From Saprospiraceae bacterium (GTDB taxonomy: Bacteria; Bacteroidota; Bacteroidia; Chitinophagales; Saprospiraceae): DNA of 41,977 bases. Below the pieces are notes generated by a model. It saw nothing but the letters and a program-made list of their open reading frames with translations. It was not told the origin of the DNA and did no database searches. The DNA lies in the NCBI GenBank assembly GCA_027486765.1, contig JAIXOO010000128.1, positions 1 to 41,977 of the forward strand, in the 5' to 3' direction. A program made the translations under genes and the position numbers. This document shows positions 1-41,977 of this stretch, piece by piece. The number at the start of each line of letters is the position of its first letter. Positions within the stretch are counted from its first letter, which is position 1.

Positions 1-507
1 GACTCCCAAGTGGACATTCATCGCTTCAAGGTAAAGCCAGAAGCAGCGGGGCGATTTTATGAAACCTTCACCATCGAGTTTGGAGACTTTAATCCACGTG
101 GAGAAAGTTCACTGAATTTGATGTGGGAAAATACCCTAATCAAAATTCCACTCCAAACCATTGCTGACTTCAACAACATGGCGGAAATCCAAAAACGCTT
201 GATTGACAAGCAGGAGAAAAACGCCGACTTGTTGTTTCAGGCTGCCGCTTATTACTACGCCACCAAACGGGACATTCAGCAAGCCAAAACCTGGGTGGAG
301 GCAGCTGAAAAACTGGACGATAAAAACTTTTCCAGCCCCAATTTGGCGCAAAAAATCTATGCAGACCTAGGCGACTATCCAACTGCATTGGCCGCTGCCC
401 AACGTGCATTGGTTTTGGCCGAAAAGGAAAAGCTGAGCAGCGCGATCAAGGATTTAACCAAACGTATTGCCGATTTGCAAAAACGGATTGGCTCAGGTAA
501 AAATTAA
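1..507 (+). CDS. DUF2911 family protein, C-terminal part
   Basis: The reading frame is open from base 1 (D-S-Q-V-D-I-H), so the gene starts upstream of the window. The visible 168 residues resemble the end of DUF2911 proteins, a Bacteroidota family of secreted proteins of unknown function: a beta-rich segment (EFGDFNPRGESSLNLMWENT) is followed by a helical TPR-like tail. The tail includes AAAYYYATKRDIQQAKTWVE and a second repeat around DYPTALAAAQRALVLAEKE. The GTG at base 10 is unlikely to be the true start because the domain is already under way there. The stop lies 10 bases before the likely start of the RND pump, so it may be co-transcribed with the metal locus, but nothing in the protein suggests metal binding. 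Confidence 0.75.
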   Translation, partial: DSQVDIHRFKVKPEAAGRFYETFTIEFGDFNPRGESSLNLMWENTLIKIPLQTIADFNNMAEIQKRLIDKQEKNADLLFQAAAYYYATKRDIQQAKTWVEAAEKLDDKNFSSPNLAQKIYADLGDYPTALAAAQRALVLAEKEKLSSAIKDLTKRIADLQKRIGSGKN

Positions 508-517
508 TCAGCAGGTC

Positions 518-3500
518 ATGTTGAACAAGATCATCTATTTTTTTCTGCACAATAAGCTCATGGCCTGGGTGGTGCTGCTGCTTTTTACCGGCTGGGGATT
601 GGTATCGGCACCCTTCGATTTCCACATTCCCGGTTTGCCCCGCGATCCGGTGCCAGTGGATGCCATTCCCGACATTGGCGAAAATCAGCAGATTGTGTAC
701 ACCGACTGGCCGGGGCGTTCGCCGCAGGACATCGAGAACCAGATTACTTATCCGCTAACGACTACATTGTTGGGGCTGCCGGGGGTGAAAAGTATCCGCT
801 CCACCTCCATGTTTGGTTTTTCCAGCATTTACATCATTTTTGAAGATCAGATCGATTTTTACTGGAGCCGTTCGCGGATTCTGGAAAAACTCAATTCCTT
901 GCCTTCCAGTTTGCTACCGCAAAATGTACAACCTACGCTGGGGCCGGATGCTACCGGATTGGGGCAAATTTTCTGGTATACCCTCGAAGGCCGGGACCCT
1001 CAGGGTAAAGCCACGGGTGGTTGGGACGCCCATGAATTGCGCAGCATCCAGGACTTTTACGTGCGGTATGGCTTGACCTCTGCGGCAGGAGTTTCCGAGG
1101 TGGCCTCCATTGGTGGTTTTGTCAAGGAGTACCAAATTGACGTAGATCCACAGGCATTGCGCACCTACAACATCAGTCTGGAAGAAGTGATGAACGCCGT
1201 GCGTCAGTCCAATCTTGATATCGGTGCCCAAACCTTGGAGCTCAACCTCGTGGAATACTACGTGCGTGGGCTTGGCTACATCAAAACCCTGGCGGATTTG
1301 GAAGAAACGGTGGTACGGGTCAGCAACAACATTCCCATCCGCATTCGCGACATCGCCAAAGTCAACATCGGCCCCGCTGAACGCCGGGGTATTTTGGACA
1401 AGTCAGGTGCCGAGGCTGTTGGTGGGGCAGTGGTGGCGCGTTTTGGCTCAAATCCCTTGGAGGTTATTCAAAAAGTAAAGGAGCGGATTGCCGAACTTGA
1501 ACCCGGTTTGCCCAGCAAGGTACTGGCCGATGGTACCCTTTCTCAAGTAAAAATTGTGCCTTTTTACGACCGTACCCACCTGATTAAAGAAACCTTGGGC
1601 ACCCTGTATGGCAACTTGATTCAGGAAATCCTCACCACCATCATCGTGGTCATCGTGCTCTTGTTCAACCTGCGGGCCTCCCTGGTCGTGTCGGGTCTTT
1701 TGCCCATTGCAGTGTTGATGACCTTTATTGTGATGAAATTGGTGGGTGTGGATGCCAACATCGTGGCGCTTTCGGGTATCGCGATTGCCATTGGCACCAT
1801 GGTGGATGTGGGAATTGTCATGTCGGAAAACATTGTCCGCAGGTTAGAAACGCACGGAGATAAGGAAGATTTGTATGCTACAGTATATGAAGGTTCGGCA
1901 GAAGTGGGCTCGGCAGTAGTCGCAGCGGTATTGACCACCATTGTGAGCTTTTTGCCCGTATTCGCCTTGGAAGGTGCCGAAGGTAAGTTGTTCCGCCCGC
2001 TGGCTTTTACCAAAACCTTTGCACTCGGTGCGGCAATCGTATTGGCCATTATGGTATTGCCAGCCTTGGCGCACACGATTTTTTCCTGGAAGGTGACGCG
2101 GCGTTTTTGGCGTTGGATTGGTGCTGGGGCTTTGTTCGTGAGTGGAATTGTCGCTTTGGTTTTTCAGCAAAATACGCTGGGCTTTATTTTACTGATCATT
2201 GGCCTTTCGTCAGGAATATTGGTGTGGAGTGAAAAACGTTTTGCTGGAGTCCTACACGAACGGATCAAGCAGAGCATCAATTTGGTTTATGCCGCTATTG
2301 TGGCCGCCTTGATCACCCGCATGTGGATGCCTCTGGGAGTGGATCAGTCCTTTGCAATGAATTATCTGTTTGTGGGTGGGATCATCGCTGCCTTGTTGGG
2401 CCTTTTGTACGGGATGACCATTATTTACCGCCCCTTATTGGCTTTTTTCCTGGAATACAAGCTGCTCTTTCTGCTCATTCCCTTGGGCATTTTGAGTGCA
2501 GGATACTTCATTTTCAGGGGGATTGGCCGCGAATTTATGCCCGCACTTGATGAAGGTTCCTTCCTATTGATGCCCAGCGCCATGCCGCATGCGGGTACGC
2601 AGGAAAACGCACGCAATTTGCGGATGTTGGACATGGCAGTAACCGCCATTCCTGAAGTAGAAACTGTGGTAGGTAAAGCTGGACGAGTGGAAAGTGCCCT
2701 CGATCCTGCCCCCTTGTCTATGTACGAAAACGTGATTTTGTACAAATCCGAATACAAAACCGACGAAGATGGCAACCGCCTCCGCTTCAAGGTGGATGCG
2801 GGGGGAGAATATGTGAAGAATAAAAGAGGTGAGTTGGTTCAAGACCGCAATGGCCAGTATTTCCGCCAATGGCGGGATCACATCCAATCCCCCAACGACA
2901 TTTGGGATGAGATCAGCAAAGTAACCCAACTCCCGGGCATTACCTCGGCACCTAAATTGCAACCCATCGAAACCCGTTTGATCATGTTGCAAACGGGGAT
3001 GCGCGCCCCCATGGGCATCAAGGTCAAGGGGCCGACCCTGGAAAGTATTGAAGCTTTTGGCCTGGAAATTGAAAAATTGCTGCGCGAGGTCGAAGGGGTG
3101 AAGGATGCAGCAGTTTTTGCCGATCGGATCGTTGGCAAACCCTACATTGAATTGGAAATCGACCGCGCGGCTATTGCCCGTCACGGCCTGAGCATCGCCG
3201 ATGTACAAAGTTACATCGAAGCCTCGATTGGTGGAACCTCGGTTACCCAAACGGTGGAGGGCCGCGAGCGCTACAATGTGCGGGTGCGTTATCCTCGTGA
3301 GTTGCGCAACGACCCCGAGGCTACCAAACATATTTTTATCCCCTCAAAAAACAGTGGCAGCCCCATCCCGCTGAGCGACCTAGTCAAAACGAAATACACC
3401 GCCGGAGCACAAATGATCAAGAGTGAAGATGGCTTTTTGGTGGGCTACGTGCTTTTTGACAAGGAAAACAACTACCCTGAAATCGACGTAGTGACCAATG

Positions 3501-4198
3501 CCAAAACATTTCTGGATGAAAGGGTAGCTTCGGGTGCCTTGCAAATACCTCCAGGGGTTAGCTACCGCTTTGCGGGCAATTACGAACAAAACCTCCGGGC
3601 CAATGAACGCCTCCGCATCATTTTACCCCTGACCTTGCTGATCATTTTTATGATTCAGTACCTGGAGTTTCGCTCTTTGACCATCTCGGCGATGGTCTTT
3701 ACGGGCGTATTGGTGGCTTTTGCCGGAGGGTTCATCATGATGTGGTTTTATGGACAGTCCTGGTTTTTGAATGCCAATTTGTTGGGTGAAAATCTACGCG
3801 ACTTGTTTAATGTTCATCCCATCAACCTCAGTGTTGCGGTTTGGGTAGGTTTCCTGGCCCTGTTTGGCATTGTCACCGATGACGGGGTGTTGATGGCTAC
3901 CTACTTGCGCGAGCGTTTTGCGGCCTTGAAACCTGGCAATACCAGCGAAATTCGGGCGGCGGTGCTAGAGGGTGCAGCCCGCCGAGTGCGCCCGGCGATG
4001 ATGATTACAGCCACAACTTTGCTCGGCTTTTTGCCGATTTTGACCTCCACCGGGCGGGGCTCCGACATCATGGCACCCATGGCGATTCCGGCTTTTGGCG
4101 GCTTATTGATTGAAATCATTTCCATCTTCATTGTTCCGGTGTTGTTTTGCCTGTGGAAAGAGGCGGGGCTGCGCGGGAAAAAAACTGGGGAAATATGA
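518..4198 (+). CDS. cusA: Heavy-metal efflux RND transporter, CusA/CzcA type
   Basis: Inner-membrane proton/metal antiporter of a tripartite efflux system, expected to export a metal cation such as Cu(I)/Ag(I) or a divalent ion. I chose the ATG at 518 (MLNKIIYFFLHNKLM) because it gives the normal RND N-terminus; an ATG at 467 lies inside the upstream gene. The heavy-metal RND signature is seen in the first helix bundle (GIAIAIGTMVDVGIVMSEN), with Asp430 and Glu437 in the position of the proton-relay acids of this family. A second helix bundle occupies about 1020-1220. At 1226 residues it is longer than the usual ~1040: an extra hydrophobic stretch follows TM6 (about 530-660) and there is an insert near 1080-1105. 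Its stop overlaps the next start (ATGA), which suggests translational coupling. The family is clear; the metal cannot be read from sequence, so the symbol means family only. Confidence 0.9.
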   Translation: MLNKIIYFFLHNKLMAWVVLLLFTGWGLVSAPFDFHIPGLPRDPVPVDAIPDIGENQQIVYTDWPGRSPQDIENQITYPLTTTLLGLPGVKSIRSTSMFGFSSIYIIFEDQIDFYWSRSRILEKLNSLPSSLLPQNVQPTLGPDATGLGQIFWYTLEGRDPQGKATGGWDAHELRSIQDFYVRYGLTSAAGVSEVASIGGFVKEYQIDVDPQALRTYNISLEEVMNAVRQSNLDIGAQTLELNLVEYYVRGLGYIKTLADLEETVVRVSNNIPIRIRDIAKVNIGPAERRGILDKSGAEAVGGAVVARFGSNPLEVIQKVKERIAELEPGLPSKVLADGTLSQVKIVPFYDRTHLIKETLGTLYGNLIQEILTTIIVVIVLLFNLRASLVVSGLLPIAVLMTFIVMKLVGVDANIVALSGIAIAIGTMVDVGIVMSENIVRRLETHGDKEDLYATVYEGSAEVGSAVVAAVLTTIVSFLPVFALEGAEGKLFRPLAFTKTFALGAAIVLAIMVLPALAHTIFSWKVTRRFWRWIGAGALFVSGIVALVFQQNTLGFILLIIGLSSGILVWSEKRFAGVLHERIKQSINLVYAAIVAALITRMWMPLGVDQSFAMNYLFVGGIIAALLGLLYGMTIIYRPLLAFFLEYKLLFLLIPLGILSAGYFIFRGIGREFMPALDEGSFLLMPSAMPHAGTQENARNLRMLDMAVTAIPEVETVVGKAGRVESALDPAPLSMYENVILYKSEYKTDEDGNRLRFKVDAGGEYVKNKRGELVQDRNGQYFRQWRDHIQSPNDIWDEISKVTQLPGITSAPKLQPIETRLIMLQTGMRAPMGIKVKGPTLESIEAFGLEIEKLLREVEGVKDAAVFADRIVGKPYIELEIDRAAIARHGLSIADVQSYIEASIGGTSVTQTVEGRERYNVRVRYPRELRNDPEATKHIFIPSKNSGSPIPLSDLVKTKYTAGAQMIKSEDGFLVGYVLFDKENNYPEIDVVTNAKTFLDERVASGALQIPPGVSYRFAGNYEQNLRANERLRIILPLTLLIIFMIQYLEFRSLTISAMVFTGVLVAFAGGFIMMWFYGQSWFLNANLLGENLRDLFNVHPINLSVAVWVGFLALFGIVTDDGVLMATYLRERFAALKPGNTSEIRAAVLEGAARRVRPAMMITATTLLGFLPILTSTGRGSDIMAPMAIPAFGGLLIEIISIFIVPVLFCLWKEAGLRGKKTGEI

Positions 4199-5436
4199 AG
4201 CGAGTTAAAAATGAATTGACGCTACTGCTTTTTATACTGCTTACTAGCGGCTTGAGCATGACCGCCCAGCCCCTCGACAGCCTTGTCCAAATTGCTCTGC
4301 GCCAAAATCCCGAGCTCAAAGCCCGCTATACACGCTACCAATCCCAACTGGAGCGCGCGCCACAACAAAACCAATTGGCCGATCCCCAACTGGACTTCAG
4401 CACCCAATTCCTGCCTTTGCGCATGCGTACTTGGGAGCAAGCGGCGATCATTGGGGGCATGCAGGAATTTCCCTGGCCGGGCACCTTGTCAACCCGCTCA
4501 GCTTTGACGCTCAGTGAAGCGCGAGTGACTTACGAACAAGCGGAGGTCGAAGCGCTCAATCTTCGGTATGAAGTAAAAATGGCCTGGCTGGATTATTACC
4601 TGACCGTCAACAGCATCCATTTTTTAGAAGAAAGCATCACCTTGAGCCGCTCTGCCGAACGACTGGCACTAGCCAGAGTGGAGAGTGGCCGTGGAAATGC
4701 AACGGAGGTATTGAAAGTACAGTTGAAAATCCGCCAACAGGAGCAACAACTCAACTTGCTGAAAAACCGTACCCAATTCCCTCAATACCGCTTGAACCAA
4801 TTGCTGAATCGCCCAGCCCAAACCCCCATTCAATTGGATGGAACCCTGGAATTTGAAATTCTGCCTTTTCAAATGGATTCGCTTTTACAGCAAATCAAAC
4901 GAGAGCACCCGGCCATCAGCAGTTTGCGTTACGAAAAAGAAGCTTCACGTCAAATGGAAGCCTTGAACCGATTGGAAGGTAAACCAGACATTGGCCTGGG
5001 CTTGGACTACGTAGTGATGAGCAAAATAACCGAACACGGCCTGACCTCCGATGGCAAAGACATGGTGATGCCCCGTATTGGCATTCGTTTGCCCCTTTAC
5101 CGCAAAAAATACGAGGCCAAAGCGCGGGAAGAACAATTGCGCCGTGAAAGTTTAGACCTGGAAGCCCAGGCCCTGGGCAACGATTTTGCCGCAACCCTAG
5201 GTCGAGCCATGTCACTACAGGAGGAAGCGCGTCTGACCCACGAGTTTGTACAAGAACAACTCAAAACCCTCGATGCACTGATTAAAATGCAAGAGGGCAA
5301 TTTCAGTACCAATGCCGATTTGTACGAAAACCTATTGGAAAACTATGAACTGCGCTTGGAGTACCAATTGATGGATTTGGATGCCATTGTGAAGGTACAG
5401 CAGGCGAAGGCGGAGGTTGAGAAGTTGAGGAGTTGA
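4195..5436 (+). CDS. TolC-like outer-membrane efflux protein (CusC role)
   Basis: Outer-membrane channel of the tripartite efflux pump (OEP/TolC family). The ATG at 4195 overlaps the cusA stop by four bases and is followed by a signal peptide (TLLLFILLTSGLSMTAQ), so it is preferred over an in-frame ATG at 4147 inside cusA. The mature protein is mostly helical, with the duplicated long-helix pattern of the family (LNLRYEVKMAWLDYYLTVNS in the first half; repeats rich in Leu, Glu and Gln in the second). At 413 residues it is of normal size for Bacteroidota members. Its last codons (AEVEKLRS) are encoded by the left arm of the inverted repeat at 5415-5516, so that element has either extended or replaced the original C-terminus. 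Confidence 0.85.
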   Translation: MKRVKNELTLLLFILLTSGLSMTAQPLDSLVQIALRQNPELKARYTRYQSQLERAPQQNQLADPQLDFSTQFLPLRMRTWEQAAIIGGMQEFPWPGTLSTRSALTLSEARVTYEQAEVEALNLRYEVKMAWLDYYLTVNSIHFLEESITLSRSAERLALARVESGRGNATEVLKVQLKIRQQEQQLNLLKNRTQFPQYRLNQLLNRPAQTPIQLDGTLEFEILPFQMDSLLQQIKREHPAISSLRYEKEASRQMEALNRLEGKPDIGLGLDYVVMSKITEHGLTSDGKDMVMPRIGIRLPLYRKKYEAKAREEQLRRESLDLEAQALGNDFAATLGRAMSLQEEARLTHEFVQEQLKTLDALIKMQEGNFSTNADLYENLLENYELRLEYQLMDLDAIVKVQQAKAEVEKLRS

Positions 5437-5516
5437 GAATTTGGAACTGGCACTTCGGCTACGCTCAGTGACCAGTCCCAACTTCTCAACTCCTCAACTT
5501 CCTCAACTTCTCAACC
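5415..5516. repeat. Long inverted repeat between tolC-like gene and cusB
   Basis: The left arm (5415-5450) and right arm (5472-5516) are reverse complements built from iterations of GTTGAG/CTCAAC words. The right arm has one extra 9-base unit and there are two mismatches. The 21-base loop (cacttcggctacgctcagtg) carries its own CACT/AGTG pairing and resembles a short dispersed palindrome that I recall from many Bacteroidota genomes. The left arm encodes the last seven codons of the upstream gene. Transcribed, it would form a strong hairpin inside the operon; no U-tract follows, so it is not a standard terminator. Confidence 0.85.
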
Positions 5517-5524
5517 AAAAAAAC

Positions 5525-7267
5525 ATGAAACCAAAATATCAACTTTCACCCCGTACCTTTTTACCCGCCGCAACCCTCCTGGTCGGTCTGGTACTGGGTT
5601 ACCTCATTTTTGGGCGCAACCACCAACACGAAAGCAGCACAGCAGGAACGGATTCAAGTGCTACTGCTACAACTTACACCTGCTCCATGCACCCCCAAAT
5701 CCGCCAACAGGAACCGGGCATTTGCCCCATCTGTGAAATGGACCTTACCCCCATGAATGCCAGCACGGGCACCGACCCTTTGGTGATGGAAATGAGTGAG
5801 GAAGCCATACGCCTGGCTGATATCCAAACTACGGTGGTAGGGCAAGGGCAAAGCGCCGGAAAAAAATTGAGCTTGAGCGGCAAGATTCAGCCCGATGAGC
5901 GAGCCATATCTACACAGGTTGCCCACATCCCGGGCCGGATCGAGCGGCTGTTCATCACCTTTACTGGCGAACAGGTGCGTAAGGGGCAAGCAATAGCCCA
6001 CATGTATTCACCACCTCTGGTAGCTGCCCAGCAGGAACTGTTGGAGGCCATTCGCTTCAAGGGCAAAAATTCGGAATTGGCTGAGGCGGCACGCAGCAAA
6101 TTGCGCTATTGGAAAGTGTCGGATGAATTCATCCAAAAAGTAGAAGTGGAAGGCAAAATTCAGCGTGAAATCACTCTTTATGCCGAACGGAGTGGCGTGG
6201 TGATGACCCGGAAAGTGGCCGTAGGGGATTATGTGGAAGAGGGTTCAGCGCTATTTGAATTGAGCAACCTCAGCCAGTTGTGGGCGCTGTTTGAAGCATA
6301 TGAAACTGATCTGGCCCATATTCGGGTAGGCAATAAGGTTCAGTTCAGCACCCCCTCCGTGCCGAATCGTACCTTCAGCGGGCGAATCACCTTTATCGAT
6401 CCACTAATTGATGCCCAATCGCGGACGGCGTCACTGCGGGCAGAAATTCAGAACCCTGCTGGTTTATTGAAGCCCGAAATGTTCATTCAAGGTGAAGTAA
6501 GCGCCAGTGTTGCTGGAAAAACCGCCTTGGAAGTGCCCAAAACCGCCGTGCTTTGGACGGGCAAACGCTCGGTGGTGTACCTCAAAAAAGCAGATGCTGA
6601 AGTACCCAGCTTTGAATACCGCGAAATTGAGCTGGGCGAATCTACCGCCAATGCCTACCTCGTGCTCAAAGGTCTACAAGCTGGGGATGAGGTAGTAACC
6701 AATGGTGCATTCGTGATCGATGCCGCCGCCCAACTGAACAACCAACAAAGTATGATGAACAAATTGGTGGCTAAAACGGAAGCTACGGCCATGGAAATGC
6801 CGGATTATAGAGCCGTAGTTTCTCCCGCCTTTCGTCAGGAATTGGATGCTTTATCCAAAACCTATTTGCGGGTCAAAGATGATCTGGTCAAAACCAACGC
6901 CAAAGCCAGTTCAACCCATGCCGTTGATTTTGCCAAACAATTGGAGAAAATGCAAAACCCCAATCTGCCCGCTGAAGCCCTGGCTTTTTGGAAAACCCAA
7001 TACAATGCCTTGCGTCAGCACGTGGCCCGCATCAAAGCTGGTACCGACGTGGAAGCCCAACGAGTCCAATTTGATTTTGTGTCCCAACTCCTGATCAACA
7101 CCTTCAAAGTTTTTGGCTCAGGAAAAGAGGCCTTGTACGTCCAACACTGCCCCATGGCCTTCAACAACCGTGGTGCAGACTGGCTCAGTAGTGAAGAAAA
7201 AATCCTCAATCCCTATTTTGGCGATGAAATGCTGAATTGTGGATTTGTCAAAGAAAACGTTCAATAA
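5525..7267 (+). CDS. cusB: Efflux adaptor subunit, CusB/HlyD type, with heavy-metal-binding domain
   Basis: Periplasmic adaptor linking the RND pump to the outer-membrane channel and probably handing metal to the pump. The start is set at 5525 (MKPKYQLSPRTFL), ahead of a membrane anchor (LPAATLLVGLVLGYLIFG); an in-frame ATG at 5441 would translate repeat DNA. Order: anchor; heavy-metal-binding domain with YTCSMHPQIRQQ and GICPICEMDLTPM (about 50-78); CusB barrel, lipoyl and hairpin regions (about 95-420, with HIPGRIERLFITFTGEQVRK); and a C-terminal DUF3347-like helical domain (about 440-580) with conserved CPMAFNNRGADWLS. The Cys/Met/His-rich motifs at both ends support a role in copper or a similar soft metal. 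Similar inverted repeats lie before and after the gene (5415-5516 and 7270-7319). Confidence 0.88.
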   Translation: MKPKYQLSPRTFLPAATLLVGLVLGYLIFGRNHQHESSTAGTDSSATATTYTCSMHPQIRQQEPGICPICEMDLTPMNASTGTDPLVMEMSEEAIRLADIQTTVVGQGQSAGKKLSLSGKIQPDERAISTQVAHIPGRIERLFITFTGEQVRKGQAIAHMYSPPLVAAQQELLEAIRFKGKNSELAEAARSKLRYWKVSDEFIQKVEVEGKIQREITLYAERSGVVMTRKVAVGDYVEEGSALFELSNLSQLWALFEAYETDLAHIRVGNKVQFSTPSVPNRTFSGRITFIDPLIDAQSRTASLRAEIQNPAGLLKPEMFIQGEVSASVAGKTALEVPKTAVLWTGKRSVVYLKKADAEVPSFEYREIELGESTANAYLVLKGLQAGDEVVTNGAFVIDAAAQLNNQQSMMNKLVAKTEATAMEMPDYRAVVSPAFRQELDALSKTYLRVKDDLVKTNAKASSTHAVDFAKQLEKMQNPNLPAEALAFWKTQYNALRQHVARIKAGTDVEAQRVQFDFVSQLLINTFKVFGSGKEALYVQHCPMAFNNRGADWLSSEEKILNPYFGDEMLNCGFVKENVQ

Positions 7268-7269
7268 CC

Positions 7270-7319
7270 AAAGTTGAGAAGTTGAGTGTCGCTCGCGGCA
7301 GCCTCAACTCTCTCAACTT
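7270..7319. repeat. Inverted repeat after cusB, same word family as the one before it
   Basis: The left arm at 7270-7286 (aaagttgagaagttgag) and the right arm at 7303-7319 pair with a single one-base indel. The loop is gtgtcgctcgcggcagc-like. It starts two bases after the cusB stop and ends 30 bases before the next start. It uses the same GTTGAG word as the repeat before cusB. There is no U-tract, so read-through into the HMA gene is plausible. Confidence 0.8.
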
Positions 7320-7349
7320 CTTCAATAATCAAATTTAAATTTTAATCCA

Positions 7350-7730
7350 ATGAAACAACTGACTTTCCTCCTGCTGTGTGTAGGAATGCTGTTTGGTGCC
7401 AGCCAGGCATCGGCTCAAACTGCCGACAAAAGCAAAGGTGGCCCAAATGCTGAGGTAAAAGAATCCACCTTTAAAGTGTACGGCAACTGCGGCATGTGCA
7501 AAAAACGCATTGAGACTGCTGCCAAAGAACTGCCTGGGGTGAGCAACGCGAACTGGGACATGGACGAGAAAAAGCTCACCGTGAGTTATGAAAATACCCC
7601 AGGCGCTTTGAAACAAATCAAGGAAAAAGTAGCGTCCGTAGGCCACGATACGGATGAAACCCGTGCCAAGGACAAAGTATACAAAGCGTTACATGGTTGC
7701 TGCCAGTACGACCGTCCGAATAGCAATTAA
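7350..7730 (+). CDS. Periplasmic heavy-metal-associated (HMA) domain protein
   Basis: Small exported metallochaperone-like protein of 126 residues. A signal peptide (LTFLLLCVGMLFGASQASAQ) precedes one HMA ferredoxin-like domain (about 38-100). Its metal-binding loop is YGNCGMCKKRIE, a C-x-x-C site in which Asn takes the place of the Met usual in GMxCxxC. The fold is supported by the alternating strands FKVYGNC and KLTVSYENTPGALKQIKEKV. A second Cys pair near the C-terminus (ALHGCCQYDR) could add a site or a disulfide. It follows the efflux genes in the same direction and probably buffers or delivers Cu(I)-like ions in the periplasm. The metal is inferred. Confidence 0.85.
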   Translation: MKQLTFLLLCVGMLFGASQASAQTADKSKGGPNAEVKESTFKVYGNCGMCKKRIETAAKELPGVSNANWDMDEKKLTVSYENTPGALKQIKEKVASVGHDTDETRAKDKVYKALHGCCQYDRPNSN

Positions 7731-7750
7731 ATCTTAATTGGCTTAAAACC

Positions 7751-7919
7751 AGCTGAATGGTGAATAAGGGGCAATAAAAAAACAAGTGCTCATTTTGCCA
7801 GAGGATTAGATAAGTAAACGTTTCATTTTAAGTGTCTTATCTAATCCTCTGGATTAGGAAAAATGAGCACTTATTTTTGCCCCACTACTATGTTGACATT
7901 CGTCATTCACCATTCAGCT
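7751..7919. repeat. 169-base composite inverted repeat
   Basis: Three perfect stem blocks are nested in order: 7751-7765 with 7905-7919 (15 bp, agctgaatggtgaat), 7784-7796 with 7860-7872 (13 bp, plus GGGGCAA/TTGCCCC at 7768-7774 and 7877-7883), and 7798-7814 with 7836-7852 (17 bp, ccagaggattagataag). The loop is 21 bases. It fills most of the gap between the HMA gene and the metal-binding lipoprotein. It has no open reading frame and no terminal U-tract. It could be a transcript barrier, a processing site or a DNA-level element; function unknown. Confidence 0.85.
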
Positions 7920-7963
7920 TTTATCTTTAATTTTGCGGCTCAAAAGTTATAAATCATCGTACC

Positions 7964-8329
7964 ATGAATAAAATTTCCATGCGCGTTGGCATCAGTATGT
8001 TGGTGTTGGTGCTCAGCATTTGGGCCTGTGGCGGCTCGGATAAAGCAACGAATCAGGCTGGAGAAGCAGTTAAAACCGAAGCTAAAGCTGCTGGTTCGGA
8101 GCCAACCGCCGACGGCATAGAATTCACCGCAAAATACCAGTGTCCGATGCATTGTCCCGGCAGTGGGAGTGAAACTTATGGTAGTTGCCCCGTTTGTGGC
8201 ATGCACTACATGTACAACCCCAACCTGCCCGATGCAGCGGCGATCAATAAAAAATTGTTCAAAGAAAACCCTCAAATCGATCCAGACAAACCTAAACCAG
8301 CGGCTGGGCACGAAGGGCATGGTCACTAA
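7964..8329 (+). CDS. Lipoprotein with heavy-metal-binding domain
   Basis: A 121-residue envelope lipoprotein. A hydrophobic leader ends in a lipobox (LSIWAC, Cys22), then comes a low-complexity Ala/Glu/Lys linker and a single heavy-metal-binding domain (about 60-90). That domain contains YQCPMHCPGSG and CPVCGMHYMYNPN, the same Cys-Pro-Met-His pattern as in the CusB N-terminus. The C-terminus ends in a His-rich HEGHGH, another possible metal site. It probably scavenges or buffers copper-like metal in the periplasm for the adjacent efflux system. It is separated from the operon by the 169-base inverted repeat, so it may be transcribed separately. Confidence 0.8.
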   Translation: MNKISMRVGISMLVLVLSIWACGGSDKATNQAGEAVKTEAKAAGSEPTADGIEFTAKYQCPMHCPGSGSETYGSCPVCGMHYMYNPNLPDAAAINKKLFKENPQIDPDKPKPAAGHEGHGH

Positions 8330-8354
8330 TTGTTAAGTTCATTTTTTAAGTACC

Positions 8355-9383
8355 ATGAAGAGATTATTCAATCGCGTCAACAACCGGGAGCTAAAACAAC
8401 GTTTGGAGGAAAGTAAGGAGCCAAGAACAACCTTGTCTTTTTATCAATACCACCAACTCGAAGACCCTCAGACTTTTCGGGATGAGTTGTACCTCCTGTT
8501 GAGCGAATGTGGCGTATTGGGCCGGATTTATGTGGCTAAAGAGGGGATCAATGGTCAAATTTCGGTACCCACCGAAAAATTCGAGGCATTTAAAGCCGCC
8601 CTCTTCAGCATCCATTGGCTGAATGGCATCCGCTTGAACATAGCCGTAGAAAAAGATGGCAAGTCTTTTTTTAAACTGGCCATTAAGGTGCGGGAAAAAA
8701 TCGTCGCCGATGGTCTGGATGACGCCACCTTTGATGTCACCAAAAGGGGCAAACACTTGCGTGCGCCTGAAGTAAATGCACTCCTGGATAAGCCTGAAAC
8801 CATCGTGGTTGACATGCGCAACCATTACGAGAGTGAGGTAGGCTATTTTGAGGGAGCAATCCGCCCGGATGTAGAAACCTTCCGGGAAGCGCTCCCCTTG
8901 GTTGAAGATTTACTGAAAGAAGATAAGGACAAAAACATTGTGATGTATTGCACCGGAGGAATCCGCTGCGAAAAGGCCAGTGCCTACTACCTGCACAGGG
9001 GCTTCAGCAATGTGTTTATGATCGATGGAGGCATCATTGAGTATGCCCATCAATGTGAAGAGCAGGGTCTGCCCAATAAGTTCGTTGGCAAAAACTTTGT
9101 CTTTGATGAACGCCTTGGGGAGCGGATTTCCGAGGATGTTGTCGCCCATTGCCACCAATGCGGCCAACCCTGTGATACCCACCGCAATTGCACCAACGAC
9201 GTATGCCACGTGCTTTTCATCCAGTGTGATGACTGTGCTGCGAAGTACCACGCTTGTTGTTCTCAGGAATGTGCCGACTTTAGTCAATTGCCAGCAGAGG
9301 AGCAGGAAAGATTGAAGGGTACCGTAGAGTTCAATGGGACGCGGTTTGGAAAGGGGCGGTACCGGGCGCTACGGAGAACCTAA
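8355..9383 (+). CDS. trhO: tRNA uridine(34) hydroxylase, rhodanese family (TrhO/YceA)
   Basis: Oxygen-dependent enzyme that hydroxylates uridine 34 of tRNAs to 5-hydroxyuridine. The 342-residue length is usual for the family. An N-terminal acylphosphatase-like domain ([31 protein letters not shown]) is followed by a rhodanese domain whose active loop is [12 protein letters not shown]. The catalytic Cys is Cys199, with a second Cys at 205. The C-terminus is Cys-rich ([30 protein letters not shown]), as in other members. It starts only 25 bases after the metal-binding lipoprotein but its function is unrelated; the spacing may simply reflect compactness. It converges on lepA across a long hairpin. 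Confidence 0.92.
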
Positions 9384-9490
9384 GGTGTGTCTTTAGTGCC
9401 TTAAGTTTCTTAGGTGGTGAAAAAATAAAGCCTTGCGAAGCGAGGCATAATTCCACCACCTAAGAAACCTAAGGCACCCAAGAGACACCC
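9384..9490. repeat. Long inverted repeat between convergent trhO and lepA
   Basis: The left arm 9384-9421 pairs with the right arm 9451-9490 with a handful of mismatches (shared core cttaggtggtg/caccacctaag). An inner hairpin GCCTTGC/GCGAGGC sits at 9430-9436 and 9440-9446 with a GAA loop. It begins at the base after the trhO stop and ends four bases before the lepA stop. It probably blocks transcription from both sides, but there is no clean U-tract on either strand. Confidence 0.8.
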
Positions 9491-9493
9491 AGG

Positions 9494-11287
9494 TCAATCC
9501 GACAATTTCAATACATCGAGGAACGCCTTCTGGGGCACCTCTACACTACCAATCTGGCGCATCTTCTTCTTACCCTCTTTCTGCTTTTCGAGCAGTTTGC
9601 GTTTGCGTGAGATGTCACCACCATAACACTTGGCGGTAACGTCTTTGCGCAGAGCAGAGATGGTTTCGCGGGCGATGATTTTGGCACCTACTGCAGCCTG
9701 AATGGCGATCAAAAACTGCTGACGAGGCAGCAATTCCTTCAAACGGGAGCAGATTTTGCGGCCAAAAGACTCCGCTTTGGTGCGGTGCACCAGTGCCGAA
9801 AGGGCATCTACATTTTCCGCATTCAGCTTGATGTCCAGCTTCACGAGATCGGAAGCGCGGTAATCGAGCATGGAATAATCGAAAGAAGCGTAACCCCGCG
9901 AGATGGACTTGAGGCGATCGTAAAAATCGAAGACGATTTCTGCGAGCGGCAACTCAAAAGTCAATTCCACCCGACTGGTTGTCAAGTAGCTTTGACGGGT
10001 CAAAATCCCCCGCTTATCCATACACAGGGTCATGATGGTCCCGATGTATTCTGGTTTGGTGATGATTTGTGCGCGGATATATGGTTCTTGTACTTCTTGC
10101 AAATAGTTGGGATCAGGCAGATCCGTTGGGGTGCGTACTGCAAACTTTTCACCCTTGGTATTGGTAGCAAAGTAAGACACGTTTGGCACGGTGGTGATCA
10201 CCTCCATGTTGAACTCCCGGGAAAGGCGCTCCTGGATGATTTCAAGGTGCAACATGCCCAAAAAGCCACAACGGAAGCCGAAGCCCAGCGCCACCGAGGT
10301 TTCAGGTTCGAACACCAAAGAGGCATCGTTCAATTGCAATTTTTCCAAACTATCGCGTAGGTCTTCAAAATCGTCGTTGTCAACGGGGAAAATCCCGGCG
10401 AACACCATCGGTTTTACATCCTCAAAACCGTGGATGGCTTCGGTGCAAGGGTTGATGGCATTGGTAATGGTATCCCCGACCTTAATTTCACGCGATTCTT
10501 TGATCCCGGTAATAATGTACCCTACATTCCCGGCCTCCAGGTGAGTTTGGGGAATCAGGTTCATTTGCAGGATCCCTACCTCGTCTACTTCGTATTCTTT
10601 GCTGGTATGGAAAAAACGAATCTTTTCTCCTTTGCGCATCCGCCCGTTGAGGATGCGGAAATAGGCAATTACCCCGCGGAAGGAGTTAAAAACCGAGTCA
10701 AAAATCAAGGCTTGCAAGGGCGCTTCAGGGTCGCCTTTGGGGGCGGGAATCCGAGCTACTACTGCGTCCATAATTTCCTGAATGCCGGCCCCCGTTTTAC
10801 CGGAAGCCAACAATATATCTTCCCTTTTACAACCAATCAAATCAATGACCTGATCGGCTACCTCTTCGACCATGGCACTTTCCATGTCGATTTTGTTCAA
10901 CACCGGAATGATCTCCAGGTCGTGCTCGATCGCCAAATACAAGTTCGAGATGGTCTGCGCCTGAATGCCTTGGGTGGCATCCACCAACAGCAGCGCACCC
11001 TCACATGCAGCAATGGAGCGGGATACTTCGTAGGAAAAGTCGACGTGCCCAGGAGTGTCGATCATATTAAAGGTGTAACGTTCCCCGTCTGTATGGACAT
11101 AGGACATCTGGATGGCGTGGCTCTTGATCGTGATACCACGTTCGCGTTCCAGATCCATGTTGTCCAGTGTCTGGGCCATCATGTTGCGTTTATCAATGGT
11201 TTTGGTAAATTCCAACAGACGGTCCGACAGGGTACTTTTACCGTGGTCGATATGGGCAATTACGCAAAAATTTCGAAGGTTCTTCAT
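9494..11287 (-). CDS. lepA: Elongation factor 4 (LepA)
   Basis: Ribosome-associated translational GTPase of 597 residues, typical for LepA. The start is set at 11287 ([18 protein letters not shown]), because the usual protein begins a few residues before the P-loop; a longer frame upstream adds 14 atypical residues. Visible motifs are AHIDHGKST (G1), DTPGHVDF (G3), NKIDM (G4), elongation-factor domains II and III, and the LepA-specific C-terminal domain ending near [16 protein letters not shown]. Transcribed on its own: 236 bases separate it from the upstream phosphoesterase gene. Confidence 0.97.
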
Positions 11288-11364
11288 ATTCCTCAATGTG
11301 CTACCTACACGAAACAAGTTTCGGGGCAATTGGATCGCAAAGTTCTAAAAAAATCCAAAAATCC

Positions 11365-11403
11365 AAACACTAGTCAGTGTTTCAGAATTTTGCTGCAAAG
11401 GTA
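11365..11403 (-). promoter_or_regulatory. Candidate lepA promoter -7 box and leader palindrome
   Basis: On the minus strand TACCTTTG (plus 11396-11403) fits the Bacteroidota -7 consensus TAnnTTTG, but no TTG box is seen at the expected distance. Just downstream, in what would be the early leader, is a perfect 7-bp palindrome with a 4-base loop (AAACACT-AGTC-AGTGTTT, 11365-11382). A second palindrome, AAGTACTGTACTT, lies upstream near 11461-11473. Roles are inferred. Confidence 0.35.
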
Positions 11404-11523
11404 GGCTAATTAATTATTTAAATGGAGAAAAGCCAAAAACAAAAAGGTACAGCACTTTAAAAGTACTGTACTTCAAACAGCTATTGAATGGTTAAAGTAA
11501 GTTTTGTAATGGGAAAGTGAAAG

Positions 11524-12414
11524 TTAGACCGCACGTCTACGCGGCGCTGCTTGTTGGACAATCTGTTCAAACATGGCTGCGGTGCTCAGGGCTTCACCAG
11601 TATTGGCCTGTTCATCTTCCTCTTCCTCTGCGCCGACCGCATGAAGGGTAAAATTGGCGCTGTTGGCTAGGAAATCGGCTTCGTTGTATTCGTAAATCGA
11701 CCATTCGCCCCATTTGTATTCGAGGGCAGTCAGGCTTTCAACCCAATCGCCGGAATTGAGGTAGGTGACTTGTTTGCCCTGGCGTTCCAGGGTTTTGATT
11801 TGGGCGCGGTGAATGTGACCACATACCACGTAGTCATAGCCTTTTTCGGCAGCCAGTTCAATGGCTTTTTCTTCAAAGTCGTCTACAAATTTGATCGCCT
11901 CTTTGACGCGAGATTTGATTTTTTGTGAAAAAGACAAACGGGGCAAACCAAAAAAGCCCCGGATTTTATTGACCCAACGGTTGAATAAAATCAGATAATC
12001 GTAACTCTTACCGCCCAGCTTCGAAATAAAAGGAGAATATTTGATGAAGATGTCAAAAATATCACCGTGGAAAATCCAGTAAGATTTGCCTTTGATTTGT
12101 AATTCGAGGGTATCGCGCAGGTGAATGTTGCCGGAAGAAAAGTTGGAATAACGCCGCAGGGCATCATCGTGATTCCCGGTGATGTAATACACTTGGGTGC
12201 CTTTGGCCGCCATGCGTAAAATCCGCTGAATGATTTGCAGGTGCTCCTGAGGAAAGTAGTTTTTGCGAAATTGCCACATGTCGATAAAATCGCCGTTCAG
12301 CACCAGAGCGTTTGTTTTGATGTGTTTCAAATAATTCAGCAGTTCTTTGGCGTGGCAACCATAAGTACCCAGATGAATATCCGACAGTATTACAAGATCG
12401 AGTTCCTTTTTCAT
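11524..12414 (-). CDS. Metallophosphoesterase, LpxH-like (UDP-2,3-diacylglucosamine diphosphatase family)
   Basis: Calcineurin-like two-metal phosphoesterase of 296 residues. Metal-binding motifs appear in order: SDIHLG (Asp12, His14), NGDFID (Asp42), GNHDD (Asn81, His82), HGD (116-118) and CGHIH (His200, His202). The spacing and the GDFIDMWQFR motif are those of LpxH-type enzymes that cleave UDP-2,3-diacylglucosamine in lipid A synthesis, though Bacteroidota carry several paralogues and the substrate is not certain. I start it at 12414 (MKKELDLVILSDIHLG); the in-frame extension to 12468 adds 18 residues of no visible homology. The last ~45 residues form an acidic tail (EEEEDEQ) outside the fold. 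Confidence 0.82.
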   Translation of the reverse strand: MKKELDLVILSDIHLGTYGCHAKELLNYLKHIKTNALVLNGDFIDMWQFRKNYFPQEHLQIIQRILRMAAKGTQVYYITGNHDDALRRYSNFSSGNIHLRDTLELQIKGKSYWIFHGDIFDIFIKYSPFISKLGGKSYDYLILFNRWVNKIRGFFGLPRLSFSQKIKSRVKEAIKFVDDFEEKAIELAAEKGYDYVVCGHIHRAQIKTLERQGKQVTYLNSGDWVESLTALEYKWGEWSIYEYNEADFLANSANFTLHAVGAEEEEDEQANTGEALSTAAMFEQIVQQAAPRRRAV

Positions 12415-12525
12415 TTTGCAAATCAAATGTGGTCGTCCGTATTTGACAAAACAAAGGTCAGTTCTCAATATTAACTGTATGTGAATATTTGATTATGAAA
12501 TGATTAAAATTTGGAGAAAAATTGA

Positions 12526-12568
12526 CCTTGCTCCAAGAGTTGCATATTTGTAAAAAAATGGAGCAAGG
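12526..12568 (-). terminator. Hairpin after the lipoprotein gene
   Basis: A perfect 10-bp stem, CCTTGCTCCA (12526-12535) with TGGAGCAAGG (12559-12568), has a 23-base loop. It lies just past the stop of the minus-strand lipoprotein gene, and the minus strand runs into TCAATTTTT after the stem. Probable terminator, although the loop is longer than usual. Confidence 0.5.
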
Positions 12569-12574
12569 CTAAGC

Positions 12575-12991
12575 TCAATTGGCAGGTACCAAAATGCGGG
12601 TGAACTGTGGCCCAGGTGCGGATACCGGGTCGAGGAAAATTGTGTCTCTTGCAATACGTTGAATGCGTGACACTTGAGGGCCATCTTTTAGTAGCATCAC
12701 CAACTCTTTGCCGTTGTTCTGCACATGCCAGTTGCCTTCTTGCAGGGTATCATCCAGACTGAATATGGCGGATCCGTCATCGAGTAAATCTATTTTGGCC
12801 ATGCGCAGGGCCAGCATCATACTTTCCATGTAGTTGCGTTGGGTAGGATCGGCCTGGTTGCGTAGGTTTTCCCTTTTCATGGAATCCAGGTCGTAACGCC
12901 AACTTCCAATCAACTCTTTTTTAACCTTGGGCCCTTGGCAGCCACAAAGTAGGATCAAAAGGAACAAAAGTGTACTGAGATTTCGGGACAT
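12575..12991 (-). CDS. Small lipoprotein, lipocalin-like, unknown function
   Basis: A 138-residue predicted lipoprotein. The leader MSRNLSTLLFLLILLCGC ends at the lipobox cysteine Cys18. The mature part begins with a conserved-looking ELIGSWRYD and continues as short strands (SAIFSLDDTLQEGNWHVQNN, KELVMLLKDG). This is the pattern of the small lipocalin-like stress lipoproteins common in Bacteroidota, but I cannot name a family with certainty. It lies 33 bases downstream of the AraC-type regulator on the same strand and may be co-transcribed with it. Confidence 0.65.
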   Translation of the reverse strand: MSRNLSTLLFLLILLCGCQGPKVKKELIGSWRYDLDSMKRENLRNQADPTQRNYMESMMLALRMAKIDLLDDGSAIFSLDDTLQEGNWHVQNNGKELVMLLKDGPQVSRIQRIARDTIFLDPVSAPGPQFTRILVPAN

Positions 12992-13024
12992 AATAGTTCT
13001 TTTGGATGCTTTTAAAATCAGGGA

Positions 13025-13888
13025 TTACTCCACTATCTGCCGCAGGTTTTGGCGGAAAGCCCTCGGGCTGGTTCCGACCACCAAACGGAACTGTTTGTTG
13101 AAATGCGACAGGTTGTTAAAGCCACTGTCAAAACTGACCGCGGCAATACTCAGGTGCTCATTGGCCAGCAAACGACAAGCATGAGCTACGCGCACCTCGT
13201 TGACAAAATGGGTGAAAGTTTTGCCCGTCAGTCGTTTGAAATAGCGACAAAACGCGGGCACAGTCATATTTACTCGACGGGAAACTTCGTCCAAAGTCAC
13301 TTCTTCTTGGAAACTCGCTTCTACGTATTCGTACACTTCCTGGATGCGTTCCAGGTGCTGCGCCTGGACATCAAAAGCAAAGCCATCGGCATTCAGGGAA
13401 CTGAATTCTTCCGTTTTCCCCAGCTCGCGCAACACTTTGAGCAATTCCACCAAACGATCAAAAGGCTCCATGTGCGCCATGGCTTGCAATTGGGCACCGG
13501 CCCATTCACGCGTTTTGCCATGAAAAATGATGCCTTTGCGCGAACGTTCAAACAAATGGTGCACCTCGCGCATTTCCGGTGCCTTGAGGAATTCTTTGCC
13601 CAAAAAATCCTCTTTCATTTGTACTACGATTTCAACCTGATCCTTAAAATGCCCTTCGGTGAAGCCCAAGTGAGGTAAGTTGGGGCCAAGAAAAATCAGG
13701 TCACCGTCTTCGTAATAGGAGATGTGGTTGCCGATGTGGCGTTTGCCCTTTCCTTTGGAAATGTAGACAATTTCGTACTCGGGGTGGAAATGCCAAAAGG
13801 GTTTATAAACAGGGTCCGAGTCGGTGAATTCCCTGATTGCAAAGGAACTACCGAACACTGGATCAATCTTTTCTAATAGTGGTTTCAT
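13025..13888 (-). CDS. AraC-family transcriptional regulator
   Basis: Regulator of 287 residues. The N-terminal cupin-like sensor domain carries FWHFHPEYEIVYISKGKG (His33, His35) and EDGDLIFLGPNLPH. The C-terminal double helix-turn-helix (about 190-285) has VTLDEVSRRVNMTVPAFCRY, FKRLTGKTFTHFVNE and the second helix set IAAVSFDSGFNNLSHFNKQF. The cupin often binds a sugar or other small molecule. It is divergent from the FAD oxidoreductase/HAD cassette across a 260-base gap, so control of that cassette is an obvious possibility, but a link to the downstream lipoprotein is equally possible. Confidence 0.88.
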   Translation of the reverse strand: MKPLLEKIDPVFGSSFAIREFTDSDPVYKPFWHFHPEYEIVYISKGKGKRHIGNHISYYEDGDLIFLGPNLPHLGFTEGHFKDQVEIVVQMKEDFLGKEFLKAPEMREVHHLFERSRKGIIFHGKTREWAGAQLQAMAHMEPFDRLVELLKVLRELGKTEEFSSLNADGFAFDVQAQHLERIQEVYEYVEASFQEEVTLDEVSRRVNMTVPAFCRYFKRLTGKTFTHFVNEVRVAHACRLLANEHLSIAAVSFDSGFNNLSHFNKQFRLVVGTSPRAFRQNLRQIVE

Positions 13889-14148
13889 AATCAGGCTGAT
13901 AAATAAATTGATTTTCCCAACTAAAACTAAATTAACTCTTTTTAGACGAAAAAATTGTTAAAAAGTCAAATGCGCACCATAAAAAACGCCTAATCTCAAG
14001 GGAAAGTTGCCTTATATTGCCGCATTGTTGTAAAAAATTAACCCAAAATTTGCCTAGATTTAAAGTCAGGACAAATGTTGTTTTGTGGAAGTAAGCTACC
14101 TTTGAGCGTTTTTACTATTAGACAAAAAATTTAATCCTATTCAAATTT
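13889..14148. promoter_or_regulatory. Divergent intergenic region, araC-type gene / FAD oxidoreductase
   Basis: AT-rich gap between two divergent genes. On + it holds TACCTTTG (14097-14104), matching TAnnTTTG, with TTG at 14078-14080; the 16-base spacing is shorter than the ~20 seen at the better promoters in this window. No clear palindromic operator was found. Confidence 0.35.
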
Positions 14149-15309
14149 ATGGTCAAAGCAGCTAATCTATTGGTTGTCGGTGCAGGCATTTTAGGGGCTG
14201 GCCATGCCTTACAGGCACTGCGCAGAGGTTATACGGTGATTTTAACCGAAAAAGACAATATGCCACAAGAGGCTACCGTGCGCAATTTCGGCCAGGCTGT
14301 CATTTCTGGCCTGGCTGCTGGCAAATGGCAGCAATATGGCTTGGACAGTTTGGCGCTGTACCAAAGCATTCAGGCGGAATTTGACCTGGGCTTACGCAAC
14401 AATGGATCTTATTATATCGCCTCTAATCCAGGCGAGTTGCAATTGCTTGAAGAGCTCTACCAAATCAATCAGCAGAACAATTACCCCTGCCAATGGCTGA
14501 GCAAAGCGGAGTGTTTACAACGTCTGGCTCCTTTGCGGGAAGACTATTGCCTGGCAGCCCTGTACTTTCCTTTGGAACTCAGCATTGAGCCTCGTACCAT
14601 GATTGGTCGTTTGTTGGAGTACCTGAAAAAAAAATACCCCGATACCTTTACCTATCTCCCCAATACCCCTGTTGTTGCCTGCACCTCCAACAATGGCCTG
14701 GCTACTGCGGAAACCAGCACGGGACAACACCTGCAAGCAGAAAAAATCATCATTTGTTCGGGTCGTGAGTTTCGATTTTTGTACCCAGAGCTTTTCCGTA
14801 GCAGTAATTTGGTGGTTTCCAAATTGCAGATGATGCAAACCTACCCGCTGCCAGCAGTTGCTCTGCCCGGCAACATCCTCACGGGTTTATCGATTCGGCG
14901 GTATGAGAGTTTTCAGCAGTGCCCTTCCTGGGCTGGCAAAGACGACAGCATTTATGCTCAAGCGCTGCTGGACTATGGCATCCATGTGCTATTTAAACAA
15001 GCCATCGACGGTTCCATCATCATTGGTGACTCGCACGAATACGCGCCAGCAGCGGAAGTGGATCAACTGGGTTTTGATACCAACCAGGAGATCAATGAGC
15101 TGATCCTGGAGGAAGCGAAACGTATCCTGAATTTGCCAAACTGGGGCATTCAAAACTATTGGAACGGTTACTATGCCCAGGTCAAGGGTGCCGATCTGTT
15201 TCACCATCACGTTGATGAACACATTCAAATTGTCACCGGGATTGGGGGTAAGGGGATGACTTCAGGGATAGGTTTGGCAGGTGCCATCATTCAACAAACT
15301 TGGTCATGA
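14149..15309 (+). CDS. FAD-dependent oxidoreductase of the phosphonatase-associated clade (TIGR03364-like)
   Basis: DAO-type flavoprotein of 386 residues. The dinucleotide-binding motif LLVVGAGILGAGHA is at the N-terminus (GxGxxG at 11-16), followed by VILTEKDNMPQEATVRNFGQ. The C-terminal FAD-binding motif is GIGGKGMTSGIGLAG. It overlaps the next gene, a PhnX-like hydrolase, by four bases (ATGA). That pairing is the known hallmark of the TIGR03364/TIGR03351 clades, for which oxidative deamination of an aminophosphonate to a phosphono-aldehyde has been proposed. The substrate (2-aminoethylphosphonate, an N-methyl or a hydroxy derivative) cannot be told from sequence. No phosphonate transporter is in the window. 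Confidence 0.82.
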   Translation: MVKAANLLVVGAGILGAGHALQALRRGYTVILTEKDNMPQEATVRNFGQAVISGLAAGKWQQYGLDSLALYQSIQAEFDLGLRNNGSYYIASNPGELQLLEELYQINQQNNYPCQWLSKAECLQRLAPLREDYCLAALYFPLELSIEPRTMIGRLLEYLKKKYPDTFTYLPNTPVVACTSNNGLATAETSTGQHLQAEKIIICSGREFRFLYPELFRSSNLVVSKLQMMQTYPLPAVALPGNILTGLSIRRYESFQQCPSWAGKDDSIYAQALLDYGIHVLFKQAIDGSIIIGDSHEYAPAAEVDQLGFDTNQEINELILEEAKRILNLPNWGIQNYWNGYYAQVKGADLFHHHVDEHIQIVTGIGGKGMTSGIGLAGAIIQQTWS

Positions 15310-16040
15310 TGAAAAGTAAAATTAAACTGGTCGCTTTTGACATGGCGGGTACAACCGTCCGCGACGAACACGAGGTAGAACACTGCTTTCGGCAAGCCGC
15401 CCTACAAACGGGCCTGGAAATGAGCGAAGCTGAAATTTTGGCCGTACAAGGTTGGGGCAAACGTTTTGTTTTTGAAACCTACTGGGAGCGGCAACTGGGA
15501 CAACGAGGTGAACATTGGTTGCAACAAGTAGATCATTCCTTTCATACCTTCACCCAAATTCTTGAAAACCATTACCTCACCCAGCCCATCTTGCCCACCG
15601 AAGGCGCTTTGGAAGTGTTTGCTTTTTTGCGTAAAAAAGGCATCAAAATCGCGCTGACCACGGGTTTTTACCGAAAGGTGACCGACATTATCCTGGATCG
15701 CTTGGGATGGTTGCAAGGATTAAATGAACAATATGTTAACACCGGAAACTCGTTGATTGATTGTTCCATTTCGAGTGATCAGGTTGTGGCAGGAAGACCA
15801 GCGCCGGACATGATTTTTAGGGCAATGCATTTGCTGCAAGTTGAAGCTCCTGCGAATGTCATTTCAGTTGGGGATACACCATCGGATATCCAGGCAGGAC
15901 AAAATGCTCAGCTTCTCCATAGCTTGGCCGTAGCAAATGGTACCCATCCAGCGGAGTTGTTGTTGCCCCATCACCCAACAAAAATGTTGGACACTATCCG
16001 GGATTTGATAGCCTATCTGGATGAAAATGATTTGTACTAA
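15306..16040 (+). CDS. PhnX-like HAD hydrolase (phosphonatase-like, TIGR03351-like)
   Basis: HAD-superfamily hydrolase of 244 residues, probably cleaving the C-P bond of a phosphono-aldehyde. Its nucleophile motif is FDMAGTTVRD (Asp12), the D-x-A-G-T form that sets phosphonatases apart from ordinary HADs. A cap-domain lysine (Lys52 in GWGKRF) sits where phosphonatase has its Schiff-base lysine. An arginine (AGRPAPD) replaces the usual HAD lysine before the last motif, VGDTPSDIQAG. All three are diagnostic of the PhnX/PhnX-like group. The ATG at 15306 overlaps the stop of the FAD oxidoreductase; a TTG at 15300 and ATG at 15309 are alternatives. An A/T-only hairpin follows the stop (16039-16059). 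Confidence 0.83.
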   Translation: MMKSKIKLVAFDMAGTTVRDEHEVEHCFRQAALQTGLEMSEAEILAVQGWGKRFVFETYWERQLGQRGEHWLQQVDHSFHTFTQILENHYLTQPILPTEGALEVFAFLRKKGIKIALTTGFYRKVTDIILDRLGWLQGLNEQYVNTGNSLIDCSISSDQVVAGRPAPDMIFRAMHLLQVEAPANVISVGDTPSDIQAGQNAQLLHSLAVANGTHPAELLLPHHPTKMLDTIRDLIAYLDENDLY

Positions 16041-16212
16041 TTTTTTTTGAAAAAAAATTCTGTAGTTTATTAAAACTGTTTAGTTTTGCACCGCACTATT
16101 TGCAAAAAGTTGCATGTGATTCAAAAAAGTGCAAGTTTTCCTTGTTTTTTTTGCCCAAAAACAGACAATGTGTGCTTTTCTTGGACGAAAAAATAACTTA
16201 ATTTGCTTTTCA

Positions 16213-16244
16213 TTTGCATCTTAAAAAGATTACTTTTATATTTG
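16213..16244 (+). promoter_or_regulatory. Bacteroidota-type promoter for the candidate RNA
   Basis: TTTG at 16213-16216, a 20-base spacer, then TATATTTG at 16237-16244, an exact TAnnTTTG. Transcription would begin near 16250. The same 20-base spacing is seen at the promoter at 25465-25495. No coding sequence follows for 270 bases. Confidence 0.65.
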
Positions 16245-16249
16245 CTAAA

Positions 16250-16396
16250 TAGTTCTTTTGACAGAGGTTTGTTCCTGTAACTAGGCGAAGTCTATAACAA
16301 TTCGTTGCTATTGACTTCGAGAAACTCGAAAAAGAACATTAACTGGGGTTTAGTTTTACTTAGGGCCGGGGAACTTATTGATCCTCGGTCTTTTTT
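16250..16396 (+). ncRNA. Candidate structured small RNA or leader RNA
   Basis: A likely promoter precedes it and an intrinsic terminator ends it. In between, the sequence folds into a three-way-junction-like shape. P1 pairs GTTCTTTT (16252-16259) with AAAAGAAC (16330-16337). P2 pairs ACAG with CTGT (16261-16264, 16275-16278). P3 pairs CGAAGTC with GACTTCG (16286-16292, 16313-16319), continuing to a TTCG loop at 16301-16304. A competing hairpin TTCGAG-AAA-CTCGAA (16316-16330) shares bases with P3 and P1. GTTCC in the P2 loop (16271-16275) is complementary to GGAAC in the terminator arm (16370-16374). It does not show the conserved motifs of SRP RNA, tmRNA or RNase P RNA; 6S-like RNA is not excluded. 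The rest of the gap 16041-16516 shows only AT-rich DNA and a possible second -7 box, TAAATTTG (16405-16412). Confidence 0.55.
16364..16396 (+). terminator. Intrinsic terminator of the candidate RNA
   Basis: The stem GGCCGGGGA (16364-16372) pairs with TCCTCGGTC (16382-16390), nine pairs with two G-U, a nine-base loop, and then six T (16391-16396). It lies 120 bases before the next start codon, so it could end a small RNA or act as an attenuator for the nucleotidase-like gene. Confidence 0.75.
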
Positions 16397-16516
16397 ATTT
16401 GTAGTAAATTTGTCAACCGTAGTCTAGTTGATTGTTTTTAACCTTGTTCTTGACGTACTAAATAGGACTCCTGTCTATTTTACTCTCCCTATCTTCACTT
16501 AGCCTAAAATCTCTCT

Positions 16517-18061
16517 ATGAAAAAATTGCAACCTTTAGGGCTATTGCTCCTCTTGTTCGTGGTAGAAAGTTGTGCCGTGAAAGTTCCACAACAGCGCATA
16601 CCACAAGCCATCGACTTTATCATTCTTCAAATCAATGACGTTTACGAGATCGCTCCTTTGGAGGGTGGCAACGCAGGTGGTCTGGCCAGAGTCGCCAGCA
16701 TTCGAAAAGAATTGCTCAAAGAAACCCCCAACGTAGTTACCGTCATCGCGGGGGACTTCCTTTCACCTAGCCTTACCGCCAACCTTAAGCTGGAAACGGG
16801 TGAAAAAATAGCTGGCCTTCAAATGATCGAAACACTTAATGCAATGGGGCTGGATTACGCCACTTTCGGGAATCATGAATTTGATGAAAGGGATTCAGCC
16901 CTGGTGCAAAAACGCTTCAACCAGTGTACATTTCGTTTTGTGAGCGCCAATGTGCGTCGGGTATACACGGGAGGAGCCATTGCACCCTTCAAACAGACAG
17001 TCAAGGGAAAAACAGAGCTGGTTCCTGATTTCATCAAACATACCTTTAAAAATAGTGCGGGGGACTCCATGAAGTTAGCCTTTACCGGGGTATTGCTGCC
17101 GTTTACCAAACGGCCCTACGTGCACTACTTGCCAGTGGAGGAAAACTTTCGCCGTGTGGTTGCCCAGGCCAAAACCCAGAGTGATGTAGTCGTAGCGCTA
17201 ACCCACCTTGCTGCTGCCGACGATCGGGCGCTGGCCGCAGCGGTGCCGGGCGTGCCCCTCTTCATTGGTGGCCACGACCACGACCATCAGGATCACTACG
17301 TGGAAAATACCATCATCACCAAGGCGGATGCCAATGCAAAAACGGTGTACATCCATCGCTGCAGGTTTGATCCCAACTCAAAATTGGTGCGGATTCAATC
17401 TTCACTTAAATATGTCAATGCCTCAATTCCTTCTGATCCCGCAACGGAGGCTGTAGTAAATAAATGGGTTTCCAAGGTGGACCAAACACTCCGCAACAAT
17501 GGCTACCAACCCGAACAAAAAATTGCCACCCTGCGCGAACCCCTGGAATGTAAAGAAACCGATATTCGCAGCCGTCAAACCAATTTTGGCGCCATGACAA
17601 CCCAGGCAATGGAATACGCCATGCCTGGCGCGGATGCCTACTTGATCAACTCGGGCTCCATGCGCATGGATGACAACCTGGCGGGCACGATGACCGTATA
17701 TGACGTAGTGCGTTCTTTTCCCTTTGGCGGTGGCTTCGCGCGGCAGGAAATCCCAGGATCGGAATTGAAAAATTTGCTGGACAACGGCCTGAAAAAGAAC
17801 AAAACTGAAGGTGGATACCTACAAGTCAGCCACATCAGTGAAGTAAATGGGGCCTGGCAGATCAATGGCAAACCCATCGACGACAAACAAATCTACAAAG
17901 TGGTGATTTCTTCCTTTGTGGCGGCAGGCAGTGAGGCCAATCTGGGTTTTATGGGCAAATATAAAGCCGATGAACCCAAAACATTGACCACCACCAAAGG
18001 AAAACAAATTAAAAATGATGTGCGGGACGTGGTGATTGAGTACATGACAGCCGCTTATTAA
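16517..18061 (+). CDS. 5'-nucleotidase/metallophosphatase family lipoprotein (UshA-like)
   Basis: A 514-residue envelope phosphoesterase. The leader ends in a lipobox (VVESC, Cys19). The N-terminal calcineurin-like domain has QINDVYEI (Asp41), AGDFLSPS (Asp80), GNHEFDE (Asn119, His120) and GGHDHDHQD. The C-terminal 5'-nucleotidase domain has NFGAMTTQAMEYAM, NSGSMRMDD and DVVRSFPFGG. Such enzymes release phosphate from nucleotides or sugar nucleotides outside the inner membrane. In the first metal motif the usual D-x-H is D-V-Y (Tyr43), a variant I also associate with some Bacteroidota members. It follows the candidate RNA and its terminator by 120 bases. Confidence 0.85.
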   Translation: MKKLQPLGLLLLLFVVESCAVKVPQQRIPQAIDFIILQINDVYEIAPLEGGNAGGLARVASIRKELLKETPNVVTVIAGDFLSPSLTANLKLETGEKIAGLQMIETLNAMGLDYATFGNHEFDERDSALVQKRFNQCTFRFVSANVRRVYTGGAIAPFKQTVKGKTELVPDFIKHTFKNSAGDSMKLAFTGVLLPFTKRPYVHYLPVEENFRRVVAQAKTQSDVVVALTHLAAADDRALAAAVPGVPLFIGGHDHDHQDHYVENTIITKADANAKTVYIHRCRFDPNSKLVRIQSSLKYVNASIPSDPATEAVVNKWVSKVDQTLRNNGYQPEQKIATLREPLECKETDIRSRQTNFGAMTTQAMEYAMPGADAYLINSGSMRMDDNLAGTMTVYDVVRSFPFGGGFARQEIPGSELKNLLDNGLKKNKTEGGYLQVSHISEVNGAWQINGKPIDDKQIYKVVISSFVAAGSEANLGFMGKYKADEPKTLTTTKGKQIKNDVRDVVIEYMTAAY

Positions 18062-18140
18062 GAGGGTTCCAAAGTTCCAAAGTTCCAAAGTTCCAGGGTT
18101 TCAAGGTTCCAGGGTTCCTGGGTTTCAAGGTTCCTTGAAA
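18062..18140. repeat. Iterated GTTCCA word repeat after a stop codon
   Basis: Directly after the TAA, AGAGGGTTCC is followed by imperfect iterations of GTTCCAAA, GTTCCAGG and GTTTCAAG, with internal hairpins such as CCAGG-GTT-CCTGG and a terminal CTTGAAACTTT partly complementary to the start. The same opening, AGAGGGTTCCA, occurs after another stop at 20161. No coding capacity. Confidence 0.75.
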
Positions 18141-18177
18141 CTTTAAAAAACCAGATTTGGGCTGGTCATTCTAAAGA

Positions 18178-18209
18178 CAAAGTGCCTTGATTCGCGTCAA
18201 GGCACTTTG
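18178..18209. terminator. Strong hairpin, probable terminator
   Basis: A perfect 13-bp stem CAAAGTGCCTTGA (18178-18190) / TCAAGGCACTTTG (18197-18209) has a six-base loop, TTCGCG. On + it is followed by CATTTTTA. It lies between convergent genes and could serve both directions. Confidence 0.7.
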
Positions 18210-18256
18210 CATTTTTACACTATGGAAATTGTAATAAAGGTCAAGCAATCTTTGGA

Positions 18257-18283
18257 ACCCGGTTTAGGCCGGGTCTTTTTTTT
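18257..18283 (+). terminator. Intrinsic terminator
   Basis: The stem ACCCGG (18257-18262) / CCGGGT (18269-18274) is followed by C and eight T (18276-18283). It is the second terminator-like hairpin within 110 bases between the nucleotidase-like gene and the convergent dipeptidase gene. Confidence 0.7.
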
Positions 18284-18337
18284 CCACAAAGACACAAAAT
18301 CGAACTAGCCAAACTTCGTGTCTTCGTTCCTTTGTGG
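18284..18337. repeat. Inverted repeat CCACAAAG...CTTTGTGG
   Basis: CCACAAAG (18284-18291) pairs with CTTTGTGG (18330-18337), and GACAC (18291-18295) pairs with GTGTC (18318-18322), with a bulge. It ends 17 bases before the stop of the minus-strand dipeptidase gene. The word resembles CACAAAGACAC repeats I recall as common in Bacteroidota intergenic DNA. Confidence 0.6.
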
Positions 18338-18354
18338 CTAAAAACTATATTTTC

Positions 18355-19596
18355 TTAACCTTTACTCGCTGCCTTCTCCGCTGCCTTCCAGACACGCAGT
18401 ACGTTTTTGGAACAAATTTTGGCGATGTCTTCTTCGCTATAGCCGCGTTTCAACAATTCAAAAACCAGGTTGGGGTATTGGGATACATCCTTGAGCCCGG
18501 TAGGCAGAGAATCACCTACGCCGTCAAAGTCAGAGCCGATACCAACGTGGTCAATTCCAATCAGTTTCACCACGTGATCAATGTGATCAGCTACTGTTTT
18601 TACGTCGGCGTACAACTTGGGATTCTTTTTGCCAAACTCTTCAATGAGTGGTTTGGCCGCAGCGTCAGAATCTTTAAGGCCCGCTTTTTTCAGGATATCG
18701 TTGAGCTCGTCGCGTTTTTTGTTGTTGTATTCCGGGATTTTGGAGTCCAGAAAGGTAGAGCCGAAATTGATTTGAATGACACCACCATTTTTAGCCAAAG
18801 CCTTTAGTTGATCATCACTCATGTTGCGCTGCCAGCCCGGAGTGAACTTGCGGCAGGAAGAGTGGGAAGCGATGACAGGGACCTTAGTGAGTTTAACCAC
18901 GTCAAAAAAGGAACTATCCGAAATGTGCGATACATCCACCATGATGCCTACCCGGTTCATTTCCTGGACCACTTTTTCGCCAAAAGGGCTCAGGCCGTTC
19001 CAGGTACCTGTGGTATCGTAGGAGGAATCACAAATCTGGTTGTCCTTACCGTGGGTAAGGGTGATGTAGCGAATGCCCCGGCGGTGGAAATAGGCCACAT
19101 TGGCGAGGTCGTCCATCATAGGGGCGCCGTTTTCCATTCCCATTGGCAGGGAAATCAGACCTTGCTTAAAATTGGCCTCCACTTCAGCCGGCGAGAGGGC
19201 GATCTTAAACTTGTCGGGAATCTCACGGGCAATGCCGCTCACCATGTCGATCAAAGAGTCGGCCAGGAGCTTCGCTTTGCCATTGAGCTGGTAGGAAGAA
19301 GGAATGTAAATCGACATGAAGGGACAACTCAGACCACCTTTTTTGGCGCGCACATAATCGAAGTCTCCTTCTTTGGTTTCCACCGGAATCCCGATGTATT
19401 GGCGCGTCAACTGGAAATTGGTCACTTTGAGGCGGTAAGGTAAATCTACGTGTCCATCGATGATGATGTACTTGTGGGCCAATTGGTCGGCTAAGGCACG
19501 GGTAGCTTCATCAGATTGGTTTTTAAGGGCTACCTTGGGTGAACAACTCCAGCTCAGCACCAATAGCAGGCATAGGTATGGTAATTTTTTGAGCAT
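18355..19596 (-). CDS. Membrane dipeptidase, renal dipeptidase family (peptidase M19), lipoprotein
   Basis: Zinc dipeptidase of 413 residues that hydrolyses dipeptides, often with D- or dehydro-residues, at the cell envelope. I start it at 19596 (MLKKLPYLCLLLVLSWSC), which gives a lipoprotein leader with Cys18; an in-frame extension to 19683 has no signal. The metal-site motifs of M19 are present: DGHVDLP (His49, Asp51), the bridging Glu in GMENGAP, DVSHISD and ASHSSCR, followed by GGVIQINF and the C-terminal GIGSDFDG. The length fits the family. Confidence 0.92.
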   Translation of the reverse strand: MLKKLPYLCLLLVLSWSCSPKVALKNQSDEATRALADQLAHKYIIIDGHVDLPYRLKVTNFQLTRQYIGIPVETKEGDFDYVRAKKGGLSCPFMSIYIPSSYQLNGKAKLLADSLIDMVSGIAREIPDKFKIALSPAEVEANFKQGLISLPMGMENGAPMMDDLANVAYFHRRGIRYITLTHGKDNQICDSSYDTTGTWNGLSPFGEKVVQEMNRVGIMVDVSHISDSSFFDVVKLTKVPVIASHSSCRKFTPGWQRNMSDDQLKALAKNGGVIQINFGSTFLDSKIPEYNNKKRDELNDILKKAGLKDSDAAAKPLIEEFGKKNPKLYADVKTVADHIDHVVKLIGIDHVGIGSDFDGVGDSLPTGLKDVSQYPNLVFELLKRGYSEEDIAKICSKNVLRVWKAAEKAASKG

Positions 19597-19766
19597 GACT
19601 ACAAAATTTTGAAAACAAAGTAGTTTGTGTGAAAAATGGCTTTGAGTTGGAAATGTAGATACTTTTTGGCGTTTTTGCGTCAAAAGCGACGCGAGTTCTT
19701 TTATTTTACATGCAAGAAAAAAGCAACTGTTTAATCATAATCATTTCACGATCTAAAGTGTGATCC

Positions 19767-20156
19767 ATGTTTGAAAAATTCCTGCTCCCAAGCCTATGTA
19801 TTTTTGTTTTTGGCTTAAAAGGTTTTGCACAAAGTCCGGTAAAAACGAAACCGGTATATTGCGATAACTTACCTAGTGCGTACGATGCCAAGCCCAAACC
19901 CAAAGCCTTACCCGTGTTTAATACCACAACCGGACTGGAATACCGCGTACAAGTAGCTGTACTAAAAGATACCGACCCCCGGAATTATCATTTTCACAAT
20001 AGCCTGGCCGCCCGTTATCAACCCTGTGAGCAGGTGTGGATTGTGGAGTCGAAAAAAACTTTTAAGAGCCGAGCCGAGGCAGAGCGCCTGAAAGCAGAGC
20101 TGGAAAGATTGGGGTACCCGGGGAGTTACATCACGACGATTGTGTCGTATGAGTAG
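19767..20156 (+). CDS. Small exported SPOR-domain-like protein
   Basis: A 129-residue protein with an N-terminal signal (LLPSLCIFVFGLKGFAQ), a Pro/Lys-rich linker and a C-terminal region that reads like a SPOR domain. There, YRVQVAVLKDTDP supplies the first strand and KTFKSRAEAERLKAELERLG the helix, followed by the strand GSYITTIVSYE. SPOR domains bind denuded glycan strands of peptidoglycan, often at division sites. With no other domain it may simply tether or sense peptidoglycan. It sits between the dipeptidase gene (divergent) and a T9SS protein gene (convergent). Confidence 0.7.
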   Translation: MFEKFLLPSLCIFVFGLKGFAQSPVKTKPVYCDNLPSAYDAKPKPKALPVFNTTTGLEYRVQVAVLKDTDPRNYHFHNSLAARYQPCEQVWIVESKKTFKSRAEAERLKAELERLGYPGSYITTIVSYE

Positions 20157-20160
20157 AAAC

Positions 20161-20199
20161 AGAGGGTTCCATGGTTCCATGTTCCAGGGTTCCAGGGTT
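20161..20199. repeat. Short GTTCCA word repeat after a stop codon
   Basis: Starting five bases after the TAG, AGAGGGTTCCATGGTTCC continues in GTTCCAGGG iterations. It shares its opening with the repeat at 18062 but is shorter and makes only weak hairpins. It looks like a reduced copy of the same kind of element. Confidence 0.6.
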
Positions 20200-20283
20200 G
20201 GTCGCCTGAGTCTGGGGTCAAAATCTCGACCTGGCGAAAAACCGTGCCCATCTGTTAGGCGTGAGGTAAAATGTTGGTAAGAT

Positions 20284-20310
20284 TTTTCAAAAGGTGCAGC
20301 CTTTTGAAAA
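20284..20310. terminator. Hairpin between convergent genes
   Basis: A perfect 11-bp stem TTTTCAAAAGG (20284-20294) / CCTTTTGAAAA (20300-20310) has the loop TGCAG. It lies 30 bases from the stop of the minus-strand LamG gene and 128 bases from the stop of the SPOR gene. T/A-rich arms could act as a terminator in either direction. Confidence 0.55.
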
Positions 20311-20339
20311 GTTCCTAATGCTTTATTTCGTGCTATGCA

Positions 20340-21563
20340 TTAGTGCTTCAGTACTCGCTGCGTCACGATGCCTGTCTTCGATTTCACCTGCACAAGATAC
20401 ATCCCAGCCCGCAAGGCCGACAAATCCACTTGATTGCACCTTTTAGCCGTCATCAGCAATTGCCCATTGGTATTGAAAACAGAAACTTCAGGGAGCACTT
20501 CTCCGTAATTTTCAATTTTTACCATTCCACGCGTAAAGGTTGGGAAAATCTGTAGCCGGATTCCCACTCCTTCCAGTACAACAAACACTACTTTAGAAAA
20601 CTCAAAACTTCCATCAAAATCCACCTGACGGAGGCGGTAATAGTTTCCGGTACTTCCTGGATTGAGGTGTTGGAAGCTGTAGGCACGCCCTTCAGCAGTA
20701 GTGCCGTAACCCTCTACAAAACCGAGCGCCTGCCACTGGAGCGCATCGCTGCTATGGAGCACTTCGAAGCCCTGATTGTTGGTCTCACTGGAGGTACGCC
20801 ATTCCAATTGCACGGATTTTTCTTGGGCTCTGGCCTGAAAAGAACTCAACTCCACGGGCAATACACTCGGGCCATTCACCCAATTGGAACTGGTACCACT
20901 CAAACCAAAATTAGTCAGTGTTCCATTGTTGTTATTCCCGCTGGCATCTGTCAAGGTCGTAACCCCGGAGTTGCTGCCATTGGCGGTACCTTGATTGAAA
21001 TGATAAGTTGCGACCAGGCCAGTTCCAGATGATATTGCGGAGTTCATGGAGGCCAGGATTTGGGCTTGGGTACGGGCTACATTCCAAATGCGAACCTCGT
21101 CGATGGCGCCATTGAAATATTGACCAGCACCTGGGCCACCCTCCCCGATTAAAACATTTGAATTTTGATTGACGATGGAATAGCCCGAGTAGGAGGCTTT
21201 GGCGACGCCGTCCAGGTATACAGTTGCGGTTCCTGCGGATAAAGTGAGCGCTACGTGGTGCCAGATTCCATCAGCCACATTGACTCCCGTACTCAAATCC
21301 CCAACATTGTACAAATGGGAAATGAGGATGTTGTCTTTCAGGTAAAGTCCATAAGCCCACTGCTTGGTAACAATGGCACGATAGCCGGAGGCTGGATTGG
21401 CTTTGATCCAGGCTTCGATGGTGATGGAATTGGACTGAAACGCCGCAGGGTTTCCACAGTTGATAAAGTCATTTGAGCCATCAAAACTTAGGGCGTTGTA
21501 CTGCGCTTGGGCTTGAAAAAGGAAGAGGATAAATAAAGCAGTCAGGATTGTCGATTTTTTCAT
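20340..21563 (-). CDS. Secreted LamG-domain protein with T9SS C-terminal sorting domain
   Basis: A 407-residue exported protein. A signal peptide (ILTALFILFLFQAQAQ) is followed by a concanavalin/LamG domain (about 22-180: ALSFDGSNDFINCGN, ITIEAWIKAN, WHHVALTLSAGTATVYLDG, GAIDEVRIWNVART), usually carbohydrate-binding. Next comes a fibronectin-like linker (LPVELSSFQARAQEKSVQLE) and a type IX secretion/Por sorting domain (about 325-407). The sorting domain keeps the ending GMYLVQVKSKTGIVTQRVLKH, but its opening motif is IFPTFTRGMVKIE instead of the usual YPNP form. It is probably exported by T9SS and attached to or released from the cell surface. Confidence 0.88.
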   Translation of the reverse strand: MKKSTILTALFILFLFQAQAQYNALSFDGSNDFINCGNPAAFQSNSITIEAWIKANPASGYRAIVTKQWAYGLYLKDNILISHLYNVGDLSTGVNVADGIWHHVALTLSAGTATVYLDGVAKASYSGYSIVNQNSNVLIGEGGPGAGQYFNGAIDEVRIWNVARTQAQILASMNSAISSGTGLVATYHFNQGTANGSNSGVTTLTDASGNNNNGTLTNFGLSGTSSNWVNGPSVLPVELSSFQARAQEKSVQLEWRTSSETNNQGFEVLHSSDALQWQALGFVEGYGTTAEGRAYSFQHLNPGSTGNYYRLRQVDFDGSFEFSKVVFVVLEGVGIRLQIFPTFTRGMVKIENYGEVLPEVSVFNTNGQLLMTAKRCNQVDLSALRAGMYLVQVKSKTGIVTQRVLKH

Positions 21564-21728
21564 GTGCTACCCATTTAGAGGAGTGGATCGCACAAAGAAG
21601 CGGAATCATCCAACGGGGATTAAAAAGAAGGGCTTGACAAAAAGATGACAACTTCCTCGACTTGGATTATTCGTCTAACAATTAGGCCATTACAAAATCA
21701 GAAAATTGATAGGTATTAAATGGCAAAT

Positions 21729-23453
21729 TTATGGCGATTCTACCTCCATTTTCCGCCGCAAGCGCAACCTGGTTTGATGGATGGTATTTTTGTTGACCCC
21801 CAGCATGTTGGCCATATCGGCGGTGCTCAAGCCCAGCTTTTCGAGCACCAGCAGGCGGGTTTCGGCGTGAGTGAGGTCGGGAAATTGTTCCTTTTGCATG
21901 GCGATAAAGCCGGGTTGTACTTTTTCAAATAGGCCCCTAAATTTTGTCCAATCCGCTTCAGTGAGGATGGTAGCCGTAGTCAATTGTTCCAGATACTCAC
22001 TGTGTTTGCCTTGCTGGGCCAATTTTTCGTTCTCGAGGCGGAGGTTTTCTACCAGCTCCGACTTTTCCCGAAAACCTTGAGTTAGTGCTTCCAAGTTGAT
22101 TTTGGCGGCACTCAATTCAATTTCCTTTTGGCGGCGTTGGGCTCGAAAATACTGATAGCGCCAGCCTATTAAAATCAGCAGGATGGCGAATGCAGAGAGG
22201 CCGAGTTTTTGCTGCAATTGCTTTTCTTTTTCTAACAAATGTAATTGTTCAGCATGTTTCTCGGCCTCGAAGCGCAGCTGGATTTGGGCCAGTTTTCGGG
22301 CGTCATTCTTTCGATCGAGGCTATCCTGTAAAGTTTGTGCAAGGTGATTGTAGCGTAAAGCCTCAACTGCCTGGCCACGCATTTCATGATAGTTTGAGCA
22401 GTGCTGGTAAAGCCGAAGGGGTTTGAAATACTCCAATTGACCTAGTGGTTCTAGTTTTTCTTTGATAAAAGTGGCACGATTCAACAGCGTTTCTACTTCA
22501 TCCAATTTGCCCAGCTTCAGTTTGACCGAGATCAACACCTGCAAGGCATCATACTCGGCCTGATAGGGCGCTACTGCATTCGTTGCTTCTTGTACTTTGC
22601 TCAGGGTGTAGCCCAGATTTGCAAAGTGTTCACTTTGGGCAAAATTGCCCTGCTCGGTGAGCAAATCGGCGATTTCAATAGCCGCGAAGCCTTCCCAAAA
22701 GCGATTCCACCACTGAGTACCCGGGTTGTCTGGTTTGAATTTTTGGTGAAAATGAAGGATTTTTTCGGCGTACTGGATGGACTTTTTAAAGTCTTTTTTT
22801 CGCTTCCAGTAAGTTTGCAAGTAGCTCAAGGCCTGGGTATAATGGTGCCCACCCTCGACAGTTGGCTGGATAAAGCGCTCTTCAACCGAGAGGTATTGAA
22901 AGGCTTGCTCAAAATCCCCCAATTCCCACATGAAATGATTGAGGTTGAACAAAATGGCATCTACCCCGTAATCCCTGAATTTTTCAAAACCAATGGCCCG
23001 CATTCGTTCGAAGGTTTTTTGAATCTCCACGTAGCGCTCTTCATAGCTTAGTTTGTTGGCAGGGCTAAGGTCATTGGACAAATAATGATGGGCGACGACT
23101 TCTTCTACCACAAAGCCCCTTTTTTTTGCCTCGGTTTCTATTTCCTGATGAAGTTCCCGAACGCTTCTTCCTCCGGGCATGCTGAATCCCTCATTCCCGG
23201 CAATTTGCCCCAGGTAGTATTTTACGGCCAATACGCTATGGTGGTCTTTTTGGGCTTCAGCGATGTCCAACATGTGGCCCAGCAACTTTGACAGTTGTGC
23301 ACCACTGGTCATTTTCCAAAAAGGATAACCGTGGACAAAACGGTAACGCTCCGCTGGGGTCATGGCACGGAAATGTTGCTCATCCCAAGCCGCCTGAGCA
23401 GAGGAGATGGGCTGCAATCCGAAGAAAAAAAGGAGTACGAATAGGTAACGCAA
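21729..23453 (-). CDS. TPR-rich transmembrane regulator with C-terminal HTH
   Basis: A 574-residue protein of the Bacteroidota TPR/HTH type. Signal peptide (about 1-20); a helical repeat region of TPR-like units (about 60-390, e.g. YTQALSYLQTYWKRKKDFKK); a short coiled coil; a transmembrane helix (about 418-437, LGLSAFAILLILIGWRYQYF); a second coiled coil (AAKINLEALTQGFREKSELV); and a LuxR-like helix-turn-helix (about 534-567, THAETRLLVLEKLGLSTADM, then GVNKNTIHQTRLRLRRK). Such proteins are thought to carry a periplasmic signal to a cytoplasmic DNA-binding domain. The target is unknown; the downstream T9SS gene is a candidate by position only. Confidence 0.8.
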   Translation of the reverse strand: MRYLFVLLFFFGLQPISSAQAAWDEQHFRAMTPAERYRFVHGYPFWKMTSGAQLSKLLGHMLDIAEAQKDHHSVLAVKYYLGQIAGNEGFSMPGGRSVRELHQEIETEAKKRGFVVEEVVAHHYLSNDLSPANKLSYEERYVEIQKTFERMRAIGFEKFRDYGVDAILFNLNHFMWELGDFEQAFQYLSVEERFIQPTVEGGHHYTQALSYLQTYWKRKKDFKKSIQYAEKILHFHQKFKPDNPGTQWWNRFWEGFAAIEIADLLTEQGNFAQSEHFANLGYTLSKVQEATNAVAPYQAEYDALQVLISVKLKLGKLDEVETLLNRATFIKEKLEPLGQLEYFKPLRLYQHCSNYHEMRGQAVEALRYNHLAQTLQDSLDRKNDARKLAQIQLRFEAEKHAEQLHLLEKEKQLQQKLGLSAFAILLILIGWRYQYFRAQRRQKEIELSAAKINLEALTQGFREKSELVENLRLENEKLAQQGKHSEYLEQLTTATILTEADWTKFRGLFEKVQPGFIAMQKEQFPDLTHAETRLLVLEKLGLSTADMANMLGVNKNTIHQTRLRLRRKMEVESP

Positions 23454-23594
23454 TGGTTTGGGTGTATTTCAGAATTAATTGGAATGTGATGGGTTAAGTG
23501 CCAGAAACACCACCTGCATCCTGGATTCTTCTTAATTCAAGGGATAAAATTTCAATGTGTCTACGCTCAAATTTTCCAAAACCCACTACCTCCT

Positions 23595-25370
23595 TCACAA
23601 TTCCCGATCCAACCAAACCGCCAACTGCCTTCTCGTAACACCCTCCTTTTCCAGCCCTGATTTTTTCACCTTAAATCCAAGTTCCTCTAGGTATTTCGCT
23701 ACGACTGTTGTACTTAAAACAGCATGTTCGACTCCACTCAGACCAGGACGAAGCTGATCCAACAATAGTTGCAAATCTGGCTGAGAGATGAGTTTATCCG
23801 GGTAAAAAAACATCTCATTGGCCCAATCGACTGCTTTCGGTTCAGCCTTGATCCAGCCGCGCACACAAGCCCTTTGGATGGCGCGAAAATCAGGGTCTTG
23901 GGGCATTACATCGGTCAAGGGGAACACATAGGCACCCGCAGCGAGCAATGTTTCCTGCAGGGCAGGTACCTTTAGCTCCCGGGCTTCAATGCCTTTTTTC
24001 ACCACCATAGCTGCCGCCGCACCAGCCGCTTGCCCGATGCCCAGCACTACGGGTTGTAGGCGAGTACAACCATTGACCATGTGTGACACGCTGATGCTTT
24101 TTTCAGCCACGATCAATCCATCCATTTTCTCGGGGATCAAGCAGGCATATGGCACGGTGAAAGGTGGGATTTGGTAGTAATTCTTTTCGTTGCTCACTGC
24201 CGGGTTTTCCTCGTGATGGTGATCAATGGGGTAATTGCCCACGGCGATGCCGATTTTGTAAAAAGCCTTGCCCCCGGGAGCATAAGGATCCAATAAGTCA
24301 TTCATGGTAAAAAACTGTAGTCCTTTGACCCGCCGGGCTTCGCGGTGGTAGGGGATGAAGGGCAGGCTGTCTACTGTGCCAAACTCATTGTACAAACCCA
24401 AATGGGTAAAACCAGCTCTGTTTTGCAAGAACCAGACATACGCCAGGGTTTTGGTTTTGGCTTTTTGGAGTGCTTTTTGTCGTTCGGATGGGTTTAGCCC
24501 AATCAAGTTCAGATAGGTATCATTGCCTTTGAGGGGCCAGTTGATCATGTACTTGTTGTTGGGTAGTTTGCCATAAGTGATCAAGGCGGCACAAGCATGG
24601 CGGGCATTGGCGGGGTCGGGACAAACCTCTTTGCAGGTACATTCAAAATCGTTGAGGTCGTAGTCTGCTGGTTTTGCCAACAACGGCGCCTTCCCAATCC
24701 CGTAATCCTTCAAAATGGCTACGTAGGTGAGGTCTTGAATGTTGTTGGCCTGGCGCTCCAGAGGGGCAAGTTCTTCGCCAGTCAAACTGCGCGGGTCTTG
24801 ACCAATGTAGTGTTCGCAGCCCGCCATGGCCAGCACATCGCCCAATTCGGTGGCATCAATGGTGATTTTGGCGCGGATCTCCAGCTTTTTCCCTGCTGCG
24901 TTTTCAAAAACAACCCCACGTACGGTATTGCCCGATTTCAGTACCTGGGTTGGAAAATAGCCATGCATGCGGCTTAATTTGGGGTATGGGTCAAGCAATT
25001 GCTTAAAAATTTGATTGCCTACAGCGGGTTCGTATTGGGTTTCACTTACCCAACCCGTGGCCAGGGCTTTGGGGCCGCCGTAATGTTGTTCCAATTTGGT
25101 CCGGAATTCCCCCCAGATGCCCGATGGCATTTTGTGATTGCCATCAATGGCGCTTACCCCTGAAGCGGTCAGCATTCCGCCCAGCCAGGGTGTCTCTTCT
25201 ACCAAGATGACTTTGCGGCCCATCCGTGCAGCTTGGAGCGCTGCGGCAGTACCAGAGGCACCTCCTCCTGCAATCAAGATTTCGGTTTTGAGGGTTTGGA
25301 GCGATTGTGCCATTAGCCTTGTACCCGTACAACAGGATAAGAGAAAAAGTAAAGGGAGGATTCGCAGCAT
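23595..25370 (-). CDS. Exported FAD-dependent oxidoreductase (PF12831 type) with SLH-like tail
   Basis: A 591-residue flavoprotein. I start it at 25370 (MLRILPLLFLLSCCTG), which gives a signal or lipoprotein-like leader; a longer frame to 25430 adds 20 residues. The FAD motif is ILIAGGGASGTAAALQAAR, followed by VILVEETPWLGGMLTASG. A second conserved block, CTRLQPVVLGIGQAAGAAAA, closes the FAD domain. Relatives are often annotated xanthan lyase, but the fold is an oxidoreductase and the substrate is unknown. The last ~115 residues (FPLTDVMPQDPDFRAIQRAC, VRGWIKA, FYPDKLISQPDLQLLLDQL) resemble one or two S-layer-homology (SLH)-type repeats, an inference by eye. Confidence 0.75.
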   Translation of the reverse strand: MLRILPLLFLLSCCTGTRLMAQSLQTLKTEILIAGGGASGTAAALQAARMGRKVILVEETPWLGGMLTASGVSAIDGNHKMPSGIWGEFRTKLEQHYGGPKALATGWVSETQYEPAVGNQIFKQLLDPYPKLSRMHGYFPTQVLKSGNTVRGVVFENAAGKKLEIRAKITIDATELGDVLAMAGCEHYIGQDPRSLTGEELAPLERQANNIQDLTYVAILKDYGIGKAPLLAKPADYDLNDFECTCKEVCPDPANARHACAALITYGKLPNNKYMINWPLKGNDTYLNLIGLNPSERQKALQKAKTKTLAYVWFLQNRAGFTHLGLYNEFGTVDSLPFIPYHREARRVKGLQFFTMNDLLDPYAPGGKAFYKIGIAVGNYPIDHHHEENPAVSNEKNYYQIPPFTVPYACLIPEKMDGLIVAEKSISVSHMVNGCTRLQPVVLGIGQAAGAAAAMVVKKGIEARELKVPALQETLLAAGAYVFPLTDVMPQDPDFRAIQRACVRGWIKAEPKAVDWANEMFFYPDKLISQPDLQLLLDQLRPGLSGVEHAVLSTTVVAKYLEELGFKVKKSGLEKEGVTRRQLAVWLDREL

Positions 25371-25464
25371 GATTATGTCCATTTGAAAGGTGATCGGAGG
25401 TAAAATACCGCAAAAGTTGGACACCTTCATTTGTAAGGGCTATTTTTTGCCTCAAATGCTTAGC

Positions 25465-25495
25465 TTGATTAAGTAAGTTGAAATGCCTATTTTTG
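25465..25495 (+). promoter_or_regulatory. Bacteroidota-type promoter for the Uma2 gene
   Basis: TTG at 25465-25467, a 20-base spacer, then TATTTTTG at 25488-25495, an exact TAnnTTTG. Transcription would begin near 25502, leaving a leader of about ten bases before the ATG at 25512. Confidence 0.6.
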
Positions 25496-25511
25496 TACAA
25501 AATTAAATGTT

Positions 25512-26111
25512 ATGACTGCTACGGCCAGCAAGTTTGAAGGATTCATCGCACTTGCCTTTCCAGAAAAAGGGATGAGTGATGCGGCGTTTTTTGAATTTTG
25601 CCAGCTCAATCGGGAATTAAAAATTGAACGCAATTCAGCTGGAGAAATCATCATTATGTCACCAACGGGAACAAAAACGGGAGGCTGGAATTCCGAATTC
25701 ACTACTGAATTAGGTATCTGGAACAGAAAAAACAAACTTGGGAAAACCTTCGACTCTTCCACTGGCTTCAAACTACCCAATGGTGCCACCTACGGCCCCG
25801 ATGCCGCCTGGATACCCCATGAAAAATGGAACGCCCTTACGCTTGATGAACAAGATGGGTTTGCCCCAATAGTACCGGATTTCATCGCTGAAATTCGCTC
25901 TAAAAGCGATACGATAAAACCCATCCAGGAAAAAATCATCGAATTTATGGAATGTGGCTGCCAACTCGCCTGGCTCATTGATCCCATCTTGCAAATAACC
26001 ACGGTTTATCGTGCAGATGGACAGGAAGTTGAAGTACCTTTTGATCAGATTTTGAATGGGGGCAGTGTTTTGCCCGGTTTTGAGGTCAAACTGGCCGATT
26101 TATTCCAATAA
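25512..26111 (+). CDS. Uma2 (DUF820) family PD-(D/E)xK nuclease-like protein
   Basis: A 199-residue protein of the Uma2 family, a restriction-endonuclease-like fold of unknown role, amplified in cyanobacteria and found in Bacteroidota. Typical motifs are KIERNSAGEIIIMSPTG, the Asp of GPDAAWI, PDFIAEIRSKSDTIKP and the closing MECGCQLAWLIDP. The acidic residues and the E-I-R-S motif correspond to the PD-(D/E)xK catalytic core, with Arg where many nucleases have Lys. A good promoter is present just upstream. Its stop is separated by a single base from the stop of the convergent gene. Confidence 0.85.
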   Translation: MTATASKFEGFIALAFPEKGMSDAAFFEFCQLNRELKIERNSAGEIIIMSPTGTKTGGWNSEFTTELGIWNRKNKLGKTFDSSTGFKLPNGATYGPDAAWIPHEKWNALTLDEQDGFAPIVPDFIAEIRSKSDTIKPIQEKIIEFMECGCQLAWLIDPILQITTVYRADGQEVEVPFDQILNGGSVLPGFEVKLADLFQ

Positions 26112-26112
26112 C

Positions 26113-26961
26113 CTACCACCAGGCGTATTTCCCCTTTTGCACCACATCCGTCACCTGCAAATCGGCCTGAACAAACACCTCTCCAGCTTTGTCTCTCCGC
26201 AAAACTTCTACTTGAAAAGGCATTTTTTGTTCCTGAAAAACCCGATAGTCGCTCCAGCGGAGGGCAGTTTGCCATTCCTGCCAGTTTTCACTCCACAAAC
26301 TCAGTTCTTCCAATTCTTGTTGATCATTGGTTTTGGCTTTTAAAAAAAAGGGCTGACCATCCATGGTGCAAGTAAAGGCCAGGCCATCTACCATTGCTTC
26401 ATTCCAATTGAGTTGGTAAAACAACCACCAATTGGGTTGCCAAACGGCGGCGGCGAGACTGTAAAACGCATTGCGCTGAGCCAAGGCCAAGGGCAGCGCC
26501 GCTTTTTTCCACCGATAAGGGAATGTAGACAACAACCAACGGGTACTGAAGCCCTGGGACTGGCTGTATTGCTCGGTAGCTTTGACCGACACCATAAAGG
26601 CTCGGGTGATGTCGGCATACCAAACCATGGTCAAGGGCTGAAGCGTAAAAAAAGCCTTGATTTCAGAGGGGTGCCATTTGCTTTTGGGGTTGCTTCGCAC
26701 AATTCCTTTCATGCGCAGGCGCACTCGGGTGCTGGGCTCTGTGCGGGTTGGGTTGCTTTGGGTGAGGTAGTTCAGCCAGGATTGAGGGGATTGATCGTCT
26801 TGAATGGTCGAAGCTTCAATGGAGGATTGTGCCTCATCCCAGTTCCGTTTGGCGCGGGGGCGTACCAACAAACGGAAGAGGCCACTGCCTAGTAAGTCCA
26901 ATAGTAGCCAAGCGGTGATGAAATAAGTTATTTCGGGCAGGTAGTATAAAATCTTGGCCAT
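26113..26961 (-). CDS. DUF6544-like protein with N-terminal membrane segment
   Basis: A 282-residue protein of unknown function. The ATG at 26961 places a hydrophobic helix at the N-terminus (EITYFITAWLLLDLLGSGLF); a frame to 27009 would start in repeat-flanking DNA. The rest recalls DUF6544 (family number from memory): VRLRMKGIVRSNPKSKWHPS, then FFTLQPLTMVWYADI, a block like GeLxRxLAExxWxP (ALAQRNAFYSLAAAVWQPNW), and repeated Trp-rich strands. The match is by eye. It lies downstream of parE on the same strand but behind a 36-bp perfect hairpin. Confidence 0.55.
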   Translation of the reverse strand: MAKILYYLPEITYFITAWLLLDLLGSGLFRLLVRPRAKRNWDEAQSSIEASTIQDDQSPQSWLNYLTQSNPTRTEPSTRVRLRMKGIVRSNPKSKWHPSEIKAFFTLQPLTMVWYADITRAFMVSVKATEQYSQSQGFSTRWLLSTFPYRWKKAALPLALAQRNAFYSLAAAVWQPNWWLFYQLNWNEAMVDGLAFTCTMDGQPFFLKAKTNDQQELEELSLWSENWQEWQTALRWSDYRVFQEQKMPFQVEVLRRDKAGEVFVQADLQVTDVVQKGKYAWW

Positions 26962-27014
26962 ACCAAAGGATTTCGATTTAGCCAAGGGCATTTGTGAGCC
27001 CACAGGCATATAGC

Positions 27015-27129
27015 TTTCTAAGGTGTTCTAAGGTGCCTGAGGTGGTTCAAATTAAAGACATCTGAAATTTTCGGAACAATGTTAGGCTCATTTTTGAACC
27101 ACCTCAGGCACCTTAGAACACCTTAGAAA
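27015..27129. repeat. Perfect 36-bp inverted repeat
   Basis: The left arm 27015-27050 and right arm 27094-27129 are exact reverse complements over 36 bases, extending after one mismatch. The loop is 43 bases. Each arm is built from repeated CTAAGGTG words (tttctaaggtgttctaaggt). It lies between the stop of parE (27179) and the start of the DUF6544-like gene (26961), both on minus. The shared word CTAAGG/CCTTAG also appears in the trhO-lepA hairpin at 9384-9490. Confidence 0.92.
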
Positions 27130-27178
27130 ACTATGCGTTAACAATGCTCGATGGTGTAGGACTAGGATTGATCCAATG

Positions 27179-29092
27179 TTAATCCTCCACATCCGCCGTT
27201 TCCAGCGCCGGAGCATCCACCGCCTCTGTCTCAATCTCATTCAACTCCACCCGCAGGTTGCCAATGATAAAATCCTGGCGCTCCGGCGTGTTTTTGCCCA
27301 TGTAGTAGGACAGTACATCATCAATGTCGGTACTCTCGGTGATGATGACTGGTTCGAGGCGAATGTCAGTTCCTATGAAAGCAGAAAACTCGTCTGGGGA
27401 AATTTCACCCAAACCCTTAAAGCGGGTGATCTCCGGTTTGCCCCGCAGTTTTTTGATGGCAGCTTGCTTTTCCGACTCAGAATAGCAGTAAAAGCGCTGC
27501 TGCTTATCACGTACCCGGAAAAGAGGCGTCTCCAGAATATACAAGTGGTTGCCCCGCACCAGTTCAGGAAAAAACTGGAGGAAGAAAGTCAACATCAACA
27601 GGCGGATGTGCATCCCGTCCACGTCAGCATCGGTAGCGATGACTACGCGGTTGTAACGCAGATCGTCCATGCCATCTTCAATACTCAGCGCGTGCTGAAG
27701 GAGGTTAAATTCTTCGTTTTCGTAGACCGTTTTTTTGGTCAAACCATAGCAGTTAAGCGGTTTACCCCGCAAACTAAATACTGCCTGCGTTTGAACATCC
27801 CGCGCTTTGGTGATGGAGCCACTGGCCGAGTCCCCCTCGGTGATGAACAAGGTAGTGGCCAAGCGCATGTCTTCCGCAACTTTTTTGGTGGAATCGCTGA
27901 AGTGCAGGCGGCAGTCACGCAGCTTTTTGTTGTGCAGGTTGGCCTTTTTGGCGCGTTGGTTGGCCAGTTTTTTAATGTCGGCGATCTCCTTACGCTCCCG
28001 TTCCGATTGTAGGATGCGTTTTTTCAGGGCGTCCGCTATTTCGGGGTGTTTGCGCAGGTGATTGTCGAGGTGTTCTTTGATGAAATTACCTACGAAGGTG
28101 CGGATGCTTTGTCCTCCCTCTGGAGCCGTATTGACCGAGCCCAGTTTGGTTTTGGTTTGGGATTCAAACACGGGTTCTTCAATCCGCACGCTCACTGCTG
28201 CTACGATGGACCCCAAAATATCGGTGCGATCGTAGTTGGCATTGTAAAATTTCTTCACGGTTTCCACCACCGCTTCCTTGAAGGCGTTGAGGTGGCTGCC
28301 ACCTTGGGTTGTATTCTGACCATTGACAAAGGAATAGTACTGCTCGCCATAGTGATTGCCGTGGCTCATGGCCACTTCCATGTCTTCGCCTTTGAGGTGG
28401 ATCAGCGGGTAACGCAGGTCTTCGTTTTTACTTTTGCGCTCCAGAAGGTCATAGAGGCCATTTTTGGAGACGATGATCTGCCCGTTGTAGTTGAGTTTTA
28501 ACCCTGAATTGAGGTAAGCGTAATTCCACAGCTGGTTTTCAAGGTGATCCCGGTGAAAACGATAATTGCGGAAAATGCCATTGTCGGGTTTGAACGAAAC
28601 CAGGGTACCGTTGGCTTCGTTGGTTTTTGTAACTGGGTGTTCTTTGAGCAGTTCGCCTTGTTGGAACTCGGCGACTTTCATCTGCCCTTCGCGTACGGCT
28701 TTGACCAGAAAATAATCCGAAAGGGCGTTGACAGCCTTAGTACCTACCCCGTTCAGACCCACCGATTTTTTGAATGCTTTGGAGTCGTATTTACCGCCTG
28801 TATTGATTTTGGACACGCAGTCGATGACTTTACCCAAGGGAATGCCGCGGCCATAGTCGCGGATTTCGGCGGAGTTTTCCTCTATTTTGATGTGGATCTC
28901 CTTACCGTGTCCCATTACGTATTCGTCGATACAGTTGTCCAACACTTCTTTGAGCAAAATGTAGATGCCATCATCCGAAGAAGCCCCGTCACCCAGCTTG
29001 CCAATGTACATCCCCGGACGTAACCGGATGTGTTCTTTCCAGTCTAAAGAACGAATGTTATCCTCGTTGTAACTCACTTGCTGTTCTGCCAT
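27179..29092 (-). CDS. parE: DNA topoisomerase IV subunit B (ParE-type GyrB paralogue)
   Basis: Type IIA topoisomerase ATPase subunit of 637 residues, needed for chromosome decatenation. The GHKL ATPase motifs are [29 protein letters not shown] and [15 protein letters not shown]. The transducer follows, then TOPRIM with [14 protein letters not shown] (about 419) and DADVDGMH (about 488-495), and the C-terminal [17 protein letters not shown]. It is shorter than a Gram-negative GyrB because it lacks the large TOPRIM insert, which favours ParE. The partner subunit A gene is not next to it in this window. On + beyond the start, TATTTTTG at 29158-29165 probably serves the divergent gene rather than this one. 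Confidence 0.9.
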
Positions 29093-29157
29093 GTGCTCCG
29101 ATGTTAAAAAAATATTAAAAACTACTGCAAATCAGTTCAAAAGAACGAAAAGAGTGG

Positions 29158-29165
29158 TATTTTTG
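29158..29165 (+). promoter_or_regulatory. -7 box upstream of the small membrane protein gene
   Basis: TATTTTTG, an exact TAnnTTTG; a near TTG (TTC, 29136-29138) lies at the right distance. The leader to the ATG at 29265 would be about 90 bases. Confidence 0.35.
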
Positions 29166-29264
29166 CGTTAAATATACAGCAAAAAAACTTTTTCTAGCAA
29201 CAATTTGTTGTTTATTTTTAATTTCATCAGCTTGAACCGAGAAAATTTATACCGTCACCCTGCC

Positions 29265-29774
29265 ATGCGCAACCTGCGCAATGCCATCCTTAGGGAGCTG
29301 CGATTGCAGTTCGCCATGAGTTTGGTCTTGCTGGCTTTTGGTTCTGGATTGTGTGTGTTGACCTTCAAAATCAGCATTGTTTTTTCAATTATTGGTCTGG
29401 GTCTAAGTATGGTTGGCGGCAAATTGGTCGTAGATACCACCACTAACCTACGCATCGATAACCACCTTTTGCTCAATTACCTCCGCTATCAGCCCCAACA
29501 TATTGTGTGGGTATATTCCGTCATTACCGAACGAGCACCCTTTGGTATTCACCTGTTCCGAAAGGGTACCTTGCACTTCAAGCTAGCTGATGGGAGTGAT
29601 TATACGGTCGGCATGCAAGCTAGTAAATTAAAACTGGTTAGCAAATTCCTCATGCGCCTGCTACCCCACGCTACTTTTGGCTACACTGTAGATCGGGAGT
29701 ACACATTCCGGGTGAGCCCCGAGCGCCTGCGCAAGGAAGAGAGCAAAGAAGACGACAGCGATTTTAATTTCTAG
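29265..29774 (+). CDS. Small membrane protein, unknown function
   Basis: A 169-residue protein not recognised. I start it at the ATG at 29265 (MRNLRNAILREL); earlier TTG codons are in frame but less likely. Two adjacent transmembrane helices lie at about 16-35 and 38-58 (FAMSLVLLAFGSGLCVLTF, ISIVFSIIGLGLSMVGGKLV). The rest is a soluble domain of about 100 residues with strands (HIVWVYSVITERAPFGIHLF, KGTLHFKLADGSDYTVGMQ) and an acidic tail (EESKEDDSDFNF). The layout resembles small PH-like domain membrane proteins. Its end overlaps the convergent gene by 11 bases. Confidence 0.6.
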   Translation: MRNLRNAILRELRLQFAMSLVLLAFGSGLCVLTFKISIVFSIIGLGLSMVGGKLVVDTTTNLRIDNHLLLNYLRYQPQHIVWVYSVITERAPFGIHLFRKGTLHFKLADGSDYTVGMQASKLKLVSKFLMRLLPHATFGYTVDREYTFRVSPERLRKEESKEDDSDFNF

Positions 29775-30291
29775 TTTTTGAATACCCTCTTCCAAAGAAC
29801 TGGCGGTAACCAAAACTCAGCGCCAGCAGCAATCCAGCAAAAATCAATACCACCACTGAAAAGGGCATGCTGATAATGGCAAAGATCCGAGTGCGATCTA
29901 CCAGCCACATCAAGCCTATGGTAGCTGCAATCAGCATGAGCAAGCCCGACAATTTGTCAAAGCCGGGGATATAATTCAAATCTACGTTGCGGCGCACAAT
30001 ACTCAAGGTCAAAATCATGGAAACGATGGGCAAAACCTGGGTGTAGATGTCCATGTTTAAAATACTACTGCGTTCGAACAAAAATATATACACATTGAGG
30101 GATAAGGCAAAAATCCCCGGCACTGCACTCAAATAAATGATGGCAGAATAGAGGAATTTCCAGGGAGCATCGCGGCCTTCCACTCCAGCTATCCAGGCCA
30201 AAAGCAAAGCCGCCACAGGCAAAATAGCAAAGTACAATACTACTGATTCGGGATGATTGCTCAGGTACGTGAGTAGGTCATTCAAGGTCAT
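29764..30291 (-). CDS. Polytopic membrane protein, unknown function
   Basis: A 175-residue protein with about five transmembrane helices, for example VVLYFAILPVAALLLAWIAG, LYSAIIYLSAVPGIFALSL, VLPIVSMILTLSIV and SMPFSVVVLIFAGLLLAL. The start at 30291 (MTLNDLLTYLSNHPES) is preferred because the in-frame extension upstream (to 30366) overlaps the next gene and is His/Tyr-rich. No family recognised. It follows the NfeD-like gene on the same strand with a 52-base gap, so the two may act together in the membrane. Confidence 0.6.
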   Translation of the reverse strand: MTLNDLLTYLSNHPESVVLYFAILPVAALLLAWIAGVEGRDAPWKFLYSAIIYLSAVPGIFALSLNVYIFLFERSSILNMDIYTQVLPIVSMILTLSIVRRNVDLNYIPGFDKLSGLLMLIAATIGLMWLVDRTRIFAIISMPFSVVVLIFAGLLLALSFGYRQFFGRGYSKTRN

Positions 30292-30343
30292 GTTGCAATG
30301 ATTTTGATCTGGAATAATGCCAAAGATATAAAATAGGTGATAA

Positions 30344-30934
30344 TTAGAATGGTGCCTGCGGACCAATGTGTTGTAAAGGCTCTACAACCAGGATGTGGTC
30401 GTCAACAATATCGACTACCCGCACCGAGTCGCCCGGGCGAATTTCGACTCCAATGGAAATGGCATCGAGGGCATAAGGGGCTTTGCGCAAATTGAGGTGT
30501 ACGCGTCCCAGGCCTTCCTGATGTGGTGGAATGTATTGCAAGACCTCGCCAGTACTCGTAAGAGCTTCCTGGTAATTGAATTCAGGTCGATTGGAGGGAA
30601 CGATCTTTTTTACAGGCTTGCGCAAGCGCAGAATCAGGTAAGGAAAGAGCCCCGCAAGAATACCAAAAGGCAGCCCATCCAATACTGAGATCAACAAGCC
30701 AGGCTCCCAAATGTGGGCCAACAAACTCGTCCAAGCCCAAAAGGTAAAGAAAGTCAGGATGAAGCGGGCACCGGTGATTTTAGGGCTGGTATCGCCGTGA
30801 TCCTGTTCATCGTTGAAAAACTCCATGATCAAAAAAATACTCAGCAAGATGGTAAATACTACCGCAGCTACCCAAAGCAATTGCTCTGCCCAGGTGAGTT
30901 GAAGGAATGCGGGAATAAATAGCCAAATCTGCAT
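30344..30934 (-). CDS. Membrane protein with C-terminal NfeD-like OB domain
   Basis: A 196-residue protein. The N-terminal half has about three transmembrane helices (LLWVAAVVFTILLSIFLIM, FILTFFTFWAWTSLL, DGLPFGILAGLFPYLIL). The C-terminal half is a small beta barrel (TGEVLQYIPPHQEGLGRVHL, GDSVRVVDIVDDHILVVEPL), the pattern of the NfeD OB-fold, where G-x-V and the final I-L-V-V-x-P are typical. NfeD proteins pair with SPFH/flotillin-like or protease partners; no such partner is adjacent here. Assigned by pattern. Confidence 0.65.
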   Translation of the reverse strand: MQIWLFIPAFLQLTWAEQLLWVAAVVFTILLSIFLIMEFFNDEQDHGDTSPKITGARFILTFFTFWAWTSLLAHIWEPGLLISVLDGLPFGILAGLFPYLILRLRKPVKKIVPSNRPEFNYQEALTSTGEVLQYIPPHQEGLGRVHLNLRKAPYALDAISIGVEIRPGDSVRVVDIVDDHILVVEPLQHIGPQAPF

Positions 30935-31194
30935 AGTCTTCTCAATCTTAAAACACGTTCATGAAATTTTCCCTTGCTTTTCGACAAAAGTAGATTACTT
31001 ATGCCATACCACGCGCTTAGTATCGACCAATGGACAAGGATTTTCGCTGAAATGGAGTTCTGCTCCCTTTTTCAACCGATTCAAGTTTTTTAACAACATT
31101 GAGCCAGGGAACATCCTAACTGGTCTATCTTTTTTCTAAAAACTGGCTGTTTTCACTAGTCCTTATTCTCGGTAAATTTGTAAAAAATAAACAC

Positions 31195-31836
31195 ATGAAG
31201 CCGAAGATTTCCCGCATTGAACCCAGTCGTTTAGCCAAGCGGATGCGCAACGACGAAGGAACCATTCATACGATCCTGGATGAGTCGCTGGTTTGCCACG
31301 TATCTTATGTATTGGATGGACAGCCGTTCATCATACCAACCTCTTATTGCCGAGTTGACAACACCCTTTATCTGCACGGCTCCGTAGGTAGTCATTTTTT
31401 CATGCAAATGGCCAAAGGGATTCCGGTCTGTATTGCGGTGACCTTGATTGATGCATTGGTATTGGCGCGTTCGGTTTTTCACCATTCGCTCAATTATCGC
31501 TCGGTGGTCGCTTTTGGCACCACTCGTTTGGTGGATGATCCAGCGGAAAGATGGATGGCTGCCGAACGTTTCACCGAACACGTCATTCCGGGGCGTTGGA
31601 ATGATGCCCGACAACCTTCGGAGAGTGAATTCAAAAAAACGATGTTCATTGCCGTTGAGATGGAGGAAGTATCCGCCAAAGTACGCGACCAAGGCGTTGG
31701 GGATGATCCTAAAGACATGGAAGCACCAGTTTGGGCTGGATTGTTGCCTTTACCCATCAGTGTGGGTACCCCACAACAAGACGAGGCACAATCAGGGATT
31801 CCTGTACCAGACTACATTCGTCAATACAAACGTTGA
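31195..31836 (+). CDS. Pyridoxamine-phosphate-oxidase-like flavin split-barrel protein (NimA-like)
   Basis: A 213-residue FMN-binding split-barrel protein. The recognisable core is TIHTILDESLVCHVSYVLDG, followed by YLHGSVGSHFFMQMAKG, VTLIDALVLARSVFHHSLNY, and RSVVAFGTTRLVDDPAERW with a late EEVSAKVRDQG. This is the PNPOx-like family often annotated as nitroimidazole-resistance or FMN-flavin nucleotide-binding protein; the reaction is unknown. A -7 box TAAATTTG (31173-31180) lies 15 bases before the ATG, without a good TTG upstream. The 260-base gap before it contains no coding sequence and a second -7-like box, on minus (30985-30992). Confidence 0.82.
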   Translation: MKPKISRIEPSRLAKRMRNDEGTIHTILDESLVCHVSYVLDGQPFIIPTSYCRVDNTLYLHGSVGSHFFMQMAKGIPVCIAVTLIDALVLARSVFHHSLNYRSVVAFGTTRLVDDPAERWMAAERFTEHVIPGRWNDARQPSESEFKKTMFIAVEMEEVSAKVRDQGVGDDPKDMEAPVWAGLLPLPISVGTPQQDEAQSGIPVPDYIRQYKR

Positions 31837-31966
31837 AAAAACGCCAACGCTTTTCCGCTGATCCTCGTCTTGTGTTAAAGTAACTTCCTATTCCCACTTT
31901 ACACTGTTAAAATTCTTGGATTTCTGCCAATCTGTGGTATTTTTACCAAGACTACAACTACACAGG

Positions 31967-32611
31967 ATGTTGCGACAGGTGTTTTTACTGCTGATGTTGA
32001 CGATGGTATGGGGAAAGCTCTCTGCTCAGGATACCCTGTTGTATTGGCCAAGGTTGGAACTGGGCATGAACATTACCCAAACCCTCTCCGGTTTTTTTAA
32101 TTCCGGCGGCCAGGGTTTGCCTACTGATCCTTACTTATTCAGCATCAAAATTCCTAGCGCTCGCAGTACTTTTCGCGCGGGTTTCAACGCCCGTTTTCGC
32201 AATCGGGAAGAAGAATCCAATACAGGCCAACGCCTGATCTATGAGCGAGACTTTCACCTGCGCGCGGGGCTGGAATGGCGGCGAACTTTGACTAAAAAAT
32301 TCAGCTTTTATTACGGACTTGATGCCATTATGCGCTATCAACAGGAAGATGTTGATTTCACTACCAATGGCGGAACGATTGAATTGGGCAGCAACAGCAC
32401 TGGTTTTGGTGGAGGCCCTTTGATGGGTTTGATGTTTCACCTGACGCCCAAAGTAATGCTGAGTACCGAAAGTAGTTTGTATGGAATGGCGAATTCGGGG
32501 AAAGAAAAGGATCAGACCGATCCGGGAGTCCCCCCGACCGAGCAGAAGATCCGGCAGTTTGAAATCCTGCCTTCGATACCGAATTCCTTGTACGTGTTTT
32601 TCCGCTTCTGA
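31967..32611 (+). CDS. Outer-membrane beta-barrel-like protein
   Basis: A 214-residue exported protein not assigned to a named family. It starts at the ATG at 31967, giving a clear signal peptide (FLLLMLTMVWGKLSAQ). The mature part alternates hydrophobic and polar residues in barrel-like strands (AGFNARFRNREEES, HLRAGLEWRRTLTKKFSFYY, PLMGLMFHLTPKVMLSTESS) and ends in SLYVFFRF. A terminal Phe is typical of outer-membrane barrels. A weak promoter (TTG 31916-31918, TATTTTTA 31938-31945) precedes it. It runs with the next gene (two-base gap) and the di-haem peroxidase as a probable operon. Confidence 0.7.
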   Translation: MLRQVFLLLMLTMVWGKLSAQDTLLYWPRLELGMNITQTLSGFFNSGGQGLPTDPYLFSIKIPSARSTFRAGFNARFRNREEESNTGQRLIYERDFHLRAGLEWRRTLTKKFSFYYGLDAIMRYQQEDVDFTTNGGTIELGSNSTGFGGGPLMGLMFHLTPKVMLSTESSLYGMANSGKEKDQTDPGVPPTEQKIRQFEILPSIPNSLYVFFRF

Positions 32612-32613
32612 CC

Positions 32614-33234
32614 ATGCGCTACCTGACGATACTTACTGCAAGCCTGTTCATCGGCCTATTGATGGCAAACGTGTTGCGCGCTCAAAACGAGCAAGATCGT
32701 TTTTTGCCACCTGGAGGGTATAAAGTTATGGGATTCAATACTACCCCACTTTTGGTGCAGCTGATTCCATTTAACCGTTCTGATCCAAGGGTAGTTGGGC
32801 CTTATTATGTGAATTGGCGGAGTTATGTGCAAAAAAATGACAAATTGAAAGGCTTTAAAATAAGTCTGGGTGTTGATCTTTCTGATGTTGATGACATAAA
32901 TCCAGTTCAGGCATTTTTCAACTTTCGATTGGGGTTTGAAAGTTACCGAAGGATCAGCCCACGTTGGGGGTATACCCGAGGTTTTAATGGCTTTTTCAGT
33001 TCCGGAGATTTTAATACCCCGGGTTCTAAACCCAACAACGATGTTTTTTTAGGCATTGGACCACATTGGGGAGTCGATTTTTTCGTTTCTCCTAAAGTGA
33101 GTCTATCGCTGGAAACTGCCCTGGTAATTGGAACTGCGGGTCTTGGACCCAAAATTGAGTTCATTCCACCCGTAGCACTCAATCTTAATTTTTGGTCGCC
33201 CAAAAAAGAACGCCGGGTCATTTCAAATGAATAA
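32614..33234 (+). CDS. Outer-membrane beta-barrel-like protein, possible paralogue of the preceding one
   Basis: A 206-residue exported protein. A signal peptide (LTILTASLFIGLLMANVLRAQ) is followed by a barrel-like pattern (FNFRLGFESYRRISPRWGY, FLGIGPHWGVDFFVSPKVSL, SLETALVIGTAGLG, PPVALNLNFWSP). The motif order GxxPxWGxxFFVSPKVSLSLE parallels GGGPLMGLMFHLTPKVMLSTE in the preceding gene, so the two probably arose by duplication and diverged. It starts two bases after the preceding stop. Function unknown. Confidence 0.68.
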   Translation: MRYLTILTASLFIGLLMANVLRAQNEQDRFLPPGGYKVMGFNTTPLLVQLIPFNRSDPRVVGPYYVNWRSYVQKNDKLKGFKISLGVDLSDVDDINPVQAFFNFRLGFESYRRISPRWGYTRGFNGFFSSGDFNTPGSKPNNDVFLGIGPHWGVDFFVSPKVSLSLETALVIGTAGLGPKIEFIPPVALNLNFWSPKKERRVISNE

Positions 33235-33264
33235 TTCTTTTATAGCTCAATAACCACCTGTCTT

Positions 33265-34491
33265 ATGAAGAAAATTACGCTACTCTCTTTACTCACGATT
33301 GGCCTGATTATCGGCCTGACGGCGTGTTACGAAGAAATGGAATTTGAGGATTCCCTGGGTGAGCCAAATTTGCCTGAGCAGGCGATGGATTACGCTTCAT
33401 TGCAACTGCCCGAGCACATGAAGAATACCTTCTTGAGCTTCAGCAACAACATTTTTGGGCAACCCGGCGTAAAACCCAATCCAGGACTGATGAACAGCCC
33501 CAATTTAATCGATCCTAATTTTATCAACAATACCAATATCACCCTGGGGCCAGCCAATCCGGTGGTCAGTAACCACGGTGCCACCCTGGGTCGAGTGTTG
33601 TTTTACGATACCCGTTTGTCCATCAACAATTCAATCTCTTGCGCTTCCTGCCACAAGCAGGAGTTGGCGTTTGCCGATAATGCCCAATTCAGCAAGGGTT
33701 TTGGGGGCAAAATCACCCCGCGCAACTCGATGGCCATCATCAATTCAGGTTTGAACCACAACCTCTTTTGGGATTCCCGAGTACATTCCGTGACGCAACT
33801 GGCCCTGGAGCCCGTGCGCAACCACATCGAAATGGGCATGGAATCGATGGAGGTATTGGAGAAAAAATTAGCGGCAACCAACTTCTATCCCGAACTTTTT
33901 GCCAAAGCTTACGGCAAATCGACAATCAACAGCACAAAAATTGCGGATGCGATGGCGCAGTTTGTTTGTTCCATCATTTCCAGCAACTCCAAATTCGACC
34001 AAGGGGTGGCCAGTAATTTCAGCAATTTTACCGAACTGGAAAAAATGGGCCGCGCCCTGTTCTTTGGTTCCAAAGCCAAGTGTTCAGAATGCCACGCAGG
34101 TAGCAATTTTTCTGCGCCCGATAATCCCCATTCCAACGATCCTTACGGTTCTCCTGAAATTGGTGGGACTGCCGTGATTGGTTTGGAGCTTTCGGCCAAA
34201 GACAAAGGCAAGAAAAATGGCAGTTTCCGCATTCCGAGCTTGCGCAATGTGGGCCTGACCGGTCCTTACATGCACGACGGTCGTTTTGCCAACTTGGATC
34301 AAGTGGTTGATCACTACAACAGTGGCATTCAGGCTCATCCTGAGCTCGACCCCAAATTCATTGACAAAGATGGCAAGCCGTTGAAAATGAACCTGAATGC
34401 GATTGAAAAGAAAGCATTGGTAGCTTTCCTCAAGACCTTGACGGACGAGTCGATCACCAAAGATGCCCGCTACGCCAATCCTTTTAATTGA
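33265..34491 (+). CDS. Di-haem cytochrome c peroxidase (CcpA/MauG family), lipoprotein
   Basis: A 408-residue envelope protein with two c-type haem sites: CASCHKQ (126-130) and CSECHAG (273-277). A lipobox ends the leader (IGLTAC, Cys21). Family motifs include LGRVLFYDTRLSINNSISC, NSMAIINSGLNHNLFWD, SLRNVGLTGPYMHDGRF (a likely distal Met ligand) and DQVVDHYN. Such enzymes reduce hydrogen peroxide with electrons from c-type cytochromes, or oxidise other substrates as MauG does. It is 30 bases downstream of the barrel-like genes. Its stop overlaps the convergent gene by eight bases. Confidence 0.92.
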   Translation: MKKITLLSLLTIGLIIGLTACYEEMEFEDSLGEPNLPEQAMDYASLQLPEHMKNTFLSFSNNIFGQPGVKPNPGLMNSPNLIDPNFINNTNITLGPANPVVSNHGATLGRVLFYDTRLSINNSISCASCHKQELAFADNAQFSKGFGGKITPRNSMAIINSGLNHNLFWDSRVHSVTQLALEPVRNHIEMGMESMEVLEKKLAATNFYPELFAKAYGKSTINSTKIADAMAQFVCSIISSNSKFDQGVASNFSNFTELEKMGRALFFGSKAKCSECHAGSNFSAPDNPHSNDPYGSPEIGGTAVIGLELSAKDKGKKNGSFRIPSLRNVGLTGPYMHDGRFANLDQVVDHYNSGIQAHPELDPKFIDKDGKPLKMNLNAIEKKALVAFLKTLTDESITKDARYANPFN

Positions 34492-35242
34492 TCGGGTTTG
34501 GTTTCAATAGATGGAGTAAACTCTGGCGTTCATTCGTTTTTAGATTGATGACATCGAACTTGCGGGCACAGTTGAACGAGCCCATATCGGAGTCACTGTT
34601 GATCAGAACAGCGCCCATCAAAATAACGTAGCGGCAATTGTAATGGGTTGCCGCTACCAATTCTTCAATCCGACGGTCGATGGCCTCACAAATGACCTCG
34701 GTAGCCTCCTTTAGCGGGATCGCAGCACTCAAAACCCGCTCTTTTTCCTTCCACAAAATCTGCTCAATCGTATTCATCTGGTAGTCCATGTCCGTCACAT
34801 TCCCAGCAGTGATCTGGCCATTGACGAGTTTGTTGAGCGCACCTTTGGCCGCACCGCAACAGCCCGAATTTTTGCTTTGTCCCATGCGATGGATTTCCCC
34901 AAAGGCTCCATTTTTGGATACCCCAACGTGTGGGCCGTAGTACACAAACACTGCCCCATCGTCGGGTACATGGCTGGCAAAAGCGCCCATTCCGGTAAGG
35001 CCAGTAAAGGGAAAGCCATCCAGACCACCCATTTTAAACGGGCCTAAAAACTCATAGGCGCGGGCAGGGTACTGGATGCTGTTGACATCGTCGCTACAAA
35101 TGCTATCGGCCAACATGACTTGCCCCGGCTCCAGGTCTAATTTTTCCTCCACAAAATCGATCAAACGATTGACCCCATCAATGGTCGTGATGGCGTCGTG
35201 GTAGTATTGGCGGATGATGGCCAGTTTTTCGCGTTTTTTCAT
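34484..35242 (-). CDS. LCIB/LCIC-type (theta) carbonic anhydrase homologue
   Basis: A 252-residue cytosolic protein (no signal) matching the limiting-CO2-inducible protein B/C family, known from algal carbon-concentrating mechanisms and scattered in bacteria. The diagnostic run is VMLADSICSDDVN, then MGGLDGFPFTGLTGMGAFAS, HVPDDGAVFVYYGPHVG and SGCCGAAKGAL. Candidate zinc ligands are Cys49, His91 or His105, and Cys128 or Cys129. In beta-type carbonic anhydrases the first ligand sits in C-x-D-x-R; here it is C-S-D-D-V, so the arginine position holds Val53. If active, it would interconvert CO2 and bicarbonate. No bicarbonate transporter or carboxysome gene is nearby. Confidence 0.78.
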   Translation of the reverse strand: MKKREKLAIIRQYYHDAITTIDGVNRLIDFVEEKLDLEPGQVMLADSICSDDVNSIQYPARAYEFLGPFKMGGLDGFPFTGLTGMGAFASHVPDDGAVFVYYGPHVGVSKNGAFGEIHRMGQSKNSGCCGAAKGALNKLVNGQITAGNVTDMDYQMNTIEQILWKEKERVLSAAIPLKEATEVICEAIDRRIEELVAATHYNCRYVILMGAVLINSDSDMGSFNCARKFDVINLKTNERQSLLHLLKPNPIN

Positions 35243-35317
35243 AATTGGGTTTTAAGGCAACTTTGTAGTGGCCTAAAGATAATATACCTGTTTTCACTCC
35301 AGCCCAAAAACCAGGTA

Positions 35318-36451
35318 CTATTTCAAACCTACCACTATTTTTTGATGGTACAATTGGTGTTGTTCGGTTTTGACACAAAGAAAATACACTCCTTTTGGGA
35401 AGGCTGACACCCTTATGGAGATTGGCGTATTTGGGTTTTCAATTTCTTGTTTGAACACCATTTGGCCATAACTATTGTACATCAAGAGTTGGGCAGTTGT
35501 AGCGAAATTAGATGCTAAAAACTGTACATTGATTTGTTCCTGAGCCGGATTGGGAAACACCAGGATGCGTTCACTCTTTTTCGGGTCTACAACTGCGGTC
35601 GCAACGTTACTGCTGGAATACCGTTTGAAAAAAGCCCAGATCAACTGACTTGCATTGAGGTCTTGGTTGGTATTGCCGAACGGCAAATTGGTTGGCGCGC
35701 CTGGCCAGGTATGGCCTCCATTGGTGATTTTGTAAAAAATGACTTCACTCTGGTTGGTGCCCTTTCCGTAGACATATTGCTCCGCCGTGGATCCGTCATT
35801 GGCATTGGTATTGGGGATGGGAGTAATGATGGGAGTCTTGGTGCATTTGTTTCGATCTACCCACCATTTGATGGTTGTTTCTACGGGAGGGATACCGATA
35901 GTACCGTTGTAGTTGACCAGTGGATCGGTGGTGCCATGAAAATGGATCACAGGCAATCCATTGGGCAGGGGGCAATTGTTTTGCAAGTTGGTGCCCATGT
36001 TGCCCGAAACAACACCAATCGCCTTGAGTGGGATGGCACAAGCCAATCGGTACGACATGAAACCGCCCATCGACATGCCCGTAGCAAATAAGCTATTGTT
36101 GATGGAAAAGTCTTTTTTCAGGGAATCAACCAGATGGCTTAAAAAGTTAACATCCTTGTCTCCGGTGAAGCTCCAAGAGCCGCCAATGGCGTTGGGATAG
36201 ACCACGATAAAATTTGCAGTGTCAGCTATCTTATCAAACTGGGAATAGCTTTGTTGTTGGGCCGCATTGGAATTGAGGCCGTGCAAATTTAAAATCAGTG
36301 GGTAGCGGGTACTCGGTTTGTAATTTTTGGGCAGATGTAAGATGTAATTGCGGTACTCGCCCTGGTCAAAAATGGAATCTTTTTGGCCAAAAAGGGCGGC
36401 GCAATTCAGCCAGGTCAATACAGAGAGTAGGGTAAATTTCAGGGTCTTCAT
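35318..36451 (-). CDS. Secreted PHB-depolymerase/feruloyl-esterase-like hydrolase with T9SS sorting domain
   Basis: A 377-residue exported alpha/beta hydrolase. Signal peptide to about 22; catalytic domain of the LpqC/poly(3-hydroxyalkanoate) depolymerase type, with PLILNLHGLNSNAAQQQ (oxyanion region), nucleophile Ser127 in GMSMGG, Asp176 in HGTTDPLV and His247 in NGGHTWPG. The last 80 residues form a type IX secretion sorting domain (LVFPNPAQEQINVQ; GVYFLCVKTEQHQLYHQKI). It probably deacylates plant-type esters or a polymer outside the cell. A weak hairpin lies past the stop (ACCTG/CAGGT, about 35288-35318). Confidence 0.88.
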   Translation of the reverse strand: MKTLKFTLLSVLTWLNCAALFGQKDSIFDQGEYRNYILHLPKNYKPSTRYPLILNLHGLNSNAAQQQSYSQFDKIADTANFIVVYPNAIGGSWSFTGDKDVNFLSHLVDSLKKDFSINNSLFATGMSMGGFMSYRLACAIPLKAIGVVSGNMGTNLQNNCPLPNGLPVIHFHGTTDPLVNYNGTIGIPPVETTIKWWVDRNKCTKTPIITPIPNTNANDGSTAEQYVYGKGTNQSEVIFYKITNGGHTWPGAPTNLPFGNTNQDLNASQLIWAFFKRYSSSNVATAVVDPKKSERILVFPNPAQEQINVQFLASNFATTAQLLMYNSYGQMVFKQEIENPNTPISIRVSAFPKGVYFLCVKTEQHQLYHQKIVVGLK

Positions 36452-36531
36452 GCCATGTTATTTTGGGAATGAACAATGGCACTTGGACTGGGCTTTGCCC
36501 TCGTAGTTTAATTCGATTGATGCTAGATTTT

Positions 36532-36780
36532 TTATTTAAGTTTCTCACCTTCAAGCTCTCGCTCGTACCGAACCCTTTCCAAAATGGAGTTTCCAAAAAC
36601 ACAAAGCCCGGAATTAAAAACACAAAGGGCGATGGTACCCGCAGGCACCCATTCCATCCATGATGCTCCAGAGGCTTTGAGCATGGCCGATTCCGCCACG
36701 AGGCAGACCCCAAATCCAAGGATGACCAGGCCCAGCGGTGCCTGGATCATCCATTTGCGGTAGTGTTTGTTGTTGTTCAT
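36532..36780 (-). CDS. Small two-helix membrane protein
   Basis: An 82-residue protein of unknown function with two transmembrane helices (APLGLVILGFGVCLVAESAM and WVPAGTIALCVFNSGLCVFG) and a charged tail (ERVRYERELEGEKLK). It follows the preceding gene on minus by 21 bases. Similar short proteins often accompany small envelope genes in Bacteroidota, but I recognise no family. Confidence 0.6.
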   Translation of the reverse strand: MNNNKHYRKWMIQAPLGLVILGFGVCLVAESAMLKASGASWMEWVPAGTIALCVFNSGLCVFGNSILERVRYERELEGEKLK

Positions 36781-36801
36781 GACTAAAGATAGGCAAAAGC
36801 A

Positions 36802-37209
36802 TTAAATCGCCCGCATCTTATTCCCCTTCGCATCATGCGTCACTTCAGCCAGCCCTAAAGCCTCCATTAATGGCGGAACGTACATGCCAAAACGGCCCCG
36901 ATAGCCTTTTTTCAAGCCATACCACCCTCCTACCGGGTTGTTTTCGGCGCGCCCCCAGGCTTCTACGGTACCTTCTTTGGCTGGCTTTTGCTCATCGGCT
37001 GATCCGAGTTCCATCCAATCGCCGTGGGCTTTGAGCATGGCGTGCAGGTCTTCCAGGCAGCGGATGTCGTAGTGCAAAATGGTTTTCCCTACGGTACACA
37101 CCAGAATTTCTTTGCCGTCTTTTTCATCCACGTGCATGGTGTATTCACCGGACAGGGGTGGAGTTTTGAGCAACATCGGGTTGGCTTTGGTTCCAATTTT
37201 GTCTTTCAT
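36802..37209 (-). CDS. DUF6855-like protein
   Basis: A 135-residue protein with strongly patterned sequence: KANPMLLKTPPLSGEYTMH, VGKTILHYDIRCLEDLHAML, HGDWMELGSADEQKPAKEG, TVEAWGRAENNPVGGWYGLK, then KGYRGRFGMYVPPLMEALGL and KMRAI. This looks like a conserved domain of unknown function (I recall DUF6855, but the number is uncertain). I start it at 37209 (MKDKIGTKANPM); the extension to 37236 overlaps the upstream gene. It sits 23 bases behind an SRPBCC gene and downstream of a probable sigma-factor remnant, a grouping seen in Bacteroidota. Confidence 0.65.
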   Translation of the reverse strand: MKDKIGTKANPMLLKTPPLSGEYTMHVDEKDGKEILVCTVGKTILHYDIRCLEDLHAMLKAHGDWMELGSADEQKPAKEGTVEAWGRAENNPVGGWYGLKKGYRGRFGMYVPPLMEALGLAEVTHDAKGNKMRAI

Positions 37210-37232
37210 GGTATCTGGATTTTGGGTTTGAA

Positions 37233-37700
37233 TCAATTGGCTTGCATGATGCTTTCTGCTTCCTTTTTCAGGTCGGCAGCGAACTGCTCGAAAGAGGCAT
37301 CGAAAGGAGGAATAAAACGGGCGAAGAGTGGAAACATGAGACCGCCAATTTTTTCCACCATGGAGAAAACGGTATGGCCCTGGTCATTTTTGCTCAGGGT
37401 GTAAACTCGATTGCCCATCGCATCGCCCCAAACCAATTTTTTATCTGCCTCAAATTCCTTCACTTTCAGTTTGAAGGTTCTTTTGGGGTCAAGGGTGGAG
37501 ACCAGTTGAATGGTTTCCCCCAAGGCAATATTGCCGTTAATGGAAATCACGGTTGAGTTCCAACGCGAGAAATCACCGGCATTGGTCAACAAAGACCAGA
37601 TGATGGAGGCATCAGCCTGAATGGCGATGCTCACTGCGGTTTCGCGGCTGAAAGTGGTTTTGGTTGTTGCGGCTTTGCCGTTTGCTGTTGTAGCACTCAT
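37233..37700 (-). CDS. SRPBCC (START/polyketide-cyclase-like) protein
   Basis: A 155-residue protein with the SRPBCC ligand-binding fold: SIAIQADASIIWSLLTNAGD, FSRWNSTVISINGNIALGET, then KLKVKEFEADKKLVWGDAMG and the long C-terminal helix FDASFEQFAADLKKEAESI. These bind hydrophobic ligands; activity unknown. There is no signal peptide. It forms a minus-strand run with the DUF6855-like gene and the two-helix protein. Confidence 0.85.
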   Translation of the reverse strand: MSATTANGKAATTKTTFSRETAVSIAIQADASIIWSLLTNAGDFSRWNSTVISINGNIALGETIQLVSTLDPKRTFKLKVKEFEADKKLVWGDAMGNRVYTLSKNDQGHTVFSMVEKIGGLMFPLFARFIPPFDASFEQFAADLKKEAESIMQAN

Positions 37701-37765
37701 GATGGATGTTTTTTGATTTAATGCTTGTTTGCGTTTCTGACGAACCAGCGAATAAAAACGATAGG

Positions 37766-37933
37766 CTAAACTTCATTTTTTTTCAAAAAACTTTCCATCA
37801 CTTTTCGATTGTGCTCTAAATGATGCAGTTGTAATTCGGCAGCACCTGAAGTAAAAGGATCAATGCCTTGTAAAATTTGCATGCGGAGGTCAAAAAGATG
37901 CTCCTTGTCTCCTTTTTCGGCGGCCTTAACCAT
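37766..37933 (-). CDS. Short ORF, 55 residues, unknown
   Basis: The ATG at 37933 overlaps the end of the truncated sigma-like frame, so it could be read by re-initiation. The product is helical and charged (AAEKGDKEHLFDLRMQILQG, AAELQLHHLEHNRKVMESFL). An in-frame TTG at 37996 would give 76 residues. No family recognised; it may be part of the same decayed gene in another frame. Confidence 0.4.
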   Translation of the reverse strand: MVKAAEKGDKEHLFDLRMQILQGIDPFTSGAAELQLHHLEHNRKVMESFLKKNEV

Positions 37934-38024
37934 ATCGATTTTGACTGGCCGTAATCCTGAGGATAAAGGATTTGAGTTGGCCTTGAATTTCTTCAAATTC
38001 GGTGTTTAGGTGGGTACTGGACAT
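37926..38024 (-). pseudogene. Truncated N-terminus of an ECF sigma factor (probable)
   Basis: An ATG at 38024 opens a 32-codon frame reading MSSTHLNTEFEEIQGQLKSF then ILRITASQNRYG and a TAA stop. The part LKSFILRITAS is the start of region 2 in Bacteroidota ECF-type sigma factors, where it is normally followed by an acidic ...DAEDIVQD block. Here the frame stops after 5-6 further residues, and no sigma-factor region 2 or 4 is found in any downstream frame. This suggests deletion or a frameshift. The flanking SRPBCC and DUF6855-like genes fit the sort of cluster such a sigma factor would head. Resemblance judged by eye. Confidence 0.45.
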
Positions 38025-38097
38025 AGGTGTCTAGGTTTTTAGCAAAATATTAAAAACCAGTAGAAATAATACTAAAATGAAGAGATTTAATCCATTG

Positions 38098-39081
38098 TTA
38101 ACCTGCAATTTGGTCCAACCACCAATTTGCCCTAGCACCACTGTCACCACTACTCGGGCAAATCCCCTCCCCTCGCAATTCTTGCACGATGCTTTCAATC
38201 AAAGGTTGTTGGACATGCTCTGGATAAGGAATTGGGTATTCAACCAAACCCTCCGCCGTTTCTACCCGAATCGGCGAGTCGTTGAAAAAAGCAAAACTGA
38301 TTTTGCCTTTTGAGCCGATGATTTGGGTTTCATCGGTGCGCTGTTCGGGGTTGACCGTAAAGCACCAGGTGCCGGAACCCAATACCCCCGAAGCAAATTC
38401 AAAATTGGCCACCACCATATCGTCCGCTGAATAAAGTCCAGCCTGGTTGCGTGCGATTCCCTGTACCTGATGGATATCGCCAAACAAATACTCCAAAAAA
38501 TCCACTTGATGAGAAGCCAGATCGTGAAAATGCCCACCACCGGAAATGTCGGGATTGACCCGCCAGCGAGGTTGAGGGTTTTCAGCGATTTCCTCAACTT
38601 GCGGTGGATTGTGGATGCGTAGGTGCACAAAACGGAGGTCACCAATGACGCCAGATTGTACCAGTTCCTGGATTTTGAGGAAATTCGGCAAAGTACGTCG
38701 ATAGTAGGCTACAAAAAGCGGCATCCCCGTTTCCTGGCTCACCTGATTCATCGCCGCACATTCGGCGCTGTTCATGGCCATTGGTTTTTCGACGTACACC
38801 GCCTTACCCGCACGCATGGCCCGGATGGCGTAATCAGCGTGCACATTGGGAGGCGTAGCAATGTAAATGGCGTTCACTTCTGGGTCTTGCAGCAGGGCAT
38901 CCACATCGTCGTACCAACGAGGCACCTGGTGTCGCTGGGCGTAATCGGCGGCTTTAGCACCGTCCCGGGCCATCACGGCTACCAGTTTAGAAAAAGGCGT
39001 TTTGCTAAATGCCGGACCACTCTTTTTTTCGGTTACGTTCCCGCAGCCGATCATGCCCCAATAGACCTGTTCCAAAATCAT
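38098..39081 (-). CDS. Gfo/Idh/MocA family NAD(P)-dependent oxidoreductase
   Basis: A 327-residue cytosolic dehydrogenase, typically acting on sugars or inositol-like substrates. The Rossmann motif is WGMIGCGNVTEKKSG, with IYIATPPNVHADYAIRAMRA and the family signature Lys in EKPMAMN. The C-terminal domain has GGGHFHDLASHQVDFLEYLF, giving the usual D-x-x-x-H catalytic pattern. I start it at 39081 (MILEQVYWGMIGCG); the in-frame stretch to 39162 is unlike the family. It has no signal peptide. The substrate is unknown. Confidence 0.9.
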   Translation of the reverse strand: MILEQVYWGMIGCGNVTEKKSGPAFSKTPFSKLVAVMARDGAKAADYAQRHQVPRWYDDVDALLQDPEVNAIYIATPPNVHADYAIRAMRAGKAVYVEKPMAMNSAECAAMNQVSQETGMPLFVAYYRRTLPNFLKIQELVQSGVIGDLRFVHLRIHNPPQVEEIAENPQPRWRVNPDISGGGHFHDLASHQVDFLEYLFGDIHQVQGIARNQAGLYSADDMVVANFEFASGVLGSGTWCFTVNPEQRTDETQIIGSKGKISFAFFNDSPIRVETAEGLVEYPIPYPEHVQQPLIESIVQELRGEGICPSSGDSGARANWWLDQIAG

Positions 39082-39119
39082 GCGCTCATTGTTTTCCCAA
39101 AAATAACAAGAATGGGGCT

Positions 39120-39133
39120 TATCCGAACGGATA
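39120..39133. promoter_or_regulatory. 14-base palindrome in a divergent gap
   Basis: TATCCG-AA-CGGATA lies between the divergent oxidoreductase and membrane protein genes, 38 bases before the former start. A minus-strand -7 box (CAAAAATA on plus, 39098-39105) is next to it. Candidate operator; chance is not excluded. Confidence 0.3.
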
Positions 39134-39182
39134 ATTGTGATCTCGTACTTATCTTGTAGCATTCTTAAGGCACGATGAGGAC

Positions 39183-39992
39183 ATGATTACATTCAATAAT
39201 GGCAAGATTTTACTTTGGGCACTGGGCACTATGCATTTCCAAATGCTGCTGTCCATGGGCTTGTTTGCCATTTTGCCAGGCGGCTACGGATTTTGGCACA
39301 ACGCACTGATCATGCTTGGCCTGATGCTGGTTTTTGGGATCAACGTGATAGTTGGCTATCTGATTGGCATCAGCTGGAGCAGTTCCATCGACGATTCGGG
39401 TGTTTTGGGCGTATGGGTCATCTGGTCGATCGCGGCCATTGTGCTGGGTGTTTTTGCACTGAACCATTTTACCTTGGCCAATGCCAAAGTGAAATCTTTA
39501 GATTTGGAGGCAGCGAAGTCTTCCCGAGCCAGGTTTGCACAATTACAGGGCGCTCGAATTTTAACCCAATATACCCTGAGCAGCTACAGCGTACACTTTT
39601 CGCAGGCAAAAGGACAGAGTCCTAAAAGTTACCGGGTTGCTCAGCGGATGGCACCTTTGGTGGATGAGGCATGGACCGGGGCACCCATTCAGCATTTTGT
39701 GGCCTACCATGGAAAAAGTAGTGACGAATTCGATTTTGACCTAAAGTACGTGGCAGGCCTGTCTTCACTCAATGAGTTCAGTGCTAAATATCCCTCTATT
39801 GCCAAGGAGTTGATTGAAAAATACCAACTACACATGGCAGCAAACCCTAGTTTTTGGGAACTCCGGGATTTGCCGCAAGCAAAACTGAAGGCTCAACGCC
39901 GGTTTCAGCGCTTTTACGCAATCTTGATGGGAACTGCAGTACTGGTTTTTGGCTTTTTTGGTTTCACGAACAAGCAACACGGAATTACTTAG
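39183..39992 (+). CDS. Membrane protein, unknown function
   Basis: A 269-residue protein not recognised. Three transmembrane helices at the N-terminus (LWALGTMHFQMLLSMGLFAI, ALIMLGLMLVFGINVIVGYL, VWVIWSIAAIVLGVFAL) are followed by about 140 soluble residues. These contain a helical stretch (LQGARILTQYTLSSYSVHFS) and YPSIAKELIEKYQLHMAANP. A final transmembrane helix (FYAILMGTAVLVFGFFGF) ends the protein. It overlaps the convergent MFS gene by eight bases. Confidence 0.6.
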   Translation: MITFNNGKILLWALGTMHFQMLLSMGLFAILPGGYGFWHNALIMLGLMLVFGINVIVGYLIGISWSSSIDDSGVLGVWVIWSIAAIVLGVFALNHFTLANAKVKSLDLEAAKSSRARFAQLQGARILTQYTLSSYSVHFSQAKGQSPKSYRVAQRMAPLVDEAWTGAPIQHFVAYHGKSSDEFDFDLKYVAGLSSLNEFSAKYPSIAKELIEKYQLHMAANPSFWELRDLPQAKLKAQRRFQRFYAILMGTAVLVFGFFGFTNKQHGIT

Positions 39993-41211
39993 CCGCCGCC
40001 AACTTCCCTTTTTCCAAATAGCGGAAATTGGTGTACCCCAAATACACACAGACCAAAAGCGTCACGATGCTCATGTAACCTACCCAATCATAGTGGACCA
40101 ATTTACCAGAGTCAGGGTCTTTGGTCACAATGAATCCAGCCACCAACGCTGCCAGGCCACTGCCCAACTGCTGCACGCTACTGTTGAAACTTTGGAAACT
40201 CCCCCTTTGCTCCGGGTTCACTACACTCGTAATCATCGCACTGGAGGTTACACCTCGCCCAGTCGCTACCGAAAACCAGAGGCCAAATAAGGTCAATACC
40301 GGAATGTAGGCTTGTACTGGAGGTAAGTTGGTGATGACAAAAACCATCGGCAAGGCAGAAAAGGTACAAATCATAAAAATGAGCAACTTGCCATGAACAT
40401 CCGAAAGCCTGCCCAAAATGTTCGATGCAAAAAAGGCCGAAACGCCACCAACGAGATATATTAAAGGTGTGATGTTTTTGGAAAAACCAACATTGAACTC
40501 CATGAAGGGATTGATAAACGGGATGATGGAAAAATGCCCGAACATGATCAATCCACTAAAAAGCAGCGCAGTGTATTGGCGGCGATCCGCAAAAACGCTG
40601 GTGATGACGTTCCATTTGCTCTGTGGGATTGCTCCTTCCGGCTGAATGTGCCCAGTCATACTTGGCAAGTAGCGGATCAACAATGGAATCAGTACAATCC
40701 CCAAAGTGCCCACCAACAAAAATGGCGCATGCCAGGAAATCAGATTGGCCAAATACAAGGCAAAAGGTACCCCAAAAGTAGAAGCCAGCGCAAAAGCCGA
40801 CATGATGGCCCCCATCGCCGCACCGCGCCGCTCGTAAGGAAAACTATCCGCTACAATGGACAAAACTTGCGCCCCAATCAGACCACCAAACAAACCAGCA
40901 ACAGTCCGGGCAATAAACAAGGTCATGAATGTAGGGGCGAGGCCACAAGCAATGGTGCCCACCAAAAAGCCAATATACGCGTAGAGCAATACTTTTTTGC
41001 GGTCGTAATGGTCTACAAAAAAAGCCGCACCAAAACCCGACACTGCCGCGCTGATGGTGTAAGCCGAAACCAGAATCGAAAATTGCTTGGGAGACAAATC
41101 AAAATAAGGCATCAGGTAGTTCCCCAATGGCATCAAGATCATAAAATCGAGGATGTGGGTAAAGTTTAAGGCAGCTAAAAGGATCAGGATCATCCGCTCT
41201 TTCCAGTTCAT
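39985..41211 (-). CDS. MFS transporter (DHA1-like, 12 helices)
   Basis: A 408-residue major facilitator superfamily permease. N-terminal helix pattern (ILLAALNFTHILDFMILMPL), the motif between TM2 and TM3 (FVDHYDRKKVLLYAYIG), and the antiporter-type region (IARTVAGLFGGLIGAQVLSI) are visible. It resembles proton-driven drug or sugar-efflux members (AraJ/NepI-like). The substrate is unknown. It is divergent from the ribonucleotide reductase gene. Confidence 0.88.
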   Translation of the reverse strand: MNWKERMILILLAALNFTHILDFMILMPLGNYLMPYFDLSPKQFSILVSAYTISAAVSGFGAAFFVDHYDRKKVLLYAYIGFLVGTIACGLAPTFMTLFIARTVAGLFGGLIGAQVLSIVADSFPYERRGAAMGAIMSAFALASTFGVPFALYLANLISWHAPFLLVGTLGIVLIPLLIRYLPSMTGHIQPEGAIPQSKWNVITSVFADRRQYTALLFSGLIMFGHFSIIPFINPFMEFNVGFSKNITPLIYLVGGVSAFFASNILGRLSDVHGKLLIFMICTFSALPMVFVITNLPPVQAYIPVLTLFGLWFSVATGRGVTSSAMITSVVNPEQRGSFQSFNSSVQQLGSGLAALVAGFIVTKDPDSGKLVHYDWVGYMSIVTLLVCVYLGYTNFRYLEKGKLAAAK

Positions 41212-41359
41212 ATTGTAGTAGTTGTGTTCGGGTGTGTAAATCGCGATAAGGATAGGAACACGAAAAATCAGTTTCCGGTTTCATTCCCATTCAAGTCTTT
41301 CGCATTTCCTACCTGTACATACACTTTTTTTTGAAACAGTCAAATATTTTTTATCCGAG

Positions 41360-41387
41360 TGTGGAAAAGATGTTAGTCTTTTCCACA
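41360..41387. promoter_or_regulatory. 11-bp inverted repeat with DnaA-box-like arms upstream of nrdJ
   Basis: TGTGGAAAAGA (41360-41370) and TCTTTTCCACA (41377-41387) form a perfect inverted repeat separated by six bases, 63 bases before the nrdJ ATG. Each arm holds TTTTCCACA, one base from the classical DnaA box TTATCCACA. No NrdR box or cobalamin riboswitch was seen in the gap. It could be an operator or a hairpin in the leader. Confidence 0.5.
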
Positions 41388-41450
41388 GTTTTGTTTTGGT
41401 TTAGTGTAAAAAAAGGGGGAAATTGGACTCCTGATTAAACCAAAAGTTTT

Positions 41451-41977
41451 ATGATAGCCAAAGACCAAGAGACAATCGCGCAACTACAAACCTATTCTTT
41501 CGAAGAGGCAGTTGCGGCAAGCACGGAATATTTCAAGGGCGACAACCTCGCCGCCAACGTATGGGTTAACAAGTATGCCTTAAAGGATTCTTTTGGCAAT
41601 ATTTATGAAAGAACCCCGGAGGACATGCACCGTCGCATTGCCAGTGAAATCGCACGCATCGAGTCCAAGTACCCTAACCCACTGAGTGAAGAAGCAGCCT
41701 ACGATTTGTTGAAAGATTTTGCCTACATCGTGCCCCAGGGCAGTCCGATGGCCGGCATTGGCAATAACCTACAGGTATCCTCGCTTTCCAACTGTTTTGT
41801 AATTGGCAACTTTGCCGATTCTTACGGCGGAATCATCCGCACCGATGAAGAACAGGTACAACTCATGAAGCGCCGTGGTGGTGTTGGGCACGACTTGTCC
41901 CACATTCGCCCCAAGGGTAGTCCGGTAATGAACTCTGCCCTGAGTTCCACGGGTATCGTTCCCTTCATGGAGCGCTA
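41451..41977 (+). CDS. nrdJ: Adenosylcobalamin-dependent (class II) ribonucleotide reductase, N-terminal part
   Basis: The frame runs off the window after 175 residues. The text is that of class II reductases, which make deoxyribonucleotides using vitamin B12 and need no oxygen: NLAANVWVNKYALKDSFGNI, FAYIVPQGSPMAGIGNNLQ, SLSNCFVIGNFADSYGGI (first redox Cys about 115), EEQVQLMKRRGGVGHDLSHI and STGIVPFMER. No ATP-cone precedes the catalytic domain. The start at the ATG at 41451 is the first in frame after an AT-rich leader containing the inverted repeat at 41360-41387. The downstream part, including the remaining active-site cysteines, is outside the window. Confidence 0.88.
   Translation, partial: MIAKDQETIAQLQTYSFEEAVAASTEYFKGDNLAANVWVNKYALKDSFGNIYERTPEDMHRRIASEIARIESKYPNPLSEEAAYDLLKDFAYIVPQGSPMAGIGNNLQVSSLSNCFVIGNFADSYGGIIRTDEEQVQLMKRRGGVGHDLSHIRPKGSPVMNSALSSTGIVPFMER

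Follow-up and report, generated by a model that had tools for sequence, protein, structure and literature searches.

The window, i.e. the whole stretch of 41 977 nt analysed here, is contig C245 of a 7.7-Mb genome (G000) of the genus Haliscomenobacter. Pfam searches place the locus between a gene for a HAD-type hydrolase and one for a 5'-nucleotidase-like protein; the latter, a 5'-nucleotidase/metallophosphoesterase (PF02872, PF00149), lies downstream on the forward strand (16517–18061). On the same strand we read a promoter at 16213–16244, consisting of TTTG (16213–16216), a 20-nt spacer and TATATTTG (16237–16244), which we take to be of the Bacteroidota type, and an intrinsic terminator at 16364–16396, a G-U-rich hairpin that folds with arms at about 16364–16372 and 16382–16390 and is followed by six T residues (16391–16396). 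Both elements had been proposed in an earlier note on this DNA and are present as described there. With its start inferred from the promoter and its end from the T-run, the predicted small RNA comprises ~147 nt (16250–16396, forward strand). For the window, one set of features expected of a trans-acting small RNA is present, namely an intergenic, non-coding unit with a promoter and a terminator of its own.

Fold statistics and generic scans add little to this picture. The 147-nt unit has a folding energy of −40.6 kcal/mol compared to −31.7 kcal/mol (sd 3.45) for shuffled sequences (z = −2.58), a modest signal, as 5 of 200 shuffles fold equally well. In the region 16040–16520 a generic terminator scan (rule: loop of 3–8) returned no site, and a generic promoter scan, which does not cover Bacteroidota promoters, found one sigma-70-like site (1.2 expected). 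The comparative evidence for an RNA unit is much stronger. Homologues of the predicted RNA are found in all four other genomes of the genus, one over the full length with 96% identity (G003) and three in part (G001, G002 and G004). Promoter boxes like those of the window recur in G003, G001 and G002, as do the P3 hairpin, the core and the terminator described below. The promoter is clear in the window and its near relatives; further afield, an exact TAnnTTTG box upstream of the core is present in 22 of 61 copies (7.1 expected from shuffles) and absent from the other 39. In our view the stretch is apparently a genuine gene for a small RNA. The earlier note's suggestion of a separate RNA unit equipped with promoter and terminator is supported, and the RNA has no Rfam match.

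The 5' domain of the RNA was predicted to form a three-way junction closed by the helix P1, whose arms GTTCTTTT (16252–16259) and AAAAGAAC (16330–16337) are both present on the forward strand. As aligned, its pairs are kept partly in the relatives (8/8 in the window and in G003, 5/8 in G002 and 3/8 in G001), with one compensatory change in G002 (T-A to C-G). The hairpin P3 (16286–16319, forward strand) pairs CGAAGTC (16286–16292) with GACTTCG (16313–16319) below an inner helix; it retains 12 of 14 pairs in the window, 13 in G003, 14 in G001 and 13 in G002, and two of its pairs are altered on both sides among the four aligned Haliscomenobacter copies. In G004 a CGATT/AATCG hairpin occupies the place of P3 (by eye). 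Covariation among the relatives, the check proposed for this fold, speaks for P3 and weakly for P1; the three-way junction is supported in part. A competing hairpin, TTCGAG-AAA-CTCGAA (16316–16330, forward strand; arms 16316–16321 and 16325–16330), is present as predicted and is mutually exclusive with both P3 and P1. It is kept in all four aligned copies, save for one end pair in G002, and has an equivalent in G004, ATCGAG-tct-CTCGAT (by eye); since it hardly varies, covariation is no test of it. The proposed switch between GTTCC (16271–16275) and GGAAC (16370–16374) finds no support: both strings exist in the window, but the aligned place of the former reads GATCC in G001 and GACCC in G002, GTTCC itself occurring further upstream in G001. 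Beyond the genus, the 5' domains differ and cannot be aligned between genera by eye. The stretch before the core has a mean fold z of −1.26 (77 entries, 76 distinct copies); across the family, the 5' domain folds weakly.

The most conserved part of the RNA had escaped the earlier reader. A similarity search within the window's own genome revealed two further loci (contigs C17 and C242) that have only the 3' part in common with the unit, namely UAACUGGGGUUUAGUUUU (16340–16357) directly before an intrinsic terminator. This conserved core (TAACTGGGGTTTAGTTTT on the forward strand) is 18 nt long, lies just 5' of the terminator and is nearly invariant over 15 nt. Its portion AACTGGGGTTTAGTT is identical in all of 61 copies and, after additions, in 75 of 76; AACUGGGGUUUAGUU is likewise intact in 75 of 76, the single exception being G789 with one changed core letter. 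These figures are upper estimates, because the copies were found by their core, and degenerate or diverged copies do exist (G031b; L029 of G002). The core could be single-stranded or could fold weakly into a hairpin of AACU(G), a loop and (U)AGUU, on which covariation has no bearing because the core does not vary; at the DNA level it contains the near-dyad AACT-N7-AGTT. By folding, its accessibility is moderate, with a mean unpaired probability of 0.30–0.78 depending on the position.

Could the core instead mark the end of a short protein gene or leader peptide? A frame that would end in ...IDFENLxxEH* at the core runs open in G001, and G002 offers an ATG for it (20 codons). In the other three of the five genomes (the window's, G003 and G004) this frame is interrupted by stops, which contradicts a short ORF ending at the core and makes this explanation extremely improbable.

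Core-like words were also observed outside the copies counted here. G001 has another core-like copy, TTAACTGGGGTTTAGTTTATT, between the terminator and the nucleotidase gene (L032, G001:C166, about 4720–4745); at the same place the window has a diverged version. H. hydrossis carries a diverged paralogue with TTAACTGGGAGTTTAGTTTTACTTAGG and then a terminator-like hairpin (L029, G002:C1:6392105–6392143), and in G004 a G-rich array holds several diverged core-like words, e.g. AGGGTTTAGTTTTGCTTAGG and TGGGTTTAGTTTCACTCAGG (L030, G004:C27:47841–48182).

Downstream of the core, the sequence is more stably folded than its shuffles in all 77 entries (76 distinct copies; z from −2.4 to −8.5, mean −5.2); the terminator hairpins vary in their letters among the copies, yet they still fold. 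Among 16 aligned copies of the genus g7, six terminator pairs have both partners changed and no pair is lost. In most g7 copies, which measure ~100 nt, a −7-like TATATTG is followed by a short hairpin whose letters vary, by AAGAWTTTTTTATAACTGGGGTTTAGTTCAGG and by the terminator. The alignment comprises 16 of the 20 g7 copies read, without G266, G713 and G791 (different 5' part) and without G789, which is also the copy with the changed core letter; RNAalifold run on it did not place the 5' hairpin.

We determined the distribution of the RNA in two ways. Of 298 genomes belonging to the window's GTDB family, 16 contain an exact match to the 19-mer TAACTGGGGTTTAGTTTTA; none contains its reversed control. 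A search model made of core plus terminator, using the sequence only, matches in 79 of 398 genomes of the family at E ≤ 0.01. Within 65 of these 398 genomes we read 76 distinct copies with core and terminator, which span 23 of 112 genera and number 1 to 5 per genome read, the assembly G081 holding five. The remaining 14 of the 79 matched genomes are not counted: five were read and lack an intact core (G017, G097, G206, G207 and G767) and nine were left unread (G065, G113, G118, G141, G169, G175, G193, G728 and G776); G031b, with its degenerate core, is excluded from the counts as well. Searches of 298 order-level and 247 phylum-level genomes (545 together, the two samples overlapping each other and the family set) gave no hit below E = 1e−5 outside the family, the best one reaching 7.3e−5, and none of seven weak outside-family loci that we read has an intact core. 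Two loci from the same class but not from the family come close: L231 (G367:C6:69568–69622) has 12 of 16 core letters followed by a terminator-like hairpin and L237 (G340:C21:242265–242304) has 14 of 16; they may be chance matches or distant relatives. A core match of the phylum search in G569 sits in an apparent coding sequence (by eye) and was taken as chance.

Two copies are located on the Haliscomenobacter hydrossis DSM 1100 plasmids pHALHY01 and pHALHY02 (G002). These two (L069 and L070) and the copies at G000:C17 and G000:C242 may be grouped as plasmid-type copies, each of the four being preceded by a gene for a related hypothetical protein, which in pHALHY01 has 280 aa and no Pfam match; at pHALHY01, and by cluster also at G000:C242, a KilA-N gene comes directly after the copy. 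The occurrence of one match on each of the two plasmids and of one match per matching g7 genome, together with the near-dyad in the core, would fit a DNA-level element, such as a recombination or replication site or the end of a mobile element, that happens to adjoin a terminator. We regard this as very improbable, given that a terminator-like hairpin stands on the same side of the core in 76 distinct copies, that promoter boxes are enriched upstream and that one assembly (G081) has five copies.

The genes downstream of the RNA bear on the question whether it acts in cis. In a cis attenuator or riboswitch-like leader, the core would bind a ligand or a protein and thereby decide whether the polymerase passes into the downstream gene, and the position of the core directly 5' of the terminator suits such a role. 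In 51 of 61 copies an ORF of ≥90 aa begins on the same strand 20–500 nt downstream, and in 31 of 61 a DUF1015 gene lies on the same strand within 500 nt (32 if G157, a chimeric ORF call, is included; the identity rests on PF06245 for one member and on clustering for the others). All five chromosomal Haliscomenobacter copies have the nucleotidase neighbour cluster downstream, and in G010, G781 and G797 as little as ~24–35 nt separates the terminator from the start codon. Against this, the downstream genes are unrelated among genera, including besides the above EF-G (G119; G205 by cluster), KilA-N on the plasmids and further genes, and ten of the 61 copies have no same-strand ORF in range (G117, G176a, G081C84, G180, G242, G157, G320, G000C17, G081C61 and G081C79; G157 being the chimeric ORF call and G320 a contig end). 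Furthermore, of 27 gaps between the terminator and the start of DUF1015, 13 contain a −7-like box (2.7 expected), including the 24-nt gap of G010; the other 14 show no such box, which tells against a free small RNA. In all five Haliscomenobacter genomes RNA and DUF1015 are unlinked (in G002, for instance, the RNA lies at 2.02 Mb, near position 2,020,120 of contig C1, and DUF1015 at 3.10 Mb). The nucleotidase gene of the window is perhaps also a separate unit, as TAAATTTG at 16405–16412 could be its own −7 box. The separate loci in Haliscomenobacter and the −7-like box of DUF1015 favour a free small RNA. The attenuator named as an alternative in the earlier note is thus weakened by the differing neighbours and by the box of DUF1015, and is kept alive by the 51 copies with a same-strand gene downstream; we consider it a real possibility, albeit one with the smaller share of our confidence. 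The tally of downstream ORFs led us to shift a little weight from the free RNA to the attenuator.

With Rfam 15, neither the window nor any of five relative loci matched a family at its gathering score, 6S families included, as the earlier note had proposed to check, and a relaxed scan of 16000–16520 gave low matches only, none above the cut-off. 6S RNA, too, is a small, structured and free RNA of about this length, but the g7 copies have ~100 nt with hairpin, core and terminator and no long bulged helix; no RF00013 match was found in the window's genome (the same search matched 6 of 14 control genomes) and all Rfam models were negative in the window. The nearest described system is the FopS family of Bacteroides, which the new RNA resembles in plan, with a different position of the seed. 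FopS/GibS form a family of short, mostly intergenic RNAs with canonical promoters in a host with the RRM protein RbpB, which works with small RNAs; a member would be expected to bind RbpB and to repress SusC-type mRNAs, and FopS has 12–15 copies with a single-stranded seed at the 5' end followed by a terminator (PMC11697453). They thus share with the new RNA the phylum, the organization as a family of short RNAs and an RRM protein in the host, and differ in lineage, the new RNA being found in the GTDB family of Haliscomenobacter, and in copy number (12–15 vs 1 to 5 per genome) (PMC11697453). A single-stranded 5' seed of the FopS type is not seen in the new RNA, with its 5' end inferred from the promoters; its core lies behind a 5' domain, right before the terminator. 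Qrr and LhrC are named in the same source as paralogous sRNA families (PMC11697453). They are similar in that several sRNAs of one genome have a common conserved region. Both belong to other phyla, have another sequence and act on known targets.

In the literature covered, mostly outside the subscription journals, we found no mention of this RNA. Full-text searches for core strings returned, by title, only unrelated topics, mostly human and animal DNA methylation, and no small-RNA study of Saprospirales came up in the literature covered; to our knowledge, small RNAs of Bacteroidota outside Bacteroides have been little explored. We would place the RNA among the small regulatory RNA families, in an apparently undescribed one that is found in a single Bacteroidota family. 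A near-invariant core in 23 genera, the plasmid copies and a homologue in the sequenced type strain of H. hydrossis make it a handle on RNA regulation without Hfq.

On balance we think that 16250–16396 probably encodes a free small RNA, and that this RNA represents a new class restricted to one family. The RNA would be transcribed and act free of the neighbouring gene, its 5' hairpins and terminator framing the G-rich core as the working part. Conserved sRNA elements of this kind usually serve for base-pairing in trans, and for a free RNA we tentatively rank this as the most likely mechanism: the core would pair in trans with several mRNAs via a short GGGG-centred seed, perhaps with a small RRM protein as helper. 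We propose this helper because the genus has RRM proteins (RRM_1 in all five Haliscomenobacter genomes) and no Hfq match (none of the five). Long antisense pairing is not indicated. The exact 11-nt complement of the core, CTAAACCCCAG, occurs at 25 places in the five genomes compared to 37 for the reversed control, i.e. without any target excess; nine of these places are at RNA loci, one is at the second core of G001 and 15 are elsewhere. A single site is common to two genomes, the close pair G000 (C423) and G003 (C85), and in G003 it sits in frames open on both strands; another match falls into a SusC-like plug coding region, in G000 only and not at the start codon. The rarity of the complement relative to the control and the lack of a target beyond G000/G003 speak against such long pairing.

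A protein-binding core is a serious rival to pairing. For a free RNA, a core that serves as a protein-binding site, by which the RNA titrates or carries the protein, is our second choice, well behind seed pairing. Put as an explanation of the whole locus, the RNA would be a sponge or RNP component that sequesters or carries a protein, e.g. an RRM protein; CsrB, which sequesters CsrA, is an example of such an RNA. A sponge would agree with a conserved core that has no apparent antisense targets, with the RRM proteins present in all five genomes and with the second core-like copy after the terminator in G001. Each RNA, however, has a single core, and where G001 carries its second one the window and G003 show a diverged sequence; we therefore judge a sponge or RNP component distinctly unlikely. 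A broader version, which we rate as rather unlikely, would see a class of modular RNAs that only this Bacteroidota family possesses. Their core, near-invariant over 15–18 nt, would be a protein platform mounted on otherwise unrelated 5' domains on chromosomes and plasmids, and in Haliscomenobacter the alternative of the overlapping hairpins P3 and TTCGAG/CTCGAA would switch its exposure. If true, the core would be the binding site of a dedicated protein rather than part of a base-pairing sRNA.

Finally, four Haliscomenobacter genomes have a second conserved non-coding stretch upstream of their unlinked DUF1015 gene (L240:2280–2650 and L241:2280–2660 on the minus strand, L238:1090–1460 and L239:1180–1460). 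No Rfam match at E ≤ 0.5 was obtained for L240 and L241. Behind a TATATTTG box, the stretch contains GTTCCAGTATTATTTTCAGCCTTCT as an invariant block and, repeatedly, the words CTAGTCTT/TAGTCTTTG; it may represent a second unknown RNA.
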